Origin: Arthrobacter dokdonellae
GTDB lineage: Bacteria > Actinomycetota > Actinomycetes > Actinomycetales > Micrococcaceae
NCBI RefSeq assembly: GCF_003268655.1
Contig: NZ_CP029642.1
Coordinates: 3,162,001-3,226,000 of the forward strand
Direction: 5' to 3'
Length of the DNA stretch: 64,000 nt
Shown: piece after piece, positions 1 through 64,000 of the stretch
Position numbering within the stretch: the stretch's first letter is position 1
How the letters are laid out: each line of letters starts with the position of its first letter
Notes under the pieces: generated by a model
Told to the model about the DNA's origin: nothing
Databases searched by the model: none
The model's input: the letters and a program-made list of their open reading frames with translations, nothing else
Made by a program: the position numbers and the translations under genes

Positions 1-360
1 GAAACCACCTTCACCGACCTCGCCGGCAGCTTCGACCTGATCGTGAACACCGTCAGCGCCGCCATCGACATCAACGCCTACCTGCAGCTTCTCAAGCTCG
101 ACGGCGCCCTGGTGAACGTGGGTGCCCCGGCGGATCCGCTGCCCGTGCAGGCGTTCTCCCTCATCACCGGGCGGCGTTCCTTCGCCGGCTCCATGATCGG
201 AGGCATCCGCGAGACGCAGGAGATGCTCGATTTCTGCGCCGAGCACGGCATCGGCGCCGAGATCGAGGTGGTCCCGGCCAGCAAGATCAACGACGCCTAC
301 GAACGCGTCCTGGCCTCCGACGTGCGCTACCGCTTCGTCATCGACGCGGCCACGTTCTAG
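1..360 (+). CDS. Zinc-type alcohol dehydrogenase, C-terminal fragment
   Basis: The reading frame is open from the first base of the window to the stop at 358-360, so only the last 119 residues of the gene are present. They match the end of medium-chain NAD(P)-dependent alcohol dehydrogenases of the cinnamyl-alcohol/YahK type. Visible elements are the Rossmann-fold segment [10 protein letters not shown], the strand-turn [14 protein letters not shown] and the C-terminal catalytic-domain stretch [20 protein letters not shown]. The zinc-binding residues lie upstream and cannot be checked. The expected role is cytosolic, NADP-dependent reduction of aldehydes. Family assignment is good; substrate is unknown. 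Confidence 0.85.
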
Positions 361-438
361 ACGGGCGAGGGCGGCGGGTCCACGGGACGGACGACGGCGC
401 CGCGCACCTGGCGGCGGGGGCCGGCGTCGTCCCCGCCC

Positions 439-948
439 TCAGGGCCGGGGGCGCCCCGCCAGTCGTTTGGGGCTGGGGTAGGCGTCGCGCATGTGGTCGC
501 TGGTGAGGAAGTCGGCGACCCCGATCATCAGGACGGCGAAGATGATCTGCTCCACCACCATCCAGTAGGGGTACAGGCCCGGGATGGTGGCCACCACGAG
601 GGTGATGACGGGGAAGATCTGGCTGAAAAGCCGCAGCCGCTGGTATCCCCAGTAGTAGCCCTGCTCGGCCCGCCACGCGAAGAAGAACAGCGTCAGCGTC
701 ATGAGCAGGACCACAACGCCGCGGAACCACACCGCGAAGCCCACCGGCGTGCCGCGGGTCTCCAGCACCAGGGCAATGACGATGGCGCTGAAGCCCACCA
801 GCACCTCCAGGCCCAGGATCCAGTTGACCCAGCGGAAGGCACTGCGGGTGCGCGGGTGCACGCGCGCGGCTTCCTCGATCACGTAGTGGCCGTGCCGCCC
901 GCCGGCCAGTTTGTCGATGTCCAGTCCAAACACTTTCAACGCTGTCAT
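439..948 (-). CDS. Four-helix membrane protein of unknown function
   Basis: This encodes 169 residues if translation starts at the ATG at 946-948. A 20-residue upstream extension in the same frame is Arg/Cys-rich and unlikely to be translated. A soluble N-terminus of about 35 residues is followed by hydrophobic segments around WILGLEVLVGFSAIVIALVL, FRGVVVLLMTLTLFFFAW, FPVITLVVATIPGLY and VVEQIIFAVLMIGVADFL, then a basic tail. This suggests four inner-membrane helices with the C-terminus inside. I do not recognise the family. The gene converges with the dehydrogenase at the window start and lies downstream of the sigma-factor gene on the same strand. Confidence 0.7.
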   Translation of the reverse strand: MTALKVFGLDIDKLAGGRHGHYVIEEAARVHPRTRSAFRWVNWILGLEVLVGFSAIVIALVLETRGTPVGFAVWFRGVVVLLMTLTLFFFAWRAEQGYYWGYQRLRLFSQIFPVITLVVATIPGLYPYWMVVEQIIFAVLMIGVADFLTSDHMRDAYPSPKRLAGRPRP

Positions 949-1023
949 GGGATCAGCGTAGTGGCAGCGGGGCCGCCATCGGGGCCAGACCCGGCACGCC
1001 CGTTTCACCCGGGACGGGTACGC

Positions 1024-2286
1024 TCACGCCAGTCCGGCGGCCCGCCGCACCAGGTATTCGCGGACGGCGGGCTGCGGGGTCGCCGCCACGGCCGCGGCAA
1101 ACGCTTCCGCCGCCTCCCGCCGTCGGCCGTCCCGCGCCAGCAGGTCGGCCCGGGTGGCCAGGTAGGGCTGGAAGCGTTCGACGGCGGACGCTCCCGCCGG
1201 TCCGTCCCCCTCGCTGAGGGCGTCCAGCGCGGAGAGACCGGCGGCGGGCGATTCCGTGCGGCCGATGACCGCGGCCAGCGCCACCCGGGACCCAAAGCTG
1301 GGGGCGGTGGCGACGAGCGCCGTGTAGAGGGTGCGCAGCGCCGGCCAGTCGGTCCGGCCCGTCCGGGCCCGGTCGCAGTGCACCGCCTGGATGGCGGCCT
1401 CCAGCTGGAACCGCCCGGTGGTGCTTCCCGCGGAGGCCCGCAGGAGGTGGGCCTCGCCTTCCGCGATGAGGCGGGCGTCCCACAGTGAGGTGTCCTGCTC
1501 CTCGAGGGGGACGAACGGGCCGCCGCGCGCGGGTGCGCGGGCCTGCGAGAGCGTGATCAGGGCAGCCAGACCCCAGGCCTCGGGCTCGGTGCGCAGCAGC
1601 GCGGCCAGGGTCACCGCCAGGTAGAGCGCCTCGCCGGCCAGGTCCTCGCCGGCCGATTCACCGCGCACTTCCGGCGCGTCGGCGAAGGACAGCGCGTAGC
1701 AGCCGTAGATGGCCTCCAGGACTGCGGGCAGCCGCGCCGGCATGGCGTCCCGGCCGGGCACGGTGAAGGGAATCCGCGCTGCCTTGATGCGCTTCTTGGC
1801 GCGGACCAGCCGTTGCGCCATGGCCGCGGGCGGCACCGCAAAGGCGGCGGCGATCCTGGCGGCGTCGTAGCCCAGGACCGCCTGCAGCATCAGCGGAGTC
1901 CGGATCGAGGGGTCGATGGCCGGGTGCGCGCAGGTGAAGAGCAGTTCCAGGCGCCTGTCGCCAATGGCGTCGACGTCGAGTTCGTCAAGGGCCGCCATGG
2001 CGGGGCCTCCTTCCGGTCCGGCCTCCTCGAGCGGCAGCGCCGTCCTGTGCGCGGCTGACTTCCAGGCGTCGCGCTGCCTGTTGCGGGCCACCGTGAGCAG
2101 CCAGCCTTCAGGGTTGGCGGGGACGCCGCCCGCGGACCAGCTGAGAAGGGCCTGTTCAAAGGCGGCGGAAAGGGCGTCTTCGGCCAAGGCGAGGTCGCCG
2201 GTGGACGCGGCCAGCAGCGCCACAAGGTGACCGTAGGAGGCGCGGGCGGCGTGTTCGGCCGCGGTCCGCGCCTCCGGGGAAGTCAT
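1024..2286 (-). CDS. ECF-type RNA polymerase sigma factor with long C-terminal extension (ECF42-like)
   Basis: This 420-residue protein has a sigma-70 region 2 near residues 10-75 (GDLALAEDALSAAFEQALLS, then WLLTVARNRQRDAWK). Region 4 near residues 110-170 includes LMLQAVLGYDAARIAAAF and AMAQRLVRAKKRIK. About 240 further residues form a helical repeat-like domain annotated DUF6596 in this family. Such long sigma factors sit beside DGPF (YCII-related) proteins and lack an anti-sigma partner; the extension is thought to control activity. Its ATG at 2284-2286 overlaps the stop of the upstream DGPF gene as ATGA, so the two are translationally coupled. The longer frame upstream of this ATG lies inside the DGPF gene and is rejected. 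Confidence 0.92.
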   Translation of the reverse strand: MTSPEARTAAEHAARASYGHLVALLAASTGDLALAEDALSAAFEQALLSWSAGGVPANPEGWLLTVARNRQRDAWKSAAHRTALPLEEAGPEGGPAMAALDELDVDAIGDRRLELLFTCAHPAIDPSIRTPLMLQAVLGYDAARIAAAFAVPPAAMAQRLVRAKKRIKAARIPFTVPGRDAMPARLPAVLEAIYGCYALSFADAPEVRGESAGEDLAGEALYLAVTLAALLRTEPEAWGLAALITLSQARAPARGGPFVPLEEQDTSLWDARLIAEGEAHLLRASAGSTTGRFQLEAAIQAVHCDRARTGRTDWPALRTLYTALVATAPSFGSRVALAAVIGRTESPAAGLSALDALSEGDGPAGASAVERFQPYLATRADLLARDGRRREAAEAFAAAVAATPQPAVREYLVRRAAGLA

Positions 2287-2660
2287 GCGTTGGGCATCCA
2301 GGTGCCGTCCACGGTGTAGGTGGCACCGGGCCGGATCTCCACGGCGCCCCATTCCACGGACGGAGCCTTGCCGACCCACTCGATGGCGGCGTCCAAATCG
2401 GCCACGTCGATCACGAACGTCCCGCCCAGCTGCTCCTTGGTGTCGGCGAACGGGCCGTCCTGCACCCTCAGGGCGCCGTCGGGCTTGGTCAGCGTGGTGG
2501 TGTTCGACGACGGCTGGAGCACCTCGGCGCTGATCAGGACGTTCGCCTGGTGCAGCGCGGCCGCATAGCTGCTGAAGGCACGCCGGCCCTCCGCAAGCGC
2601 CTCCTCACCCAGCGCTGCGGCATCCATTTCCGGGTAGTGCAGAAGCAGTGTGTAACGCAT
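2283..2660 (-). CDS. DGPF-domain (YCII-related) protein paired with the ECF sigma factor
   Basis: This 125-residue cytosolic protein carries the family signature DGPFADTKEQLGGTFVIDV near residues 68-86, on a ferredoxin-like YCII fold. Its start is supported by an AAGGAG ribosome site just upstream. The family occurs almost always next to long ECF sigma factors, and here the stop overlaps the sigma start by four bases. It is the first gene of a two-gene transcript. Biochemical function is not established; a link to the sigma factor's signal input is an inference from the pairing. Confidence 0.93.
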   Translation of the reverse strand: MRYTLLLHYPEMDAAALGEEALAEGRRAFSSYAAALHQANVLISAEVLQPSSNTTTLTKPDGALRVQDGPFADTKEQLGGTFVIDVADLDAAIEWVGKAPSVEWGAVEIRPGATYTVDGTWMPNA

Positions 2661-2936
2661 GGTTCATTCTCCTTGATCGGGGCGATGCCGTCCACGGGCG
2701 GCGCCGCATCTTGTGCCAAGCACGACGGCGGCGGGCTTGCCTGGTGGCCGTGCTTCACCAGGATGACGATTGGGCGGTGGCCGGATCGACACCCGCGAGG
2801 AAACGATTCCCTTGAACGGCAGGCAACCCGTCTGAAAATCAGCAAGGAATCCGGTGTGACACCGGTCACAACCAACCGGTAGCGGCCTAGCGTTATCCGT
2901 GCACCCTAACGATCCGTGAACCCAGAGGGGGGACAC
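2661..2936. other. Divergent intergenic region
   Basis: This gap separates the leftward DGPF/sigma operon from a rightward unknown gene and so must hold both promoters. An ACCGGT sequence occurs twice near 2860-2880 and could be part of a binding site. I see no gene and no convincing -35/-10 pair. Confidence 0.4.
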
Positions 2937-3458
2937 ATGGAGTCAACACCAGCCATCGTCGTTGGATTGCCGGACTTGATGCACGCTGCGCGCGTCGAGG
3001 CGCGGGGCATCATGGAGGAGTTCAAGGGGGACTATGTTGCCGAACACCGGGCCGTGCTTGCCAGGCTCTCGGCAGCCGAGGTCATCAGCGAGGACGAGGC
3101 GGAGACGCTGCTCGGGCTGTACAGGCTCGGCTATGAGGCGGGCGAGCCAAAGGGCAACCCCCAGCGGGCCTACTTCGAAACACGGGACATTTACGCCAAG
3201 ATGCTCGCCGGGAACAAGCCCAGCCCGGTGGCCCTCGTCATCGCCTCCGCGGCCCTGGGCTCGTTCGAGGTGTCCGTCTTCCCTGAAGGTTCGACGACGG
3301 TCACGATCGCCCGGGTCAGCTACGGCTCAAGCCTGTCCGGGATTGGCGCGGGCATTGGCACCCTGCTGGGAGGGGTTCCCGGCGGCGTCCTGGGCGGGGC
3401 CATCGGCGGGCTGATCGGCGGGATCATTGACGACAAGAAGGGCAAGGGCAAGACCTGA
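2937..3458 (+). CDS. Unknown protein with glycine-zipper C-terminus
   Basis: This encodes 173 residues from the ATG at 2937, preceded by a strong GAGGGGGGA ribosome site at 2926-2934. An in-frame GTG seven codons upstream has no such site. Residues 1-115 are soluble and charged. Residues 125-160 are a glycine-rich hydrophobic stretch (GIGAGIGTLLGGVPGGVLGG, then AIGGLIGGIIDDKKGKGKT) with GxxxG spacing. This is typical of glycine-zipper segments that insert into or oligomerise at a membrane, and it ends in a lysine-rich tail. I do not recognise the N-terminal domain. Confidence 0.78.
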   Translation: MESTPAIVVGLPDLMHAARVEARGIMEEFKGDYVAEHRAVLARLSAAEVISEDEAETLLGLYRLGYEAGEPKGNPQRAYFETRDIYAKMLAGNKPSPVALVIASAALGSFEVSVFPEGSTTVTIARVSYGSSLSGIGAGIGTLLGGVPGGVLGGAIGGLIGGIIDDKKGKGKT

Positions 3459-3535
3459 CGGAGCCGGCGGGCTGATCCGGCCTGGCGTGCGAGGACCTGT
3501 TGGCCTCAGCGGCGGCCGGCGCGCTGGCGGCCTGC

Positions 3536-4186
3536 CTACGCGCCTGCGACCGCCGCGGCACCCACGTGGGCCGTGAGGAAGCCGCGGACGTCGTCGAGCT
3601 CGGGGGCGTTGATGCCGTGCGCCAGGCCCGGGTACACGCGCTCGACCAAGGCGGTGTGGCCCGGCAGGTACTGGACGGTGCGGGCGATGGCCACGGGGGC
3701 AATGACCCTGTCTTCGGCGCCGCGGCCCCAAAACAGCGCGGGCAGGGTGGCGCGCAGGGCATCGTCTCCCGGCTGCGGGCCGCCCAGCACAAAGCCGCCC
3801 AGGACCACGGGGGCCAGCACGCGTTCGGGCCGGGTACGCAGCAGCTGGGTGGCCACGAGCCCGCCCTGCGAGAACCCGATGGGCACAATGCGCGTGCCGG
3901 GGTCCACATTGGCCTCCACCCAGGCCCAGACGGCGTCGGTTGCCTGCTCCACCGGGCCGGCGTCGGGGTCACCGGGCGTGGTGATCTGGAACCACGCCGC
4001 CCCGCCGTTGCCGAGGTCCAGCGGGGCGCGGAGCGATGCCCAGGGCAGGTTCAGGCCCAGCGCCGGGGCCAGGGAGGCCAGGTCGTGCTCGTGGGAGCCG
4101 AAGCCGTGGAGCAGGAGCACCACGGAGCCGGGCACAGGCGCGGCGGTCCAGTCTGGCGAGCGCACATCGCGCAGGGTGGGGGTCAT
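3536..4186 (-). CDS. Alpha/beta hydrolase, phospholipase/carboxylesterase family
   Basis: This 216-residue protein has an oxyanion-hole segment LLLHGFGSHEHD near residue 24 and a nucleophile elbow GFSQGG near residue 105. A late Asp (GRGAEDRVI) and a terminal His (GLAHGINAPE) complete the Ser-Asp-His triad. Size and motif spacing fit the small cytosolic carboxylesterase/phospholipase group (YpfH/Abhydrolase_2). The ATG at 4184-4186 follows an AGGAGA site; a longer frame upstream lacks one. Substrate cannot be told from sequence. Confidence 0.9.
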   Translation of the reverse strand: MTPTLRDVRSPDWTAAPVPGSVVLLLHGFGSHEHDLASLAPALGLNLPWASLRAPLDLGNGGAAWFQITTPGDPDAGPVEQATDAVWAWVEANVDPGTRIVPIGFSQGGLVATQLLRTRPERVLAPVVLGGFVLGGPQPGDDALRATLPALFWGRGAEDRVIAPVAIARTVQYLPGHTALVERVYPGLAHGINAPELDDVRGFLTAHVGAAAVAGA

Positions 4187-4321
4187 GCAATCTCCTGGGG
4201 AGCGGGAATCCGGGCTGTTGGCCACTTCCAAGGTACACCAGGGACTTGTAGCTTCAACTATTCGGTTCAAGGCGGCGCGCCATGTTTCTGCGCACGGACC
4301 CTTGCGGCCCTCCCATGCCCG

Positions 4322-4585
4322 TCAGCCTCCCATGTCGGCGCTGACGGGAACCAGGCCCACGGCGTTGCGGCGGTGGACCTTGGCGGGCGCCCTGTCAAAG
4401 CCCTTCGCGTCCAGGTTGTTGGCCAGACGGTACGCGGCCACGGCCTGGTCGTAGAGGCCGTTGAGCCGGGCGCCGGAATATTCACCCGTGCTGCCGTCGG
4501 TGAAAACGATGGAGATGGACATCTTTTGCGGGAAGTGCCGGCTCATGTGGATGAAGCCGTCGGTGTCCTGCCGGAGGGTGAGCAT
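4322..4585 (-). CDS. Small unknown protein (87 aa)
   Basis: The protein starts MLTLRQDTDGFIHMSRHFPQ and ends DRAPAKVHRRNAVGLVPVSA plus five residues. An AAGGCGG site sits before the ATG and codon use is normal for the genome. It has no membrane segment or signal peptide. The family is not recognised. It lies alone between the esterase and the VOC protein, all leftward. Confidence 0.65.
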   Translation of the reverse strand: MLTLRQDTDGFIHMSRHFPQKMSISIVFTDGSTGEYSGARLNGLYDQAVAAYRLANNLDAKGFDRAPAKVHRRNAVGLVPVSADMGG

Positions 4586-4766
4586 AGTCTTGCCGCCTTG
4601 TCATGGTGAACCTCAAGTGTCCCCCATGCGGACCCGGAGGTGGAGCCGTGCCGCGGCATGCCCGGCCGCGTCGGGGTCCGGCCGGCGCCCCGCATCTTCC
4701 AAGGCTTGCGTCCGCTGTTTGTGCCCGCCGGGGACGCTGCCCCTCCAACAGTTCGCGGGCCGCCAG

Positions 4767-5213
4767 CTACGCGCCCTCCCATAACGGCTGCGCCACCTCG
4801 AGGATCAGCCCCTCGGGCCCGCGGATGTAGCCGAGGCGGAAGACGTCCTCGTAGTTCACCACCTCTCCCACCAGCCCGTAGCCGGCAGCCGCGGCCTTGG
4901 CCACGACGGCGTCCACGTCCTTCACCTGGTAGGCAATGTGCCGCAGGCCGTGCGCATTGGAAGGAAGCACCTGATGATTCATGGCGGGCGCCGGCTCGAT
5001 GAACTGGCTGATTTCAAGCTGGCCGCTGCCGTCCGGCGCGCTCACCATCACCATCTTGGCGTGGGCGCCGCCCAGCCCGATGATCCTGTCCATCCACCGC
5101 CCGCTGACCTCCGCCGATCCCTGGCGGACAAACCCCAGGTCAAGGAAGAACTTCACGGCCGCGTCCAGGTCGTGCACGATGAAACCCACGTGGTCGAACG
5201 TGATTGCTTCCAT
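4767..5213 (-). CDS. VOC-superfamily (glyoxalase/dioxygenase-like) protein
   Basis: This 148-residue protein has the paired beta-alpha-beta-beta-beta modules of the vicinal-oxygen-chelate fold: ITFDHVGFIVHDLDAAVKFF at the N-terminus and HGLRHIAYQVKDVDAVVAKA in the second half, ending GYIRGPEGLILEVAQPL. Likely metal ligands are the His in FDHVGF, the His in LRHIAY and the Glu in LILEVA. It could be a lactoylglutathione-lyase-like isomerase or a ring-cleavage/detoxification enzyme. I chose the ATG at 5211-5213; a GTG two codons earlier is possible. Confidence 0.88.
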   Translation of the reverse strand: MEAITFDHVGFIVHDLDAAVKFFLDLGFVRQGSAEVSGRWMDRIIGLGGAHAKMVMVSAPDGSGQLEISQFIEPAPAMNHQVLPSNAHGLRHIAYQVKDVDAVVAKAAAAGYGLVGEVVNYEDVFRLGYIRGPEGLILEVAQPLWEGA

Positions 5214-5253
5214 CCCCACAGGCTAAAGCACCGCCCCCACTGCTGGGAAGGAT

Positions 5254-5400
5254 GGGAAGCACGACGCCGGCACTCCCCCCCCGCGTGGGCGGGCGGCGGC
5301 CCGCGACTTGAGGTAGCGGAATCGCGCCGAGACAACGGGAGTTCTCCTGTGGTCTCGGCGTGGACCCGCTACCTCGGCGGTGGGCGGGGGCCGCCCGCGC
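5254..5400. repeat. Palindromic extragenic element, copy 1
   Basis: Downstream of the GntR gene is a 24-bp imperfect inverted repeat, 5310-5333 against 5352-5375. The outer 10 bp are perfect (GAGGTAGCGG/CCGCTACCTC), a 4-bp internal bulge follows, and the 18-bp loop contains GGAGttCTCC. On its left, from 5254, lies GGAAGCACGACGCCGGC followed by CTCCCCC, a sequence that recurs around the palindrome at 9621. It could end the GntR transcript, but there is no T-run, and the shared flank suggests a repeated element. Confidence 0.7.
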
Positions 5401-5401
5401 C

Positions 5402-6103
5402 CTACTTGAGCAGGTCCACGTCCGAGACCATCTCGATGTGCGTTTCCATCGCCTTCGCCGCCGCCTTGGGGTCCTTGGCCCGGATGGCCTCGGCGATCTT
5501 GCGGTGGGAAGCCAGCGACTGCTCGGGCCGCCCGGGCTGGCCCAGCGATTCCATGCGCGTTTCGAGGACCATTTCCGCGATGAAGGTCATGAGCTGGGCC
5601 AAGACCGCCGAATGCGCCGCCGCCGTCACGGCCTCATGGAAGAGTTCATCGCCGTTCAGTCCCCTTTCCCCGTTGCGGACCTCGGCCTCCATGACGTCCA
5701 GGGCAGAATCGATCGCCCTCATCTCAGCCTCGGTGCGCCGGAGCGCCGCAAGCGCGGCGAGCTTCACCTCGATGGTGCTTCTGGCCTCCACCGTCTCGGG
5801 AAGCCTGTTCCGGTGCTCCCTGAGGCCCTTGATGACCGTGGCAATGCTGGGCCGGTACACCAGCACCGCGCCGTTGCCGTGCTGGACCTCAATGACGCCC
5901 AAAACCTCCAGCGCCACCAGGGCCTGGACCAGCGTGGCCCGGGACACTCCCAGCCGCTGCGCCAGCTCCCGCTCGGCGGGCAGCAGGTCGCCCGGCCCGA
6001 GCTGGGATGTCTCAATGTATCCGAGAAGCAGCGTCACGAGTTGTTCGTACAGGCGCGGCTTGGCAACACGCGCCAGCGGGTCCGCGGGTTCCACCTGGTC
6101 CAC
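5402..6103 (-). CDS. GntR-family regulator, FadR subfamily
   Basis: This encodes 233 residues from the GTG at 6101-6103, which has an AAGGAGG ribosome site five bases upstream. A TTG eleven codons earlier is in frame but lacks one. A winged-helix domain occupies residues 10-80 (LLPAERELAQRLGVSRATLV). An all-helical FCD ligand domain follows, with probable metal ligands in DELFHEAVTAAAHS and SHRKIAEAI. It is divergent from the MFS-CoA transferase-hydratase operon and most likely represses it until a carboxylic acid or CoA ester binds. Confidence 0.92.
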   Translation of the reverse strand: MDQVEPADPLARVAKPRLYEQLVTLLLGYIETSQLGPGDLLPAERELAQRLGVSRATLVQALVALEVLGVIEVQHGNGAVLVYRPSIATVIKGLREHRNRLPETVEARSTIEVKLAALAALRRTEAEMRAIDSALDVMEAEVRNGERGLNGDELFHEAVTAAAHSAVLAQLMTFIAEMVLETRMESLGQPGRPEQSLASHRKIAEAIRAKDPKAAAKAMETHIEMVSDVDLLK

Positions 6104-6154
6104 GAGGGCCTCCTTCGATAGGTCCTTTGCCCTCAAGAATACATGGAAGGAGTA

Positions 6155-6187
6155 TTGACAAAGTGACTCGGTGTACTAGAGGCTAGT
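6155..6187. promoter_or_regulatory. Candidate promoter and operator between regulator and MFS operon
   Basis: A TTGACA hexamer at 6155-6160 could serve as the -35 of the rightward operon, though no good -10 lies at the usual distance. Just after it, at 6175-6187, is the perfect inverted repeat ACTAG-AGG-CTAGT. Its place in the divergent gap and its size fit a FadR-type operator. Binding is inferred, not shown. Confidence 0.45.
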
Positions 6188-6264
6188 CCAGTGAGACAGT
6201 AATCCAAATCACATCGACCAGTCCCACCGGGCCAAGCCCGAATCTTCAGAGCAATGGAGTTGCG

Positions 6265-7584
6265 ATGACAGTTCAAGAAGTGACACGGACGCAGGCCGCA
6301 CGGCGTGCGACCGTGGCCAGCGTGGTCGGCACAACCATTGAGTGGTACGACTTTTTCCTTTACGGAACCGCGGCAGCCCTCGTGTTCCCGCACCTGTTCT
6401 TCCCGGGCCAGTCCGCCTTCGCCGGGATCCTGGCGGCCTTCGGCACCCAGTTTGTGGGCTTCGTGGCACGTCCTGTCGGTGCCGCGATCTTTGGCCACTT
6501 CGGTGACCGGATCGGCCGTAAGACGACGCTGATGGCAACGTTGTTCCTGATGGCAATTGGCACGGTCCTGATCGGGTTCCTGCCCACCTGGCAGAGCATC
6601 GGCGTGGCCGCTCCCATCCTGCTGGTGCTCCTGCGCATCATCCAGGGGATCGGCGTGGGCGGGGAATGGGGCGGATCAGTGCTGCTGAGCATGGAATGGG
6701 GAAACCAGCAACGGCGCGGCCTCGCCGCCAGCTGGCCCCAGCTGGGAGTGCCGCTGGGGCTGGTACTGTCCACCGGCGTCGTCCGCCTGACGTCCGGAAT
6801 CACCGGCAGTGAGGGTTTTGCCGCCTACGGCTGGAGAATCCCGTTCATCCTCAGCATCGTGTTGATCGGGGTGGGCCTGTGGGTACGTATGCGCGTTGTG
6901 GAAAGCCCCGATTTCGAGGCCATGCGCAAGGCCAACAAGGTGGTCAGGAATCCCGTCCTTGAAGCCATCAGGCGCCAGCCAAAGCAGATCCTGCTCTCCG
7001 CCCTGGTCAGGACGTCCGAGCAGGCGCCGTTCTACCTGTTCATCACGTTCGTGCTGACCTATGCGGTCAAGCAGCTCAAGCTGGACAGCAATTCCATTTT
7101 GGACGACACCCTCATCGCGGCGGCGCTGGGACTCATCAGCATCCCCGTGTTTGGCCGGCTCTCGGACCGCTTTGGCCGGCGCAAGGTGTACGGGACGGGA
7201 ATTGTGCTCACCGCCGTGTTCGCCTTCCCCTACTTCGGCCTGCTCAACACCGGCAATGCGCTGCTGATCGCCATCGCCATCATCATCAGCCTGGCGCTGC
7301 ACGACATGCAGTACGGGCCGCAGGCGGCGCTTATTGCGGAGGGCTTCGACGCGGACATCCGCTACACGGGCGCCGGCCTGGGATACCAGCTGGCCAGTGT
7401 GGTGGCCGGCGGCCCGGCACCCCTGATTGCCGCGGCGCTGCTGGCCCACTACGGGAACTCCACGGCCATCTCGATCTACATCATCATCTGCGCCGTCATC
7501 AGCATGGCTGCCCTCATCCTCCTGCCCAGGGCCGCGCAGGCCCCGGCGGGCACCACCCCCAAGGCCGTAAGGGCAACCGCATGA
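6265..7584 (+). CDS. MFS transporter, metabolite:H+ symporter family
   Basis: This 439-residue inner-membrane protein has 12 predicted helices. It opens with the segment TTIEWYDFFLYGTAAALVFP typical of the ShiA/ProP metabolite:H+ symporters. The MFS loop signatures are present as GDRIGRKTTL after helix 2 and GRLSDRFGRRKVYG between helices 8 and 9. It probably imports an organic acid that the two downstream enzymes use. Its TGA overlaps the next start as ATGA. Confidence 0.92.
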   Translation: MTVQEVTRTQAARRATVASVVGTTIEWYDFFLYGTAAALVFPHLFFPGQSAFAGILAAFGTQFVGFVARPVGAAIFGHFGDRIGRKTTLMATLFLMAIGTVLIGFLPTWQSIGVAAPILLVLLRIIQGIGVGGEWGGSVLLSMEWGNQQRRGLAASWPQLGVPLGLVLSTGVVRLTSGITGSEGFAAYGWRIPFILSIVLIGVGLWVRMRVVESPDFEAMRKANKVVRNPVLEAIRRQPKQILLSALVRTSEQAPFYLFITFVLTYAVKQLKLDSNSILDDTLIAAALGLISIPVFGRLSDRFGRRKVYGTGIVLTAVFAFPYFGLLNTGNALLIAIAIIISLALHDMQYGPQAALIAEGFDADIRYTGAGLGYQLASVVAGGPAPLIAAALLAHYGNSTAISIYIIICAVISMAALILLPRAAQAPAGTTPKAVRATA

Positions 7585-8801
7585 GCACTGAAAAGGAACA
7601 CACCGAAGACCGGGGTGGCGCGCTGGCCGACCTGGTGGTGCTGGACCTGACGCGCATCCTCTCCGGCCCGTTCGCCACCATGACCCTGGCGGACCTCGGC
7701 GCGGACGTGATCAAGGTTGAACAGCCGGGGCGGGGAGACGACACGCGCCAATGGGGCCCGCCCTTCCAAGGCGAGGAGGCAGCCTACTTCCTCTCCGTCA
7801 ACCGCAACAAGCGCAGCCTGGCCGTGGACTTGAAATCGCCAGAGGGCCTGGCCGCCGTCCGCCAGTTGGCATTGAAGGCCGACGTGCTCGTGGAGAACTT
7901 CCGGCCCGGAACGGCGGCCCGCCTCGGCCTGGGCTATGAGGAACTCTCCGTCCGGAACCCGGGACTGGTTTACGCGTCCATCAGCGGCTACGGCCAGACC
8001 GGCCCCGATGCGCACCGTCCCGGCTACGACGCCATTGCCCAGGCGCGGAGCGGCATCATGAGCGTGACCGGTGAGGCCGGCGGGCCGCCGGTCAGGGTGG
8101 GAGTGAGCAGCGCCGACCTCACCGCCGGCATGTGGGCCACCATCGGCATCCTGGCCGCTGTGCACGAAAAGGGGCGCACCGGGCGCGGCCAGTGGGTGGA
8201 CATCAGCCTGCTGGACGGCTCCGTCTCCTGGCTGACGTACGTTTCCAGCGGTTATTTTGCCAGCGGGAACGTGCCCAGGCGCTACGGTTCGGCACACCCC
8301 ACCATCGTCCCCTATCAAGCCTTTGCCACCGCGGACGGATTCACCATGGTGGCCGTGGGCAATGATGGATTGTGGCGGCGCTTCACCAAGGCCCTGGACC
8401 GCGAGGACCTCACCCAGGATGCCCGTTTCGCGAGCAACCCGGACAGGGTGGCGCACCGGGACACGCTGGTCCCCCTCATCGAGGGGATCATGCTCACCCG
8501 CACCACCGACGAGTGGGTGGAGGCGCTTGACCTGGCGGGCGTGCCCGTGGGGCCCATCCAGACCGTGGACCAGGCGCTGGCGGATCCGCAGGTCCTGGCA
8601 CGGGGCATGGTGGCCACGGTCCAGCATCCAACGGAAGGGGAACTGCGGATGGTGGGCTGCCCGGTGAGGCTCTCGCGGACCCCCGCCGAGGTCAGGGCCG
8701 CCCCGCCCCTGCTGGGCCAGCACACGGAGGACATCCTGGCCGGCCTGGGATTCGACGAAAGCCGCATCGCTTCCCTGCGCAAGGACGGGGCAGTCCAGTG
8801 A
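7581..8801 (+). CDS. CaiB/BaiF (family III) CoA-transferase
   Basis: This 406-residue protein begins LADLVVLDLTRILSGPFATM and continues with DLGADVIKVEQPGRGDDTR and RNKRSLAVDLKSPEGL, all hallmark segments of class III CoA-transferases. The Asp in RPGYDAIAQA sits where the family has its catalytic aspartate. It moves CoA from a donor thioester to a carboxylic acid in the cytosol. Four-base overlaps on both sides place it in a tightly coupled operon with the MFS importer and the hydratase. The acid is unknown. Confidence 0.92.
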   Translation: MSTEKEHTEDRGGALADLVVLDLTRILSGPFATMTLADLGADVIKVEQPGRGDDTRQWGPPFQGEEAAYFLSVNRNKRSLAVDLKSPEGLAAVRQLALKADVLVENFRPGTAARLGLGYEELSVRNPGLVYASISGYGQTGPDAHRPGYDAIAQARSGIMSVTGEAGGPPVRVGVSSADLTAGMWATIGILAAVHEKGRTGRGQWVDISLLDGSVSWLTYVSSGYFASGNVPRRYGSAHPTIVPYQAFATADGFTMVAVGNDGLWRRFTKALDREDLTQDARFASNPDRVAHRDTLVPLIEGIMLTRTTDEWVEALDLAGVPVGPIQTVDQALADPQVLARGMVATVQHPTEGELRMVGCPVRLSRTPAEVRAAPPLLGQHTEDILAGLGFDESRIASLRKDGAVQ

Positions 8802-9580
8802 CGCCCCTTGGCCAGCTTGACCTGGACACCATCATGGTCCAGGACGCCGGTTCCGTGGCCACCGTGACCATCGGCACGGGCCGCCGGCTCAACGCCCTGC
8901 GCCGGGAGGACTGGGCCGCCCTGGAACGTGCGGCCACGTCCCTGGCCGTGCGCGGGGAACTGCGGGCCGTGGTAATCCGGGGGCGCGGCGGCGTGTTCTG
9001 CTCGGGATCGGACCTGGGGGAATGGGAAGGCGCAACGTCGGAGGAGGTCACCGAAAGCTTCGCCGCGATGGAAGCGGCCCTGCAGGCCGTCGAGGACCTC
9101 CCGGTTCCCACCGTGGCGGCCGTTGAACGGTTCGCCACCGGGGCCGGGTGCCAGCTCGCCCTTGCCTGCGACCTCCAGCTGGTGAACCGCTCCGCCATGA
9201 TTGGCATGCCGATTGCCCGGCTGGGCCTCCTGGTGCCGCCCACGTTCGCCACCCGGATGTCGCTGCGGATCGGCCCCGGGCGGACCAAGGACCTGCTCTA
9301 CGGCGGACGGCTGCTGGCCGCGGAGGAAGCAAACCAGCTGGGCCTCATCACCACTGTCGTGGATGACGGCACCGTCGACGCCGCGCTCGCCGAACTCCTC
9401 ACCCACTGGGACGGGCTGTCCGCCGCATCCCTGCGGGCCTCGAAGGCGGCGGTAAATGTCGGGCTGAACCCGCTGGTGCAGCCCGCCCGGCACGCGCGGC
9501 AGGGAATTGCGTCCGACCCGGACGAGTTTGACCGGCGCCTCCACGGCTTCCTGCACCGCCACCATCCGCGCCCCGAGTAA
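8798..9580 (+). CDS. Enoyl-CoA hydratase/isomerase family protein
   Basis: This 260-residue crotonase-fold protein starts at a GTG that overlaps the CoA-transferase stop (GTGA). Oxyanion-hole segments are visible as RGGVFCSGSDLGEWEG and ATGAGCQLALACDLQL. The usual second catalytic acid after the GMPIARLGLL stretch is not obvious, so hydratase, isomerase, hydrolase or decarboxylase activity are all possible. With the CoA-transferase it would activate and then transform an imported acid. Confidence 0.9.
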   Translation: MTPLGQLDLDTIMVQDAGSVATVTIGTGRRLNALRREDWAALERAATSLAVRGELRAVVIRGRGGVFCSGSDLGEWEGATSEEVTESFAAMEAALQAVEDLPVPTVAAVERFATGAGCQLALACDLQLVNRSAMIGMPIARLGLLVPPTFATRMSLRIGPGRTKDLLYGGRLLAAEEANQLGLITTVVDDGTVDAALAELLTHWDGLSAASLRASKAAVNVGLNPLVQPARHARQGIASDPDEFDRRLHGFLHRHHPRPE

Positions 9581-9584
9581 GCCT

Positions 9585-9736
9585 GGGAAGCACGACGGCG
9601 AGTCTCCCCCGCGCGCCGGCGAGTCAGCGGGTCCGCGCCGATACCGCCATAAATTTATCGCGGTATCGGCGCGGACCGGCTGACTCAGCGCCGGAAGCAC
9701 GACGCCGGCCCTCCCCCTGCGCGGGCGGCCAGCGGT
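9585..9736. repeat. Near-perfect long palindrome with repeated flanks, copy 2
   Basis: Between two converging operons, 9621-9647 pairs with 9660-9686 at 26 of 27 positions. The 12-base loop is itself built on the palindrome ATAAATTTAT, so nearly the whole 66 bp is self-complementary. Both sides carry GGAAGCACGACG plus a C-rich run (from 9586 and from 9693), the flank also seen at 5255. It can end transcription in both directions; the flanks point to a repeated extragenic element. Confidence 0.75.
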
Positions 9737-9737
9737 A

Positions 9738-10139
9738 TTACTTCCGGTTGTACTCCTCGTCCGTGATGTGCTCGGCCCAGGTGGTGGTCTTGGCCGGGTC
9801 TTCGCCGTTCTGCAGCATGGCGATGTGTTCCATGAAGCAGCCGGGGGCGGCGGCGTGCCAGTGCTCCTCGCCGGGCGGGGTGTACAGCGTCTGGCCGGGG
9901 TGGACCTCGATGATCGTGCCGTCCCGGCCGCCGAAGCGGCCCACGCCCTGGGTGACGCGGATGTACTGGCCGTGCTCGTGGGAGTGCCAGGCCGTGCGGG
10001 CCCCGGGGGCGAAGCGGACGGTGGCCACCACCATGGTCTGGCCGCTTTCGTGCGGCAGCGCGATGGGGTCGAGCCAGACGTCGCCGGCAAACTGGGCGGG
10101 CGGGTTCTTGGCGGTGGGCACGGAGGGTTCGATGTTCAT
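9738..10139 (-). CDS. Cupin-domain protein
   Basis: This 133-residue single-domain cupin has its metal motif 1 in TAWHSHEHGQYIRVTQGVGRF and motif 2 in YTPPGEEHWHAAAPGCFMEH, giving three or four His and a Glu as ligands. It starts at the ATG at 10137-10139 after AAGGCAG, eight bases after the carboxymuconolactone-decarboxylase gene. Cupins of this size beside such genes resemble the small (R)-mandelonitrile-lyase-like or quercetinase-like group. It is the last gene of a four-gene leftward operon. Confidence 0.9.
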   Translation of the reverse strand: MNIEPSVPTAKNPPAQFAGDVWLDPIALPHESGQTMVVATVRFAPGARTAWHSHEHGQYIRVTQGVGRFGGRDGTIIEVHPGQTLYTPPGEEHWHAAAPGCFMEHIAMLQNGEDPAKTTTWAEHITDEEYNRK

Positions 10140-10147
10140 TGTCTGCC

Positions 10148-10480
10148 TTACTTGTTGTTGGTGAAGAGTTCCTTGGCAACACCCATGGCCGCCATGCCGT
10201 TCGGCCAGCCGGCGTAGAGGGTGACATGGGTGATGGCCTCGATGAGTTCCTCCCGGGTCACGCCGTTCTCCACGGCGCGTCCCAGGTGGAAGCCCAGCTG
10301 CCCGGTGTTTCCGCCGGCGGTGAGCACGGCCACGGTGATCAGGCTGCGGTCGCGGGCGGACAGCTCGGGCCGGTTCCACACGTCCTCGAAGAGCACGTCG
10401 TCGGTGAGCTCGGCCAGCTTCGGGGCAAAGTCGCCGAACAGGTTCCGTCCGCCGCCCACCTGCTTGGGTTGATCCGTCAT
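10148..10480 (-). CDS. Carboxymuconolactone-decarboxylase-family (AhpD-like) protein
   Basis: This 110-residue protein has the conserved stretches VWNRPELSARDRSLITVAVL, ENGVTREELIEAITHVTLYA and GWPNGMAAMGVA. They lack the CxxC pair of AhpD, so it belongs to the CMD group without peroxidase cysteines. An AAAGGAA site precedes the ATG at 10478-10480. These proteins act as homo-oligomers in the cytosol, in aromatic-acid catabolism or of unknown function. Its pairing with the cupin is common and suggests a joint reaction. Confidence 0.9.
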   Translation of the reverse strand: MTDQPKQVGGGRNLFGDFAPKLAELTDDVLFEDVWNRPELSARDRSLITVAVLTAGGNTGQLGFHLGRAVENGVTREELIEAITHVTLYAGWPNGMAAMGVAKELFTNNK

Positions 10481-10502
10481 GATGTTCCTTTCGTGGGGAG
10501 TT

Positions 10503-11486
10503 CTACGCAAAGTACGTGGGCGTGCGCGGCACATATGGCTCCTCCAGCGCCTTGACCTCGTCCTCGGTGAGGCGCAGCTCAAGGGCGGCAACGGCGTCGT
10601 CCAGGTGGTGCGGCTTGGTGGCGCCGGAGAGCACCGAGCTGACCACGGGGTTACGCAGCACCCAGGCCAGGGCGACCTGCGCCATGGACACGCCGCGCCC
10701 GGCGGCGACGTGTTCGACGGCGTCGACGATCGCCTTGTCGCTCTTGAGCCAGAGCGGGTTGCCGAACATGTCCGTGTCCGGGTTGCTTCCGGCGCGCGTG
10801 GTGCCGTGGGCACCCCACGGGCGGGCGTTGCGGCCGGCGTTCAGCGGGCTCCACGGGATGCTGCCCACGCCCTGGTCGGCGAGGAGGCCGAACATTTCCC
10901 GTTCCTCCTCGCGCTGGGTCAGGCTGTACTGGTCCTGCATGGAGATGAACCGGGTCCAGCCGTGGAGCTGGGCCGTGTGCTGCAGCTTGGCGAACTGCCA
11001 GGCCCACATCGAGGAGGCGCCGAGGTAGCGGACCTTGCCGGCCTTGACCACGTCGTGGAGGGCCTCCATCGTTTCCTCGACGGGGACGTTGGGGTCGAAG
11101 CGGTGGATTTGGAGGAGGTCGATGTAGCCGGTGCCGAGGCGGGCCAGTGACGCGTCCACTTGTTCGAGGATGGCCTTGCGGGACAGCCCGGAGCCGCCGG
11201 GGCCGCCGTGCATGGGCCAGAACAGCTTGGTGGCCAGGACAATGTCCTCGCGCCTGCTGTACTTGCGGATGGCGCGGCCGGTGATCTCCTCCGAGCTCCC
11301 CCGGCCGTAGACGTTGGCGGTGTCCCAGAAGGTGATGCCCAGGTCCACTGCCTGACGGAAGACGGGCTCCGCGGCGGCGTCATCCAGCGTCCAGTCGCGG
11401 CCCGTGCCGGGCGCGCCGAAGCTCATGCAGCCGAGCGCGATCCGGCTGACCTTGAGTCCTGAATTTCCCAGGCGCGTGTATTCCAT
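10503..11486 (-). CDS. Aldo/keto reductase
   Basis: This 327-residue TIM-barrel oxidoreductase carries the catalytic tetrad: Asp and Tyr in FWDTANVYGRGSSEE, Lys in VLATKLFW and His in DLLQIHRFD. The NADPH-binding end includes the SVLSGATKPHHLDDAV stretch. It starts with MEYTRLGNSGLKVSRIALG at the ATG at 11484-11486, behind a GGAAGGAAG site that overlaps the end of the exporter gene. It belongs to the Gre3/YghZ-like branch and probably reduces a reactive carbonyl. Confidence 0.93.
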   Translation of the reverse strand: MEYTRLGNSGLKVSRIALGCMSFGAPGTGRDWTLDDAAAEPVFRQAVDLGITFWDTANVYGRGSSEEITGRAIRKYSRREDIVLATKLFWPMHGGPGGSGLSRKAILEQVDASLARLGTGYIDLLQIHRFDPNVPVEETMEALHDVVKAGKVRYLGASSMWAWQFAKLQHTAQLHGWTRFISMQDQYSLTQREEEREMFGLLADQGVGSIPWSPLNAGRNARPWGAHGTTRAGSNPDTDMFGNPLWLKSDKAIVDAVEHVAAGRGVSMAQVALAWVLRNPVVSSVLSGATKPHHLDDAVAALELRLTEDEVKALEEPYVPRTPTYFA

Positions 11487-11488
11487 GG

Positions 11489-12928
11489 TTACTTCCTTCC
11501 GGAGGCGGTGAGTTTGGCTGACCGGGCCGCGATTTCCGCTGGCACGACCAAGGCGAGTGAGGCGGTGAGGCAGAGGGCCAGCATGACGCTGCCGGCGGTG
11601 AGGGCGGCGCCGACGTGGCCGGCCATGGCCGCCCGCGCGCCGCCTGCTGCGGTGGAAGTGGCCGCGGCGGCCGTGACAAGGACGGCCAGGCCCAGGCTGC
11701 TGCCGAGCTGGTGGGCGGTGTTGACCAGGCCCGAGGCGGCACCGGCGTCGTCCGCGGTGACCCGGGCAATGCCGGCGGACGTCAGCGGCGCGAAGGCCAG
11801 CCCCTGCCCGATGCCCAGCAGCACCATGGGCAGGGCGACGCCGGATATGTAGGAGCTGTCCACGGTGACGCGGCTGAGCCACACCATGCCGGCCAGCGTC
11901 ACGGCGACGCCGACGGCGAGCAGCGCGGCGTTGCCGAAGCGGGCGGTCAGGCGCGGGATGGCCATGGCGACGGCGAAGTTGACCACGGTCATGGGGAAGA
12001 ACGCCATGCCGGCCTGGAGCGGGTTGAAGCCGAGGACGTCCTGCAGGAACTGGGTGGTGAAGTAGAAGAAGCCGATCATGGCGCCCATGTAGAGCATGCG
12101 GGCCAGGTAGGCGCCGGAGCGTTCCCGGCTGGCGAAGAGCCGCAGCGGCATGATGGGCTGGCCGGCCCGCCACTCATTGGCGATGAACACGGCGAGCAGG
12201 ACTGCCCCGGCACCCAGGGTGAGGAAGGTCTGGGGAGCCAGCCAACCGGCGTCGGCCGAGCTGATGATGCCAAAGACCAGCGCGCCCATGCCCAGGGTGG
12301 CGGTGATGGCGCCGGCGGCGTCGAAGCGGCCGGCGCTACGCGGGGATTCGGGGATGAAGCGGGGCGCCAAAAGGATCATGGCGGCTCCGATGGGGACGTT
12401 GATGAAGAAGCCGGCGCGCCAGGAGAACCAGTGGGCCAGTGCTCCGCCGATGACCAGGCCCAGGCTGGCGCCGATGCCGGCGGTGGCACCGTACCAGGCG
12501 ACGGCGCGGGTGCGTTCGCGGCCGGGGGCGAAGCTGGCGGTGAGCAGGGACAGGGACGACGGCGCCACGACGGCCGCGCCCACGCCCTGCAGCGCGCGTG
12601 CGCCGATGAGCCATTGGCCGCTGGGGGCCAAGCCGATCAGCAGCGAGGCGGTGGAGAACACGGCCAGGCCGATGATGAAGATGCGTCGGCGGCCCAGGAG
12701 GTCGCCGGCCCGGGCGCCGAGGAGGAGCAGGCCGCCGAAGACGAGGGTGTAGGCGTCCTGCACCCAGGCCAGGCCCGTGGCGGTGTAGCCCATCTCCGCC
12801 TGGATGCTGGGCAGGCCGGTGAAGATGATGGAGTTGTCGAGCAGGATCATGAAGTAGCTGACCAGGATGATGGCCAGGATGGCGGTGCTCTTGGTTGCTG
12901 GTGGGGCGGCGATTGCGGTGCTGGGCAC
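11489..12928 (-). CDS. MFS drug exporter, DHA2 (EmrB/QacA) family, 14 helices
   Basis: This 479-residue transporter opens with SYFMILLDNSIIFTGLPSIQ (motif D1) and continues with GARAGDLLGRRRIF (motif A) and a hydropathy pattern of 14 helices. The GTG at 12926-12928 is preceded by AGAAGGAC. It is first in a leftward operon with aldo/keto reductase, CMD and cupin genes. The set may detoxify and export, or respond to, a reactive aromatic or quinone-like compound. That role is inferred. Confidence 0.92.
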   Translation of the reverse strand: MPSTAIAAPPATKSTAILAIILVSYFMILLDNSIIFTGLPSIQAEMGYTATGLAWVQDAYTLVFGGLLLLGARAGDLLGRRRIFIIGLAVFSTASLLIGLAPSGQWLIGARALQGVGAAVVAPSSLSLLTASFAPGRERTRAVAWYGATAGIGASLGLVIGGALAHWFSWRAGFFINVPIGAAMILLAPRFIPESPRSAGRFDAAGAITATLGMGALVFGIISSADAGWLAPQTFLTLGAGAVLLAVFIANEWRAGQPIMPLRLFASRERSGAYLARMLYMGAMIGFFYFTTQFLQDVLGFNPLQAGMAFFPMTVVNFAVAMAIPRLTARFGNAALLAVGVAVTLAGMVWLSRVTVDSSYISGVALPMVLLGIGQGLAFAPLTSAGIARVTADDAGAASGLVNTAHQLGSSLGLAVLVTAAAATSTAAGGARAAMAGHVGAALTAGSVMLALCLTASLALVVPAEIAARSAKLTASGRK

Positions 12929-13507
12929 GCGGGTCCTTCTGGTTCACGGCCCCGTTTTGGGGCCTTGTCGGAATCGTGGGGCCGTAGCTTGGCGCGCTTT
13001 GTGGGCACCTTGCCTTCGGCCTAGATTCCAGTGAACACGCTTGCCGGCCCGCGCGGCAGTGTCTGTTGGTGCAGGTACTGGGAGTACCCCCATGGGGTTC
13101 ATTAGCGACAACGAACAGAAATTGTCCTGCGCCACCTGCTTGCCATCTGGGAGATGGAGGGTGAACCGGCGAAGCTGGACAGCTGGTCGCAGAGGACCCG
13201 TGCCGACGTAATCGACATTTGGTCGCATGGTCCTGTCGGGCGATGTGGCGTCGGTGAGAGATCTCCACATCACCCTGGGTGGACAGTGCGTCGACATTCC
13301 TCGCGAGGATAATTCCATTGCAGATCGTGGGGAACACTTCCGCCATGGGAGCACGCGATCAGGGACCCCACTAAAACTGCCAGGTAATGGCTGCGGGAGG
13401 GCGGATGGCGGTGAGACCAGACGTCGGGTTGGGAGGGACCTGCTGCTACGGGGGTGGCAGTTTACGTGTCGTCTTGGTGCGGGTTGGCCGACGGCGGTCC
13501 TTCCATG
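12929..13507. other. Non-coding, partly decayed region upstream of the exporter
   Basis: No frame here has coding character. The stretch from about 13050 to 13330 has lower GC and contains GGTCGCAgaGGaCC near 13183 and GGTCGCAtgGTCC near 13221 in the same orientation. Such reiterated motifs are typical of the end of an insertion sequence. No transposase is left. The start of this gap must also hold the promoter of the exporter operon. Confidence 0.4.
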
Positions 13508-13882
13508 TCAGATCCAAGGAATCGCAGGGAATTTTTGGCGTGCCTCCGCGGGGATTCTCCTGGCCGCCGTGTCGAGGTCGACGAGAATGGATTTCATGGC
13601 TTCCCGGGTGCGCCAATTGTCTTCCCTGCCGAAGCTGCCCTCCCCCTCTGAGTCAATCTCTGCCGCCCAGTCGAGCCGCCGCTCCATGTCGGATAGGATT
13701 CCTAAAATTCTGCATTTTGGCGACGTGGTCGGAGAAAAAGTTGGTTCCGAAGGCTGCTGAGGAACGAACCGTCCGCCTTCAGGAGATCCCTTGGGAGCGC
13801 GGTTCGAAGAGGCATCGCTTCGCTGGTGATGTGGTCCATGACGGCTCCTGCCGCCCCAGATCACCACAGGGTAAAGATGCAC
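13508..13882 (-). pseudogene. Remnant resembling a HepT/DUF86-type protein
   Basis: The last 60 codons of this frame read LSDMERRLDWAAEID, then NWRTREAMKSILVDLDTAAR and ARQKFPAIPW. This resembles the first half of HepT-like (DUF86) minimal nucleotidyltransferase-toxin partners, where a helical pair ends at x-IPW. The family continues with an R-x-x-x-H (MRNRLIH-like) motif; here a stop follows IPWI immediately. GC is lower than in the neighbours. I read it as the broken remains of a toxin-antitoxin gene; the match is by eye and weak. Confidence 0.3.
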
Positions 13883-13991
13883 ATCGAAGTCGATGCCAAA
13901 TCGTCGAACCAGCGGCGTTGCAAGGTGGGGTAGCTGGCCACATCAGCCAGTCACCAGCGAGGACCAACTGCCCCTCAACCGGCGAGATTCG

Positions 13992-14456
13992 TCAGCAGCC
14001 CTCAAAGTCCGTCAGGACCTGCACCTTGGCGGCCGAAGCCGAGCCGGTGTCGAAGGAGTAACCCAGCCATTCCCTGGCCAGGCGCCGGGCCAATTCGACG
14101 CCGATGACGCGCTGGCCCATCGTGAGCACCTGGCAGTTGTTGGACAGGACAGAGCGCTCGACCGAAAACGAGTCATGCGCTGTGGCGGCTCGGATGCCCT
14201 CGACCTTGTTGGCCGCGATGGCGACACCGAGGCCGGTGCCGCAGAACAGTATGGCGCGGTCGGCCTGGCCGTTCCTGATCATCTCCCCGGCAGCAATGCC
14301 GACGTACGGATACGGCCGCGTGAACTCCGCGTCGCCGCGGTTGACGCCGATGTCGATGACTTCGCTGATCCGGGGATCGGCCCTGGCATCCGCCAGGACC
14401 CGGTCCTTGTAGTCAACGCCCGCTTCGTCGGCGCCCACGATGAGCCGTATTCCCAT
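13992..14456 (-). CDS. rpiB: RpiB/LacA-family sugar-phosphate isomerase
   Basis: This 154-residue protein begins MGIRLIVGADEAGVDYKD and contains the phosphate/ring-opening loop GTGLGVAIAANKVEGIRAA and the segment NNCQVLTMGQRVIG. The usual active-site Cys of RpiB (FCGTGxG) is present as LFCGTGLG. It interconverts aldose and ketose phosphates in the cytosol. Beside a DhaK-type kinase it is more likely a D-erythrulose-4-phosphate isomerase (DerI/EryI type) than the ribose-5-phosphate enzyme. Start is at 14454-14456 after AAGGAAG; an ATG seven codons earlier overlaps the kinase stop. Confidence 0.9.
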   Translation of the reverse strand: MGIRLIVGADEAGVDYKDRVLADARADPRISEVIDIGVNRGDAEFTRPYPYVGIAAGEMIRNGQADRAILFCGTGLGVAIAANKVEGIRAATAHDSFSVERSVLSNNCQVLTMGQRVIGVELARRLAREWLGYSFDTGSASAAKVQVLTDFEGC

Positions 14457-14473
14457 GGTGATCTCTTCCTTCG

Positions 14474-16216
14474 TCATTGCTTGGCCGCGGCCAATTGGTT
14501 GATGTTCGCCAGGTGGGGCCCCATCACGGTGAAGACCATGGCCAGGGACGTGGCGCCCGGATCGGGCGTCCCGATGCTCTTTTCGGCGAGCGGCCGGGCC
14601 CGGCCCAGCCGGGGGCGCAGCCCTGCCGTCGCTGCGGCTGCCGCTGTGGCTTCGACGGCAGCAGCAGTCCAGGCGGCCGCCACGTCCACGCCTTCCGCCA
14701 GGTGCCGGCCAAACGCCGCAGTGAGGGGGACCAGGGCGTCGACCATGGTCTTGTCCCCCGGCTCCGCCTTGCCCAGCCCTTGGATCCGGGCAGCAAACGC
14801 ATTCACGGCTTCGAGCAGCCGGCCCGGGGTGGGCGCCGTGCTGTCCCCCAGCGTTTCGCCGAGGCTGCGCAGCCCGGCACCCCACAGGACGCCTGAGGTT
14901 CCTCCGGCCTTGTCCGCCCAGGCGTCACCGGCCTCGGCGAGAACAGTCCCCGCACCGGCGCCCAGTCCGAGGGTCCCCACGGCGGCCGCGACGGCGGCGT
15001 CGATTCCGCGGACCATGCCGCGTCCGTGGTCGCCGTCGCCGGCGATGGCGTCCAAGTCCCCCAGCATCGCTTCCGCGTCGTGGACGGCCCGCGCTGCCGC
15101 CTCCAGGGCGGCCACGCAACGGCGGGCGTAGGCCTTCGAGTCGTCGCCGGCCGAGTAACGGGCACCGCCGGGGACGGTGCCGCCCGCCTCAATCCAGTCG
15201 TCCTGACCGGCCGGCGACGCAACGTTCCCGCGCTTGTACGCCGGCGACTCCGCCGGAGCGCACCAGAGCGGCTCGAGTTCGTCGTCGAGCCACGTGACTG
15301 TCAGCGACACGGCTGCCATGTCGAGGCTCGTGACGAGCTCCCCCACCTCCGGCATGACGAGTTCGTAGCCGGCGCCGCGCAGCAACGGCGCCACGGTCCC
15401 CCACAGCACAAACAGTTCCTCGTACTTGGTGGAGCCCAGGCCGTTAAGCACCACGGCAATCCGCTGGCCGGACCCGGACGGCGTTTCCGCCAGGATCCGG
15501 GCCACAAGTTCCCGGCCGAGTTCGTCCGCCGTCGGAAGCGCCATGTCCAGGAGACCGGGCTCCCCGTGGATGCCCAGCCCGAGCCCCATTTGCATCTCGC
15601 CAAGGGTGAAGAGCGCGGCGTCGGCGCCGGGAAAGGTGCAGCCGTGGAAGGCGCTGCCGATGGTCCGCGTGCTGCTGTTGGCCTTGCGGCCCAGGCGCAC
15701 CACCTCCGCCAGGCTGGCCCCCGCTTCGGCGGCGGCGCCCATGACCTTGAAGACCGTAAAGTCCCCCGCAATCCCGCGGCGCTTGGCACTTTCCCCGGGT
15801 GCCGCGCTGGCGATGTCGTCCGTGACCACCACGTTGTCAACGGCGACGGCCTCTGCCGCCAGCCGCTCCGTGGCCAGGCCGAAGTTCATGACGTCGCCGG
15901 CATAGTTCCCGTAGGCGAAGACGACGCCGGCTCCCTGGTCCGCTGCTTTGGCCACGGCGTACGCCTGCTGCGCCGACGGGGACGTGAAGATGTTGCCGAC
16001 CACGGCGCCGTCAACCAGCCCCGGGCCGATGAAGCCGGCGAAGGCCGGGTAGTGCCCTGAGCCGCCGCCGGCCAGAACAGCCACCTTCGGCGCGGCGGAG
16101 CGGTGCCGCCGGATGGCACCGCCGGGGACCTGCCGGACCAGGTTCGCGTTGGCGTCGCAAAACCCTGCCAGGGCCTCCTCGGCAAACCTTGCCGGGTCGT
16201 TGAATAGTTTGGTCAT
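14474..16216 (-). CDS. Single-chain DhaK-DhaL kinase (dihydroxyacetone/tetrulose kinase family)
   Basis: This 580-residue protein fuses DhaK (about 1-330) to DhaL (about 375-580). In DhaK, GGGSGHYPAF and NYAGDVMNFG carry the first His and the Asp, and LGLGIHGEPG carries the His that binds the substrate carbonyl covalently. In DhaL, IAGDGDHGRGM and KTMVDAL supply Mg-ATP ligands and KAGGTSGVLWGAGL the nucleotide cap. Such fusions use ATP, not a phosphotransferase protein. Tyr-Pro-Ala-Phe instead of the usual Glu-Pro-Ala-His after GSGH suggests a substrate other than dihydroxyacetone. L- or D-erythrulose is my favoured guess. Confidence 0.93.
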   Translation of the reverse strand: MTKLFNDPARFAEEALAGFCDANANLVRQVPGGAIRRHRSAAPKVAVLAGGGSGHYPAFAGFIGPGLVDGAVVGNIFTSPSAQQAYAVAKAADQGAGVVFAYGNYAGDVMNFGLATERLAAEAVAVDNVVVTDDIASAAPGESAKRRGIAGDFTVFKVMGAAAEAGASLAEVVRLGRKANSSTRTIGSAFHGCTFPGADAALFTLGEMQMGLGLGIHGEPGLLDMALPTADELGRELVARILAETPSGSGQRIAVVLNGLGSTKYEELFVLWGTVAPLLRGAGYELVMPEVGELVTSLDMAAVSLTVTWLDDELEPLWCAPAESPAYKRGNVASPAGQDDWIEAGGTVPGGARYSAGDDSKAYARRCVAALEAAARAVHDAEAMLGDLDAIAGDGDHGRGMVRGIDAAVAAAVGTLGLGAGAGTVLAEAGDAWADKAGGTSGVLWGAGLRSLGETLGDSTAPTPGRLLEAVNAFAARIQGLGKAEPGDKTMVDALVPLTAAFGRHLAEGVDVAAAWTAAAVEATAAAAATAGLRPRLGRARPLAEKSIGTPDPGATSLAMVFTVMGPHLANINQLAAAKQ

Positions 16217-16257
16217 GGTGCTGCTCTCCTGCTGTGGACTCGGGCCCGGGATGGGGC

Positions 16258-17034
16258 TTAGTGGAGGTGGCTGCCGCCGTTGATGTCCACCGTGGTGCCC
16301 GTCAGGTACGCGGCGTCCTCGGAGGAGAGGAAGGTGATGACGGCGGCGATTTCCTCGGTGGTGGCGGTGCGGCCCACGGGAATGTCGCGGGCGATGGCCG
16401 CCTCCTGCTCGTCGGTGCTGCCGACGCGGATGTTGGTGTCCACGGCGCCCGGCGTGATGGCGTTGACCGTGACTCCTGTATCGCCTATTTCGCGGGCCAG
16501 GGCCTTGGTGAACCCGAGGATGGCCGCCTTGGCCGAGGAGTAGGGAACCTTGCCGAAGACGCCGCCGCCGCGCTGGGCGGACACGGAGGACATGTTCACG
16601 ATGCGGCCCCATCCGGCGTCGATCATTCCCGGCAGGAAGGCCTTGGTGACGAGGTAGGTGCCGGTGGCGTTGACGGCGAAGATCTTGTTCCACAGTTCCA
16701 GGGTGGTTTCCAGGAACGTCACCGGCGAGGTGATGCCGGCGATGTTGACGAGGGCGCCCACGGTGGGCAGGTTGCCCGCGGCCACCTCGGCCTGGACGGC
16801 GCCGTGCGCGGTGGCCACGGAATCCTCGCTGGCGACGTCGATGGCGTGGCCGAAGGCGGGGACGTTGAATTCGTTGCCGACCTCCATGGCCACCTTGGCG
16901 GACTTCTCGCCGTCGAGGTCCAGGATGACGACGGCCCAGCCTTCGCGGGCGTAGCGGCGGGCGGTGGCGAGGCCGATGCCGCGCTCGGAGGTGGCTCCGG
17001 TGAGGACGGCGGTGCGCTGGATGGCGTTGGACAT
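16258..17034 (-). CDS. Short-chain dehydrogenase/reductase
   Basis: This 258-residue classical SDR has a dinucleotide site TGATSERGIGLATARRYA at residue 12, the LVNIAGI segment, catalytic Ser in NMSSVSAQRGG, Tyr/Lys in PYSSAKAAILG and a C-terminal DINGGSHLH. Asp at the end of strand 2 (VVILDLDGEK) favours NAD(H). Start is at 17032-17034 after AAGGAGA. In this cluster it would oxidise a polyol to a ketose, for example threitol or erythritol to erythrulose. The substrate is an inference from position. Confidence 0.92.
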   Translation of the reverse strand: MSNAIQRTAVLTGATSERGIGLATARRYAREGWAVVILDLDGEKSAKVAMEVGNEFNVPAFGHAIDVASEDSVATAHGAVQAEVAAGNLPTVGALVNIAGITSPVTFLETTLELWNKIFAVNATGTYLVTKAFLPGMIDAGWGRIVNMSSVSAQRGGGVFGKVPYSSAKAAILGFTKALAREIGDTGVTVNAITPGAVDTNIRVGSTDEQEAAIARDIPVGRTATTEEIAAVITFLSSEDAAYLTGTTVDINGGSHLH

Positions 17035-17059
17035 GATTCTCCTTGAAGGGTGGGTGGAA

Positions 17060-17884
17060 CTAAATGAGGGTGGAAATATGGGTGGCGGCCTGTGCGGCAG
17101 CGGTGGCCCGTTCGCCGTCGGCCACGTCACGGGTCTCGAGTTCGAGCGAAAAGTGCCCGGTGTAGCCCTTGGACTTCAGGGCGGAGAGGCCGGCGGCGAA
17201 GTCGGCGTCGCCGTTGCCTATGCTGAGGTTGATGTTGCCCGGCACGGCGTCCCGGAGGTGGACGTGGGTGATGGTCGCGTGGAAGCGTTCCACGAAATCC
17301 AGCGGGTCTGCCCCGGACGCCACGATGTGGCTGAAGTCCATGACGGTTCCGACGCCGGACCCGGCCAGCCTGCCGATGAGCAGGCCGGCGCGGTCCAGGT
17401 CCGAGCACAGCCGGAAGTAATGCAGCGCCTCCGTCCACAGCTCGACGCCCATGGCGACCGCGCGCCGCTGGGCGCTCGTGAGGGCGGAAGCGACCGCGTC
17501 CAGATCCGCGTCCAGGCCCTGGACCGGCTCCCGGCTGGGGGCGCCGCAGGGAAGGACGAGCGCCTTGGCCCCGGTCTCGACGGCGAGCGCCAGGAGCATC
17601 TCGAGGTGGCGGCGCCGGTCCCTTTGCGCGCCGGCATCCAGAGTGGCATTGAAGTCGCCAATGTCGCCGTTGACCGAACGGACCTTCAGGCCCGACGCGG
17701 CGATTTGCCCGGCAACGGTGCGGACGTCCTCCTCGCCCAGCTCGTAGGGAACGTGGTCGCAGACGCCGGGAAGGGCGCCGAGGTCGATCTCCTCGAAGCC
17801 AAGCCCGGCCATGGTCTGCAGGGCGTCCGGGAGATCCAGGTGACGGAAGCTGATCGACGAACAGCCCAGCCGGGGATTGAACAT
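17060..17884 (-). CDS. Xylose-isomerase-like TIM-barrel sugar (phosphate) isomerase/epimerase
   Basis: This 274-residue AP-endonuclease-2-fold barrel begins NPRLGCSSISFRHLDLPDAL. Conserved metal-site segments include VELWTEALHYFRL (Glu), GTVMDFSHIVASG (Asp, His), ITHVHLRDAVPGN (His) and HFSLELETRDVAD (Glu). Family members isomerise or epimerise sugars and sugar phosphates. In threitol/erythritol pathways a homologue (LerI/EryH type) converts L-erythrulose-1-phosphate; in apiose pathways a homologue isomerises apiose. It is the first gene of the leftward arm, with AAGGAG before its ATG. Confidence 0.9.
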   Translation of the reverse strand: MFNPRLGCSSISFRHLDLPDALQTMAGLGFEEIDLGALPGVCDHVPYELGEEDVRTVAGQIAASGLKVRSVNGDIGDFNATLDAGAQRDRRRHLEMLLALAVETGAKALVLPCGAPSREPVQGLDADLDAVASALTSAQRRAVAMGVELWTEALHYFRLCSDLDRAGLLIGRLAGSGVGTVMDFSHIVASGADPLDFVERFHATITHVHLRDAVPGNINLSIGNGDADFAAGLSALKSKGYTGHFSLELETRDVADGERATAAAQAATHISTLI

Positions 17885-17951
17885 TGGTGTTGCTCCTTAC
17901 GTGGGACCGCCACCCGCAGCCCGGGTGACGAGAACCACACTAGAACGTTTT

Positions 17952-17988
17952 ACTGTCAACAGTCAACCTTCGAAGTTGACTGTTGACA
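17952..17988. promoter_or_regulatory. Large inverted-repeat operator between the two arms of the sugar cluster
   Basis: TGTCAACAGTCAAC at 17954-17967 is exactly complementary to 17975-17988, with a 7-base loop. Each arm also contains a smaller ACTGT-NN-ACA palindrome (17952-17963 and 17979-17988). The same motif is found at 18023 and 21406. The position between divergent operons fits binding by the GntR/FadR protein encoded at 21453. Confidence 0.75.
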
Positions 17989-18022
17989 AACAGAAATGAT
18001 TCAGGTCACACTGGCGTATCAT

Positions 18023-18032
18023 CTGTTAACAG
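18023..18032. promoter_or_regulatory. CTGTTAACAG operator, third site
   Basis: This perfect 10-bp palindrome lies 53 bases upstream of the MFS start and about 35 bases from the larger repeat. It matches the core of the other sites. Its closeness to the start suggests repression of the rightward arm. Confidence 0.65.
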
Positions 18033-18084
18033 TCGACACCATGATGCCGCAGCATCAGTCGCCGTTTGAAAGGTAATTACGACC

Positions 18085-19422
18085 ATGAGCAATGAAGCTC
18101 TCACCATGCGCGGACCGGTCCACGGCACCAAGGACGCCAGGCGCGTGGCCCTTGGTTCCAGCGTGGGCGCCGTCATCGAAACGTACGACTTCATCGGTTT
18201 CGGAACGGCCGCCGCCCTGTACTTCGGCACCGCGTTCTTCCCGGGCGCCGATCCCGTCACCGGCACCCTGGCCTCCTTCGCCACCCTGGGGGTGGGCTTC
18301 GCAGCCCGGCCGCTCGGCGGCATTATTGGCGGCCACCTCGGCGACAAGCTGGGACGCAAGCCAGTGCTGGTTGCATCGCTGGTCCTGATGGGACTGGCCA
18401 CGTTCGCCATCGGCCTGCTGCCCACCTACGCAACAGTGGGGCTCCTGGCGCCGGCCCTGCTGGTGTTTGTCCGCATTGTCCAGGGCCTGGCCTTCGGCGC
18501 GGAATGGGGCGGCGCCATCCTCATGAGCTACGAACACGCTCCATGGAAGAAGAAGGGCAAGTACACCGGCATGGTCCAGGCCGGCTTCCCCGTCGGCCTG
18601 CTGCTGGCGAACCTCGTCTTCCTCTTCAGCGTCCACCTGGGCAATTCGTGGGCCTGGCGCATCCCGTTCCTGGGCAGCATCTTCCTGGTCATTGTCGGAT
18701 TGATCATCCGGTCCAAGGTGCCCGAGTCCCCCGTGTTTGACGAGGTCAAGGCCTCAGGCACCATCGTCAAGTCGCCGATCGTGGAAGTCATCAAGACGGA
18801 CTGGCGCAACATTGTGCGCGGCATCGGCCTGCGCATCGCCGAGACGGCCGGCTACGCCGTGTCCATCACCTACATGATCTCCTACCTCCACACCACCGGC
18901 CTTTCCAGCAAGACCGAGACCCTCGTTGCCCTGAGCGTTGCCGCGGCCATCGGCATCTTCGCCACCGCCGCCTGGGGCCACCTCACCGACAAGATCGGAC
19001 GCCGGCCCCTCTACATCTGGTCCTGCGCGTTCGCCGTGCTGTTCGCCTTCCCCATGTTCCTGCTGGTCAACACCGGCCTGTCCATCCTCATCATCCTGAC
19101 GGTCATCATTTCCTACGCCGTCTGCCAGAACTCCCTTGCCGGTGCCCAGGGCCCATGGTTCCCCGAACTCTTCCAGGCCAAGACCCGCGCCTCCGGAGCG
19201 TCCCTGGCCTACCAGATCTCCGCCACGGTCTCCGGCTTCACCCCGTTCATCACCACGCTGCTGTTCATCAGCTTCGGCTGGGCCGGCCCCGCCGCACTCT
19301 TCATGCTCTACGCCCTCATCGGCCTGGCCGCCGCCATCAGCACCCGGGAAACCTGGGGCAGGCGCGAACGCCAGCTGGCGGATGAGGCCACCAAAAGCAC
19401 CCCGCTGACAGTCAACGCCTAA
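18085..19422 (+). CDS. MFS transporter, metabolite:H+ symporter family
   Basis: This 445-residue, 12-helix inner-membrane carrier starts VIETYDFIGFGTAAALYFGT and carries GDKLGRKPVLVAS and GHLTDKIGRRPLYIW, the two MFS loop motifs. It is related to the carrier at 6265 but clearly a different protein. Its place at the head of the transketolase arm, behind the shared operators, makes it the likely importer of the cluster's substrate. Confidence 0.92.
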   Translation: MSNEALTMRGPVHGTKDARRVALGSSVGAVIETYDFIGFGTAAALYFGTAFFPGADPVTGTLASFATLGVGFAARPLGGIIGGHLGDKLGRKPVLVASLVLMGLATFAIGLLPTYATVGLLAPALLVFVRIVQGLAFGAEWGGAILMSYEHAPWKKKGKYTGMVQAGFPVGLLLANLVFLFSVHLGNSWAWRIPFLGSIFLVIVGLIIRSKVPESPVFDEVKASGTIVKSPIVEVIKTDWRNIVRGIGLRIAETAGYAVSITYMISYLHTTGLSSKTETLVALSVAAAIGIFATAAWGHLTDKIGRRPLYIWSCAFAVLFAFPMFLLVNTGLSILIILTVIISYAVCQNSLAGAQGPWFPELFQAKTRASGASLAYQISATVSGFTPFITTLLFISFGWAGPAALFMLYALIGLAAAISTRETWGRRERQLADEATKSTPLTVNA

Positions 19423-19444
19423 GCCCACGAAAGGCAGAAATCAC

Positions 19445-20341
19445 ATGTCCACACTGGACACGACCACCACGCGGCCCACGGCCGGCGGCACGTTCGAAGA
19501 CCGCCGTCGGACTGTCTCCGACGCCGCCTACCGCATCCGGCACCACGCCCTGAACATGGGCGAGGTCCAAGGCCAGGGCTATGTCGGCCAGGCCCTCGGC
19601 GCGGCGGACATCTTCGCCACCGTCTACGCCAGCCAGCTCACCTACCGCGCCGGCCAGCCCGACTGGGCCGGACGCGACCGCTTTCTGCTCTCCACCGGCC
19701 ACTACGCCATCGGCCACTACGCCGCCCTGGCCGAGGCCGGAATCGTCCCCGTCGAGGAACTGGAAAGCTACGGCTCGGACGACTCGCGCCTGCCGATGTC
19801 CGGGATGTCCACCTACACGCCCGGCATGGAAATCTCCGGCGGCTCCCTCGGCCACGGGCTCTCCATCGCCGTCGGCATGGCCCTGGGCCTGCGCCACCAG
19901 GAATCCAGCGCCCGCGTGTTCAATTTCCTCTCCGACGGCGAACTTGACGAAGGCTCGACCTGGGAGGCCGCCATGGGGGCCCACCACCACCAGCTGGGCA
20001 ACTTGACGGCCATGGTGGACATCAACGCGCTCCAGGCCGACGGCAAGACGGACACCGTCCTGCGCACCGAGCCCGTGAAGGACAAATGGACGGCCTTTGG
20101 CTGGTACGCCCAGCGCATCGACGGCAACGACACTGCCGCACTGCTGGAGGCCTTTGACAACGCGGCCGCCCGGGCCGCCACCCACGGCCAGCCCTCGGTG
20201 ATCCTCTGCGACACCAAGGTGGGCAGGGGCGTGCCCCTGCTGGAGGACCGGGAAAAGGCGCATTTCATGCGCATCGAAGAGCACGAGTGGCAGATCTGCC
20301 GCGAGCAGCTGAGCAACGGCTTTGAAGGGACGGCCCACTGA
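19445..20341 (+). CDS. Transketolase, N-terminal (thiamine-diphosphate/PP) subunit
   Basis: This 298-residue protein equals the first third of transketolase. It shows HHALNMGEVQGQGYVGQALG, GRDRFLLSTGHYAIGHYAAL, SGGSLGHGLSIAVGMALGLR, and the ThDP/Mg motif SDGELDEGSTWEAAM ending near VDINALQADG. It needs the product of the next gene for activity. Its TGA overlaps that gene's ATG by one base, so the subunits are made together. It would transfer a two-carbon unit between sugar phosphates such as erythrose-4-phosphate, or act on apulose-4-phosphate. Confidence 0.94.
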   Translation: MSTLDTTTTRPTAGGTFEDRRRTVSDAAYRIRHHALNMGEVQGQGYVGQALGAADIFATVYASQLTYRAGQPDWAGRDRFLLSTGHYAIGHYAALAEAGIVPVEELESYGSDDSRLPMSGMSTYTPGMEISGGSLGHGLSIAVGMALGLRHQESSARVFNFLSDGELDEGSTWEAAMGAHHHQLGNLTAMVDINALQADGKTDTVLRTEPVKDKWTAFGWYAQRIDGNDTAALLEAFDNAAARAATHGQPSVILCDTKVGRGVPLLEDREKAHFMRIEEHEWQICREQLSNGFEGTAH

Positions 20342-21339
20342 TGGCCAACACGCTGGCACCGACCAAAAGACTGAAGACCTCCGCCATGATCGCCTCGTTT
20401 GCCGACCCGGGGCAGAAGACCGCTTCCGCCCCGTTCGGGCACGCGCTGGCCAAGGCCGCGGAGGCGGACGAGCGGATCGTGGGCCTGACCGCGGACCTGG
20501 GCAAATACACCGACATGCACATCTTTGCCCAGCAGCATCCGGACCGCTTCTTCCAAATGGGCATGGCCGAACAGCTCCTCTTCGGCGCCGCGGCCGGCAT
20601 GGCCCAAACCGGGCTCATCCCCTTCGCCTCAACGTACTCGGTCTTCGCCGCACGCCGTGCCTACGACTTCCTCTGCCTCGACATTGCCGAGCCCAACCTC
20701 AACGTCAACATCATTGGCGGCCTGCCGGGGCTGACGACCGGCTACGGCCCCAGCCACCAGGCCACCGAGGACATGGCCATCTTCCGCGGCATGCCCAACC
20801 TGACCATCGTGGACCCTTGCGACTCCGTTGACATTGAACAGGCCGTGCCTCAGCTGGCCGCCAGCGACGGGCCCACGTACCTGCGACTCCTGCGCGGGAA
20901 CGTGCCCACGGTCCTGGACGAATACGACTACACCTTTGAACTCGGCAAGGCCAAGGTGCTTCGCGGCGGCAACGACGTGGTCCTGGTCTCCAGCGGCCTG
21001 ATGACGATGCGCGCCCTCCAGGCAGCCAAGGCCCTGGAGGCACACAAGGTGGATGTCGCCGTCGTACATGCCCCCACCATCAAGCCCTTCGACTCGGCGA
21101 CTGTCCTGGCCGAGCTGGCCGGCGACCGGCTGGCCGTGACGCTGGAGAACCACACGGTGGTTGGCGGACTGTTCGAGACCGTCGCCTCGGCCGTGGTCAC
21201 CGCCGGGCTCGGCAAGCGGGTGGTTCCCATCGCCCTGCCGGACGAGTTCCTCGATGCCGGTGCCCTGCCGACGCTCCACGAGCGCTACGGCCTCTCCGTG
21301 TCACGCATCGTGGAGAAGGTGCTGGCCGAACTGGGCTGA
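20341..21339 (+). CDS. Transketolase, C-terminal (pyrimidine-binding) subunit
   Basis: This 332-residue protein covers the PYR and C-terminal domains of transketolase. DRFFQMGMAEQLLFGAAAGM holds the Glu that activates the ThDP ring, ASTYSVFAARRAYDFLCLDI follows, and a C-terminal domain around KVDVAVVHAPTIKPFD comes last. It forms a heteromer with the preceding gene. Split transketolases are usual in accessory sugar pathways rather than the housekeeping pentose phosphate pathway, which uses one 660-700-residue chain. Confidence 0.94.
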   Translation: MANTLAPTKRLKTSAMIASFADPGQKTASAPFGHALAKAAEADERIVGLTADLGKYTDMHIFAQQHPDRFFQMGMAEQLLFGAAAGMAQTGLIPFASTYSVFAARRAYDFLCLDIAEPNLNVNIIGGLPGLTTGYGPSHQATEDMAIFRGMPNLTIVDPCDSVDIEQAVPQLAASDGPTYLRLLRGNVPTVLDEYDYTFELGKAKVLRGGNDVVLVSSGLMTMRALQAAKALEAHKVDVAVVHAPTIKPFDSATVLAELAGDRLAVTLENHTVVGGLFETVASAVVTAGLGKRVVPIALPDEFLDAGALPTLHERYGLSVSRIVEKVLAELG

Positions 21340-21359
21340 CTTTCGCCGCCGGGCAGCCG

Positions 21360-21392
21360 CAGGCGCGGGACCTCCCACTGGTCCCGCGCCTG
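21360..21392. terminator. Perfect 13-bp hairpin after the transketolase genes
   Basis: CAGGCGCGGGACC at 21360-21372 pairs exactly with 21380-21392 across a 7-base loop. It lies between the transketolase stop and the regulator gene and has no following T-run. It probably limits read-through into the regulator. Confidence 0.65.
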
Positions 21393-21405
21393 TGGCGTAG
21401 CATCA

Positions 21406-21429
21406 ACTGTTAACACCTGACAGTAAACA
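21406..21429. promoter_or_regulatory. Operator in front of the GntR gene
   Basis: ACTGT-N9-ACAGT forms an inverted repeat (21406-21410 and 21420-21424), and CTGTTAACA at 21407-21415 copies the core of the operators near 18 kb. This indicates that the regulator controls its own gene and the whole cluster. Confidence 0.65.
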
Positions 21430-21452
21430 ATCGCACCTTCAAGGATCACACC

Positions 21453-22112
21453 ATGCCAGCAGCCACTGCCTCCCTCCTCGGGTTGGAAAAGAAGAGCCTC
21501 CGCGAACAGGCGGTTTCCGCGCTGCGCGCCGCCATCACCAGCGGCGCCCTGGAGCCCGGCAGGCACCTGGTGGAGACCGAGCTCTCCGACATGCTGCAAA
21601 TCAGCCGGGGCACGTTGCGCGAGGCGCTCCGCCAGCTGGAGCAGGAAGGGCTGCTCTCCGCCGGCGCCCGCGGACGCCTCTCCGTGCGGCACCTTGACGC
21701 CAAGGAAATCCGCGACATCTTCGCCGTGCGGGCCACCCTGGAATCCCTCGCCGTGCGCACGCTGTGTGAACTGCCCAACCGGTCCGCGGTGATCAAGTCC
21801 CTGCGCGCCGCCGCCAACCACATGAAGTCGGCCGCCAAGGGCACGCTGGAGGCCCGGATCGAGTCGGACCTCGAGTTCCACCGGACGCTCTGCAAGCTCA
21901 GCGACAACCAGACCCTGCTCCATTCCTGGGAATCACTGGAGGGGTCCATCCGGATGTCGATCATGTTTGCCGGGCTGGAACGGGCCGTCAAGAACATGGA
22001 CGTTGACCGGCACCTCGAGATCGTGGAGGCGATTGAGACCGGCGACCCCGAGGCCGCACAGTCCGCCGTTCTTGGGCACATGGACGTGGCGGCGGAGAAT
22101 CTGGTGGCGTAG
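21453..22112 (+). CDS. GntR-family regulator, FadR/FCD subfamily, of the sugar cluster
   Basis: This 219-residue protein has a winged-helix domain at residues 14-80 (VETELSDMLQISRGTLREAL, RQLEQEGLLSAGARGRLSV). An FCD domain follows, with candidate metal ligands in RIESDLEFHRTLCKLSDN and VDRHLEIVEAIETGD. AAGGAT precedes the ATG. The matching palindromes before this gene and between the divergent arms make it the likely repressor of the whole 14-22 kb unit, released by a pathway intermediate. Confidence 0.92.
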   Translation: MPAATASLLGLEKKSLREQAVSALRAAITSGALEPGRHLVETELSDMLQISRGTLREALRQLEQEGLLSAGARGRLSVRHLDAKEIRDIFAVRATLESLAVRTLCELPNRSAVIKSLRAAANHMKSAAKGTLEARIESDLEFHRTLCKLSDNQTLLHSWESLEGSIRMSIMFAGLERAVKNMDVDRHLEIVEAIETGDPEAAQSAVLGHMDVAAENLVA

Positions 22113-22305
22113 GGCCGGCGGATTCAGGCCCCGATACGAGAGTCGGATCCACAGTGACGCACAGACTGACAATACTGTGTCCTCGCTTCGAGACCCGCCC
22201 GAAGGAGCCTTCGGCAGAGGCTGGATGCCCAGAAGCAGCCGACCCCGACACATAAAGCCCAGAATTCCGGCAACGAGGCCAGGGCCACAGCCAGCAGCGA
22301 CTGGA

Positions 22306-23094
22306 TCAGTCGAAGGGGAACATCGTTCTGGTGGTGCGCCCGATGACGCCTGTCATCGTGGCATCAACCGTTCCTCCGATGACACCACCGACCAGCGGTA
22401 TTCCTTTCGCCAAGGTGACTAGCGAGCGCTTACTGCCGTATTTGGCCAGAAGCATGAAGCCGGCCTTCTTGTTGATCTGGCGAATGACCGCAATTGGAAT
22501 GCTCTTAATCGCCTGAAGTGCAACCTTCTCGCCGACTTTAAGGCCGACTGCCTTGGCGATCTGTTGTGCGTTGGAGCCGACTGCGATGAGCGTCGCTACC
22601 GTGCGGACGTGCGGATCCTTCGGGTCGTACCCTCTTAGGTAGGCTATTGCCGCGGCCAGTCTGGCGTTAATCACGAGTGCACCAGCCATGTTGGCGGGGA
22701 TGGTCACCGGCATCGCGATGAACCCGCCAAGGCCCGTCACGAAACCGTTGACGCCGGCTGCTTCGACTGACTCGACGATCAGCCTCTTGATTGCCTTTTC
22801 AACATCAGCGCGCTCATCCGAATCAAACATTCTTGTCGGGCCGAAGTTGGGCTGGTATCGCGGCCCCTGGACTCGGCACAACCGGTCCTCTGCCCATGCA
22901 ATCGACCCCGACAAAGGACCAACACCTGTGTCGATCACTTTTCCGACCAGTTTCAGGAGCTGCCCGGACGCCCTTTCTGCCACGGTTTCCGGTAATTCCT
23001 CAGACTCAACGACGGTTTCCCCGGGCATTTCCTGGGATTCAATCGCGACATCGTCCGGCGTTTCCTCCGGTTCGAGTGTGGTCGTGCTGGTCAT
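22306..23094 (-). CDS. EcsC-family protein
   Basis: This encodes 262 residues from the ATG at 23092-23094 (GGGGGAAG upstream). The in-frame extension of 57 codons upstream lacks coding character. After an acidic, Thr/Glu-rich N-terminus of about 45 residues comes the EcsC domain, with VNGFVTGLGGFIAMPVTIPA, GALVINARLAAAIAYLRGYD and LAKGIPLVGGVIGGTVDATM. Family members are membrane-associated; B. subtilis EcsC accompanies an ABC exporter, but no exporter is next to this gene. GC at third positions is lower than in its neighbours, suggesting recent transfer. Confidence 0.88.
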   Translation of the reverse strand: MTSTTTLEPEETPDDVAIESQEMPGETVVESEELPETVAERASGQLLKLVGKVIDTGVGPLSGSIAWAEDRLCRVQGPRYQPNFGPTRMFDSDERADVEKAIKRLIVESVEAAGVNGFVTGLGGFIAMPVTIPANMAGALVINARLAAAIAYLRGYDPKDPHVRTVATLIAVGSNAQQIAKAVGLKVGEKVALQAIKSIPIAVIRQINKKAGFMLLAKYGSKRSLVTLAKGIPLVGGVIGGTVDATMTGVIGRTTRTMFPFD

Positions 23095-23429
23095 TGCGCT
23101 TCCCCCTGAGCTCTTGGATATGCATCTCAAAGGTTGAGAAGCTCCCCGCGACGGACCGTCCACCTCGATCGGCGACATGGACAGTCTTTTGAGCACTGTA
23201 ACAGGGCAGGACACCAAACAAAGAGAGAGGCCCGTCTGATCTGTGCCGATAAATCTAATCCGCATGCCGAACGGCAGCCGACAAGGCGATGTTCAAGACT
23301 CCTACACCGTCGGTTACGTCCACCTCCCCAGCGGCAATAACACTCGGTCGTCGGGACGCGCGGCGCGGACGACCGGGCACCAAAGGAGGTCCCGCCGTCG
23401 CACGTCATCCGCGACCGGTTGACGCCCGG
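23095..23429. other. Intergenic region, lower GC
   Basis: No gene is visible. It holds the promoter region of the EcsC gene and the end of the aldo/keto reductase transcript. GC is lower than average up to about 23330, in line with transfer of the EcsC segment. Confidence 0.35.
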
Positions 23430-24287
23430 CTAGCTGTTCCGGCGCCCGCCCAGCCAGCTGACCATGGCGGGGTCGCGGTGGTCGAAGAAGAGGCTCGCGC
23501 CGGTGTCCAGGGTGGCGATCCGGCCCATTTCCTCCTCGGTGAGGGTGAAGTCGAAGACGTCGAAGTTCTGGGCGATGCGGTCCGGGCGGACTGACTTGGG
23601 GATGACCACCACGCTCCGCTGGGTGAGCCAGCGCAGCACCACCTGGGCAACGGACTTGCCATGGGCGTCAGCGATTTGGCTAAGGATCGGGTTGGTGAAC
23701 AGGCCGTTCCTCCCCTCGGCGAAGGGGCCCCAGGACTCGATCTGCACGCCGCGCCCGACCATCAGGGCCTGGTCGTCTGCGCGCTGGTGGAACGGGTGGG
23801 TTTCGATCTGGTTGACGGCCGGGGCGATCTCGTTGTGGTCGATGAGGTCGACCAGCCGGTCGGGGTGGAAGTTGGACACGCCGATGGCCCGGGCCAGTCC
23901 TGCCGTGTTCAGCTTCTGCATGGCCCGCCACTCGCTGTAGTAGTCGCCCAGGGGCTGGTGGATCAGGTACAGGTCGACGTAGTCCAGGCCCAGCCGGCGC
24001 AGGGAGTTCTCGAAGGAGAGCCTGGTGTCCTCCTCAACGCTGCCGGCGGGGGCGTGCTGGATCCACAGCTTGGTGGTGACGAACAGGTCCTCGCGGGCTA
24101 TGCCGCTGGCCTTGATGGCCGCGCCGACCGCCTGCTCGTTGCCGTAGGCGGCCGCCGTGTCCAGGAGGCGGTACCCGGCAGCAAGCGCGGCTTCGACGGC
24201 GGCCTGGGTTTCGACGTCGGGAATCTGGTAGACGCCGAAGCCGAGGATCGGCATCTGGACGCCGTTGTTGAGTGTCACGTTTTGCAT
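23430..24287 (-). CDS. Aldo/keto reductase, diketogluconate-reductase type
   Basis: This 285-residue TIM barrel begins [20 protein letters not shown]. The tetrad is in [13 protein letters not shown] (Asp, Tyr), [10 protein letters not shown] (Lys) and [13 protein letters not shown] (His), and the cofactor site in [20 protein letters not shown]. This arrangement is that of the AKR5 group, which reduces diketogluconate or methylglyoxal-like carbonyls with NADPH. AAAGGAAC precedes the ATG. It is not obviously in an operon. Confidence 0.93.
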
Positions 24288-24402
24288 GGATGTTCCTTTG
24301 GTCGTGGGTGAACGTGTCCTCCATCAAGAAAACCAGCCCGGGAGCCCACAAGGAAGAGCCTGCCGTGCGGTGTACCGCCGGTTCCCTTGCCCGAGGGGCC
24401 AA

Positions 24403-26115
24403 TCACCGCCGACGGCGGCCCGCCCACAAGCCCACCAAGAGCGGGAGCACTGACGCCACCATCAGCACGCTGCCCAACACAGGGTCGCTGGCGCGGAGCA
24501 CGGCGCCGGCAATGAGGAGGGCGCCGAAGACCACCGCCCAGCCGGTCCGCTGCGTGGCGTGGTTCAGGCGGGCCAGCTGCCGTTCCAGGCGCGGCACGTG
24601 CACCGCCAGCGAGCCGTCCTCGAGGCTGCTCACAAGGCCGTCCAGGCGCTTGGGCAGGCGGAAGGCGACGGATGCGACGTCGAGCGCCTGGGCCGCCGCG
24701 TCCTGCGCAAAGTTGCCTCGCTCATCACGCAGCAGCTTCGCCGCATAAGGTTCCACCGAGTCCCACAAGTTGAAGCGCGCGTCCAGCGAACTGCAGACCC
24801 CGGAGGTCAGCGACAGGGCGCGGATGATGAGCAGAAAATTCTCCGGGAGCTGGAACGGAAGCGACCGGATCACGTCGCCGAACTCCAGCCCGAAGTCGCG
24901 GAACTCCCGCGGGTCCACCTCGCGAAGTTCGGCAAAGCCCATCCCGCCAAACCGGCCGAACAGCCGCGTCATGGCCCGCTCCAGCGCGGCCGTGTCCGCC
25001 GACTGCACCAGCACGCCAATCTCGGTGATCGCGGCCACCAGCCCCTTGCCGTCCCTCGCGGCGGCGGCGATTAGCAGCCTCCGAAGGCCGCTTCGCGTCT
25101 TGGGCGGGACCTCTCCCATCATGCCGAAATCGATGAAGGTCAGCTTCCAGGGATGCTCCGAGGATGCATCGACCGCGGGGGTGACGAAGATGTTGCCGGG
25201 GTGCGGATCGGCGTGGAAAAAGCCGTTCGTAAACAGCTGGTCGAACATGACGGAGGCAAACATCGGCGCCACCTCCGCCGGGTCGATCCCGGCCGCCCGC
25301 AGCCCCTGGGCATCGGTGATCTTGATGGCCGTGACGTCCTCGAGCGTGAGCACGCGGCGGGTGGTCCGTTCCCAGACGACGGCGGGCACCGCCACCCGCG
25401 CGTCGTGGGCGAATTCGACGGCGAAGCGCTCGGCTCCGGCGGCCTCGTGCTGGTAGTCAATCTCCTCGAGGCTCGTGGTCGCGAACTCCTCCACCAGCGC
25501 GGGCGCGTTGGCGCGCGTGGACACGAAGCGGATGCGGCTCAGCCAGCCTGCCACCTTGCGCAGCGCGGCGAGGTCGACGTCCACGATCGCGCCGATGCCC
25601 GGCCGCTGCACCTTCACCACCACGCCCTGGAGGCCCGTGTCCGCAGCGTCCACAGGGCGGAGCCGTGCCCGGTGCGCCTGCCCCAGGGAGGCGGCGGCAA
25701 GGGGCACCTCCTCGATCGACGCGAACACGGCATCCAGCGGCGCACCCAGCTCCGCCTCCGCCAGGGCACGGATGGCGGGGAACGGAACCGGCGGCACCTC
25801 GTCCTGAAGCCCGGCCAGTTCCTCGGTGATCTCCGGCGGCAGCACGTCCAGCCGGGAGGACATGAACTGGCCCACCTTGATCATCAACCCGCCCAGTTCC
25901 ACCGCCAGCGCATGGAAGCGCTGGGCGAAGCGCCGCATCCTCACGGACCGCGTGCGGTTGGCCACCCATGCCAGCCCGATCCGCGGGAGGAACAGCTCAT
26001 ACCACCACGTCACGGCCAGGTTCCACGCGGCGAACCGCAGGATGCGCCGGTACCGGGCCCTGGTGTCCCCCGCGGCCAGACCCGGATCCGCGCCGCCTGC
26101 AGTGTCCGGCTCCAC
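24403..26115 (-). CDS. ABC1/AarF (UbiB)-family atypical kinase
   Basis: This 570-residue protein carries LGGLMIKVGQFMSSRLDVLP (the KxGQ motif of the family), VPLAAASLGQAHRARL (the Ala-rich nucleotide loop), GVVVKVQRPGI (catalytic Lys), FFHADPHPGNIFV and FIDFGMMGEV. Two hydrophobic segments at the very C-terminus end in RRRR and anchor it in the membrane. Homologues bind ATP and support lipid or isoprenoid-quinone homeostasis. It starts with GTG five bases after the PadR stop, so the two are co-transcribed. Confidence 0.92.
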   Translation of the reverse strand: MEPDTAGGADPGLAAGDTRARYRRILRFAAWNLAVTWWYELFLPRIGLAWVANRTRSVRMRRFAQRFHALAVELGGLMIKVGQFMSSRLDVLPPEITEELAGLQDEVPPVPFPAIRALAEAELGAPLDAVFASIEEVPLAAASLGQAHRARLRPVDAADTGLQGVVVKVQRPGIGAIVDVDLAALRKVAGWLSRIRFVSTRANAPALVEEFATTSLEEIDYQHEAAGAERFAVEFAHDARVAVPAVVWERTTRRVLTLEDVTAIKITDAQGLRAAGIDPAEVAPMFASVMFDQLFTNGFFHADPHPGNIFVTPAVDASSEHPWKLTFIDFGMMGEVPPKTRSGLRRLLIAAAARDGKGLVAAITEIGVLVQSADTAALERAMTRLFGRFGGMGFAELREVDPREFRDFGLEFGDVIRSLPFQLPENFLLIIRALSLTSGVCSSLDARFNLWDSVEPYAAKLLRDERGNFAQDAAAQALDVASVAFRLPKRLDGLVSSLEDGSLAVHVPRLERQLARLNHATQRTGWAVVFGALLIAGAVLRASDPVLGSVLMVASVLPLLVGLWAGRRRR

Positions 26116-26120
26116 CCCCT

Positions 26121-26666
26121 TCAGTCCTGGGCGAGGATCGCGTACAGGCGCCGACGGGCGTCTTCGAGCACGGCCACTGCCTCCTCGACCTGCTTCTTCG
26201 TGCCGGTGCGGCCCACCTGGGCCGCTGCCTGCGCGAGTTCGACGCCGGCCTTCGGCAGCGACGCGAAGCCGCCGCCCGACGCCGGTCCCGCTGCCTCCCA
26301 GGGTGCCGTGGCACCGGAACCGGCCACTTCCTCCCGGCCGGCCTCCGTCAGCGAGTAGACCTTGCGCCCGTTGGATTCCTCGGCCGTGATGAGACCCTCG
26401 TCGGCCAGCAGCTGCAGCGTGGGGTAGACAGAACCCGCACTGGGCTTCCAGCTGCCGCCGCTGCGCTCCTCGATTTCGTGAATGATCTGGTAGCCGTGCA
26501 TCGGCTGTTCCGCGAGCAGCGCCAGCACCGCCGTCCGCAACTCGCCCCGCCCCGCCCGGGTGCCGGAGCGCTTCTCAAACTTTGACCGCAGGTCCTCAAC
26601 GGCCTGCCACAGGCCGTCGAAATTGGGGCCGCCAAAGGCGCCGCCCGGGAATGAATTGTGCATCAT
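26121..26666 (-). CDS. PadR-family transcriptional regulator
   Basis: This encodes 181 residues from the ATG at 26664-26666 behind AAGGAGAG. After a Gly/Phe-rich start, the winged helix covers residues 40-115 (LRTAVLALLAEQPMHGYQII, SVYPTLQLLADEGLITAEES, GRKVYSLTEAGREE). A C-terminal helix (KKQVEEAVAVLEDARRRLYA) serves for dimerisation. It heads a two-gene transcript with the AarF kinase, which it probably represses with itself through the CGATA-type repeats upstream. Confidence 0.92.
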   Translation of the reverse strand: MMHNSFPGGAFGGPNFDGLWQAVEDLRSKFEKRSGTRAGRGELRTAVLALLAEQPMHGYQIIHEIEERSGGSWKPSAGSVYPTLQLLADEGLITAEESNGRKVYSLTEAGREEVAGSGATAPWEAAGPASGGGFASLPKAGVELAQAAAQVGRTGTKKQVEEAVAVLEDARRRLYAILAQD

Positions 26667-26679
26667 GCTCTCCTTTATG

Positions 26680-26811
26680 AATCGCGAACGATACGCAGCG
26701 ATAGTTAACGATACGTCCGGCGTGGCATGGAAATCCATAGCCCTCCGAGGTGAAGTCTGGAGTTGTCCGGGCGCCAGGCGATAGTTGGCGATACAGTCCG
26801 CCGGGGTATCG
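26680..26811. promoter_or_regulatory. Duplicated CGATA-type sites upstream of padR
   Basis: GCGATAGTTaaCGATAC at 26698-26714 recurs as GCGATAGTTggCGATAC at 26778-26794, exactly 80 bp further upstream. Further copies of the core are CGATAC near 26689 and GTATCG at 26806-26811 in inverse orientation. PadR regulators bind such AT-rich palindromes in front of their own genes. The sites may also include the promoter. Confidence 0.55.
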
Positions 26812-26887
26812 TGGACCGGCAGCCCTGAACACGCCCACGGCCGCCCGGGGCACTGAGGCATCCGAGCGATTCCAGCGGTGACCGATC

Positions 26888-27240
26888 ATGTGCACGCCGT
26901 GCCATCGACAGCGGGCCTGGATCCGAGGCGAGCTGTCCGTGATGGCGTCGCGCCAAAACGCCTTCCAGGCCAATGCGGCCGGACGAGGAGGTCCGGATCC
27001 GGCCAAGTATGCCGCCTTGTCCGCGGGCCAGGCGGCCGCGGTGCCCCACGTGGCCGCCCGTGAGCTGGGCGCTGCGGCGTACGCCATCCGGGCGTCCGTA
27101 CCGGCCGATCGCGCCGCGCGGGCGCGGGCCACGGAGCGGCAGTAGCAGCGCGCGCAGCTCCCCACCGCCATCCGTGACCTTGTGCTCGACGACCAGCGGA
27201 ACCGCAGCGCCATCTGTTGGCACGCCTTCGACGGTGAGCG
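26888..27240 (+). pseudogene. Broken Imm5-like (putative immunity protein) gene, copy 1
   Basis: The frame reads RAWIRGELSVMASRQNAFQA, then AALSAGQAAAVPHVAARELG and AAAYAIRA. It hits TAG at 27143-27145 and continues QRAQLPTAIRDLVLDDQRNR, then SAICWHAFDG. The stop replaces the Trp codon of the ERRWQR motif seen in the copy near 51 kb. The first third of the protein is missing. It is therefore a decayed copy of the helical family annotated as Imm5-like immunity proteins. No polymorphic toxin is nearby. Confidence 0.7.
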
Positions 27241-27351
27241 GACCCTACAGTACCTTGGACAGGCATGCCTTGGTGCACTCATGCCGCCCTGGCCCACCGA
27301 CCAGCCCGTGCGCCCGGTGCCCCTTCAGGACATCCCGCGAGCGGTGCCTCG

Positions 27352-27891
27352 CTATGCCAGGCCCAAGGCATCAACAATATTCCGGGCTATTTCCGCCGGG
27401 GCAGGCCCGATGTCGAACCGGGCCCCGGGTTCGTCCGGGCCCGGCCCCTCGAGGTCGGCGAACTGGCTTGCCAACAGCTCCGGAGGCATGAAATGGCCGT
27501 GCCGCGTTGCCAGCCGTGCCGCAATGGTCTCCTGCGAGCCGGCCAGGAAAACGAACTCGACCCCGGAGCCCCGGCGGTTGATCACCGCCCGATACGACCG
27601 TTTAAGCGCCGAACACGCAATGACGCCGCTTTGTCCCTGGTCGAGGCGCTCCTCAACCCAGTGGGCCACCTTCTCCAGCCACGGCCACCTGTCGTCGTCA
27701 TTCAGCGGGTGTCCGGCAGCCATTTTGTCGATGTTGGCTTGGGGATGCAGGGCATCGCCTTCCTCGAACGGCCAGCCCAGACGGCCGGCAAGGAGGGCCG
27801 CCACCGTGGTTTTGCCGCAGCCTGAAACGCCCATGACCACCAGCACCACGGGTTCGGCAGCACTTTCGTGGACGGGCTCCGGGATCTCCAT
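27352..27891 (-). CDS. gntK: Gluconokinase
   Basis: This 179-residue protein has the P-loop VMGVSGCGKTTVAALLAGRL near residue 19, then the gluconokinase segments FEEGDALHPQANIDKMAAGH, PLNDDDRWPWL, ACSALKRSYRAVI and LATRHGHFMPPELLASQFAD. It phosphorylates D-gluconate to 6-phosphogluconate with ATP in the cytosol, feeding the pentose phosphate or Entner-Doudoroff route. The length is usual for the family. No gluconate permease is adjacent; regulation cannot be seen. Confidence 0.96.
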   Translation of the reverse strand: MEIPEPVHESAAEPVVLVVMGVSGCGKTTVAALLAGRLGWPFEEGDALHPQANIDKMAAGHPLNDDDRWPWLEKVAHWVEERLDQGQSGVIACSALKRSYRAVINRRGSGVEFVFLAGSQETIAARLATRHGHFMPPELLASQFADLEGPGPDEPGARFDIGPAPAEIARNIVDALGLA

Positions 27892-28120
27892 GCTCCGATC
27901 ATCGCACCACGGACCCGGCCGTGTCAGGAGTCGCGGCTGCGGACCCGGACGTGTCGGCAGCCCTCAGGAGACCAGGTGGAATCTTGGCGCGGGCAGGCGT
28001 CCGCCGCCTGGGCCGCTGGATCGCCGCAGTCCGCAGTCACGCCGTCGGCCGACCGTCAACCGCAGTTGCCGCCGGAGGCAAAGACCACGCGCAGCCGCCC
28101 AGTGCCCTAGGGTGGGGACA

Positions 28121-30739
28121 ATGCACACTTTTGACGCCGCCCTGCCCACACAACCGGCCGCCGAGGACGCCCCGGACGGATTCGTCCGGGTGCGGGGTGC
28201 GCGCGAGAACAACCTCAAGAACGTCGACGTCGATGTCCCCCGCGATGCCATCGTGGCCTTCACCGGCATTTCCGGCAGCGGCAAGTCCTCCCTGGCCTTC
28301 GGGACCATCTTTGCCGAAGCCCAGCGCCGCTATTTCGAGTCCGTGGCGCCGTACGCGCGCCGGCTGATCCAGCAGGGCAACAATCCCAGGGTGGAAGCGA
28401 TCACGGGGCTCCCGCCCGCCGTGGCGTTGCAGCAGCGCCGCGGCACGCCGAGTGCCCGCTCCTCGGTGGGGACAGTGACCACGCTGTCCAACTCCCTACG
28501 CATGCTCTTTTCCCGGGCAGGCGACTACCCGCAAGGCGCCGGGATCCTCTATTCGGATTCCTTCTCCCCCAACACGGCCACCGGCGCGTGCCCGGTGTGC
28601 CACGGCCTGGGCACCGCACACACCGTCAGTGAACAATCGCTCGTGCCGGATCCGGCGCTGAGCATCCGGGACGGGGCGGTCGCCGCCTGGCCGGGTGCCT
28701 GGCAGGGGAAGAACCTGCGTGACATCCTCAGCCACCTTGGCTACGACGTCGACGTGCCCTGGCGGGACCTGCCGCAGAAGGACCGGGACTGGATCCTTTT
28801 CACCGAGGAACAACCCGTCGTGGAAGTCACGCCAAAGCGCGACCGGGTGGAAAAGCCCTACAAGGGACAGTTTTGGAGTGCCCGCAGCCACGTCCTGCAC
28901 ACCCTGGCGGACTCCAAGAGCGCCGCCATGCGCGACCGCGCACTGTCCTTCATGCATTCAGGCCCGTGCCTCAACTGTGCCGGCAGCGGACTGAAGCCGG
29001 ACGCCCTGGCCGTGACGATCGGCGGCCGCAACATCGCCGCCATGAATGCGCTGCCGCTGACGGAGCTCGCGGCCGCGCTGCAACCGTCCGGCACCGCCGG
29101 TCCGCACCCGGACGGCTCCCGGGAGGCCGTTGCCGACGCCATTTCAAAGGACCTGCTTCAGCGCGTGGGTATTCTCCTGGACCTGGGGCTGGGCTATCTC
29201 AGCCTGGGACGGGCCACCCCCACGCTCTCCCCCGGCGAGATGCAGCGCCTGCGCATTGCCACCCAGCTCCGCTCCGGGCTTTTCGGTGTGGTCTATGTAC
29301 TGGACGAGCCCTCGGCCGGACTCCACCCCGCCGACGCCGAGCCCCTGTTGGAGGTCCTGGTCCGGCTCAAGGCCTCCGGCAACACCGTGTTCCTTGTCGA
29401 GCACAACATGGACTTGGTGCGCCGGGCCGACTGGCTGGTGGATGTGGGCCCCCGGGCCGGGGACGACGGCGGCCAGGTCCTCTACAGCGGGCCGGTGGCG
29501 GGCCTGGCCGAGGTCCAGGAATCCGTGACCCGGCCCTACCTGCTCGGCGGCGCCACGCCGTCGGCCCCCGTTTCCGTTGGCGCCACGGACGGCGGCGGCA
29601 CCCCGCCTTCCCAGCACCACCGCGCCGAGGGCGACCGCCGCGCCGAGGGTGACCGCCGCGCCGAGGGTGACCGCCGGGCCGCCAGCGGCGGCCTCCAACT
29701 CAACGGCATCACGCTGCACAACCTCCAGGACCTTGACGTCACCGTCCCGCTGGGCATCCTCACGTCCGTGACGGGGGTGTCCGGTGCAGGGAAGTCGACG
29801 CTGTTGGAGGTGGTCTCCCGCGCCGTCGACGCGCGGCCGCGGCCCGGCGCGGCAGCTGGCCCAGGGCAGCCGTCCGGTCCGGACGCGGGCGCGCAGCAGC
29901 TCCCCGTGGCCCGGGTGCCCGGGCTCGAGGTGGTGGACAGGCTGGTCCAGGTGGACCAGCGGCCCATCGGCCGCACCCCCCGGTCAAACCTGGCCACCTA
30001 CACTGGCCTGTTTGATTCGGTCCGCCGCGAGTTCGCGGCCACGGATGCGGCCCGTGCCCGCGGCTTCACGGCCAGCAGGTTCTCCTTCAACGTTGCCGGC
30101 GGCCGATGCGAAAACTGCCTTGGCGACGGATGGGTGGCGGTGGAGCTGCTCTTCCTGCCGGGAAGCTACGGGCCCTGCCCGGTCTGCCACGGCGCCCGGT
30201 TCAACGACGAAACCCTCGAGGTGGAATACCGGGGCAAGAACATAGCCGACGTGCTGGGCCTGAGCGTGGACGCGGCCTCCGCCTTCCTGGCAGACATCCC
30301 CGCCGCCGCCCGCAGCCTGGCAACCCTGCGCGAGGTGGGCCTTGGCTACCTGCGCCTCGGCCAGCCTGCCACGGAGCTGTCCGGCGGGGAGGCACAAAGG
30401 ATCAAATTGGCAACGGAACTCCAACGGGCCCGCCGCGGCCACACCCTCTACCTTCTGGACGAACCGACCACCGGGCTCCACCCGGCCGATGTCCGCCTGC
30501 TGCTGCACCAGCTCAACCGCCTGGTCGATGCCGGCAACACGGTGGTGGTGGTGGAACATGACATGGACGTGGTGGCCGCTTCCGACTGGGTGCTGGACCT
30601 GGGCCCGTCCGGTGGCGCGGCCGGGGGCCGGGTCATGGCCGCGGGCACGCCGGAAGACGTGGCCGCCGACGCCGGCAGCCGGACCGCGCCGTACCTCGCC
30701 AAGGCGCTGGCAGGCGGCGGCGCGGGCCACGGGGCGTAG
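28121..30739 (+). CDS. UvrA-like ABC ATPase (short UvrA/DrrC type)
   Basis: This 872-residue protein has two ABC modules. Module 1 has Walker A GISGSGKSS, zinc-finger cysteines in CPVCHGLG and CLNCAGSG, signature LSPGEMQRLRIA and Walker B VLDEPSAGLHP. Module 2 has GVSGAGKST, a zinc module with CENCLGDGW and CPVCHG, signature LSGGEAQRIKLA and LLDEPTTGLHP. It is shorter than housekeeping UvrA (about 950), and signature 1 is altered (LSPGEM for LSGGEA). Such paralogues confer tolerance to DNA-binding drugs. The linker near residues 501-518 holds three copies of RAEGDR. The ATG at 28121 follows GGTGGGGA. Confidence 0.93.
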   Translation: MHTFDAALPTQPAAEDAPDGFVRVRGARENNLKNVDVDVPRDAIVAFTGISGSGKSSLAFGTIFAEAQRRYFESVAPYARRLIQQGNNPRVEAITGLPPAVALQQRRGTPSARSSVGTVTTLSNSLRMLFSRAGDYPQGAGILYSDSFSPNTATGACPVCHGLGTAHTVSEQSLVPDPALSIRDGAVAAWPGAWQGKNLRDILSHLGYDVDVPWRDLPQKDRDWILFTEEQPVVEVTPKRDRVEKPYKGQFWSARSHVLHTLADSKSAAMRDRALSFMHSGPCLNCAGSGLKPDALAVTIGGRNIAAMNALPLTELAAALQPSGTAGPHPDGSREAVADAISKDLLQRVGILLDLGLGYLSLGRATPTLSPGEMQRLRIATQLRSGLFGVVYVLDEPSAGLHPADAEPLLEVLVRLKASGNTVFLVEHNMDLVRRADWLVDVGPRAGDDGGQVLYSGPVAGLAEVQESVTRPYLLGGATPSAPVSVGATDGGGTPPSQHHRAEGDRRAEGDRRAEGDRRAASGGLQLNGITLHNLQDLDVTVPLGILTSVTGVSGAGKSTLLEVVSRAVDARPRPGAAAGPGQPSGPDAGAQQLPVARVPGLEVVDRLVQVDQRPIGRTPRSNLATYTGLFDSVRREFAATDAARARGFTASRFSFNVAGGRCENCLGDGWVAVELLFLPGSYGPCPVCHGARFNDETLEVEYRGKNIADVLGLSVDAASAFLADIPAAARSLATLREVGLGYLRLGQPATELSGGEAQRIKLATELQRARRGHTLYLLDEPTTGLHPADVRLLLHQLNRLVDAGNTVVVVEHDMDVVAASDWVLDLGPSGGAAGGRVMAAGTPEDVAADAGSRTAPYLAKALAGGGAGHGA
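29621..29674 (+). repeat. Three 18-bp tandem repeats in the UvrA-like gene
   Basis: CGCGCCGAGGGTGACCGC occurs three times in a row; the first copy differs by one base. The repeats are in frame and encode a charged linker between the two ATPase modules. Confidence 0.9.
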
Positions 30740-30862
30740 CGTGCCCGAAACAGCCCTGTGATTGCGGCGGGCTCTGGTGCTGCGCGGAACGGTGTGTTTT
30801 GCTTGTCTTGGCCCTTGCCGACCGCGCCGGCATTTGTCCATCCGCACCAAAGGAGAACACCC

Positions 30863-31408
30863 ATGACCCTGCCCACAGAACTCACCGAAGGCACCTGGAC
30901 GCTCGACCTCGCCCATAGCGAGATCGGCTTCACGGTCCGCCATGCAGGCATCAGCAAGGTCCGTGGCCGCTTCACCGAAGCCACAGCCGAGGCCCGGGTG
31001 GGCGACTCGCTGGCCAATTCCACCCTGCACGCCGTGGTGAAGACCGCCAGCTTTGACTCCGGCGACGCCAGCCGGGACGAGCATGTCCGCGGCGCCGACT
31101 TTTTCGACACCGAAAAGTATCCCGAGATGAAGTTCCGTGCCACCAGCATCGAAGGCTCCGGCGAGGAGTACACGCTGACCGGCGATCTCACCATCCGCGA
31201 CATCACCAAGCCCGTGGAACTGGAAGTGGAATTCACCGGCGTGGCCGTGGACCCTTTCGGCGCCACGCGCGCCGGGTTCACCGCCGAAACCGTGATCAGC
31301 CGCAAGGAATTCGGCCTGACCTGGAACGCCGCGCTCGCGGCGGGCGGCCTGCTGGTCAGCGACAAGGTCAAGATCGAGCTCGACGCCGCCCTGGTCAAGC
31401 AGGGCTGA
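30863..31408 (+). CDS. YceI-family lipocalin-like protein
   Basis: This 181-residue protein starts at the ATG at 30863 behind AAAGGAGA. It shows the family pattern WTLDLAHSEIGFTVRHAGIS, a middle strand FDSGDASRDEHVRGADFFDT, LTGDLTIRDITKPVELEVEF and a C-terminal EFGLTWNAALAAGGLLVSDK. The fold is a beta barrel that binds a long isoprenoid or similar lipid. No signal peptide is present, as in many actinobacterial members, so it is cytosolic. Exact role is unknown. Confidence 0.94.
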   Translation: MTLPTELTEGTWTLDLAHSEIGFTVRHAGISKVRGRFTEATAEARVGDSLANSTLHAVVKTASFDSGDASRDEHVRGADFFDTEKYPEMKFRATSIEGSGEEYTLTGDLTIRDITKPVELEVEFTGVAVDPFGATRAGFTAETVISRKEFGLTWNAALAAGGLLVSDKVKIELDAALVKQG

Positions 31409-31479
31409 CGGCGGCCGCCCAGGGGCGCACCTGACCACTGCACGGCCCAAGGCCGGGAATTCAGGAGAGTCTCAAGGAC

Positions 31480-32409
31480 ATGGACAAGTATGACGTCGTG
31501 GTGATCGGCGGAGGGGCGGCCGGACTGTCGGCGGCGCTGGTGTTGTCACGGGCCCGGCGCAGGGTCCTGGTGGTGGACTCCGGGATGCCGCGAAATGGTC
31601 CCGCCAAACACATGCATGGTTTCCTATCGCGGGACGGGCTGCCGCCCGGGGACCTCCTGGCCTCCGGTCGAGAGGACGTCAAGGCCTACGGCGGGCGCTT
31701 TCTCGATGGGACAGCCTCCGAAATTGGAGGGGACAGAACCCAAGGGTTCCGGGTTCAAACATCCAACGGCCAGGAAATTCTTGCGCGGCGGCTGCTCGTG
31801 GCCACCGGCCTGCGCGATGAATTGCCGAACATTCCGGGGCTCGGCGAGAGGTGGGCACGTGACGTTCTGCACTGCCCCTACTGCCACGGCTACGAGGTGC
31901 GCGAGCTGCCGCTTGGCGTGCTGGGCAGCGGGCCGGACTCGGTACAGTACGCCCAGCTCATCCGCCAGTGGGCCCCCGACGTCGTCTACCTTACGTCTAC
32001 CGGAACCTTGACGGCGGCCCAGCGCGCGGAACTGGCCGCCCGGGCGATCGAGGTGGTGGAGGGAACCGTCTCTCGAGTCCTGGTCCTGGATGACCAGCTG
32101 TGCGGCGTTGAGATGGCGGACGGCCGGACCATCGGCCGCGACGTGCTGTTCGTGCCGCCGCGATTTGTCCCGAACAGCGGGCTTCTTGCAGCCCTCGGTT
32201 GCAACGTCGACGATGCCGGGTGGCCCGTGATGGACAGCACCGGGCAGACGACCGTTTCCGGCGTGTGGGTGGCCGGCAACGTGGGCAACCCCCGCGCCCA
32301 AGTCATCTCTGCGGCCGGAGAAGGATCCGCCGCCGCCATCGCCATCAACTCCGATCTGGTCGACGAAGACGTCAGGGACGCCGTCAAGGCTTTCAACGCA
32401 GGATCCTGA
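31480..32409 (+). CDS. Thioredoxin-reductase-like FAD/NAD(P) oxidoreductase
   Basis: This 309-residue flavoprotein has the N-terminal FAD motif VVIGGGAAGLSAALVLSRAR, a TrxR-like redox centre in HCPYCHGYEVR, and a C-terminal FAD site near VWVAGNVGNPRAQVISAAGE. The redox pair is CPYC, as in YpdA/HcpA-like or low-molecular-weight thiol reductase relatives rather than classical TrxB (CATC). It may reduce a small disulfide or a bacilliredoxin/mycoredoxin-type partner. It converges on a TetR gene. Confidence 0.9.
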   Translation: MDKYDVVVIGGGAAGLSAALVLSRARRRVLVVDSGMPRNGPAKHMHGFLSRDGLPPGDLLASGREDVKAYGGRFLDGTASEIGGDRTQGFRVQTSNGQEILARRLLVATGLRDELPNIPGLGERWARDVLHCPYCHGYEVRELPLGVLGSGPDSVQYAQLIRQWAPDVVYLTSTGTLTAAQRAELAARAIEVVEGTVSRVLVLDDQLCGVEMADGRTIGRDVLFVPPRFVPNSGLLAALGCNVDDAGWPVMDSTGQTTVSGVWVAGNVGNPRAQVISAAGEGSAAAIAINSDLVDEDVRDAVKAFNAGS

Positions 32410-32486
32410 CGCCGGAGAATTGCGGCTTGGCTTCACGTCGGCGGCCGAGGTGTCCGCCTCGGCGGCACCAAGGCGTTTCGCCGCGA

Positions 32487-33074
32487 CTACGCGGGAGTTC
32501 GGGCGGTGAGGGACTTGATCGTTGCGGGAAGAGCCTTGGCCGCGTCGGACTCGGTTAGCCGACCTGCCCGGATTTCTGCCGCCGCGCCGTGGAGCAGGGA
32601 GAAGAAGCACCCGGCGAGCCATTGCGAGGTGAGGTCGGTTCGAAAGATGCCGGCCTTCTGGCCCCGTTCGATCAACGCCCTGACACGCAGCAGGGTGGCG
32701 TCATGGTGCTCGCGAATTCGGTCGGATCCCAGTTCATCGTCGGTCGCCGCCAGCAGCCCGTGGAAATTGTCCACGATCCGCCATGAGGAGCGAACGAGCA
32801 GGTCGAGCGCTTCGGAGGGGTCGCCGTCGAGGTTCAGCGGCCCAAGTTCCTCCTCAACACGGCGCATCGTTTGGGCCGCGGCCGCGTCGAGCAGTTCCCT
32901 GCGCGAAGCGAAGTGGCCGTACAGGGTCACCCGGCCCACCCCCGCCGCCTGCGCGATTTCCGTCATGCTGGCCCTCGCATTGGCGGCAAGGCAGGCCACT
33001 GCTGCGTCGATAATTGCTGCGCGATTGCGTTGGGCGTCGGCCCGGCGGTTCTGGCCGGTCGGTTCATCGGTCAT
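32487..33074 (-). CDS. TetR-family regulator
   Basis: This encodes 195 residues from the ATG at 33072-33074; a TTG three codons earlier is also in frame. The HTH lies at residues 15-60 (RAAIIDAAVACLAANARASM, EIAQAAGVGRVTLYGHFASR). The C-terminal ligand domain includes LLVRSSWRIVDNFHGLLAA and LAGCFFSLLHGAAAEIRAGR. The target is not evident; the adjacent flavoprotein and secreted-type hydrolase are candidates. Confidence 0.9.
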   Translation of the reverse strand: MTDEPTGQNRRADAQRNRAAIIDAAVACLAANARASMTEIAQAAGVGRVTLYGHFASRRELLDAAAAQTMRRVEEELGPLNLDGDPSEALDLLVRSSWRIVDNFHGLLAATDDELGSDRIREHHDATLLRVRALIERGQKAGIFRTDLTSQWLAGCFFSLLHGAAAEIRAGRLTESDAAKALPATIKSLTARTPA

Positions 33075-33140
33075 GGACTCCAACTCCTCTCAGACGGTCC
33101 TGCAAGTTGTACCACCGCCATGGGGCGCATGCCTACGGAG

Positions 33141-34163
33141 CTACTTTGTGCCGCCGTGGCCCAGGAAGGCGCGGATCTTGTGGGCCATAACGTTGGACTG
33201 CGTCCAGTGCAGGTAATGCCCGCCCTTGAGGACAACCAGTTCATGGTGCTTGACGGTGGCCAGCTGGCGTTGGTGCGCGCCGAGCCAGTCCGAATTTTGG
33301 TCCATGCTGTCCTGTGACAGGAAGTCGAGCACGGGAAGGCTGTCGGGATACCGAAGATCCCGGAGTTTCGCGGCATTCTCCCCCACCCGGAGGGTTTCGT
33401 CGGTGACGGCCTGGTTCCCAAAGGTCCAACTGGTCAGCCGGCGCATTTGTTCACGTTCAGTTTTGGTAAAGCCCTCGCCCCCGGGCTCTCCATAGCCCAG
33501 GGCAGTGGCCCAGCGGACCAGGCCCGTGGTCGATGGGATATGTGCCCAAAAGTCGTTCCGGGCCGGGGCCACGGTTGCGGCGGGGGTTTTGCCTGTGGTG
33601 GTTTTGCTGGCCGGAACGGTGGGGTCGATGCCGATGACGCTGGACACCTCCCGGGGATACTTGTTGGCGTAGTACAGGGTGTAGAAGCCCCCGATCGAGT
33701 GGCCGGCCAAGGTGTAAGGCGTTTTGATGGCGAGTTTTGAGATCACTTCGTGGAGTTCTTCGGTGATGTTTTCCACGGTCCTCGGCCTGGCCTCCGTGCC
33801 GCTGTAGCCATAGCCGAACCCTTCGACAACCACTGTTTGGAAGCCGCCCAGTTCCCGGATCAGCGGGGCGAAGTCCAGCGCCGGGGCCGGTGTCCCCAGC
33901 CCGCTGAGGAGCACTATCGTCGGACCGGTGTGGCCGCTCCGGGAGACGTTGATGGTGCCTTCCTTGATCTGGACCCTCTCCCCGTAGGGTGCGGCGTGTG
34001 CCTTCTCGGCCCCTTCCAAAATGAGGTTTGCAGCGGTGGATGCGAGCAGCAGTGCGGCGAGGGACAGCGCGAGTGCCCCTGCCGCCTTCAGGGCTCGGCG
34101 TCGCGGACGCGCGTGGGGAGGCTGTTCGGGGGCCGAAGGGGTGCGGTGGAAGCGGGATGGCAT
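33141..34163 (-). CDS. Membrane-anchored or exported alpha/beta hydrolase
   Basis: This 340-residue protein has a basic N-terminus (HARPRRRALKAAGALALSLA) followed by a hydrophobic helix to about residue 50 with an AHA-A-type end, so it is exported or anchored. The hydrolase domain shows TIVLLSGLGTPAPALDFAPL, the nucleophile elbow TLAGHSIGGFYTLYYANKY, an acidic segment LPVLDFLSQDSMDQN and the final His in LKGGHYLHWTQSN. Substrate is unknown. GGAG precedes the ATG. It lies directly downstream of nothing related, 66 bases from the TetR start. Confidence 0.88.
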   Translation of the reverse strand: MPSRFHRTPSAPEQPPHARPRRRALKAAGALALSLAALLLASTAANLILEGAEKAHAAPYGERVQIKEGTINVSRSGHTGPTIVLLSGLGTPAPALDFAPLIRELGGFQTVVVEGFGYGYSGTEARPRTVENITEELHEVISKLAIKTPYTLAGHSIGGFYTLYYANKYPREVSSVIGIDPTVPASKTTTGKTPAATVAPARNDFWAHIPSTTGLVRWATALGYGEPGGEGFTKTEREQMRRLTSWTFGNQAVTDETLRVGENAAKLRDLRYPDSLPVLDFLSQDSMDQNSDWLGAHQRQLATVKHHELVVLKGGHYLHWTQSNVMAHKIRAFLGHGGTK

Positions 34164-34401
34164 GACAGAACTCCAGGAAGTGGGGGGATATTAGGCGTGC
34201 GGTGCGATGTCTCCGCGCTGAAATGCCGTCCGATTTGCCCCTTGCGGGCATGGATAAATCATACAACGGTGTTCGAGTTAATGAAAGAGTCCGGTGCGGC
34301 AAGCTTTAAATCCGGCGACACCAACCCGGGTGCGATCACCGGTGCGCCCCCGCCATGGCCCTCGGCCCGGCGCCTGGCGGTTCGACGGCGGCGCCGCACC
34401 G

Positions 34402-35292
34402 TCATCCCGGCTTTGCGTCCCAAGCAGGCGCACCCAGGCCCACCAGGTCCGCGCTGACTCGCCAAAGCCGCGCCGCCGCAGCCTCGTCATAGGACCGGGT
34501 GGAGGACTTGCGGGCCTTTCCGTTGGCAAAGTAGCAGCCCGTCACCCCCTCCAGTTCGGGCGCGGACGCCAGCAGAACCGACGTCGCCGCACCCCGCGCC
34601 GGGGACTTCATCAGGGGCCGCAGGAAGGGAACCAGCACACGTTGGATGGTGCCGGGATCCTCGGCCCCGAACCGCGTGTTCACCACGCCAGGGTGGAGGA
34701 CGTTGGCCGTGACGCGGCTGCCGGCGAGCCTTCTGGCCAGTTCGTGGCTGAACATCACATTGGCCAGTTTGGACTGGTTGTAGGCCCGCGCCCCCGAATA
34801 GGCGTGTTCGCCCTGCAGGTCGCCGAAGTCAATCCGTCCCAGCGCCTGCGCGTTCGACGCCACCGTCACCACCCGCGCTTTGTCTGCTTCCAGCATCCGT
34901 TCCATCAGCAGGTTCGTCAGCAGGAACGGCGCCAAGTGGTTGAGCGCAAAAGTGCGTTCGAGTCCGTCGGCGCTCACATGCCGGGTGTCCCAGCAGCCGC
35001 CTGCATTGTTGATGAGGACCTCGATCCGCGGCAGCGCTGCCAGCACTTCCCCCGCCAGGCGCCGCACCTCCGTCTGCGAGGACATGTCCGCAACGAACGC
35101 ATCCACCTCCCCGCCGCCCGCGGCGCGAATCTCCCGGGCTGCCCCCTCAACCCGTCCGGGATCCCGCCCCACAATGGCCACGTGCGCACCCATCCCGGCC
35201 AGTCCGACGGCGGTTGCCCGGCCGATCCCCCCGCTCGCCCCGGTGACCAGCACGGTCCGCCCGGCCATGGGCCCTTTCTGCAGTTGCTTCAT
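34402..35292 (-). CDS. Short-chain dehydrogenase, retinol-dehydrogenase/WWOX-like
   Basis: This 296-residue protein has TGASGGIGRATAVGLAGMGA at residue 17, VLINNAGGCWDTRH, catalytic YNQSKLANVMFSHELARRL and NVLHPGVVNTRF. The Arg after strand 2 (VGRDPGRVE) suggests NADP(H). AGKAR-type C-terminus and length match the actinobacterial dehydrogenase/reductase group close to retinol dehydrogenases. It is the last gene of a leftward set with a DUF4389 protein and an MDR reductase controlled by the TetR protein at 37543. Confidence 0.92.
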   Translation of the reverse strand: MKQLQKGPMAGRTVLVTGASGGIGRATAVGLAGMGAHVAIVGRDPGRVEGAAREIRAAGGGEVDAFVADMSSQTEVRRLAGEVLAALPRIEVLINNAGGCWDTRHVSADGLERTFALNHLAPFLLTNLLMERMLEADKARVVTVASNAQALGRIDFGDLQGEHAYSGARAYNQSKLANVMFSHELARRLAGSRVTANVLHPGVVNTRFGAEDPGTIQRVLVPFLRPLMKSPARGAATSVLLASAPELEGVTGCYFANGKARKSSTRSYDEAAAARLWRVSADLVGLGAPAWDAKPG

Positions 35293-35349
35293 GTCATTGC
35301 TCCCCTTGCTTTTGCTCCATGGATTCCGTTGCTGACAGTTCCGCCCGGC

Positions 35350-36267
35350 TCAGGCGGATGCGGGCTTCACCACGCGGACCGGAGGATCGAACGGCCCCTG
35401 GTCCAGGCGGAACGGCGGGTACTTGTCTGTCATCAGCGCCACATAGGCCATGGTGCGCAGCGCCCACCGGTTGATGCCCATGAGCAGGTTGAACACGCCC
35501 ACGCGGTATACGCCCGTGACGAGCAGGATGACGGCGGCAATCAGGACCAGAACGCCCACCAACGAGATGCCCGAGGCCGACGAGGACGCCCATGCACCGC
35601 CTGTCAGCAGCGAGACGACCAGCAGTTGCGGCAGGGCGAAGAGCCACGACTTCACCAGGACCTTCCAATGGGACAGGCTCGCCGGATAGGCGACGTCGAA
35701 GTCCGCCGGGTAGGGCGTGCGGGCCAGCGTGAATGGCGGGTATTCGTCCGTTCCCAGCACGCCATAGGCGTAAAAGGAGACGCGCCAGTTCCAGCGCAAC
35801 ACGCCGACCGCGAACTGAAACAAGGGTGCCGGATAGCGCCCGGTAAACAGGATGGCCACGCCCGCGGCAACGGTCACCACCGGGAAGGCAACCCAGAGAA
35901 AGGCCAGAACGGCATAGTGCGGAATCGCCAGGAACCACTTGACCAGCCACTTCCACCGGGACAGCCCCGGGTCGAGCTGCCCGGTCAGTTGTGCGGGCAT
36001 GGACACCCCGCTTCCGGTCCTTCCTGCCTCCGTCGGCGCGCCCGGGCTGATGCCCCGGCCGAGCCCGGCGGCTCCAAGCAGGATCAAGGTTGCGCCGAGG
36101 GCCATTCCGACCAGCGTCCCGGGAAGGGGAAGGGACGTGCCCAGCGCCCCCAGCGAGGCTGTCCCCAGGAGGATGCCGGCAACGAGTGCGAACATGTGCA
36201 TCCCCGGCATGCGGCCCGCCGGAGGGCCGGGCTTTGAGGGGGTTTCAAACGGAACTGATGTTGACAT
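35350..36267 (-). CDS. DUF4389 membrane protein
   Basis: This 305-residue protein has two N-terminal helices (MFALVAGILLGTASLGALGT and GMALGATLILLGAAGLGRG). Two DUF4389 modules follow, each holding a W-K-x-L-V-K-x-x-L-x-x-P-x-x pattern (KWLVKWFLAIPHYAVLAFLW, KVLVKSWLFALPQLLVVSLL) and a YPxF segment (GTDEYPPFTL, MTDKYPPFRLDQGPFDPPVR). Function of the family is unknown; it is an integral membrane protein. It lies between the two oxidoreductase genes of this operon. Confidence 0.9.
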   Translation of the reverse strand: MSTSVPFETPSKPGPPAGRMPGMHMFALVAGILLGTASLGALGTSLPLPGTLVGMALGATLILLGAAGLGRGISPGAPTEAGRTGSGVSMPAQLTGQLDPGLSRWKWLVKWFLAIPHYAVLAFLWVAFPVVTVAAGVAILFTGRYPAPLFQFAVGVLRWNWRVSFYAYGVLGTDEYPPFTLARTPYPADFDVAYPASLSHWKVLVKSWLFALPQLLVVSLLTGGAWASSSASGISLVGVLVLIAAVILLVTGVYRVGVFNLLMGINRWALRTMAYVALMTDKYPPFRLDQGPFDPPVRVVKPASA

Positions 36268-36375
36268 GGCTTGCTTCTTTCATGGGGTGTTGGGTGATGG
36301 GTGTGCGGGCACGAACCGGTGCCAGGACTGCCGTTGTGCTGCCGTTGCCCGGCTGTTGACGCGCCTGGCGGCGGC

Positions 36376-37443
36376 CTATTGGGGCGGCAGGATGGTGATG
36401 GCGACCTTTCCGCGCGCGTGCCCGGCCGCAAGGTGGCGCATGGCCTCCTGTGCCTGGTCCAGCGCGAAGGACCGCTCCAGGCATGGCTTCACCGCTCCGG
36501 CACGGATGAGTTCCGTGAGCTGCTCAAGGTCCGCGGCCCGCTGCTTGGCGGCGACCATGGTCAGCCGCTGGGACATGAACGGCGAGAGGGCCAGCCCGCG
36601 CAGCTGCCGGCCCATGCCGGTCAGCTTGCCGCCGTGCTCCCCGCCGCCGACGACGGCGGTTCCCCGCGGTGTGAGCGCCCTGCGGAGCCGGGACAGGGAA
36701 GGGTTGCCGGCGAAGTCAAGAATGAGGTCGTAATGCCGGCTGCCGTCGGCAAAGTCTTCCAGGGTGTAGTCAATGGCATGGTCGGCGCCAAGGGAACGCA
36801 CCAGATCCATTTTTGACGTGCTGCAGGTGCCGGTGACGGTGGCGCCGAACGCCTTGGCCAGCTGGACGGCGTAGCTGCCCACGCCGCCCGAGGCGCCGGT
36901 GACCAGGACCTTCTGCCCGGCCCGGACGCGTCCGGCGTCGCGAAGCGCCTGAAGGGCAGTGACCGCCGAGACCGGAACGACCGCCGCTTCCGCAAAGGAC
37001 AGACCTGCCGGTTTGAGGGCCAGCTTGTCCTCCCGCGCTCTGGCGTAGTCGGCGAAAGAGCCCTTGCCAAACCCGAACACCTCGTCCCCTACCGAATACC
37101 GGGTCACGGCCGCTCCCACGGCGGCGACCGTCCCGGCGAGGTCCAGGCCGGCCACTGCGTTTCGCGGCCTGCGCAGCCCCGTGAAAAGGCGCATCACATA
37201 CGGCCGCCCCGTCATCATGTGCCAGGTGCCCCGGTCAAGGCCCGCGGCGTGGACCCGCACAAGCACTTCGTCGTCCTTGATCCGAGGCCGGCTGATGTGC
37301 GTCGTGCGCAGGACGTCCGCGTCGCCGTAGCGGTCCCGCACCACCGCCAGCATCAGCCCCTCTCCCTCCCCCGGGCCGGCGCCATTTCCATTCCACGCCG
37401 CTTGTCCATTCCGAACCCGGTTCCTTCCTGCCTTGCCTGCCAT
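36376..37443 (-). CDS. NAD(P)-dependent MDR reductase, zinc-free quinone-oxidoreductase type
   Basis: This 355-residue protein shows DDEVLVRVHAAGLDRGTWHM, GLDLAGTVAAVGAAVTRYSV, SAVTALQALRDAGRVRAGQK and the Rossmann motif VLVTGASGGVGSYAVQLAKA. The catalytic zinc ligands of alcohol dehydrogenases are absent. It likely reduces quinones or enones with NADPH. An unusual 30-residue Gly/Asn-rich N-terminal extension precedes the core (MLAVVRDRYG); the ATG at 37443 has GAAGGGGA before it. It is divergent from the TetR gene, from which a palindrome separates it. Confidence 0.92.
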   Translation of the reverse strand: MAGKAGRNRVRNGQAAWNGNGAGPGEGEGLMLAVVRDRYGDADVLRTTHISRPRIKDDEVLVRVHAAGLDRGTWHMMTGRPYVMRLFTGLRRPRNAVAGLDLAGTVAAVGAAVTRYSVGDEVFGFGKGSFADYARAREDKLALKPAGLSFAEAAVVPVSAVTALQALRDAGRVRAGQKVLVTGASGGVGSYAVQLAKAFGATVTGTCSTSKMDLVRSLGADHAIDYTLEDFADGSRHYDLILDFAGNPSLSRLRRALTPRGTAVVGGGEHGGKLTGMGRQLRGLALSPFMSQRLTMVAAKQRAADLEQLTELIRAGAVKPCLERSFALDQAQEAMRHLAAGHARGKVAITILPPQ

Positions 37444-37507
37444 GACGATCCCCTTCCATAGTTGGTGGTTTTCGCAAGCCCCCAGCCTTACTTAGTAAGA
37501 GAGCATA

Positions 37508-37522
37508 TCGTACAGCGTACGA
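37508..37522. promoter_or_regulatory. TetR-type operator between divergent genes
   Basis: TCGTAC-AGC-GTACGA is a perfect inverted repeat 21 bases upstream of the TetR start. A second one, CTTAC-TTA-GTAAG, lies at 37487-37499. The first has the size and position of an autoregulatory TetR site that would also cover the promoter of the leftward reductase operon. Confidence 0.65.
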
Positions 37523-37542
37523 AAATGCGATAGTGTGGGGCC

Positions 37543-38244
37543 ATGACGGCAGAAAAGATGGCTGAATTTTCCCCAGAGCGCGCTCCCTTGAGCCGCGAAC
37601 GGGTGCTCCACTGCGCTGTCGAGGTCGCCGACAAGTCCGGAATCGCCGCGCTGACCATGCGATCACTTGCCCAGGCCGTGGGTGTGAAGCCCATGTCGCT
37701 GTACTACTACGTTGCCAACAAGGGCGAGATCCTCGACGCCATTGTCGACATGGTCTTTGGCGAGATCGACACGCCCTCGACCGAGGTCGACTGGCAGACC
37801 GCAATGCGGCAGCGTGCCGGCTCGGTCCGCCAGGCGTTGCGCCGCCACCCCTGGGCCATTGGGCTGCTGGAGTCCCGCACATCGCCCGGGCCGGCGACGC
37901 TGCGCCATCACGACGCGACCCTCGGCGTGCTCCGGAATGCCGGATTTTCCGTGGCGCTGACGGCCCACGCCTACGCGTTGCTCGACAGTTACATTTACGG
38001 ATTCGCGCTGCAGGAGGCGTCGCTTCCGTTCAACGGTGCGGACACGGCGTCGGACGTCACCGAACCCATCGTGGCCCTGTTCTCAACAGGCGACTACCCG
38101 CACCTCGTTGAAATTGCCGCCGAACACGTGCTCCAACCCGGCTACGACTTCGGCGATGAATTCGAGATCGGGCTTGACGTCATCCTCGAAGCCCTCGCCC
38201 GGTGGATACCCAAGGACTTGGGCCGTGGCAGCCCCGCTGCTTGA
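37543..38244 (+). CDS. TetR-family regulator with tetracycline-repressor-like C-terminus
   Basis: This 233-residue protein has an HTH at residues 18-65 (LTMRSLAQAVGVKPMSLYYY) and a C-terminal domain of the TetR_C type (YALLDSYIYGFALQEASLPF). It is divergent from the MDR-DUF4389-SDR operon, and the palindrome between them is its probable operator. Its last 20 bases overlap the start of the next gene, a MalT-like regulator, so the two may be translationally coupled. Confidence 0.92.
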   Translation: MTAEKMAEFSPERAPLSRERVLHCAVEVADKSGIAALTMRSLAQAVGVKPMSLYYYVANKGEILDAIVDMVFGEIDTPSTEVDWQTAMRQRAGSVRQALRRHPWAIGLLESRTSPGPATLRHHDATLGVLRNAGFSVALTAHAYALLDSYIYGFALQEASLPFNGADTASDVTEPIVALFSTGDYPHLVEIAAEHVLQPGYDFGDEFEIGLDVILEALARWIPKDLGRGSPAA

Positions 38245-40951
38245 GACCAAGCTGATCGTCCCCCTGCGACGGCGCTCCGTGGTGGCGCGGCCAAGGCTCG
38301 GCGAGCGCCTGGACCGTGCCGTTGAAACGACCCTGACCCTCATTTCGGCACCAGCCGGATTTGGCAAGACGACCGTGCTCACGGAGTGGCTTGCGGGCCG
38401 TGCTGACCGTGCACGGCCCGCCGCGTGGCTTTCGCTTGACCCGCGCGACAACGATCCTGTCCTGTTCTGGACCTACGTCATCTCCGCACTGGGGAGGGCG
38501 GCACCGGGAATTGGGGCAACTGCGATCACGCTGCTGCAGGCCCCGGCCCCGCCCATCGAGTCGGTCCTTTCCATGCTGCTCAACGACGCGACGTCCACTG
38601 ATGGCGACATGGTGCTGATACTCGACGACTACCACGTCATCCACTCACGCGCGGTGCAGGAAGGCATGGACTTCTTCGTCCAAAACCTGCCGCCGCAGCT
38701 GCACCTGATGATCGCCTGCCGCGCAGACCCGGCCCTGCCGCTTGCACGCCTGCGCGGGCGCGGCGACCTGGTGGAGCTCCGGGCAGCAGACCTCCGTTTC
38801 ACTGAGGGGGAAACGGCTGAGTATCTCAATGGCGTGATGGGGCTGGCACTCGATGCCGACTGCGTTGAGGCCCTGGACGGGCGGACCGAGGGCTGGATCG
38901 CCGCCCTGCAGCTGGCAGCCCTTACCCTCCAGGGGCGGAACGACGCGGCCGCGTTCATTGCGGAATTCACCGGCGACGACCGGTTTGTTGTGGACTATCT
39001 GGCCGAGGAGGTGCTGGGCGGGCTGCCGGCGGACGTCCGGGGCTTTTTGCTGGACACCTCCATCCTGGAGCGGCTGGGCGGCCCGCTGTGCGACGCCGTT
39101 ACCGGCCGGACCGGGGGTCAGGCCACGCTTGAAGGGTTGGAGCGGGGGAACGTGTTCGTGACACCCCTGGATGGCCGCCGGAGCTGGTACCGCTACCACC
39201 AGCTCTTTGCCGACGTTTTGCTGGCCCGCCTGACCGGCGAACAGCCGGACCGCGTTCCCGAACTGCACCGCAGGGCCAGCGCATGGTTGGAACAGCATGG
39301 GTGGCCCCGCGCTGCCATCCACCATGCCCTGGCTGCGAAGGACTTCGCGCGGGCGGCCGAGCTGGTGGAACGCGCTGTCCCGGCCATGCGCCGGAGCCGA
39401 AGCGAGGGAGCACTGGTCAGCTGGTTCAGGCTGCTCCCGGAGGACTTGTTCCGCACCCGCCCCGTGCTCAGCGTCGACTTTGCCGGGGCGCTGCTCGCCG
39501 TGGGTGAGACGGCCGGCGTCGAAGGCCGGCTGCGGGACGCCGAGCGGTGGCTGAAGCCCGGGGCGGGCGGCCGGTCGGAAACCCTCGCACCGGTCCCGGA
39601 AATGGTGGTGGTGGACGAGGAGGAATTTCACCGGCTCCCGGCAGCCATTGGCCTTTACCGCGCCGCGCTGGCCCTGACGAGGGGCGACCCGGCAGGCGCG
39701 GCGTGGCAGGCAAGCCGGGCCCTCGACGCATCGCCCCTGGACGACCACCTCGGCCGGGCCGCCGCGTCCGGATTGTTGGGGCTTGCGGCCTGGACCAGCG
39801 GGGACCTGGCCTCCGGCATCCGTGGCTACGAGATCTGTGTGGAGGGACTGAAGCGGGCCGGACACATTGCCGACACTTTCGGCTGCACGGTCGCCCTGGC
39901 CGACCTCCGGCTGGCACAGGGCCGCCCCAGCGAAGGCATGCGCACCTGCCGGCAGGCCTTGGCGGACGCGTCGGGGCCGGAGGGGGAAGTCCTCAGGGGA
40001 ACGGCGGACCTGCACGTCGCCATGAGCTCATTCCTCCTTGAGCGCAACGACCTGCCCGCAGCCATGGCGGAATTGCAGCGGAGCCGGGAGCTGGGCGACC
40101 ACAGGGGACTGCCACAGAACCCGTACCGCTGGCGGGTCGCCATGGCCGGGATCCGGGTTGCCGAGGGTGACCTGGGGGGCGCCCTTGAGCTGCTCGATGA
40201 AGCGGGCCGTGTCTACGTCAGCGACTTCTTCCCGCCGGTGCGCCCCATTCCCGCCCTGAGGGCGCGGGTCCTGGCCGCCCAGGGCCTGCTCAACGAGGCG
40301 TTTGGCTGGGCACGCGAACACGGCATAACCGCCGGGGACGAGCCCAGCTACCTGCGCGAGTTCGAGCACATCACCCTGGCCAGGCTCCTCCTGGCCCGCC
40401 ATGCCACGGAAGGGAGTGCCGCCGCACTGGCGGAATCGGACAGGCTTCTGGCACGTCTCCTGCAAGCGGCGGAGGACGGGCGGAGAGCGGGGAGCATCCT
40501 GGAAATCCTGGTGCTGCAGGCGTTGGCGCAGCGGGCCAACGGCGACCTTCCGGCGGCGCTGGATTGCCTGCAGCGGGCACTGGCACTGGCCGAACCGGAG
40601 GGGTATGTCCGGCTCTTCGCAAACGAGGGCGCCCCCATGGCATCCCTGCTCGCGACGGCAGCCAAGCAGGGAACTTCTCCGGCCTACGCCCGCCGGCTCC
40701 GTGCAGCCGCGGGTGCCGAGGAGACCCCTGTGCAAACGGGCTTGATCGAGCCGTTGAGTGACAGGGAGCTGGACGTGCTCCGGCTGCTGGCAACGGAGCT
40801 GGACGGACCCGACATTGCCCGCGAGCTCATGGTGTCGCTGAACACGGTGCGCACCCACACCAGCCACATCTACGCCAAGCTCGGCGTCAACAGCCGGCGG
40901 TCAGCGCTCCGGCGGGCCAACGAGCTTGGCCTGCTGCCCCGCAACGGGTAG
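38225..40951 (+). CDS. MalT-like large ATP-binding LuxR regulator (LAL)
   Basis: This encodes 908 residues from the GTG at 38225, which has AAGGA eight bases upstream and lies inside the end of the TetR gene. A P-loop SAPAGFGKTT is at 41-50, Walker B-like MVLILDDYHVIHS near 130, then the sensor region with RTEGWIAALQLAALTL. A middle region of TPR-like helices follows. A C-terminal LuxR HTH (SDRELDVLRLLATELDGPDI, then ARELMVSLNTVRTHTSHIYA) ends the protein. Such proteins activate sugar or secondary-metabolite genes when an inducer and ATP bind. The inducer is unknown. Confidence 0.93.
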   Translation: MAAPLLETKLIVPLRRRSVVARPRLGERLDRAVETTLTLISAPAGFGKTTVLTEWLAGRADRARPAAWLSLDPRDNDPVLFWTYVISALGRAAPGIGATAITLLQAPAPPIESVLSMLLNDATSTDGDMVLILDDYHVIHSRAVQEGMDFFVQNLPPQLHLMIACRADPALPLARLRGRGDLVELRAADLRFTEGETAEYLNGVMGLALDADCVEALDGRTEGWIAALQLAALTLQGRNDAAAFIAEFTGDDRFVVDYLAEEVLGGLPADVRGFLLDTSILERLGGPLCDAVTGRTGGQATLEGLERGNVFVTPLDGRRSWYRYHQLFADVLLARLTGEQPDRVPELHRRASAWLEQHGWPRAAIHHALAAKDFARAAELVERAVPAMRRSRSEGALVSWFRLLPEDLFRTRPVLSVDFAGALLAVGETAGVEGRLRDAERWLKPGAGGRSETLAPVPEMVVVDEEEFHRLPAAIGLYRAALALTRGDPAGAAWQASRALDASPLDDHLGRAAASGLLGLAAWTSGDLASGIRGYEICVEGLKRAGHIADTFGCTVALADLRLAQGRPSEGMRTCRQALADASGPEGEVLRGTADLHVAMSSFLLERNDLPAAMAELQRSRELGDHRGLPQNPYRWRVAMAGIRVAEGDLGGALELLDEAGRVYVSDFFPPVRPIPALRARVLAAQGLLNEAFGWAREHGITAGDEPSYLREFEHITLARLLLARHATEGSAAALAESDRLLARLLQAAEDGRRAGSILEILVLQALAQRANGDLPAALDCLQRALALAEPEGYVRLFANEGAPMASLLATAAKQGTSPAYARRLRAAAGAEETPVQTGLIEPLSDRELDVLRLLATELDGPDIARELMVSLNTVRTHTSHIYAKLGVNSRRSALRRANELGLLPRNG

Positions 40952-41037
40952 GGCAAAGTCCGGCAGGCCGCCGTCGTACCTGAGAACGGTGGGCGCCCCG
41001 CAACAGTGGCCAGGGCCGCGGCCAAGTCACCACATTA

Positions 41038-41055
41038 ATCACCACACATGGTGAT
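41038..41055. promoter_or_regulatory. ATCACCA-N4-TGGTGAT palindrome
   Basis: This perfect 7-bp inverted repeat with a CACA spacer lies between the LAL regulator and a small-protein/DUF4386 pair, 95 bases before the next start. An AT-rich stretch precedes it. It could be an operator of those genes, possibly bound by the LAL protein. Confidence 0.45.
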
Positions 41056-41149
41056 GCCCGCTCACCATTCGTGCTTCTACCTTTGGATCACATCGAGGAA
41101 CAGCCACCCTGGCACCGATCCAACCAGCCGCCACAGCGAAGGGAGCACC

Positions 41150-41416
41150 ATGGGCCACCTGCCAAACAGCGGCCGCCACGGTGGCGGATGGTACGAGATC
41201 CGCTTTGAGGGCCATCTCGATCCGCGCTGGTCGGCCTGGTTTGACGGCATGGCCCTGAGCAACAACAGCGACGGGACCACGGCGATCCGCGGACCCGTCG
41301 CCGACCAGGCCGCCCTTCACGGCCTGCTCCAAAAAGTGCGCGACGCCGGCCTGCCGCTCGTCTCGCTCATCCCGGTCGACCCCGACCACCCACAGCCATC
41401 GGCCGCCACACCCTGA
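41150..41416 (+). CDS. Small unknown protein (88 aa)
   Basis: The ATG at 41150 follows GAAGGGAG. The protein contains WYEIRFEGHLDPRWSAWFDG, TAIRGPVADQAALHGLLQKV and LVSLIPVDPDHP. This pattern is common in actinobacterial small proteins of unknown function that sit beside DUF4386 proteins. It has a globular, soluble beta-alpha composition. It is followed after 46 bases by the DUF4386 gene with its own ribosome site, so the two probably share a transcript. Confidence 0.85.
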   Translation: MGHLPNSGRHGGGWYEIRFEGHLDPRWSAWFDGMALSNNSDGTTAIRGPVADQAALHGLLQKVRDAGLPLVSLIPVDPDHPQPSAATP

Positions 41417-41462
41417 CCGGCGACACAACCAAGTGCCCCAATCCATCCAGGAGACAACCATC

Positions 41463-42221
41463 ATGACCATCACCGACCGCACCCCCGCGACACGACGCGC
41501 CCCCATGAGCCCGACGAGGAAAATTTCACTGGTCGCCGGCGCGCTATATCTGCTCACCTTCGTTTCCATCCCGACCCTGGCCCTGTACGGCCCGGTGTCG
41601 GACCCGAACTTCATCACTGGGGCCGGCCCGGACACGCCCATCATCATTGGCGGCATCCTGGAGATCATCGTTGCCCTGGCCGGCATCGGCACCGCGGTGG
41701 CGCTTTTCCCCGTGGTCAGGCGGCAGAATGAGGGACTCGCACTGGGCGTTGTCGCAGCGCGCGTCTTTGAGGCGGCGGCCATGTTTGCCGGCGTCGTGTG
41801 CCTGCTCGCCCTGGTGACCCTGCGCCAGGCCGGCCTCGGGGCAGGTTCGGTGCCCACCGGCCTGGCGCTCGCATCCCTGCACAACTGGTTCTTCATGGCC
41901 CAAAACCTCATGCCGGCCGCGAACGCCCTCATGCTCGGCACCCTGATGTACAAGTCCCGCCTGGTGCCCCGGGCGCTTCCCATCATGGGATTCATCGGGG
42001 CGCCGCTGCTGATCGTCTCTACGTTCGCCACAATCCTCGGCCTCAACGAGCAGGTTTCGGCCTGGTCGGGACTCTCCGCACTGCCCGTGGCGGCATGGGA
42101 GCTTTCGTTGGGGATCTGGCTGGCCTTCAAGGGATTCAAGCCCTCCCCCATCACCGCCGGAATGGACGCGGCGAAGGGCGCAGCCCGGAACCCGGCAGCG
42201 TACCGCCGCGCAGCCAGCTAG
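41463..42221 (+). CDS. DUF4386 membrane protein
   Basis: This encodes 252 residues from the ATG at 41463 (AGGAGAC upstream). Six hydrophobic segments are evident, starting RKISLVAGALYLLTFVSIPT and ending VAAWELSLGIWLAFKGFKPS, with LHNWFFMAQNLMPAANALML in the middle. This is the DUF4386 pattern. Function is unknown; family members are integral membrane proteins often under local regulators. Confidence 0.92.
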   Translation: MTITDRTPATRRAPMSPTRKISLVAGALYLLTFVSIPTLALYGPVSDPNFITGAGPDTPIIIGGILEIIVALAGIGTAVALFPVVRRQNEGLALGVVAARVFEAAAMFAGVVCLLALVTLRQAGLGAGSVPTGLALASLHNWFFMAQNLMPAANALMLGTLMYKSRLVPRALPIMGFIGAPLLIVSTFATILGLNEQVSAWSGLSALPVAAWELSLGIWLAFKGFKPSPITAGMDAAKGAARNPAAYRRAAS

Positions 42222-42230
42222 GACGCCGCT

Positions 42231-42274
42231 GACGGCGGGCCGCCGGAGGCTTATGCCTCCCCCGGCCCGCCGTC
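42231..42274. terminator. Bidirectional terminator between converging genes
   Basis: GACGGCGGGCC plus GGAGGC on the left (42231-42250) pairs with GCCTCC plus GGCCCGCCGTC on the right (42255-42274), with a TTAT loop and small internal offsets. The loop contains the stop codon of the BCCT gene (42251-42253), so the hairpin overlaps the last codons of that gene. Confidence 0.8.
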
Positions 42275-44530
42275 GTCGTCCTTCAGGTGCGCGCCTGGCA
42301 CCTTGGGGATGGACTCCGTGGGAGGCGGAGGGGGTGTGAGCAGCGAGGCGTAGTCGTGGTCGCTGGAGTACTGCAGGAAGGACAAGTGTGCCTCGTAGCG
42401 GTCCAGGACGTCGTTGATGACCTGCTGGTCGGTCAGGCCCATGAGGTCGTAGCCCTCGGTGCCGGTCTGGGTGAAGACTTCCAGCCGATAGTACACGTCG
42501 ATCTGGCGGGACATGCTGCGCCCTCCGAACATCGGCACCGGCGCCTCCACGGCGGCCACCTGGTAGTGGAAGTTGCGGTGGTCCTCCATGTTCACCACCA
42601 GCGTGTACTCGTCAATCCCGGTCTCCGCGTTGGGCGTGGCGGCGAGCTCGGCGTGGTAACCCAACTGCTTGAACTCGTTGGCCACGTCCGCCAACGCCGG
42701 CTGCACAACGCGGTCCACGAACTGCGCAACCGCCTTGTTGGACGGGTAGGAGCGCAGTCGCGCCAGCCGCTGGCGCCATGTTTTCTCCGGCGCCTGCCCT
42801 CCATGGGCCGCCACCGAACGACGGCGCATCACCTGGCCCTCCCGCTCGGCGCGCTCCATGCGCAGCACCTTGGAGAAGGAGGCCATGACCAGGTAGGCGA
42901 TGACGGTCACCGGCAGGGCGAAGATCAGCGTGGCATACTCCATGGTTGCCACGCCACCGGCCACCAGCATGGCCACTGTGAGGATGGCCGTGAGCAGCGC
43001 CCAGAAGATGCGCAGCCACTTCGCCCCGTCGACGGAAGGATCCGGGATGGACGAGGAAAAGTTGCTCATCACCATGGCACCGGAGTTGGCGCTGGTCAGG
43101 TAGAACAGCAGTCCGGACAGCGTGGCCAGGCCGATCAGGAACGGCGCGCCAGGGAACATTTCCAGCAACGAATACCAGCCGTGCTCGGGGCTCTTGATGG
43201 CCTCCTCGGCGAAGGCCTTGTTGCCGCCCAGGACCTCGCTGAGAGCACTGTTGCCGAAGATCGAGACAATGAAAAAGTCGCAGAGCACCGGGGCCGTGAT
43301 GGCGGCGATGACGAACTCCCGCAGCGTGCGGCCGCGGGAGATGCGCGCCAGGAAAAGACCCACGAACGGCCCCCAGGCGAGCCAAAAGGCCCAGAAGAAC
43401 AAGGTCCAGCCGGCCATCCAATCGGCCCCGCCGGATTCGTAGGCGAAGGTCTGCAGGGTCCGCTCCGGAAGGGTGAAAATGAAGCGGCCGATGTTTTCCA
43501 CCATGGCGTTGAGCAGGAAGGAGGTCTTGCCGGTGACCAGGATGTACAGCATCATGGCCCCGGCCGCCCACAGGTTCAGCTCGGAAATCACACGGATGCC
43601 CTTGTCCACCCCGGACGTGCACGCGGCCACGGTCATGATCACGGCCACCACCACCAGGGCGATCTGCAGCGCCAGCCCCTCCTGCAGGCCGAACAGCCAG
43701 GCGAAGCCCACGTTGAGCAGGACCACCCCGATCCCCATCGACGTGGCCACGCCGAACACGGTACCCACCAGGGCGAAGATGTCGATGACGTCCCCGGCGG
43801 CCCCGCGCACCCGCTTGCCCAGCAGCGGGTAGAGTGCCGCGCGGATGGACAGGGGCATGCCCCAGCGGAAGGCGAAGTACCCCATGGCCATGCCAAGCAG
43901 TGCGTAGATCGACCAGCCGGCAATGCCGTAGTGGAACATGGTCCAGATGACCGCGTCCTGCGCCGAGGCGGCGGTCTGGCCGGTGCCCGACGGCGGCGAC
44001 ATGTACTGCGTGACGGGCCCCGTAACGGAGTAAAAGAGCATGTCGATGCCCACGCCGGCGGCGAAGAGCATCGCCACCCACGTGAAGAGGTTGTACTGCG
44101 GACGTGAGTGGTCCGGGCCCAGTCGGACGCTGCCCTCCTTGGAGAAGGCGACCCAGAGCACGAACAGGACCACGAGGGTGATGGTGAGGACGTAGTACCA
44201 GCCCAGGTTCGTGGCAATCCAGGTGACCACCGAGTGCATGGTGTCCTTGGCGTGCGCGGGCATGACCATGGCCCAGACGGAAAAGGCAAGGATGATGGCG
44301 GCGGAGATGATGAAGACGCGCCAGTTGACGCGCGGCTTGCGGTCCTCGACTAGTTCGGCGGCACCGGCGAGCTCGGCCGGACCCCTGCTCAGCTCGCTGC
44401 TGGAAATGGGCGGACGGTTTTCTTCCGTCTCCTGCGGCCTGCGTCGCTCCTCCACGCCGAACCGGCTGCGCTCGACCATCGCCTTGGGAGCATCATACCT
44501 GCCCTGTTTTGCGTCGTCTGCGTCAGCCAA
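42251..44530 (-). CDS. BCCT-family transporter (BetT-like) with long C-terminal domain
   Basis: This 759-residue protein has a charged N-terminal tail of 75 residues, 12 helices from about 75 to 565, and a cytosolic C-terminal domain of about 190 residues. The family signature is in WTLFFWAFWLAWGPFVGLFL and ARISRGRTLREF. BCCT carriers import choline, betaine or carnitine, usually with H+ or Na+. The long C-terminal domain with LVVNMEDHRNFHYQVAAVEA and DVYYRLEVFTQTG resembles the BetT regulatory tail that senses osmolarity. It starts at a TTG behind GGAG. No betaine-synthesis genes are nearby. Confidence 0.93.
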   Translation of the reverse strand: MADADDAKQGRYDAPKAMVERSRFGVEERRRPQETEENRPPISSSELSRGPAELAGAAELVEDRKPRVNWRVFIISAAIILAFSVWAMVMPAHAKDTMHSVVTWIATNLGWYYVLTITLVVLFVLWVAFSKEGSVRLGPDHSRPQYNLFTWVAMLFAAGVGIDMLFYSVTGPVTQYMSPPSGTGQTAASAQDAVIWTMFHYGIAGWSIYALLGMAMGYFAFRWGMPLSIRAALYPLLGKRVRGAAGDVIDIFALVGTVFGVATSMGIGVVLLNVGFAWLFGLQEGLALQIALVVVAVIMTVAACTSGVDKGIRVISELNLWAAGAMMLYILVTGKTSFLLNAMVENIGRFIFTLPERTLQTFAYESGGADWMAGWTLFFWAFWLAWGPFVGLFLARISRGRTLREFVIAAITAPVLCDFFIVSIFGNSALSEVLGGNKAFAEEAIKSPEHGWYSLLEMFPGAPFLIGLATLSGLLFYLTSANSGAMVMSNFSSSIPDPSVDGAKWLRIFWALLTAILTVAMLVAGGVATMEYATLIFALPVTVIAYLVMASFSKVLRMERAEREGQVMRRRSVAAHGGQAPEKTWRQRLARLRSYPSNKAVAQFVDRVVQPALADVANEFKQLGYHAELAATPNAETGIDEYTLVVNMEDHRNFHYQVAAVEAPVPMFGGRSMSRQIDVYYRLEVFTQTGTEGYDLMGLTDQQVINDVLDRYEAHLSFLQYSSDHDYASLLTPPPPPTESIPKVPGAHLKDDDGGPGEA

Positions 44531-45043
44531 TCAGTTCTCCCTCACATCAGTTCCGTATGTCGCGCCTGGCCGCACGGGCCTCAGGTAGCCAATGGTAAGC
44601 CACACCCGAATGGCTCTGGTATTTCCTTGGGAAGGATCACAAGGCGGCGGGACTGGCCGCCGCGGCCGGGGCGAGTGGCCCCTGGGAGCCAGCCGGCCGA
44701 CGTCGCACCTCCTCGGTGTCTGGGCCGGCGGGACCGTCTCTACCTGGGCAAGGGGATCTTCGGCGCCGGGAACGTGGCCCGTACGTTGGTCTTCCGTCGT
44801 TCGCCGCGATGGGGGGATGTTTGGGCCGGACAGGGTGAACGGACCGCCGGGCCCCATCGTCCACGGTCCCGGCGGCAACGTCCCCAACACGTGGTCCATC
44901 GACATTCTCGGCAGGCAGATCCAGGCCACCGGGCCGTGCCGAACGCGGCAGGCTCGGGCACCCAGGCCCGGTGCAGGATGGCTGGGCGGTCCTCCGGGCC
45001 CGACGCGGCGGTCGGCTGGTTGAACCTGACGAAACCGCGGCAG
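44531..45043. other. 513-bp gap without a convincing gene
   Basis: The first 100 bases hold the BCCT promoter. On the plus strand, 44812-44935 has good codon bias and reads GPDRVNGPPGPIVHGPGGNV, then PNTWSIDILGRQ. It has no ribosome site and I cannot assign it. It may be a gene fragment. Confidence 0.35.
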
Positions 45044-45400
45044 CTACAGGCGGACGTAGGCCCAGCGATCCCACTGCCGCCGGGCGAGATGGACGACGGC
45101 GGACGGGACCGGCGTGACTCCCGGCAGCAGACTGCCGCTGCCCACGGCCGCGGCCCTCATGCTGTTTTCACAGGCGAGGACTGCCACGCCGCGTTCCAGG
45201 ACGGCGGCAACGGGGGCGGCCAATCCGCCGTCGGCCGTCAGTCCGGCGACGGCCGGGCCCTGGACGACCATTTCAATCGCGGCGCCGGGCAGGCCGGCGG
45301 CGGCATTCAGGGCGCTGCGGAACACGCCCGCCACCTCCTCGCCACTCTTTCCAAAAGCGTGCATGAGCAGGCCCTGCGGAGCCTCAGTGTTCTCAGCCAT
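45044..45400 (-). CDS. DsrE/DsrF-like protein
   Basis: This encodes 118 residues from the ATG at 45398-45400. LPGAAIEMVVQGPAVAGLTA and VLERGVAVLACENSMRAAAV carry the DsrE-fold core. A conserved Cys at the end of the second strand (LACENSM) matches the position used in sulfur-relay members. The end HLARRQWDRWAYVRL is typical of the actinobacterial type. It may bind or carry a persulfide or simply be a small structural member; no sulfur genes are adjacent. Confidence 0.82.
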   Translation of the reverse strand: MAENTEAPQGLLMHAFGKSGEEVAGVFRSALNAAAGLPGAAIEMVVQGPAVAGLTADGGLAAPVAAVLERGVAVLACENSMRAAAVGSGSLLPGVTPVPSAVVHLARRQWDRWAYVRL

Positions 45401-45720
45401 GGTCGAGCCCTTCTGCTTCTCCACTCGACCATACCAGCGTGACCACCGCGCCGGCGCTCGCGTCGGCAGACTCGTCCAGATCGCATGGGCGCTGGCAGAC
45501 CGGTGGCCGGGGCCGTCGGACCTCAGATGATGAGCCTCGAAACCGTTGGGTGGGCTGGTCGCATGCCGTGGTTGAGCCGGCTGGTTGCGGTGATCCGGCA
45601 TGTTCCCGCCGTCTCCGGGACAGTGGCGTTGCTTCCTCCACAGGCAGGGCTGCACTCCAAATAGCACACATGTTCTAATGATCATTACTTTTGTCAGTGG
45701 CACCCGTTAGTGTTGTGGGT
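45401..45720. other. Intergenic region before the HNH gene
   Basis: This 320-bp divergent gap holds the promoters of the DsrE-like and HNH genes. Around 45660-45690 it is AT-rich and contains the palindrome AATGATCATT. I see no gene in it. Confidence 0.4.
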
Positions 45721-47889
45721 ATGGAAGCAATGGCGGGGAGGCCGGGCAATCCCGGTTCCACACAGGACGGCAGGGACGCCGGCGGGCATGTCCGCCGGCT
45801 GATCGCCCTTGCCGAGGCCTTGACCCGCTCCGCGGCGGCGGCTTCCACGGCCGCCATCGGCGGCCCGGGCGTTGCGGGAGCCGACCCGGGCACCTTCGGC
45901 CCGGGCGTTGCGGGAGCCGACCCGGCCACCCCCGGCCCGGGCGTTGCGGGAGCCGGCCCGGGCACCTTCGCTGCGTCCGGGTCCGGGCACGTGGCCGCGC
46001 CCGCTGCCGGGCCGGCCGCCGGGCCGGCCTCCGGGCCCGGGTCCGGCGCAGCGGCGCCCGGGGCGTGCGCGCCGGTTGACGGTCGGCGCCTCACGGCCCC
46101 GCTGGGCATGGACATGGGGTCCCTCAGCGACGCCCAGGCCGTGTCCTGGGCGCAGGAACTGGAGCACCTGGGCGCCTTCCTGGCCGCTTTGCAGGTCCAG
46201 GCCGCCGGGGACCTGGCCGGGCGGGTGCGCGCGGGACGCTTTGACGGGGTCAAGCTCCCCACGGACCTTTTCGGCACCAGCCTGAAGCTGGGCCGCAGCG
46301 AAGCGGGGCGGCGGCTGCGCCTGGCCGGGAAGTTCCTGCCCGCCACCGACGAACTGACCCTGGCCACCACCCCCGCCGCGCAACCAGTGGCAGCGGCACC
46401 CTTCTTCGCCGGCGAACTCTCCCTTGAGCGGGCACTGACCGTTTCGCGCTACACCGAGGAAGCCCGCCACCTCGCCGACGGCGGCCGGATCCCCGCCCAG
46501 ACCGCCAGCGAGGTCGAGGAAACCCTGACCGGCTACGCCCGCGCCATGGACCCCGACTCCCTCGCCCGGGTCGGACTCCGGGTGGTGAACGTGCTCGATC
46601 CCGACGGCCAGCAACCCACCGAGGGAGAACTGCTGGCCAAACAGGGCATCACCTTCCGCCAGCCACGCCGCGGCCTGGTCCACTTTGAAGGCTGGGCCAC
46701 CGTGCCCCAATACGAGACCTGGATGGCAGGCATCGGATCCGCCGCCAACCCCCGCCAACACACCGACCCCGGCGCGGACCCCGCATCCGGCAACGGCGGC
46801 ACCTTCGAATCCACCCGGGCTGGGGATGACGTGATGCCCGGGCAAATGCTCCTGGACGGCCTCCTCACCCCCAGCGAAAAGCCTGAAGTCCAGGACACCC
46901 AAGACACCCAAGACAACCAGGACAACCAGGACGACCAGGACACCCAGGACGGATGCGGCGGCGAAGGCGGGGAAAACCCGGGCGGCGCAGCCTCCCCGTG
47001 GCCACCGGCAGGCCAGGGCCCGGCCCCGGACTGGGCCCAGGAACCCGGCAGTGCAACCGGCAGTGCAACCAACGCGGACGGCAGTGCAACCAACGCGGAC
47101 GGCGGTGCAACCAACGCGGACGGCGGTGCAACCAACGCGGACGGCGGTGCAACCAACGCGGACAATGAAACCGCGGCGCCGTGGCCACACCTGGTCAACG
47201 GCATCCAGGTGCCCGAGCCCGGCTCCGATGAGGAACTTCCCGAACTGGACCCGATCGACCCCGCCTGCACCAATCCCGTCGTGGCAGATAGGCGCACCCG
47301 CGCCCAAAAACTCCTCGACGGCACCATCGACGGCATCAAGCTCGCCGCCCGCACCGGCAGGCTGCCCATGAACGGCGGCCTGAAACCCCAACTGTTCATC
47401 TCCACCACCGAAACCGACCTCCAACGCCGCACCCGGTGCGGACAACCCGGCGGCATCGCCTTCCTGCCCTACAGCGGACCCCAGCCCCTGGCCCTCTTCA
47501 CCACAGAACTCTGCGACGCCGACGTGACCACCATGATCCTGGGCAACGGCCAGGACATCCTCAACGTCGGCCGCACCCAACGCCTCTTCACCGCCGCACA
47601 ACGCAAAATCCTCATCGCCCGCGACAAGGGCTGCACCTTCCCCCACTGCCGAAGAACAGCCATGACCACCGACGCCCACCACATCGTGCCCTGGGCCGAC
47701 GGCGGCGAGACCAACATCTCCAATGCCGCCTTGCTCTGTACCGTGCACCACCACGCGGTCCACGACGGCTCCTGGAGCGTCGAACTCATCAACGGCACAC
47801 CCTGGTTCACCCCCAGCTACAAGATCGACCCCACACGAACCAAACTCCGCAACCCCTACCACCACGGCCTCCCCACCACCGGAAGCTGA
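45721..47889 (+). CDS. DUF222/13E12-family protein with HNH endonuclease domain and amplified low-complexity segments
   Basis: This encodes 722 residues from the ATG at 45721; a TTG 30 bases upstream is also in frame and neither has a clear ribosome site. The DUF222 part spans about 110-330. The C-terminal HNH nuclease motif is KGCTFPHCRRTAMTTDAHHI, NISNAALLCTVHHHAVHDGS. Three tandem repeat tracts interrupt it: GPGVAGADPGTF (3x, N-terminus), Asp-x-Gln triplets (6x, middle) and GGATNAD (5x, just before the conserved end). The family is present in many near-copies per actinobacterial genome. Its biological role is unknown. Confidence 0.92.
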   Translation: MEAMAGRPGNPGSTQDGRDAGGHVRRLIALAEALTRSAAAASTAAIGGPGVAGADPGTFGPGVAGADPATPGPGVAGAGPGTFAASGSGHVAAPAAGPAAGPASGPGSGAAAPGACAPVDGRRLTAPLGMDMGSLSDAQAVSWAQELEHLGAFLAALQVQAAGDLAGRVRAGRFDGVKLPTDLFGTSLKLGRSEAGRRLRLAGKFLPATDELTLATTPAAQPVAAAPFFAGELSLERALTVSRYTEEARHLADGGRIPAQTASEVEETLTGYARAMDPDSLARVGLRVVNVLDPDGQQPTEGELLAKQGITFRQPRRGLVHFEGWATVPQYETWMAGIGSAANPRQHTDPGADPASGNGGTFESTRAGDDVMPGQMLLDGLLTPSEKPEVQDTQDTQDNQDNQDDQDTQDGCGGEGGENPGGAASPWPPAGQGPAPDWAQEPGSATGSATNADGSATNADGGATNADGGATNADGGATNADNETAAPWPHLVNGIQVPEPGSDEELPELDPIDPACTNPVVADRRTRAQKLLDGTIDGIKLAARTGRLPMNGGLKPQLFISTTETDLQRRTRCGQPGGIAFLPYSGPQPLALFTTELCDADVTTMILGNGQDILNVGRTQRLFTAAQRKILIARDKGCTFPHCRRTAMTTDAHHIVPWADGGETNISNAALLCTVHHHAVHDGSWSVELINGTPWFTPSYKIDPTRTKLRNPYHHGLPTTGS
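45862..45969 (+). repeat. Three 36-bp tandem repeats in the HNH gene
   Basis: Units at 45862-45897, 45898-45933 and 45934-45969 encode GPGVAGADPGTF-like dodecapeptides; the third differs at a few bases. Confidence 0.9.
46894..46950 (+). repeat. Six 9-bp tandem repeats (Asp-Thr/Asn/Asp-Gln)
   Basis: Units of the form GAC-AMC-CAR run from 46894 to 46947 in frame and give an acidic, Gln-rich linker. Confidence 0.9.
47059..47163 (+). repeat. Five 21-bp tandem repeats (GGATNAD)
   Basis: Five contiguous units related to GGCGGTGCAACCAACGCGGAC start at 47059, 47080, 47101, 47122 and 47143. The first two carry AGT instead of GGT. A half-unit precedes them at 47048. Confidence 0.92.
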
Positions 47890-48113
47890 CCACCACCGTT
47901 CAAACCCTGCCTGCGCCCCGGGCACCGGGACCCAGGTGCCGCGACTAGAAGCAGCAGACTAGGACGACCAGCGCAAAGAGGCCGCGACCAGCACGGCAAG
48001 AAGCAGCGGACCTTACGACCCCGGCCAGCCCGCGTGCCTACACCGTGGATACTGGAACGGCTGGGTTCCGTTGCCGGCGAACGGCCCCTTGACTACCTGA
48101 GGACGGAACGACC

Positions 48114-48752
48114 ATGACGACCGCTGTGCACCTCGGTGACCTGATCAGCAGCGCCGCAGCCCTGACCGCCGGAAGACACCGCGCGGTCCTGGGCATCACT
48201 GGCGCGCCCGGTGCCGGAAAATCCACCGTGGGGAGCCGAATTGTTGACGCTCTTGGTCCGGAGAACGCCGTCCTGGTGCCGATGGACGGCTTCCACTTGG
48301 CAAATTCGGTCCTGCTGGCCATGGGCCTCCGACAGGTCAAGGGCGCCATCCAAACCTTTGACGACGCCGGTTACGCCACCTTGCTCCAGCGCATATGCGG
48401 GCAAAGACCCGGCGAGGTCATCTACGCCCCCAGCTTCAACCGCGACCTCGAAGAACCCATCGCCGGCAGCATTCCGGTCCGAGCGGAGGTTCCGCTGGTG
48501 GTGACGGAGGGCAACTACCTGCTCGCAGAATCGGGCGCGTGGCCCTCGGCCCGCGCCTGCCTCATGGAATCCTGGTTCCTCGACCCGGACCGGGCATGCA
48601 GGCACAACTGGCTCATCGCCCGCCACATGGATTACGGAAAGTCGGCTGAAGACGCGCGCTCTTGGGCCTTGGGATCCGACGAGGACAATGCCAGACTCAT
48701 CAAATCCATGGCCCACCGGGCGGACCGGGTGCTGCGGGTGAAGGGGCTGTGA
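48114..48752 (+). CDS. P-loop nucleoside/nucleotide-kinase-like protein
   Basis: This 212-residue protein has Walker A GITGAPGAGKSTVGSRIVDA near residue 28, a substrate loop VLVPMDGFHLANSVLLAMGL, VIYAPSFNRDLEEPIAGSIP and a strand VPLVVTEGNYLLAESGAWPS ending in a helical lid (DEDNARLIKSMAHRADRVLR). This is the uridine-kinase/pantothenate-kinase-like fold annotated as nucleoside/nucleotide kinase (YggC/FrcK-like) in actinobacteria. Substrate may be a sugar, a nucleoside or pantothenate; the sequence does not decide. Confidence 0.88.
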   Translation: MTTAVHLGDLISSAAALTAGRHRAVLGITGAPGAGKSTVGSRIVDALGPENAVLVPMDGFHLANSVLLAMGLRQVKGAIQTFDDAGYATLLQRICGQRPGEVIYAPSFNRDLEEPIAGSIPVRAEVPLVVTEGNYLLAESGAWPSARACLMESWFLDPDRACRHNWLIARHMDYGKSAEDARSWALGSDEDNARLIKSMAHRADRVLRVKGL

Positions 48753-48804
48753 CTTTCTCTGTCGGCACCGCAACCGAGCCCACGGTCCGTTCCCTGATTC
48801 ACGG

Positions 48805-48876
48805 CCATGACGCCGCTCCGGTCCACGGCCCAGCCGTCCCAATCCATGACCATGACGCCGCTCCGGTCCACGGCCC
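48805..48876. repeat. 27-bp direct repeat upstream of the permease gene
   Basis: The 27 bases at 48805-48831 recur exactly at 48850-48876, a spacing of 45 bp. Each begins CCATGACGCCGCTCCGG. They lie between the kinase stop and the permease start and could bind a regulator or be a simple duplication. Confidence 0.8.
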
Positions 48877-48902
48877 CAGCCTGCCGGGAATAGACTCCTT
48901 GA

Positions 48903-50105
48903 ATGCGGTTGTCGATCACGGGAGCGGTTCTGCTGGCGGCCGGCGCCTTCGCCGTCCTGACCGGCCTCCTTCCCTTGGCCGACGTCACCGCACTGGTGGC
49001 GCGGGTGGCGCCGATCCTGCTGTTTGTGGTCTCGATGACCGTCGTGACGGAGCTGGCCAGCGAGGCCGGCATTTTCCGGTGGGTGGCCCGCCGCTTCAGG
49101 AGCTGGGGCCGCGGACACGCCGTCCTGTTGTGGCTGCTTGTCGCCGCATTTGCCACCGTCTGCACCATCTTCTTCTCACTCGACACGACGGCAGTGCTGC
49201 TGACGCCCGTGGTTGTCACCGTGGCCCGGCAGGCCGGCCTTCCGGCGCTGCCATTTGCCCTGACCACGGTGTGGCTGGCCAACACCGCCAGCCTGCTGCT
49301 CCCCATATCCAACCTGACCAACCTGCTGGCCGAGCACGAGATGTCCGGCACCAGCCCGGCCGGGTTTGCCGCCCTCATGTGGGCGCCAGCCCTGGCCGCA
49401 GTCGCGGTGCCGCTTCTCTTCATCGGCGTTGTGTTCCGCTCAGCGCTCCGAAAGCGCTATGACCGCATCCCTGTGACGCGTATCCGGTCGGCGGAGACCG
49501 CCTACGTCGGAATGGTCCGGCTTCCCGCCACGGACAGGACTTTGTTTGGCACCTGCGCTGCCGTGCTAGTGATGTTGCTTCCGGCCTTGGTGTCCGGAGT
49601 AGCGGTCTGGATTCCGTCCACGGCTGCCGCCGTCGTGCTGGCCGCCGTCTTTGCCGTACGACGGCGGCAGTCCCTGAAGTTCTCCCTGGTACCTTGGCCG
49701 CTGCTCCTGTTCGCTTCAGGACTTTTCCTGGTGATGGAAACGGTCAGGCACCTCGGCGCTCCGGTGCTGCTGGGCCAGCTCACCGGCGCGGGCCATGGAG
49801 CCGTGGACCTGCTGCGCCTGGCCGCGACGGGGGCAGTCGGCGCCAACGTGCTCAACAACCTGCCTGCCTACCTACTGTCGGAGCCGGTGGCAGGGACACC
49901 GCAGCGCCTGGCAGCCCTGCTCATCGGAGTCAACGCCGGCGCGCTCATCACGCCCTGGGCTTCGCTGGCCACCCTCCTTTGGCACGACCGACTGATGCGC
50001 ATGAATGTCTTGATCACCTGGAAGGGGTACGCGCTCTTCGGGCTGGTCGTGGCACCCCTGACCGTGGTCGCCGCCGTAGCGGCGCTGGCGCTGGCTCAGG
50101 TATAG
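48903..50105 (+). CDS. ArsB/NhaD-type ion transporter family permease
   Basis: This 400-residue integral membrane protein has about 11 helices. The two half-site loops of the ion-transporter superfamily are visible: FFSLDTTAVLLTPVVVTVAR in the first half and TGAVGANVLNNLPAYLLSEP in the second, with the family's N-N-x-P motif. Related proteins export arsenite (ArsB) or exchange Na+/H+ (NhaD), and some carry dicarboxylates. No ars genes are nearby, so the substrate is open. No clear ribosome site precedes the ATG. Confidence 0.88.
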   Translation: MRLSITGAVLLAAGAFAVLTGLLPLADVTALVARVAPILLFVVSMTVVTELASEAGIFRWVARRFRSWGRGHAVLLWLLVAAFATVCTIFFSLDTTAVLLTPVVVTVARQAGLPALPFALTTVWLANTASLLLPISNLTNLLAEHEMSGTSPAGFAALMWAPALAAVAVPLLFIGVVFRSALRKRYDRIPVTRIRSAETAYVGMVRLPATDRTLFGTCAAVLVMLLPALVSGVAVWIPSTAAAVVLAAVFAVRRRQSLKFSLVPWPLLLFASGLFLVMETVRHLGAPVLLGQLTGAGHGAVDLLRLAATGAVGANVLNNLPAYLLSEPVAGTPQRLAALLIGVNAGALITPWASLATLLWHDRLMRMNVLITWKGYALFGLVVAPLTVVAAVAALALAQV

Positions 50106-50208
50106 GCGCACTGGACTCCATGCACGAATGGGGGAGCCTTCCCACTTCCGCACAATCAGGCGAAGATGAAAAGAAGCAACCACCCCTCACATGGAAAGTA
50201 CCTGCCCA

Positions 50209-50922
50209 ATGCTCAGCCTGCAGGACATTGACGCGATCGTCCTCTCCGGCGGCATCGTCGTCGCTCCGAACGGGGAGAAAATCGGCTCCGTAGAGCAGAT
50301 CTTTACCGGCGGCGAATCAGGAGAGCCGGTTTTCGTGACCGTCCGAACCGGCCTATTCGGCATGTCCGAATCCTTCGTCCCGGTCGACGGCGCCACCTTG
50401 GAAGGTTCCGTCATCACAGCGGCCTTCACCAAGGACTTTGTGAAGGACGGTCCCCGCATCGACAGCGACCGCGGTACCATCACCGACGCTCAGGAACAGG
50501 AGCTTTACCGCTATTTCGGGCTCAATGCCGTTCAGGTGGCAACGACCACCGGCGACGGCGCAGGAAAGCATTCCGCGGATGCCGACTTCGCGGACGACTC
50601 CCGGGCGGTCGATGCCTTCGCCACGGACCAGTCCCAGCCGGCTGGTGCAGCGGACGAAGGCAGGGACCAGGTGCGACCGGAGCATCCGCCTGCCGGACCG
50701 CCCCTACCACCTCGCCTCCACCAACACGTACCCGCTCCCCCGCCACCGGGACACCACCTGCCCGCGCCACCGCCTGAACCCCACCCGGCACCACCGGGGC
50801 CCCGACAGGCTCGGCCACCGGAGCCACCGGGACACCACCTGCCCGCGCCACCGCCTGAACCCCACCCGGCACCACCGGGGCCCCGACAGGCTCGGCCACC
50901 GGAGCCACCGGACCGCCACTGA
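50209..50922 (+). CDS. PRC-barrel-domain protein with proline-rich repeat tail
   Basis: This encodes 237 residues from the ATG at 50209 (GGAAAG ten bases upstream); an ATG six codons earlier is an alternative. The PRC barrel covers residues 5-105, with VVAPNGEKIGSVEQIFTGGE, PVFVTVRTGLFGMSESFVPV and TKDFVKDGPRIDSDRG. Such barrels are common in stress-linked small proteins of Arthrobacter. After an acidic stretch, the tail is almost pure Pro/His/Ala/Arg and contains a 27-residue unit twice in tandem. Whether the tail is functional or a runaway duplication is unclear. Confidence 0.85.
   Translation: MLSLQDIDAIVLSGGIVVAPNGEKIGSVEQIFTGGESGEPVFVTVRTGLFGMSESFVPVDGATLEGSVITAAFTKDFVKDGPRIDSDRGTITDAQEQELYRYFGLNAVQVATTTGDGAGKHSADADFADDSRAVDAFATDQSQPAGAADEGRDQVRPEHPPAGPPLPPRLHQHVPAPPPPGHHLPAPPPEPHPAPPGPRQARPPEPPGHHLPAPPPEPHPAPPGPRQARPPEPPDRH
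50743..50904 (+). repeat. 81-bp tandem duplication
   Basis: Two copies of an 81-bp unit (GGGACACCACCTG at 50748 and again at 50829) lie in frame in the tail of the PRC-barrel gene. They look identical base for base, which implies a young event. Confidence 0.92.
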
Positions 50923-51060
50923 TTGGCCTCAACGAGTCATTGGATCATTTTGATGCCTGCGAGCGCACTCCGCGGGCGCTCCATGGACCGGCAAGGCTTG
51001 CGGACGCCGTGGTCGGGGCCTATCCGCTTGAGCCGCAGGAATGCTAGGACTGGAGATATG

Positions 51061-51575
51061 CCGATCCTGCCGAAAGACCGTGATCCCTGCCTGATCACCA
51101 TCCGTCGAGGGGGCACCCTGACGGACGGACACCACCGGCTGCTGGCCGAATGGGCACTTCACTGCGCCGAGCACGTGCTGCCCTTGTTCGAGGACCACCA
51201 GCCGGACGACAGCCGGCCGCGCGACCCCATGGCGATTGGCCGGGCCTGGATCCAGGCGGGGTGCGCATGGGCGTCGCCCACCAGGAAGCATTCCGGGCCA
51301 ACGCCGCAGCGCCCGGGATCCCCGATCCCGCAAAGTTCGCAGACCTGTCCGCGGGCCAGGCCGTTGCGGTTGCCCACGTCGCCGCCCATTACTTGGGCGC
51401 CGCGGCGTACGCCATCAGGGCTGCTGGTGCCAGCGTCCCGGCCGAAGACGCTCCGGAGGCCCGGTCCGGGGAACGGCGGTGGCAACGGTCGCAACTCCCC
51501 GACGGAGTCCGTGAACTGGTTCTGGACGGCCAACAACGCCGCAGCGCCATCTTATGGCACGTCTTCGACGGCTGA
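51061..51575 (+). pseudogene. Imm5-like (putative immunity protein) gene, copy 2, frameshifted
   Basis: From 51061 the frame reads MPILPKDRDPCLITIRRGGT, DGHHRLLAEWALHCAEHVLP and GRAWIQAG. The protein then continues only in another frame: GVRMGVAHQEAFRANAAA, LSAGQAVAVAHVAAHYLGAA, AYAIRAAGASV, ERRWQRSQLPDGVRELVLDG, SAILWHVFDG and stop at 51575. The shift falls near 51255-51262 in GCGGGGTGCGC. A single-base change restores a protein of about 170 residues. It is helical and soluble and resembles Imm5-type immunity proteins. Confidence 0.75.
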
Positions 51576-51638
51576 GCCCCGCAGCCCGGCTGCTCCGCCC
51601 TCCAGTCTTCGCTTCGGCACGCGCAATTCCCACCGAGT

Positions 51639-51698
51639 ATGACGAGGCGGATTTATGAGCCTGATTTATCGTGATCAAATTTCCGTTTCGTCATCCTG
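51639..51698. repeat. 60-bp palindromic repeat, copy A
   Basis: It starts ATGACGAGGCGG and ends CCGTTTCGTCATCCTG; the ends are inverted copies of each other (ATGACGA/TCGTCAT). An almost identical 60 bp lies at 53080-53139 in the same orientation. The two flank the channel-like gene. There is no T-run. Confidence 0.85.
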
Positions 51699-51873
51699 AC
51701 GGCGGGTCCGCCCGTTCCCAGGGTGGGGCACGACGCCGGTGCCGCTTTGGGTCCCGACACCGGCAGGGTTCCCGGGCGCCCGCGCCGTGGCTACAGTTTT
51801 ACTAGCGTCTGCAAGACCGTGATTCTGTTCCTGCAGCCGCCAAGAGAAGGCAACTCCATCAAGGAGGACAGCG

Positions 51874-51918
51874 ATGGCCCGGCAGAATTCTCCACACCAA
51901 CGCGAAAGCCCACCATGA
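51874..51918 (+). CDS. 14-residue leader peptide upstream of the channel-like gene
   Basis: An ATG at 51874 has the strongest ribosome site of the neighbourhood (AAGGAGG six bases upstream). It encodes MARQNSPHQRESPP and stops at TGA 51916-51918. That TGA overlaps the ATG of the next gene as ATGA. The gene itself has no ribosome site, so ribosomes would reach it through the leader. It ends in Pro-Pro, a sequence at which ribosomes slow. Confidence 0.6.
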   Translation: MARQNSPHQRESPP

Positions 51919-53069
51919 CTGCCCTGGCGTGGGTGTGTTTTGTCGCCGGCGCCGCCGGTGTGCTCCTGACGTGGGTCAGCGTGATCGGGACGCTGATAGT
52001 GCCCCGGCCCCTGCACGGCGTCCTCTCCCGAGCGACCGGTCTGGCCGCCATGAAGGCTTTTCTCACCCTCTTGCGGCCAGTATCGACCTATGAAGTGCGT
52101 GACCGGGTCCTGTCCTGGCAGGCTCCGATGTCGCTCTTCCTCCGCCTCCTGGCTTGGATGGTCCTGTTCGATGTGTCGTACAGCCTCCTCCTCATGCCGT
52201 TTGTCGGCGGTGACATTTGGAGGGCCGCGAGCGAGGCCGGCTCCGCGATGTTCACGCTCGGCTACGCGGCGCCGAACAACGTCGGCAACACGGTACTGGT
52301 CTACGCGGCCGCCTACACGGGGTTGACCGTCATTGCCCTGCAGATCAGCTACCTGCCCACGCTGTACTCGGCGTTTAACCGGCGCGAAGCGGACGTCACC
52401 CTTTTGGTTTCGAGGGCCGGATCACCGTCCTGGGGACCCGAACTGCTGGTCCGCACACGGTATGGCCGGGCCGCCCAGGACAGCTCCAACGAATTGGCCG
52501 AGCTGTACCAGACGTGGGAACGGTGGGCTGCCGAGGTGGCCGAGTCCCACAGCACCTACCTCACGCTGGTCTGGTTCCGGTCGCCGGCGCCGCAGTCGAA
52601 CTGGCTCATTTCCCTGCTCAGCGTGATGGACGCCGCCGCGCTGCAACTTGCCCTGAGCCCTGGGACCGCCCCGAACACCCGCGCGCGGCTGGTGATCCGC
52701 ATGGGGTTCACGTGCCTGAACCAGGTGGCGCGGGCGGTCCGCATCCCTGTCGACGAGGACGTGGATCCCGATGCCCCTCTGAGTCTCACATTCGCGGACT
52801 TCCAGGCGGCGGTGGAACTGCTGCGCAGCTTCGACTTCCCCCTGGAAGAGACCGCCGAGCAGGCCTGGCCGCACTTCAGGGGCTGGCGCGCCAACTATGA
52901 GAAAGCGGCCTACGCCCTTGCGTACGCCATCGACGCCCCGCCGTCCATGTGGAGCGGCCCGCGGCGGTTCGCGTTCGAACCGGCCATGCCGCACCGGCCC
53001 AAAAACCGCACCGCCAAGGAAGTCAGGCCGGACGATCCCCAGTTGCTGGCACGGCGCCGGCGCGGGTGA
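51915..53069 (+). CDS. Channel-like membrane protein of unknown function
   Basis: This 384-residue protein has helices WVCFVAGAAGVLLTWVSVIG (1), SLFLRLLAWMVLFDVSYSLL (2) and VYAAAYTGLTVIALQISYLP (3). Between 2 and 3 lies SAMFTLGYAAPNNVGNT, which sits where two-helix potassium channels have pore helix and filter but lacks GYG/GFG. About 240 cytosolic residues follow (ADVTLLVSRAGSPSWGPELL, ELYQTWERWAAEVAESHSTY), Arg/Pro-rich at the end. I think it is a pore-domain relative with lost selectivity filter; function unknown. Confidence 0.75.
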   Translation: MTALAWVCFVAGAAGVLLTWVSVIGTLIVPRPLHGVLSRATGLAAMKAFLTLLRPVSTYEVRDRVLSWQAPMSLFLRLLAWMVLFDVSYSLLLMPFVGGDIWRAASEAGSAMFTLGYAAPNNVGNTVLVYAAAYTGLTVIALQISYLPTLYSAFNRREADVTLLVSRAGSPSWGPELLVRTRYGRAAQDSSNELAELYQTWERWAAEVAESHSTYLTLVWFRSPAPQSNWLISLLSVMDAAALQLALSPGTAPNTRARLVIRMGFTCLNQVARAVRIPVDEDVDPDAPLSLTFADFQAAVELLRSFDFPLEETAEQAWPHFRGWRANYEKAAYALAYAIDAPPSMWSGPRRFAFEPAMPHRPKNRTAKEVRPDDPQLLARRRRG

Positions 53070-53079
53070 CTCCGCCGGG

Positions 53080-53139
53080 ATGACGAAGCGGACTTATGAG
53101 GCTGATTTATCGGGATCAATTCGCCGTTTCGTCATCCTG
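53080..53139. repeat. 60-bp palindromic repeat, copy B
   Basis: Same orientation as copy A at 51639, about 54 of 60 positions equal, again with inverted ends (ATGACGAAGCGG and CCGTTTCGTCAT). It starts ten bases after the stop of the channel-like gene and may fold as its terminator. Confidence 0.85.
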
Positions 53140-53330
53140 GACGCGAAACTGACCACCGAGCATCGCCGCCCGGGCACGCCGACGGATCATCAGCGCCTAA
53201 ACAGCCCCGCAGGAACGGAGAGTAGCCAAGTTGGCGCGCTTCGCCGACGCCGTCCGCAACGCGCGGCGGAACCCGCCGTCAGCCGCACGCCGAACTCCTG
53301 CATCAGCATGTGTGTGTTCCGGACCTGGGT

Positions 53331-53490
53331 CCACGGCGCGGCAACACGAGAGGCTCAATGCACCTCGCCGCCACGGCGCGGCAACACGAGAGGCTCAATG
53401 CACCTCGCCGCCACGGCGCGGCAACACGAGGGGCTCAATGCACCTCGCCGCCACGGCGCGGCAACACGAGGGGCTCAATGCACCTCGCCG
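53331..53490. repeat. Four 40-bp tandem repeats
   Basis: Units start at 53331, 53371, 53411 and 53451 with CCACGGCGCGGCAACACGAG and end CACCTCGCCG. Units 1-2 have AGGCTC and units 3-4 GGGCTC at the same place. A degenerate fifth copy follows to about 53560. Each unit can fold through GAGG/CCTC and CGGCG/CGCCG pairing. There are no spacers, so it is not a CRISPR array, and no frame through it looks coding. Confidence 0.92.
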
Positions 53491-53571
53491 CCACGGCGTG
53501 GCAACATGACGCGGCAACACGGCGCCGAGAGCCGTCACCGCCACGGCGCGGCCGCGCGATGCCGTCCGCAG

Positions 53572-53838
53572 CTACGAGTTGCGCAGGGATTCTATCAGTT
53601 CCTGCTTGCGCTGTTTGGAGTACCCTTTCAGGCCTAGTTCCTTGGCCTTGCCGCGCAGTTCCTCAACGGTCCAGTCGTCGTAGGAGCCGGCCTTGCCGCC
53701 CTTCCGCCCCACGGCCGCACGCCCCTTTTTGGCGGCGGCGTTGGAGATTCTGGCCGCCTTTCCCTTGGACGCACCGTCGTCACGCAATTCCTCGTATAGT
53801 TCGGGATCCTTCAGACTCGGGTTCTTTTCCCTTGGCAT
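53572..53838 (-). CDS. Small basic protein with Rho-N-like SAP module
   Basis: The protein has 88 residues. The N-terminal half (MPREKNPSLKDPELYEELRD, then KGKAARISNAAAKKGRAAVG) is lysine-rich. The C-terminal 38 residues, YDDWTVEELRGKAKELGLKG and YSKQRKQELIESLRNS, form the helix-extended-helix of Rho N-terminal/SAP domains, which bind nucleic acid. The start has AGGAAC upstream. Close relatives are common in Arthrobacter, typically as DUF7218-type proteins. It may be a nucleoid or RNA-binding protein. Confidence 0.88.
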   Translation of the reverse strand: MPREKNPSLKDPELYEELRDDGASKGKAARISNAAAKKGRAAVGRKGGKAGSYDDWTVEELRGKAKELGLKGYSKQRKQELIESLRNS

Positions 53839-53946
53839 GTTCCTGCCTCTCGCTAACAATTCGGTTCCGGGCACGGCCCGGGTTCGAAAATCCGCTGCCT
53901 CGTCAGCCACACCGGGGCGCAGTGGCACGTCCCCGGCAGTCGGCCA

Positions 53947-54204
53947 TCACAGGCCGGTGTCTTCGGTCGCCTCCGTCCGCCGGACGGTTTCCTGGCCGGC
54001 CCCACGGTCGACGACCTGCCGCCGTGCGGTGGTTGTGCGGCGCCGCCGGAACGTAAAGATAAGTCCCAGCACGAAGACGACGACGCCGGCCCCCATGACG
54101 ATGTTGCCCACCAAGGGGATGTTGATCCAACTGACCTCAATATTGAGTGCAAAACGCAAAATCGCGCCGATCACAAACAACAGGACTCCTGCGCCAATAC
54201 TCAT
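53947..54204 (-). CDS. DUF6458-type small membrane protein
   Basis: This 85-residue protein has two helices, GAGVLLFVIGAILRFALNIE and IVMGAGVVVFVLGLIFTFRR, and a basic, Arg/Thr-rich tail. The opening MSIGAGVLLFVIGAILRFAL is characteristic of DUF6458. GAGGTC precedes the ATG at 54202-54204. Function is unknown. Confidence 0.9.
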   Translation of the reverse strand: MSIGAGVLLFVIGAILRFALNIEVSWINIPLVGNIVMGAGVVVFVLGLIFTFRRRRTTTARRQVVDRGAGQETVRRTEATEDTGL

Positions 54205-54271
54205 GGTGACCTCGTTTCTGTCATTACTGCCTGTACGTCCAACCCTTGCCCAGCATCCCGGATCGCGCAAG

Positions 54272-55516
54272 TCATGTGCGCGCCGCTTCCGGGAAGAGGC
54301 GGCGGCGCAAGGACACCAGGATCCGCTGGACATCAAGTGCGACGGCGGCGCCGGGGCTCAGTGAGGACGCGTCGGCTCCGCTGTGCTTGCCCAGCGCCGA
54401 GGTGAGGCGATCGAGTGACTCGAGGGCGCCGTCGAACATTTCCGGCTGGATGGACCCGTGATCCCACCCCGCCAGCACGTCGGCAACCGCCTGGAGGCAG
54501 TCGCTGATCGGGGCGCACAGCTCGGGTTTGAGGTCGACATCAAAGGGCCCGCCCCAGATGGCGCCGGCCAGCACTTCGGTGAGGTCGCGCACGTGGAAGG
54601 TGACGTTTTCCAGCACGGCCAGGTCATCGAAGCTCTCGGCAACATGGCGGTGGCGGGATCCGCGGTAGGCGCGCGGGTTGGCCTTGTGGCTCTCATGTGC
54701 CCCGTGGACGGCCGCACGAACGTCTGTGACGGTCTCGGACAGGACATGCTGGCGGTCGGCCCAGTCTTCATGTTCAGGCGGCCACTTCTCGCGTAGGGCC
54801 CTGGCGGCATCCTCAAGCTGGCCGATGAGCACGTTGCGACCACGCGAAATGCGCAGCTGCGCGGCGTCCAGCGTCAGGGGCGGGAAGATGGTCACGTTGA
54901 CCAGCAGACCGACCAGCACTCCCAGGCCCATCTGCGCTGCATATCCGAACGAGAACGCGTCAGCATTCCGGCCCCCGATGATCAGCACCAGCAGCGTCGC
55001 GACGGGCACATATTCGCGGCCCGCGCCGAGCTTGGGCACCCCGCCCAGCAGCACGCCCAGCCCCACGGCGATCGATATGGAGACGAGGCTGGGACTGCCC
55101 AGCGCGAGCACCCCCACCGCCAGCACGATGCCCAGCAACAACCCGACGAGGGTCTGCAGCCCAATACGCACCGAACCCATGAACGTCGGATACATGCTGA
55201 CCAGGGCGCCCAACGGGGCGTAGTAGGCGTATTTGTCCGCGGCGCCCGGCATGTGCGAGGCGAGAAACCAGGACAGCCCAACAGCCAGGGCCGTCTTGGC
55301 CGCGAGCAGCACGCGCTGGCCGGCCACCGAGGACTTCACCCAGGTCAGCAGCGCTCCCGCCCTGGACTTGGCGCTCACGGGCGGGGCCTTGCGTGAGGGA
55401 CCGCCCGCGGCACGGCCTGGCACGGAAGGCCCTGACGCGGCGCTGCCTGGCACGGCGGGCCCTGGACTTCCGCCACGAATCCTGCTTGCATGGTGCCTCC
55501 GAATGGGTAAGCTCAC
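54272..55516 (-). CDS. FUSC-family membrane protein (aromatic-acid-exporter-like)
   Basis: This encodes 414 residues from a GTG behind AAGGAAG. After a 50-residue Pro/Gly/Ser-rich N-terminus, six helices occupy about 65-210: VLLAAKTALAVGLSWFLASH, YYAPLGALVSMYPTFMGSVR, LQTLVGLLLGIVLAVGVLAL and YAAQMGLGVLVGLLVNVTIF. A helical cytosolic part with ISRGRNVLIGQLEDAARALR follows. This is half of the AaeB/FUSC arrangement. It may export aromatic carboxylates; no partner subunit is adjacent. Confidence 0.9.
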   Translation of the reverse strand: MSLPIRRHHASRIRGGSPGPAVPGSAASGPSVPGRAAGGPSRKAPPVSAKSRAGALLTWVKSSVAGQRVLLAAKTALAVGLSWFLASHMPGAADKYAYYAPLGALVSMYPTFMGSVRIGLQTLVGLLLGIVLAVGVLALGSPSLVSISIAVGLGVLLGGVPKLGAGREYVPVATLLVLIIGGRNADAFSFGYAAQMGLGVLVGLLVNVTIFPPLTLDAAQLRISRGRNVLIGQLEDAARALREKWPPEHEDWADRQHVLSETVTDVRAAVHGAHESHKANPRAYRGSRHRHVAESFDDLAVLENVTFHVRDLTEVLAGAIWGGPFDVDLKPELCAPISDCLQAVADVLAGWDHGSIQPEMFDGALESLDRLTSALGKHSGADASSLSPGAAVALDVQRILVSLRRRLFPEAART

Positions 55517-55958
55517 CGGTCTTCCTTCAGCCGCGGGCCCGACGCAGTCAGGTCAGCACGGCCCGGGGGTCCTACCAACCATGAACGCCCCCAGGCTGTT
55601 CCGTCAATGCCAGTCCCCTGACATTACGAGGGCTTCGGCGCGTCGTTTCCGCGCCGTGTGACGCGGTGCGGCTTCACACGGGCGCCAACCCCCGGATCAA
55701 GTCGAGCACATAAGCGCCCATGCGCAGAACCCGCGCTCGGTTGGGCACACCTGCAACCTGCTGTGCTGACATGCGCCGGACCGCTCGTGGAATCCCGCGC
55801 CTGAGTGAACTGACCGCGCACTTGCGCCGGACCGGTGCGGGATCCCCCGCGTAAAGTGCCTGCGTAATGTGGCGCGCCCGTCGCGCACCCCGGCCCTGAC
55901 CCCGGCTCTGACGCCCCGCCCTGACAAGCTCGGCAACCGGTGGCGGTAGGATGCCCAA
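55517..55958. other. 442-bp intergenic region
   Basis: It lies between the diverging FUSC and DinB-like genes. GCGCCGGACCG occurs at about 55771 and 55824, each followed by a related GGGATCCC-like stretch, an imperfect direct repeat. I see no gene. Confidence 0.4.
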
Positions 55959-56537
55959 ATGGCTGACTCTGACATGAAAACAGTGTTGCACCGCTACCTC
56001 GACGCCGCCCGCGAGGCCATCCTGTGGAAGTTGGACGGGCTGGACGAATACGAGATCCGCCGCCCGCTCACCCCCACCGGTACCAACCTGCTTGGGCTGG
56101 TCAAGCACCTGGCCGGCTGCGAGCTGGACTATTTCGGCGACGTGTTTGGCCGTACGCCGGACATCGTCCGGCCTCGGGCGGACGACGACGACAATGCCGA
56201 CATGTGGGCCGCACCCGGTGAATCGCGCGAGTTCATCACGGGCCTGTATCGCCAGGCCTGCGAACACGCCGACGCCACGATCGGAGCACTGCCGCTGGGC
56301 GCCGCCGGTAAGGTGCCGTGGTGGACACCCGGGCGCCAGGAGGTCACCCTGCACCAGATCCTTGTCCACATGATCGCTGAATCGCACCGGCACGCGGGCC
56401 ACGCGGACATTGTCCGCGAGCTCATTGACGGAACGGTCGGCCTGCGCCGGGGCAATGAGAACCTGCCCGCCCAGGACGAAAGCTCGTGGGAGGCATACCG
56501 CAGCCAGCTTGAGAAGGTGGCCCGGGAAGCGCACTGA
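55959..56537 (+). CDS. DinB/DUF664-family protein
   Basis: This 192-residue four-helix-bundle protein has LLGLVKHLAGCELDYFGDVF and LHQILVHMIAESHRHAGHAD. The three His of KHLAG and ESHRHAGH stand where the family binds a metal (one His in helix 2, two in helix 4). Some relatives are mycothiol- or bacillithiol-dependent transferases. An AGGATG site precedes the ATG. Its partner thiol and substrate are unknown. Confidence 0.92.
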   Translation: MADSDMKTVLHRYLDAAREAILWKLDGLDEYEIRRPLTPTGTNLLGLVKHLAGCELDYFGDVFGRTPDIVRPRADDDDNADMWAAPGESREFITGLYRQACEHADATIGALPLGAAGKVPWWTPGRQEVTLHQILVHMIAESHRHAGHADIVRELIDGTVGLRRGNENLPAQDESSWEAYRSQLEKVAREAH

Positions 56538-56614
56538 CGGGCCGGCGTCGGCGACCCGCAGGAAGATCGAGCCGCCAAACGCATCCGAGGCGCGGCACAT
56601 GCCGCCTGAAGGAC

Positions 56615-57538
56615 TCAGAGGCCCCGCATCCTGTTGGCGAGGCGGCGCAGGCGCTGTCGCCTGAACGCGGCCCTACAGGGTCCGTTGAAGATGATGAAAT
56701 CGTCAAAGACATGCGCACCGGGGCGGGACGCCACGGCATGCGCGGCAGCGCACACCTCGGCGAGCTGATCCACAGACATGTGAACCGGCGGTTCGTCCGG
56801 CTGGTACAAGGTGCCCGCGGGATAGTCACGGCCGCGGCGGGCGGTCATCTCGATGTGGGAGCCCAGAACGGAGCCGACCCGCCGCGCACGGGCCACGGCC
56901 ACCATCCGGTCCAGGCTTGCCGTAAAGGCCGTCATGTCTTCGACGTAGAGCCGGCCGCGGCAGATGGTGTCCCCCGTCAGCAGCCAGCCGGTCCACGGAT
57001 CGAACACGGTGATGGCCGCGTCCTGGTGGCCGGGCGTGTGGATGGCTTCGAGCACCCGGCCGCCCAGGTCGACGCGCACAGGCCCGCCGTCGTCGTCGAA
57101 CCCAAAGAAAGCCCGCACGGCCGCCACGCCCGCGCCGACCAACTCGGTGTCCGGCCGGTCCGCGAACTGGCCGTCCCCGGCGATGTGGTCGCCGTGTCCG
57201 TGGGTGTGGGCAACCAGCAGCCCGTAGCCGGGCGTGGGATGCGCGGCGAGCCAGCCGGTCATGATCGAGTCCATCGTTGCGCGAAGCGGGAACTGCGCCG
57301 GATCGGCGGTGGCACCGGTGTCCAGCAGCAAGGCCCGGCTGTTGCCGAACAGCAGGTAAAGGAACGGCGCCTCGAAGCTGGTCGCCTTGCTTTGGCGCAG
57401 GATGAAGCTGTGGTCGTCGTGCCGGTGGACCTGGATCAGCGGCTCGCCGGCTGCGGCCCGGCGCCGGCTGCCGTGGATCCAGTCGACGTCGAGGTTGGGC
57501 CTGACGGGCGCGCCGGACAGAAAGTCGACGGCGGCTAT
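56615..57538 (-). CDS. MBL-fold metallo-hydrolase, apparent ATA start
   Basis: The conserved core has the zinc motif VAHTHGHGDHIAGDGQF, then AIHTPGHQDAAITVFD, LLTGDTICRGRLYVEDM and GSHIEM. Sequence of the usual kind continues upstream (HSFILRQSKATSFEAPFLYL, then LFGNSRALLLDTGATADP) to about 57538. In these 69 codons there is no ATG, GTG or TTG before the TTG at 57331. ATA at 57536-57538 fits as a start: it follows GAAGGG by nine bases and overlaps the upstream stop as ATAG. That gives 307 residues. Confidence 0.85.
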   Translation of the reverse strand: MAAVDFLSGAPVRPNLDVDWIHGSRRRAAAGEPLIQVHRHDDHSFILRQSKATSFEAPFLYLLFGNSRALLLDTGATADPAQFPLRATMDSIMTGWLAAHPTPGYGLLVAHTHGHGDHIAGDGQFADRPDTELVGAGVAAVRAFFGFDDDGGPVRVDLGGRVLEAIHTPGHQDAAITVFDPWTGWLLTGDTICRGRLYVEDMTAFTASLDRMVAVARARRVGSVLGSHIEMTARRGRDYPAGTLYQPDEPPVHMSVDQLAEVCAAAHAVASRPGAHVFDDFIIFNGPCRAAFRRQRLRRLANRMRGL

Positions 57539-57777
57539 TGCCGGTACCCTTCAACTTCGTCGGCCGGGCGCAGCTGGGCGTCGTTGGGGTTTTCACCGGC
57601 GCGCATCCTCGCCTGGCGCTGGCGCAGCAGGTCCCAGCACTGGTCCAGCTGGACCTCAATGGCCCGCAACTGGGCAGCCCTTGCGGGCAGTTTCGCCTGG
57701 TCCGGGGCGGAGTCCCGCAGTTCCTGTTCCTCCTTGACCAGTTCCTCGATCCTGTGGTGCACCTGGTTGTTGTCCAT
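57535..57777 (-). CDS. DUF2630 protein
   Basis: This 80-residue protein opens MDNNQVHHRIEELVKEEQEL and ends LRPADEVEGYRQ, the DUF2630 pattern. It is a helical, probably coiled-coil protein with an AQLRAIEVQLDQCWDLLRQR core. AGGGAG precedes the ATG. It is the first gene of a pair with the metallo-hydrolase and its TAG overlaps that gene's ATA. Function unknown. Confidence 0.93.
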   Translation of the reverse strand: MDNNQVHHRIEELVKEEQELRDSAPDQAKLPARAAQLRAIEVQLDQCWDLLRQRQARMRAGENPNDAQLRPADEVEGYRQ

Positions 57778-57941
57778 GCCGCATCTCCCTGCCGTTTTCG
57801 TGCTTCGCTTGGGCTGTCCAGACTTACGCTAGTGCCCTTTCGCCCCGGCGGCGAGGAGCGCGTGCACCTCCAGCATGTCCGGGTCCGGACGCCCGAAGCG
57901 GACATCGCGTGCCTCATGAAAAATGCACGCTAAATCAATTC

Positions 57942-57970
57942 TTGACACGCCACCCGGCCCGGAGGATTGT
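57942..57970 (+). promoter_or_regulatory. Candidate promoter of the protease gene
   Basis: TTGACA at 57942-57947 is followed after 17 bases by GATTGT at 57965-57970. The start codon lies 68 bases on. An inverted TGTCAA overlaps the -10, so a regulator may bind there. Confidence 0.4.
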
Positions 57971-58037
57971 CAATTTCAACCATGTCGTTTGGGGGCCCGA
58001 GTGGCCGCGGCATGGCGGTGAAGGAGGAACCACGATC

Positions 58038-58802
58038 ATGGCCAGAACCAACGCCCGGTACGGATGGGTCCCGGACCTGCCCGACCAGCGCGATTTTCAT
58101 TTCGCGGCGACGGCGGCCGTGCAGGCAAGCCTGCCGCCCGCCGTCGACCTCACACCCCAGTGCCCACCGGTCTACGACCAGGGGCAGCTGGGCTCCTGTA
58201 CCGGCAACGGCGTGGCCGGTGTGCTCCAGTTTGACGCCCTCAAAGAGGGTCTGGCGGACACGTCCGCGCCGTCGCGCCTGTTCATCTACTACAACGAGCG
58301 CGTCATCGAGGGAACGGTGAAGTCCGACTCCGGCGCACAGATCCGCGACGGCATCAAGTCGGTTGCCAAGACAGGCGTCTGCGACGAATCCCTGTGGCCC
58401 TATGACATCGCCAAGTTCGCCGCCAAGCCCACGGCCGCCTGCTACAAGGCGGCGAAGAGCCAGCGCGCCATCGTGTATTCACGTGTCGGCCAGACGCTCA
58501 GCCAGCTCAAGGGGTGCCTGGCCTCCGGCTATCCCGTCGTGTTTGGCTTCACCGTCTACGACAGTTTTGAAAGCGATGAGGTGGCCAAGACCGGCACCGT
58601 CCCGATGCCCGCAGCGGGCGAGGCGGTCCTGGGCGGGCACTGCGTGGTGGCGGTCGGCTACGACGACGCCGACCAGCGATTCACCATCCGCAACTCCTGG
58701 GGTGAAGGCTGGGGGAAGGCGGGCTACGCCACCATGCCTTACGCCTACCTCCTGAGCACGTCGCTGGCCAACGACTTTTGGACGGTGAAGTCCACGTCAT
58801 AG
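58038..58802 (+). CDS. Papain-family (C1A) cysteine peptidase without propeptide
   Basis: This encodes 254 residues from the ATG at 58038, with AAGGAGG upstream. PVYDQGQLGSCTGNGVAGVL contains the oxyanion Gln and the catalytic Cys. LGGHCVVAVGYDDADQRFTI supplies the His, and IRNSWGEGWGKAGYATMPYA the Asn. No signal peptide or inhibitory propeptide precedes the catalytic domain; only a 40-residue N-terminus (RYGWVPDLPDQRDFHF) does. Such bacterial C1A proteins are cytosolic and may process proteins or act as toxins or defence effectors. No inhibitor gene is adjacent. Confidence 0.92.
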   Translation: MARTNARYGWVPDLPDQRDFHFAATAAVQASLPPAVDLTPQCPPVYDQGQLGSCTGNGVAGVLQFDALKEGLADTSAPSRLFIYYNERVIEGTVKSDSGAQIRDGIKSVAKTGVCDESLWPYDIAKFAAKPTAACYKAAKSQRAIVYSRVGQTLSQLKGCLASGYPVVFGFTVYDSFESDEVAKTGTVPMPAAGEAVLGGHCVVAVGYDDADQRFTIRNSWGEGWGKAGYATMPYAYLLSTSLANDFWTVKSTS

Positions 58803-58903
58803 ACACGCCGTGCCGCGCGTTTTCCGAGCAGCAGGAACCGCCGGGCGGAGGGTCGGGTCCGTGCGGGTCAACTCTGGAAAACTCCGGCAGGGGCAGTTCA
58901 CAC

Positions 58904-59443
58904 ATGCCGCCCGCCAGTCGTCAAGGACGTCCAGGGAGGCAGGCGAACGCGCGCGATGAAGGCCTCGCGTTCGCCGACGAAGGCGTCGCCACGGTGCCCA
59001 TGGGAGGTGCGACGATCATTGCCAGGCATTTGGAACTGCTGGGACCCGCCGGGCTCGGCCTTGGCGTGGCCGGCCTCTGTGACACGGGCGACGAACGCTA
59101 CTTCATGCGCGGCCTGGTGCGGGCGGGCCCAGGACCCTGCGCCAACCGCACCGAGCTGCGGTGCCACGGTTTTTTCGTTTGCGTCGCGGACCTCGAGGAC
59201 GAGCTGACCCGCGCCCTCGGCGCGGACGCCGTCGCGCGGATTGTCGACGCCCGCGGCGACCTGCGGTCATTTCGTCTGTTCCAGAACCAGCCGGCCCAGC
59301 GGGAGCGGGCCGTGGAGCGCCAGCTGCGGCGCTTCATGGGCACGCACAGCGGCCGCAAGATCAGCTATGGCCGCTACCTTGTCGACGGACTGGACCTGGA
59401 CTACGTGCCGGCGCCCCTCGACGGCCTGCTCTCCCAGCTCTGA
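58904..59443 (+). pseudogene. TOPRIM (OLD-like) nucleotidyltransferase/hydrolase, N-terminally truncated
   Basis: From residue 25 on, the product matches the stand-alone TOPRIM proteins common in actinobacteria: GVATVPMGGATIIARHLELL, GLGVAGLCDTGDERYFMRGL, GFFVCVADLEDELTRALGAD, SFRLFQNQPAQRERAVERQL and RRFMGTHSGRKISYGRYLVD. Missing is the first beta strand with the catalytic Glu (the family's VEGxSD motif). In its place is a basic stretch SRQGRPGRQANARDEG without homology. The gene is probably inactive. An alternative is an unannotated frameshift between 58900 and 58960. Confidence 0.7.
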
Positions 59444-59450
59444 CGCGCCC

Positions 59451-59473
59451 CGGGCCGGACGAATTCAGGCCCG
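59451..59473. terminator. Hairpin after the TOPRIM gene
   Basis: CGGGCC at 59451-59456 pairs with GGCCCG at 59468-59473 across an 11-base loop, eight bases after the stop. The stem is short and there is no T-run. Confidence 0.4.
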
Positions 59474-59506
59474 TGGTCTGTGGTGCCTCCAGGTGGATCT
59501 GCCTAG

Positions 59507-60914
59507 TACTACAGTCGCGTTTATTTTCTGGCCGTGTCGGCGGTTTAATCGGACTTTGGCCCGGAATCCTGTTAATCATGGTGGGTGGGCGATGATATTT
59601 GGGTGGCAGAGATACAGGAATGGGCTGATGGCCTGGAGGAAATCCGGGAGCTGATCGGGGGTGAGTTCGCCCGGACGGAGCCGCGGAACAACGCCGTCAG
59701 CTACATCCGCGGCCTGCTGTCGGATGAGGAGCGGAAGAACTCCTGGACCCTGTCCGAACGTGCCGGACAAGGCACGCCGGATGGGATGCAGCGTCTGCTC
59801 TCGACCACGGACTGGGACCCGGACAAGGTCCGGGACGCCTTGGTCGGTTACGTGAAAAAGCATCTGGGGGACCCGAAGGGGATCCTGGCGATCGACGAGA
59901 CCGGTTTCCTGAAGAAGGGGACCGCATCGGCAGGGGTGGCCCGCCAGTACTCGGGCACCGCGGGGCGGGTGGAGAACTGCCAGCTCGGGGTGTTCCTGTC
60001 CTATGCGACACCGGCGGGCCGGACGTTCCTGGACCGGGAACTCTACCTGCCCAAGGCATGGATGGATGACGCTGCCCGGTGCAAGCGCGCCGGCATCCCG
60101 GAAGGCCGGGTGATGGCGACCAAGCCCGTGCTGGCCGCCGACATGATCGAACGCGCCCTGGATGCCGGGATCGAGGCCGAATGGCTTACCGGGGACGCGG
60201 TCTACGGACAGCACGCCGGGCTGCGCCGCCGTCTGGAAGACCGGGGCCTGCACTATGTCATGGCCGTGCCCATGAACCAGCGCGCCATCGCCCGGGCCCG
60301 TGGCTCGGTGGGCGGGGAGGGCCGGGCCGATGAGCTCTTCGCCGCCCTGGACAGGCGCGCCTGGCGCACCCGCACCGCCGGCGCCGGGACCAAGGGCGAC
60401 CGGCTGTATTCCTGGGCCAGGATCCGCATCAACGGCCCCGCCGAAACCGGCGAGCACTGGCTGCTGGCCCGCCGCTCCCTCAAGGATCCCACGGGCCTGG
60501 CCTACTTCATCTGCTTTACGCCCGAGCGCGTCACCCTGGCCGAGTTGGCCCGGGTCGCCGGGGCCCGCTGGGCCATCGAGGAAACCTTCCAAACCTCCAA
60601 GGGCGAAACGGGCCTGGACCACTACCAGGTGCGCCAATACACCGGCTGGTACCGGCACATCACGCTCTCCATGTTCGCCCACGCCTTCCTGAGCGTCATC
60701 CGCTCTAAAAAGGGGGCCCGCAGCCAGGCGCCGAGCACCTGGTAAGACTCTCCCTGCCCGAAATCAGGCACCTCATCACCCGCATCATCTGGCACCGGGA
60801 ACCGGACCCACACCACGTAATCCGCTGCTCACTCTGGCGACGGCGACACCAATACCACGCCCAACAATTCCACTACAAAGCCCGCGGCCACACCCCACAA
60901 ACGCGACTGTAGTA
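59507..60914 (+). mobile_element. IS701-family insertion sequence, complete ends
   Basis: The element is 1,408 bp long. Its ends are the 16-bp inverted repeat TACTACAGTCGCGTTT (59507-59522) and its exact complement (60899-60914). Both sides carry CTAG (59503-59506 and 60915-60918), a 4-bp target duplication that fits the YTAR preference of this family. Identical ends and duplication point to a recent insertion. It lies between the broken TOPRIM gene and the isochorismatase-type gene, 52 bases before the latter's ATG. Confidence 0.93.
59585..60745 (+). CDS. IS701-family transposase
   Basis: This 386-residue DDE transposase starts at a GTG. First Asp: GDPKGILAIDETGFLKKGTA. Second Asp: GIEAEWLTGDAVYGQHAGLR. 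Glu: ARWAIEETFQTSKGETGLDH. The zero frame ends at TAA 60745. The family's C-terminal tail continues in the -1 frame (EHLVRLSLPEIRHLITRIIW, then WRRRHQYHAQQFHYK) to a TAG at 60910-60912 inside the right inverted repeat. Between them lies TCT-AAA-AAG-GGG-GCC at about 60702-60716. Either a -1 slip on this run makes the full protein, or the gene carries a frameshift. Confidence 0.92.
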   Translation: MGDDIWVAEIQEWADGLEEIRELIGGEFARTEPRNNAVSYIRGLLSDEERKNSWTLSERAGQGTPDGMQRLLSTTDWDPDKVRDALVGYVKKHLGDPKGILAIDETGFLKKGTASAGVARQYSGTAGRVENCQLGVFLSYATPAGRTFLDRELYLPKAWMDDAARCKRAGIPEGRVMATKPVLAADMIERALDAGIEAEWLTGDAVYGQHAGLRRRLEDRGLHYVMAVPMNQRAIARARGSVGGEGRADELFAALDRRAWRTRTAGAGTKGDRLYSWARIRINGPAETGEHWLLARRSLKDPTGLAYFICFTPERVTLAELARVAGARWAIEETFQTSKGETGLDHYQVRQYTGWYRHITLSMFAHAFLSVIRSKKGARSQAPSTW

Positions 60915-60966
60915 CTAGGCTGGGACGTGGAACAAAACCTCACCTCGCGAGCAAGGGAGAGCCATC

Positions 60967-61521
60967 ATGACAACACTTTCGGACCGGCCCAACACAGCCC
61001 TCGTCGTCATCGACGTCCAGAACGGCGTGGTGGACGGAGCCTACGGGCGAGACGCCGTCGTCGCCAACATCGGAGCCCTGGTCGAGAAGGCACGCGAGGC
61101 TGGAACGCCCGTCGTCTGGGTCCAGCATTCCGACGAACAACTGGAGGAAGGCAGCGAGGCCTGGAAGTATGTCCCCGAACTGGTCCGCCGCGAACCGGAA
61201 CCGTTGGTGCACAAAACTTTTGGGGATTCCTTCGAAGCGACCGACCTCGAGGCGGTCCTGGCCAGGGCCGGCGTGGGACGCCTGGTGGTCGCCGGCGCCC
61301 AGACGGACGCCTGCATCCGCTCCACCATCCACGGCGCCTTTACGCGCGGCTATGACGTCACGCTGGTGGGCGATGCCCACACCACCGAGGACCAGAGTTC
61401 TTGGGGTGCCCCTCCGCCGGAAGCGGTCATTGCGCATACAAATCTCTATTGGCAGTATCAGGACGCGCCGGGACGCACAGCTGCGGTCACGACGACGGAC
61501 GACGTCAGCTTCACGGACTGA
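60967..61521 (+). CDS. Isochorismatase-family cysteine hydrolase
   Basis: This 184-residue protein has the triad Asp in ALVVIDVQNGVVDGA, Lys in LVHKTFGDSFEAT and Cys in VVAGAQTDACIRSTIHGAFT, on the nicotinamidase/isochorismatase fold. The cis-peptide segment before the Cys (VVAGAQ) is typical. Substrate may be an amide such as nicotinamide, N-carbamoyl compounds or isochorismate. AAGGGAG precedes the ATG. The IS element ends 52 bases before it and may have removed or replaced its promoter. Confidence 0.93.
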   Translation: MTTLSDRPNTALVVIDVQNGVVDGAYGRDAVVANIGALVEKAREAGTPVVWVQHSDEQLEEGSEAWKYVPELVRREPEPLVHKTFGDSFEATDLEAVLARAGVGRLVVAGAQTDACIRSTIHGAFTRGYDVTLVGDAHTTEDQSSWGAPPPEAVIAHTNLYWQYQDAPGRTAAVTTTDDVSFTD

Positions 61522-61566
61522 CGCGTCCCGCCATTTCGCGTCCCCGCCCGGCGGCCATGGGCCCGG

Positions 61567-62745
61567 TCAGCGGAAAGCGGGGATGCCGGTGATGTGGCTG
61601 CCCAGCAGGAGGGTGTGGACCTCGTCAGTCCCCTCGTAGGTGCGCACCGACTCCAGGTTGTTGGCATGGCGCAGTGGGGAATGCTCCAAGGTGATGCCAT
61701 TGCCGCCCAGGATCGTCCGGGCGTCGCGGCAGATCTGGATGGCCTCCCGGCAGTTGTTCAGCTTGCCCACGGAAATCTGCACGGGCTCCAGCGTGCCGGC
61801 GTCCTTCATCCGGCCTGTGTGGATCGCCAGCAATGTGCCCTTCTGGATCTCCAGCAGCATGTCCACGAGCTTCTGCTGCGTGATCTGGTAGGCAGCCAAG
61901 GGCTTGTCGAACTGCAGCCGCTCCAGGGAATGCTTCAGCGCGGCCTCGTAGCTGTCCCGGGCAGCGCCCATGGCACCCCAAATGATGCCGTAGCGGGCCT
62001 CGTTGAGGCAGGAGAACGGCCCGCGCAGGCCCTTCGCGCCGGGGAGGACGGCATCCGCCGGCAGCCGGACGCCGTCGAACGCCAGCTCGCATTGGATGGA
62101 GGCGCGCATGGACAGCTTCGGCTCAATCACGGTGGCGCTGAAGCCGGGAGTGTCGGTGGGCACCAGGAAGCCGCGGACGCCGTCGTCGGTCATCGCCCAG
62201 ATCACCGCAATCTGGGCAATCGAGGCCAGGCCGATCCACCGCTTGGCGCCGTTGAGCACCCAGCCACCGCCCTCACGGCGGGCAAAAGTGGCCATGGACG
62301 ACGGGTCCGAGCCCGCCGTGGCCTCCGTGAGGCCGAAGCAGCCGATGATCTCACCCTTCGCCATGCCGGGCAGGTACTTGTTTTTCTGCTCCTCGCTCCC
62401 CCACTTGTGGATGGCGCTCATGGCGAGCGACCCCTGCACCGAGACAAAGGTGCGCAGCCCGGAGTCCCCGGCCTCCAGCTCCATCGCGGCCAGCCCGTAT
62501 TCGACGGCGGAGCGGCCGGGGCAGCCGTAACCCGACAGGTGCATGCCGAGCAGGCCGAGTGCGCCCAGTTCCGGCACAATGTCGGCCGGGAAGACGGCGT
62601 CCTCGTACCACGCTGCAATATTCGGACGGATCCGGGCCTCCACAAACGCCCGCACCTTCTCCCGCAGTGCCACCTCGTCCGCGGTCAGGAGGGCGTCCAG
62701 GTTCAGGACATCGGAACGGTTGGCGGGAGGGGCAGGGTTCGGCAT
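61567..62745 (-). CDS. Acyl-CoA dehydrogenase, glutaryl-CoA-dehydrogenase-like
   Basis: This encodes 392 residues from the ATG at 62743-62745 (AGAAGGACC upstream). FAD-dependent motifs are IIGCFGLTEATAGSDPSSMA, KRWIGLASIAQIAVIWAMTD and RDARTILGGNGITLEHSPLR. The catalytic Glu is in ESVRTYEGTDEVHTLLLGSH. RYGIIWGAMGAARDSYEAAL is the pattern seen in glutaryl-CoA dehydrogenases, which oxidise and decarboxylate glutaryl-CoA to crotonyl-CoA with an electron-transfer flavoprotein. It is monocistronic as far as visible. Confidence 0.92.
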   Translation of the reverse strand: MPNPAPPANRSDVLNLDALLTADEVALREKVRAFVEARIRPNIAAWYEDAVFPADIVPELGALGLLGMHLSGYGCPGRSAVEYGLAAMELEAGDSGLRTFVSVQGSLAMSAIHKWGSEEQKNKYLPGMAKGEIIGCFGLTEATAGSDPSSMATFARREGGGWVLNGAKRWIGLASIAQIAVIWAMTDDGVRGFLVPTDTPGFSATVIEPKLSMRASIQCELAFDGVRLPADAVLPGAKGLRGPFSCLNEARYGIIWGAMGAARDSYEAALKHSLERLQFDKPLAAYQITQQKLVDMLLEIQKGTLLAIHTGRMKDAGTLEPVQISVGKLNNCREAIQICRDARTILGGNGITLEHSPLRHANNLESVRTYEGTDEVHTLLLGSHITGIPAFR

Positions 62746-63058
62746 CGCGGTCCTTCTAGGGTCGGGTCGGGCTGGGCGTGGTTCGCGCTGGACTTGCTGC
62801 CGGCCCTGGCACAGCGGACGGCATGGACCCATCATGCCTGATCCGCCGGGCCGTTCGGTGTCCCACGCGGGGCACTTCCCTCCCCAGCCGTTCGACGACG
62901 GACCCCTCACCCGGAATGCCGGCCACGGCGGTCCGCGCCCCCGGTTGCCACCCGGCGCGCGCAGCACGTCCAGCTGTCCCGGCGCCCGCAAGCCCGGCAC
63001 CTTCCGGTGCGGGCGTGTCCAGCCGCCGCGGCGCCGCGGGCAACCTTAAGCTGGGTGG
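62746..63058. other. 313-bp divergent intergenic region
   Basis: It holds the promoter region of the acyl-CoA dehydrogenase and that of the small ORF at 63059. I see no gene and no strong motif. Confidence 0.35.
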
Positions 63059-63217
63059 ATGGACTGCGAAATTCCCGAAGTGATCGAGGGCCAAATCTCG
63101 ATCAACGAGCTCCTCGTCGCCATGGGCGAGCCGCCCGTGGAAAACCTTATCCTCGAGGACGCGCCGCTTGACGCCTCCGAGTTGTTGGCGGCCAAGCCCA
63201 GGCTGCCCGGCTTCTAG
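63059..63217 (+). CDS. Small acidic protein (52 aa)
   Basis: The ORF reads MDCEIPEVIEGQISINELLV, AMGEPPVENLILEDAPLDAS and ELLAAKPRLPGF. Codon use is typical of the genome (G/C at most third positions). The protein is rich in Glu and Leu with an amphipathic middle. No good ribosome site is seen. The last three codons belong to a 31-bp tandem duplication. Family unknown. Confidence 0.6.
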   Translation: MDCEIPEVIEGQISINELLVAMGEPPVENLILEDAPLDASELLAAKPRLPGF

Positions 63218-63269
63218 CCGCGCCGCGGCGCCGAGCGCTGGCTTCTAGCCGCGCCGCGGCGCCGAGCGG
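63209..63269. repeat. 31-bp tandem duplication at the end of the small ORF
   Basis: GGCTTCTAGCCGCGCC at 63209 recurs at 63240, and the identity runs for about 29 bases. Each copy contains the palindrome GCGCCGCGGCGC, so the pair can also fold as two hairpins and may end transcription. Confidence 0.85.
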
Positions 63270-63320
63270 GAGCCTGCCCGCCCCCGCACGCGGGTGGACG
63301 GCGACAAGGGCCCGTCAGCA

Positions 63321-64000
63321 TCAGATCGCCCCTCCGGCGAGCGCCTTAATGAGGCCGGCGTGCGCCGTGGTCCCGAAGGAAACGATCCGGTCCCGGCCCA
63401 GGACCCGGCGGGCCACGCTGTCCATGGTGGGGACGTCGTCGTTGAACGCGGTGTGGGTGGTGGCTGCGCTGCGTGCATCCAGGGGCCCTGTGGCGCTCAC
63501 GGACCATACGGCCTCGGCCACCCCGGTGGCGGGCGCCACCTTGAACAGCGCCGCCAGCACGGGGTCCCCGCTGATGCACTGCTGCAGGCCCAGCAGGGGC
63601 GTCCCCGGCGCTGAGTCCAAGCCCCCGCGGATCAGGTACAACAGTGACTTGTGGTAAATCCCCAGGTAGTTGTCCGAGAGCGCCAGCTCCTGATGCATCC
63701 CGAAGAGCGCCAGCGACTTGATGCCCGTGCCCAGCAGCGGCGCCAGGCCGTCCTTGAAGGATTCCGTGCTCAGGGCCGGCACCAGCAGGCTGCACGTGTC
63801 GAAGGCGGCACCGCCGGCCCGTGCGACGGCGGGCACAAAGTGGCGCTGGAAGTTCGCCCCCGCACTGAATCCGACCGCGTGGAGGGCCGCCGATCCCGGA
63901 TGTGCCCCCAGATACGCCCGGAGCGCGCCGGCCATATAGGCGGCCCCGCCGCCAGGCTCCGACGCAAGCCGAGCGTTGTCCTTCATGGCGCCCCAGACCT
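63321..64000 (-). CDS. Alpha/beta hydrolase, 5' end outside the window
   Basis: At least 226 residues are open to the window edge. The nucleophile elbow is in HAVGFSAGANFQRHFVPAVA, and FDTCSLLVPALSTESF and LALFGMHQELALSDNYLGIY follow. A Asp (TAFNDDVPTMDSVARRVLG) and a terminal His (SFGTTAHAGLIKALAG) could complete the triad. An ATG at 63984-63986 is in frame, but the frame remains open beyond it without a clear ribosome site, so the true start is probably upstream of the window. Function unknown. Confidence 0.75.
   Translation of the reverse strand, partial: VWGAMKDNARLASEPGGGAAYMAGALRAYLGAHPGSAALHAVGFSAGANFQRHFVPAVARAGGAAFDTCSLLVPALSTESFKDGLAPLLGTGIKSLALFGMHQELALSDNYLGIYHKSLLYLIRGGLDSAPGTPLLGLQQCISGDPVLAALFKVAPATGVAEAVWSVSATGPLDARSAATTHTAFNDDVPTMDSVARRVLGRDRIVSFGTTAHAGLIKALAGGAI

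Follow-up and report, generated by a model that had tools for sequence, protein, structure and literature searches.

The window, the whole stretch of 64,000 nucleotides from Arthrobacter dokdonellae that was analysed, contains at positions 13992 to 22112 eight genes on two divergent arms, together with a promoter region and a further putative operator:

13992..14456, minus strand, RpiB/LacAB-family sugar-phosphate isomerase (PF02502)
14474..16216, minus strand, single-chain DhaK-DhaL kinase of the tetrulose-kinase type (PF02733 and PF02734 in one chain)
16258..17034, minus strand, SDR dehydrogenase (PF13561/PF00106; YxxxK present)
17060..17884, minus strand, metal-type TIM-barrel isomerase/epimerase (PF01261)
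17885..18084, no strand, divergent promoter region with putative operators at 17952-17963, 17979-17990 and 18022-18033 (motif scan and comparison with 80 loci)
18085..19422, plus strand, MHS-type (metabolite:H+ symporter) MFS carrier (348 bits to TIGR00883 and 312 bits to the model for shikimate transporters; each below its cut-off)
19445..20341, plus strand, transketolase N-terminal subunit (PF00456)
20341..21339, plus strand, transketolase C-terminal subunit (PF02779 and PF02780)
21406..21417, no strand, putative operator ahead of the regulator gene (two mismatches to the palindrome motif)
21453..22112, plus strand, GntR-family regulator with an FCD domain (PF00392 and PF07729)

The two-arm gene set of a preliminary description of this region was confirmed, with RpiB, the kinase, the SDR and the PF01261 barrel on one arm and the MHS-type carrier, both transketolase subunits and the FCD-GntR regulator on the other. 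Three matches to the palindrome ACTGTYRACAGT separate the arms, at 17952, 17979 and 18022, and a further one lies ahead of the regulator at 21406. With at most two mismatches, the palindrome was found in the barrel-MFS gaps of all 80 related loci and in 77 of 77 measurable gaps between the transketolase C-subunit and GntR genes, and its density was 18.8 per kb in the barrel-MFS gaps, compared with 0.10 per kb in the remainder of the same loci. These counts support the earlier claim of shared palindromes and a single regulon, in which the FCD-GntR regulator would bind the palindromes and control both arms. Across the whole genome of the organism the motif is not enriched (10 places with at most one mismatch, two of them at this locus, versus 15 for the reversed control), so the scan gives no evidence for a regulon wider than this locus.

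Among the 80 named related loci, 67 had full flanks. The gene-neighbourhood comparison that the preliminary description had suggested bore out the gene order, and the SDR, MFS and GntR genes were each present in all 67 loci and both transketolase subunits in 66. The kinase and RpiB genes, however, were less constant: both were present in 53 loci, both were absent from 10, and four contained one alone. The dehydrogenase, the transketolase and the carrier are thus the most constant part of the cluster. A full-length transketolase of the same clade was identified in 17 of 297 genomes of the order, and 13 of the 14 genomes with the barrel also have it (Fisher p 2e-18, with relatedness ignored).

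The window transketolase belongs to a distinct clade of 21 sequences (UFBoot 99), which includes both Actinobacteria and Proteobacteria and is separate from the AptAB-type enzymes (support 99) and from the two housekeeping-type transketolases of the same genome, in support of the dedicated split transketolase that had been claimed. Its N subunit is 60-65% identical to those of eight proteobacterial clusters. The motifs AD[LM].KYTD and GYGPSH are present in all 20 clade C-subunits in the tree and in none of six comparators, and also in 76 of 76 relatives from the 80-locus set that aligned over 300 residues, a sequence set that overlaps with the 20. The Lys-Tyr pair of KYTD would fall at, or close to, the site that binds the substrate phosphate in ordinary transketolases, and perhaps holds the substrate carboxylate. 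The suggested link to AptA/AptB was not supported: the window subunits are only 33 and 31% identical to AptA and AptB, they form a separate clade, and no FGGY-family apulose kinase was matched among the eight proteins. The apt transketolase of E. coli SE15 groups with the enzyme of a Rhizobium FGGY cluster (99), while the window enzyme is placed in another clade (99). The window enzyme is no close relative of the AptA/AptB apulose-4-phosphate transketolase and does not cluster by sequence with the AptA/AptB of the apiose cluster. Like the window, the D-apiose pathway has a catabolic cluster with its own split transketolase, accompanied by SDRs in E. coli SE15, but its kinase is of the FGGY family and its carrier is a sugar ABC system, whereas the window has a DhaK kinase and an acid-type carrier.

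An SDR gene is located in the same stretch as the clade transketolase in 16 of the 17 genomes of the order. The remaining genome, G176, in which the stretch is a 15-kb contig, has an L-threonate-dehydrogenase-like gene immediately upstream of the transketolase. Similarly, 19 of the 20 proteobacterial loci fetched contain an SDR, while the last, on a Klebsiella aerogenes plasmid, contains an L-threonate-dehydrogenase-like gene. Matches to the L-threonate dehydrogenase model reach 201-316 of 350 bits and are thus below the cut-off. The window SDR is just 40-45% identical to the proteobacterial SDRs and the window MFS has no match to the carriers of those loci at 1e-5, so the substrates of the window and proteobacterial clusters may differ.

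The carriers in the 17 genomes are of the MHS (11, counting a partial gene about 10 kb away in G176), TRAP (4) and GntP (2) types, and those in the 20 proteobacterial loci are TRAP (14) and MFS (6) carriers. Five of these MFS carriers were scanned, and four were nearest to a D-galactonate (ACS) model and one to an MHS model, all below cut-off. MHS, ACS, TRAP and GntP carriers transport mostly, but not exclusively, acids. The recurrence of four families associated mostly with organic acids therefore suggests an acid rather than a neutral sugar as the substrate. Of the four-carbon or branched sugar originally suggested, a small and likely four-carbon or branched skeleton is retained, but the carriers argue against its neutral character. 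Arg152, Arg173 and Asn213, described in the excerpted text of PMC11668362 as the carboxylate-binding residues of a TRAP binding protein whose solved relatives hold pantoate or erythronate, are retained in all seven TRAP binding proteins tested. These three residues are widely conserved throughout the TRAP binding-protein family.

We propose, with moderate confidence, that the cluster forms a regulon serving the use of a short sugar acid (aldonate), which is oxidised and then cleaved by the dedicated split transketolase. The acid would most likely have four carbons (a tetronate, for instance threonate or erythronate) or be a branched close relative. The observed part of this reading comprises the gene set, the conserved palindromes and gene order, the transketolase clade, the carrier families and the absence of the kinase and RpiB from some members, while we infer the tetronate from gene context and the below-cut-off L-threonate dehydrogenase matches. 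The carrier would import the acid, and the SDR, or the L-threonate-dehydrogenase-like enzyme in two relatives, would oxidise it to an acid with a terminal hydroxymethyl-ketone, presumably 3-oxo-tetronate in the case of a tetronate. The transketolase would transfer a two-carbon unit to glyceraldehyde 3-phosphate, probably yielding xylulose 5-phosphate and a short oxo-acid, which for a tetronate would be glyoxylate. The metal barrel may epimerise or isomerise the keto intermediate, making more stereoisomers usable as transketolase donors, and DhaK-DhaL and RpiB may act in an optional branch, phosphorylating and isomerising a C4 ketose of the same pool. The known tetronate pathway (LtnD, OtnI, OtnK, OtnC) is related to this scheme in that LtnD-like enzymes recur beside the clade transketolase, and in Pararhizobium the two sets adjoin, the transketolase cluster lying next to genes identified, by annotation or by match, as otnK, otnC and otnI. 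However, neither OtnK nor OtnC is among the eight window proteins; relative to that pathway, the transketolase would replace the kinase and decarboxylase.

The SDR and the GntP and MHS carriers would also fit a six-carbon aldonate, oxidised to 5-keto-gluconate (or an epimer made by the barrel) and converted by the transketolase to xylulose 5-phosphate and tartaric semialdehyde. Cleavage of 5-keto-gluconate by transketolase has a precedent in PMC11066805, where it is proposed for grapevine and a mutant E. coli transketolase is reported to catalyse it. We nevertheless consider this C6 route very unlikely, because the kinase and RpiB would be left without a job and no gluconate 5-dehydrogenase was found among the best 25 of 223 SDR families for the window SDR. 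It is highly improbable that the cluster works on a sulfonated C4-C6 sugar in the manner of the sulfo-TK pathway, with a split transketolase and a PF02502 isomerase: none of the eight genes was recognised as sulfonate-specific, and the kinase would be odd. The TRAP residues can hold a sulfonate too (PMC11668362), and the transketolase SqwGH and the PF02502 protein SqwI, proposed to act on sulfo-tetroses, provide a precedent on C6/C4 intermediates (PMC9594981). This likeness lies in the published description, and the sulfo-TK pathway differs from the window in its sulfonate substrate and in that no kinase is named in the excerpt of PMC9594981.

The barrel, which the short-aldonate route would assign to the keto intermediate, has a predicted structure with a pLDDT of 93.8, and its nearest folds are ketose 3-epimerases/isomerases. 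It combines the PF01261 fold with E152, D183, H209 and E248, invariant in 20 alignment rows, which correspond to the Glu-Asp-His-Glu metal-ligand set of ketose 3-epimerase/xylose-isomerase-like barrels. The predicted model thus resembles ketose epimerases, and the fold alone would fit an epimerase, an isomerase or a decarboxylase. The comparison with LerI/EryH in the preliminary description did not hold: LerI/EryH belong to the triose-phosphate-isomerase family PF00121, as do the TPI-like genes of erythrulose-type clusters, and the window barrel is a PF01261 protein. PF00121 genes were found in a second cluster of the same genome and in locus L154. At 1e-10 the barrel was identified in three plasmid records, and at 1e-25 in 4 of the 396 genomes that made up a phylum sample; it is therefore not a general part of the transketolase module.

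Sequence identity of 29-33% links the barrels of two rhizobial transketolase clusters with those of clusters in Erwinia E602, G275, G146 and G118, which raises a branched acid route. Apionate or a relative would be converted to 3-oxo-isoapionate, which either the transketolase would split into xylulose 5-phosphate and hydroxypyruvate or a barrel would decarboxylate to L-erythrulose for the kinase or transketolase. Both the Erwinia and the G275 cluster contain a confirmed PF16896 gene, and the distance between that barrel cluster and the transketolase cluster is about 7-25 kb in G275, G146 and G118. ApnO and OiaC are protein names from this branched-acid pathway. For the window itself this route is unlikely: at E 1 its barrel matches neither of the rhizobial barrels, the identity to the Erwinia barrel is only 22% over 135 residues, and none of the window's eight proteins matches PF16896.

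The kinase matches NF011049 with 728 bits, above the cut-off of 492, and the glycerone kinase equivalog TIGR02361 with 340 bits, below the cut-off of 575, in agreement with the tetrulose-kinase type first assigned to it. It contains the HGEPG and GDGDHG motifs, clusters with other kinases of this cluster in a clade of its own (support 89), and shares with DerK/LerK the single-chain DhaK-DhaL architecture within the NF011049 subfamily, distinct from glycerone kinase. RpiB falls just short of the TIGR02133 cut-off (168.1 versus 168.2 bits), and the DerI/EryI type suggested for it was not upheld, with 130.4 bits to NF051858 (DerI) against a cut-off of 240. Since NF051858 is a rhizobial type by name, this score does not exclude D-erythrulose-4-phosphate isomerase activity. 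RpiB has no clear job in a plain tetronate route. The kinase and RpiB may form an optional branch of the cluster, but this apparent optionality may reflect encoding in trans, since all seven barrel-bearing genomes that have the transketolase but no kinase in the stretch encode a 50-54% identical kinase elsewhere.

That the kinase and RpiB occur almost strictly as a pair would fit a tetrulose better. In a tetrulose or tetritol pathway, close to the original view, the SDR would oxidise threitol or erythritol, or erythrulose would enter directly; the barrel would interconvert D- and L-erythrulose, the kinase and RpiB would yield erythrose 4-phosphate, and the transketolase would use L-erythrulose (giving xylulose 5-phosphate and glycolaldehyde) or erythrose 4-phosphate. 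The threitol/erythritol pathways of Mycolicibacterium smegmatis (LerK, DerK, LerI, DerI) likewise pair a DhaK-family kinase with an RpiB-family isomerase. They are briefly described in the excerpted text of PMC12780249. The kinase subfamily, a barrel of similar fold solved with L-erythrulose (5h1w), and genome G007, which has the SDR, barrel, kinase and RpiB without the clade transketolase, are all consistent with such a pathway. We still regard it as somewhat unlikely in view of the four acid-type carrier families and the lack of a DhaK-type kinase match in 18 of the 20 proteobacterial stretches. The window also differs from the M. smegmatis set in that no PF00121 TPI-like gene is among its eight proteins, in that its SDR reaches 146 of the 286 bits of the GolD/DthD cut-off, and in the addition of a transketolase and an acid-type carrier.

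No described pathway with exactly this gene set was found in the literature searched, and to that extent the preliminary description was right. For the clade as a whole, we tentatively suggest, at slightly less than even confidence, an undescribed sugar-acid transketolase route common to Actinobacteria and Proteobacteria, in which a dehydrogenase and a dedicated split transketolase with the clade-specific KYTD motif would convert a short, unphosphorylated aldonate to xylulose 5-phosphate and an oxo-acid, with no need for a kinase or decarboxylase. Transketolases are textbook enzymes of phosphorylated sugars. If the suggestion is correct, a widespread clade acting on unphosphorylated sugar acids would open a new way into the pentose phosphate pathway and explain what two-subunit genes do that many genomes and plasmids carry under the bare annotation of transketolase, and may provide biocatalysts that make or use keto-acids.

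All eight genes of the preliminary description were found, with the coordinates and domains it claimed, and they form two divergent arms:

13992-14456, minus strand, RpiB
14474-16216, minus strand, DhaK-DhaL kinase in a single chain (PF02733 and PF02734)
16258-17034, minus strand, short-chain dehydrogenase (SDR)
17060-17884, minus strand, barrel protein
18085-19422, plus strand, MFS carrier
19445-20341, plus strand, transketolase N-subunit
20341-21339, plus strand, transketolase C-subunit (TKC)
21453-22112, plus strand, GntR regulator with an FCD domain

The kinase scores well above the NCBIfam NF011049 cut-off and does not fit the glycerone kinase equivalog. The carrier belongs to the metabolite:H+ symporter (MHS) type and also comes close to the shikimate transporter model, neither match reaching its cut-off. 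The domain search assigned the barrel to PF01261, and it therefore lies outside the TPI family PF00121, to which LerI and EryH belong, so that the proposed likeness to these enzymes is not supported. Directly past the regulator gene, on the opposite strand, lies a gene for an EcsC-family protein (22306-23265).

The genome-neighbourhood comparison proposed earlier showed that the genes of the barrel cluster are conserved together across related loci. The barrel-alignment scan gave 185 relatives, and the best 80 of these were mostly from Arthrobacter, Paenarthrobacter and Pseudarthrobacter, and also from Aldersonia and Mycolicibacterium/Mycobacterium. Each of the SDR, MFS and GntR genes is present in all 67 loci with full flanks, while transketolase, kinase and RpiB are all present in 52 of them, and ten contain the transketolase without kinase and RpiB. 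Single losses are few (RpiB alone in two, kinase alone in two, transketolase alone in one). More distant orthologs of the barrel (at least 39% identity) occur in 14 of the 297 genomes sampled from the order. The full gene set surrounds the barrel in G183, G085 and G207, in six genomes (G005, G024, G041, G275, G118, G146) the barrel is accompanied by SDR and transketolase but not by a kinase, and G023 has both arrangements. On the 15-kb contig of G176 the barrel and transketolase lack an accompanying SDR, and G134 has only barrel, SDR, MFS and GntR in the barrel stretch; its transketolase sits at another place, together with an SDR and an MHS carrier of its own. G007 contains barrel, SDR, kinase and RpiB, and the clade transketolase described below is absent from its genome. 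All seven barrel-bearing genomes with a transketolase but a kinase-free stretch encode a kinase of 50-54% identity elsewhere. The barrel is seldom found beyond this group: a phylum sample of 396 genomes gave it in four at 1e-25, and three plasmid records contain it at 1e-10. In Arthrobacter sp. StoSoilB13, the same cluster is located on a 1.35-Mb plasmid, where barrel and RpiB each matched as two pieces and are thus broken or affected by sequence errors. The gene set is real and conserved, and its joint control is very likely.

The shared palindromes noted previously were recovered and are conserved in related loci. The palindrome ACTGTYRACAGT is exact at 17952, with further sites at 17979 and 18022, all three between the arms, and it recurs at 21406, ahead of the regulator gene. 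With at most two mismatches, it is present in the barrel-MFS gap of all 80 related loci, at a density of 18.8 per kb versus 0.10 per kb in the rest of the same loci, and in all 77 measurable TKC-GntR gaps. It is not enriched genome-wide in A. dokdonellae (10 places versus 15 for the control). Because it is kept in both gaps of the related loci, the palindrome is very likely the operator to which the GntR/FCD regulator would bind.

The split transketolase had been linked to AptA/AptB of the apiose pathway, a link that the phylogeny did not support. The subunits are 60-68% identical to their counterparts in eight proteobacterial clusters but only 33% and 31% identical to AptA and AptB of E. coli SE15 (locus tags as given in the available text of PMC13001218). 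The maximum-likelihood tree places the enzyme among 21 sequences that form a clade with UFBoot 99. The apt group is separate (UFBoot 99) and contains the enzymes of E. coli SE15 and of an FGGY-kinase cluster from Rhizobium; the two housekeeping-type transketolases of A. dokdonellae also fall outside the clade. The motifs AD[LM].KYTD and GYGPSH are present in all 20 clade C-subunits of the tree, in all 76 sequences from the 80 loci that aligned over 300 residues or more (a set overlapping that of the tree), and in none of six comparators. The MAEQ context of the catalytic glutamate is retained in those 76. Judged from the alignment, the KYTD stretch would correspond to what is presumably the phosphate-holding region of ordinary transketolases. 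Other split transketolases were seen on two plasmids. One in Shinella (NZ_OZ012600.1, 3681-9105), with a C-subunit 40% identical to that in the window, has mtnK-mtnA on one side and a RuBisCO-like gene on the other, along with a sugar ABC carrier, and possibly acts after methylthioribose phosphorylation. One in Agrobacterium (pAspH13-3a, 6108-9255), not in the clade, precedes genes for an aminotransferase and an ABC carrier.

Among the 297 evenly drawn genomes of the order, 17 encode a clade transketolase that matches over its full length with at least 65% identity; this count leaves out a partial-length match in G080 and three matches at 39-41%. In 16 of these an SDR of the window family shares the stretch, and in the remaining one, G176, an L-threonate-dehydrogenase-like gene lies directly upstream. 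The carriers in these stretches are MHS (11, including a partial gene about 10 kb off in G176), TRAP (4) and GntP (2). The clade transketolase is present in 13 of the 14 barrel genomes (Fisher p 2e-18, which overstates independence since the genomes are related). Twenty proteobacterial loci, 18 of them in annotated records, were picked for taxonomic spread among matches of at least 59% identity (14 from 30 listed of 706 records, six from 40 listed of 579). Nineteen contain SDR genes of one family, 40-45% identical to the window SDR, and in the other, on a Klebsiella aerogenes plasmid, an L-threonate-dehydrogenase-like gene takes the place of the SDR. Matches to the latter model reached 201-316 bits, below the cut-off of 350. 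The carriers are TRAP in 14 loci and MFS in six; among five MFS proteins scanned, the closest model was D-galactonate (ACS) for four and MHS for the fifth, none of these matches reaching its cut-off. Two of the 20 stretches (L142 and L161) gave a match to a DhaK-type kinase. The core is the clade transketolase, its dehydrogenase and an acid-type carrier.

Four carrier families are found alongside this single transketolase clade; these families mostly carry organic acids, and acids are also common effectors of FCD regulators. Actinobacterial and proteobacterial clusters have related TRAP binding proteins, with 34-54% identity between four proteobacterial ones and that of G023. All seven tested retain Arg152, Arg173 and Asn213, described as carboxylate-binding residues in the available text of PMC11668362. 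Their best solved-structure match by sequence is 4P47, and related structures hold pantoate or erythronate, most such ligands having co-purified, as the same text warns (PMC11668362). The acid-type carriers, the conserved TRAP carboxylate residues and the FCD regulator together argue for an acid substrate.

The donor of a transketolase must have a terminal hydroxymethyl ketone. A single oxidation at C3 of a tetronate would produce this group, as would oxidation beside the terminal carbon of longer acids. L-threonate-dehydrogenase-like enzymes replace the SDR in the G176 and Klebsiella loci, the Pararhizobium transketolase cluster adjoins the tetronate-pathway genes otnK (so annotated), otnC (a match above cut-off) and otnI (301 bits against a cut-off of 325), and the types to which the kinase and RpiB belong are known from tetruloses. 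These similarities point to, without proving, a four-carbon substrate.

The cluster kinases, including that of G007 with no transketolase, form one clade (support 89) apart from the kinases beside TPI-like genes, and for this reason seem linked to the SDR/barrel pathway and not recruited at random. Kinase and RpiB occur together in 53 of the 67 full-flank loci, are both missing from ten, and occur singly in four. Their substrate could be erythrulose or dihydroxyacetone from decarboxylation of a 3-oxo-acid, or a co-imported C4 ketose. A second cluster in A. dokdonellae (C1:1306000-1322000) encodes a PF01261 barrel, a DhaK-DhaL kinase (52% identical to that in the window), RpiB (62%), a 3HCDH-type dehydrogenase, an SDR, two MFS carriers, a 2-hydroxyacid dehydrogenase and a TPI-like protein. 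It looks like an L-erythrulose-type pathway, and the genome would therefore have two tetrulose-kinase-type systems. Near the transketolase clusters of G275, G146 and G118, PF01261-type barrel, DhaK-DhaL and RpiB matches (3/3) resemble an apionate-to-L-erythrulose set; in G275 a PF16896 oxidoreductase, a GntP carrier and a PF00121 gene were confirmed.

No description of the core module was found in the literature searched, and it thus appears to be undescribed. It is best read as feeding a sugar acid into the pentose phosphate pathway, the substrate and chemistry being putative.
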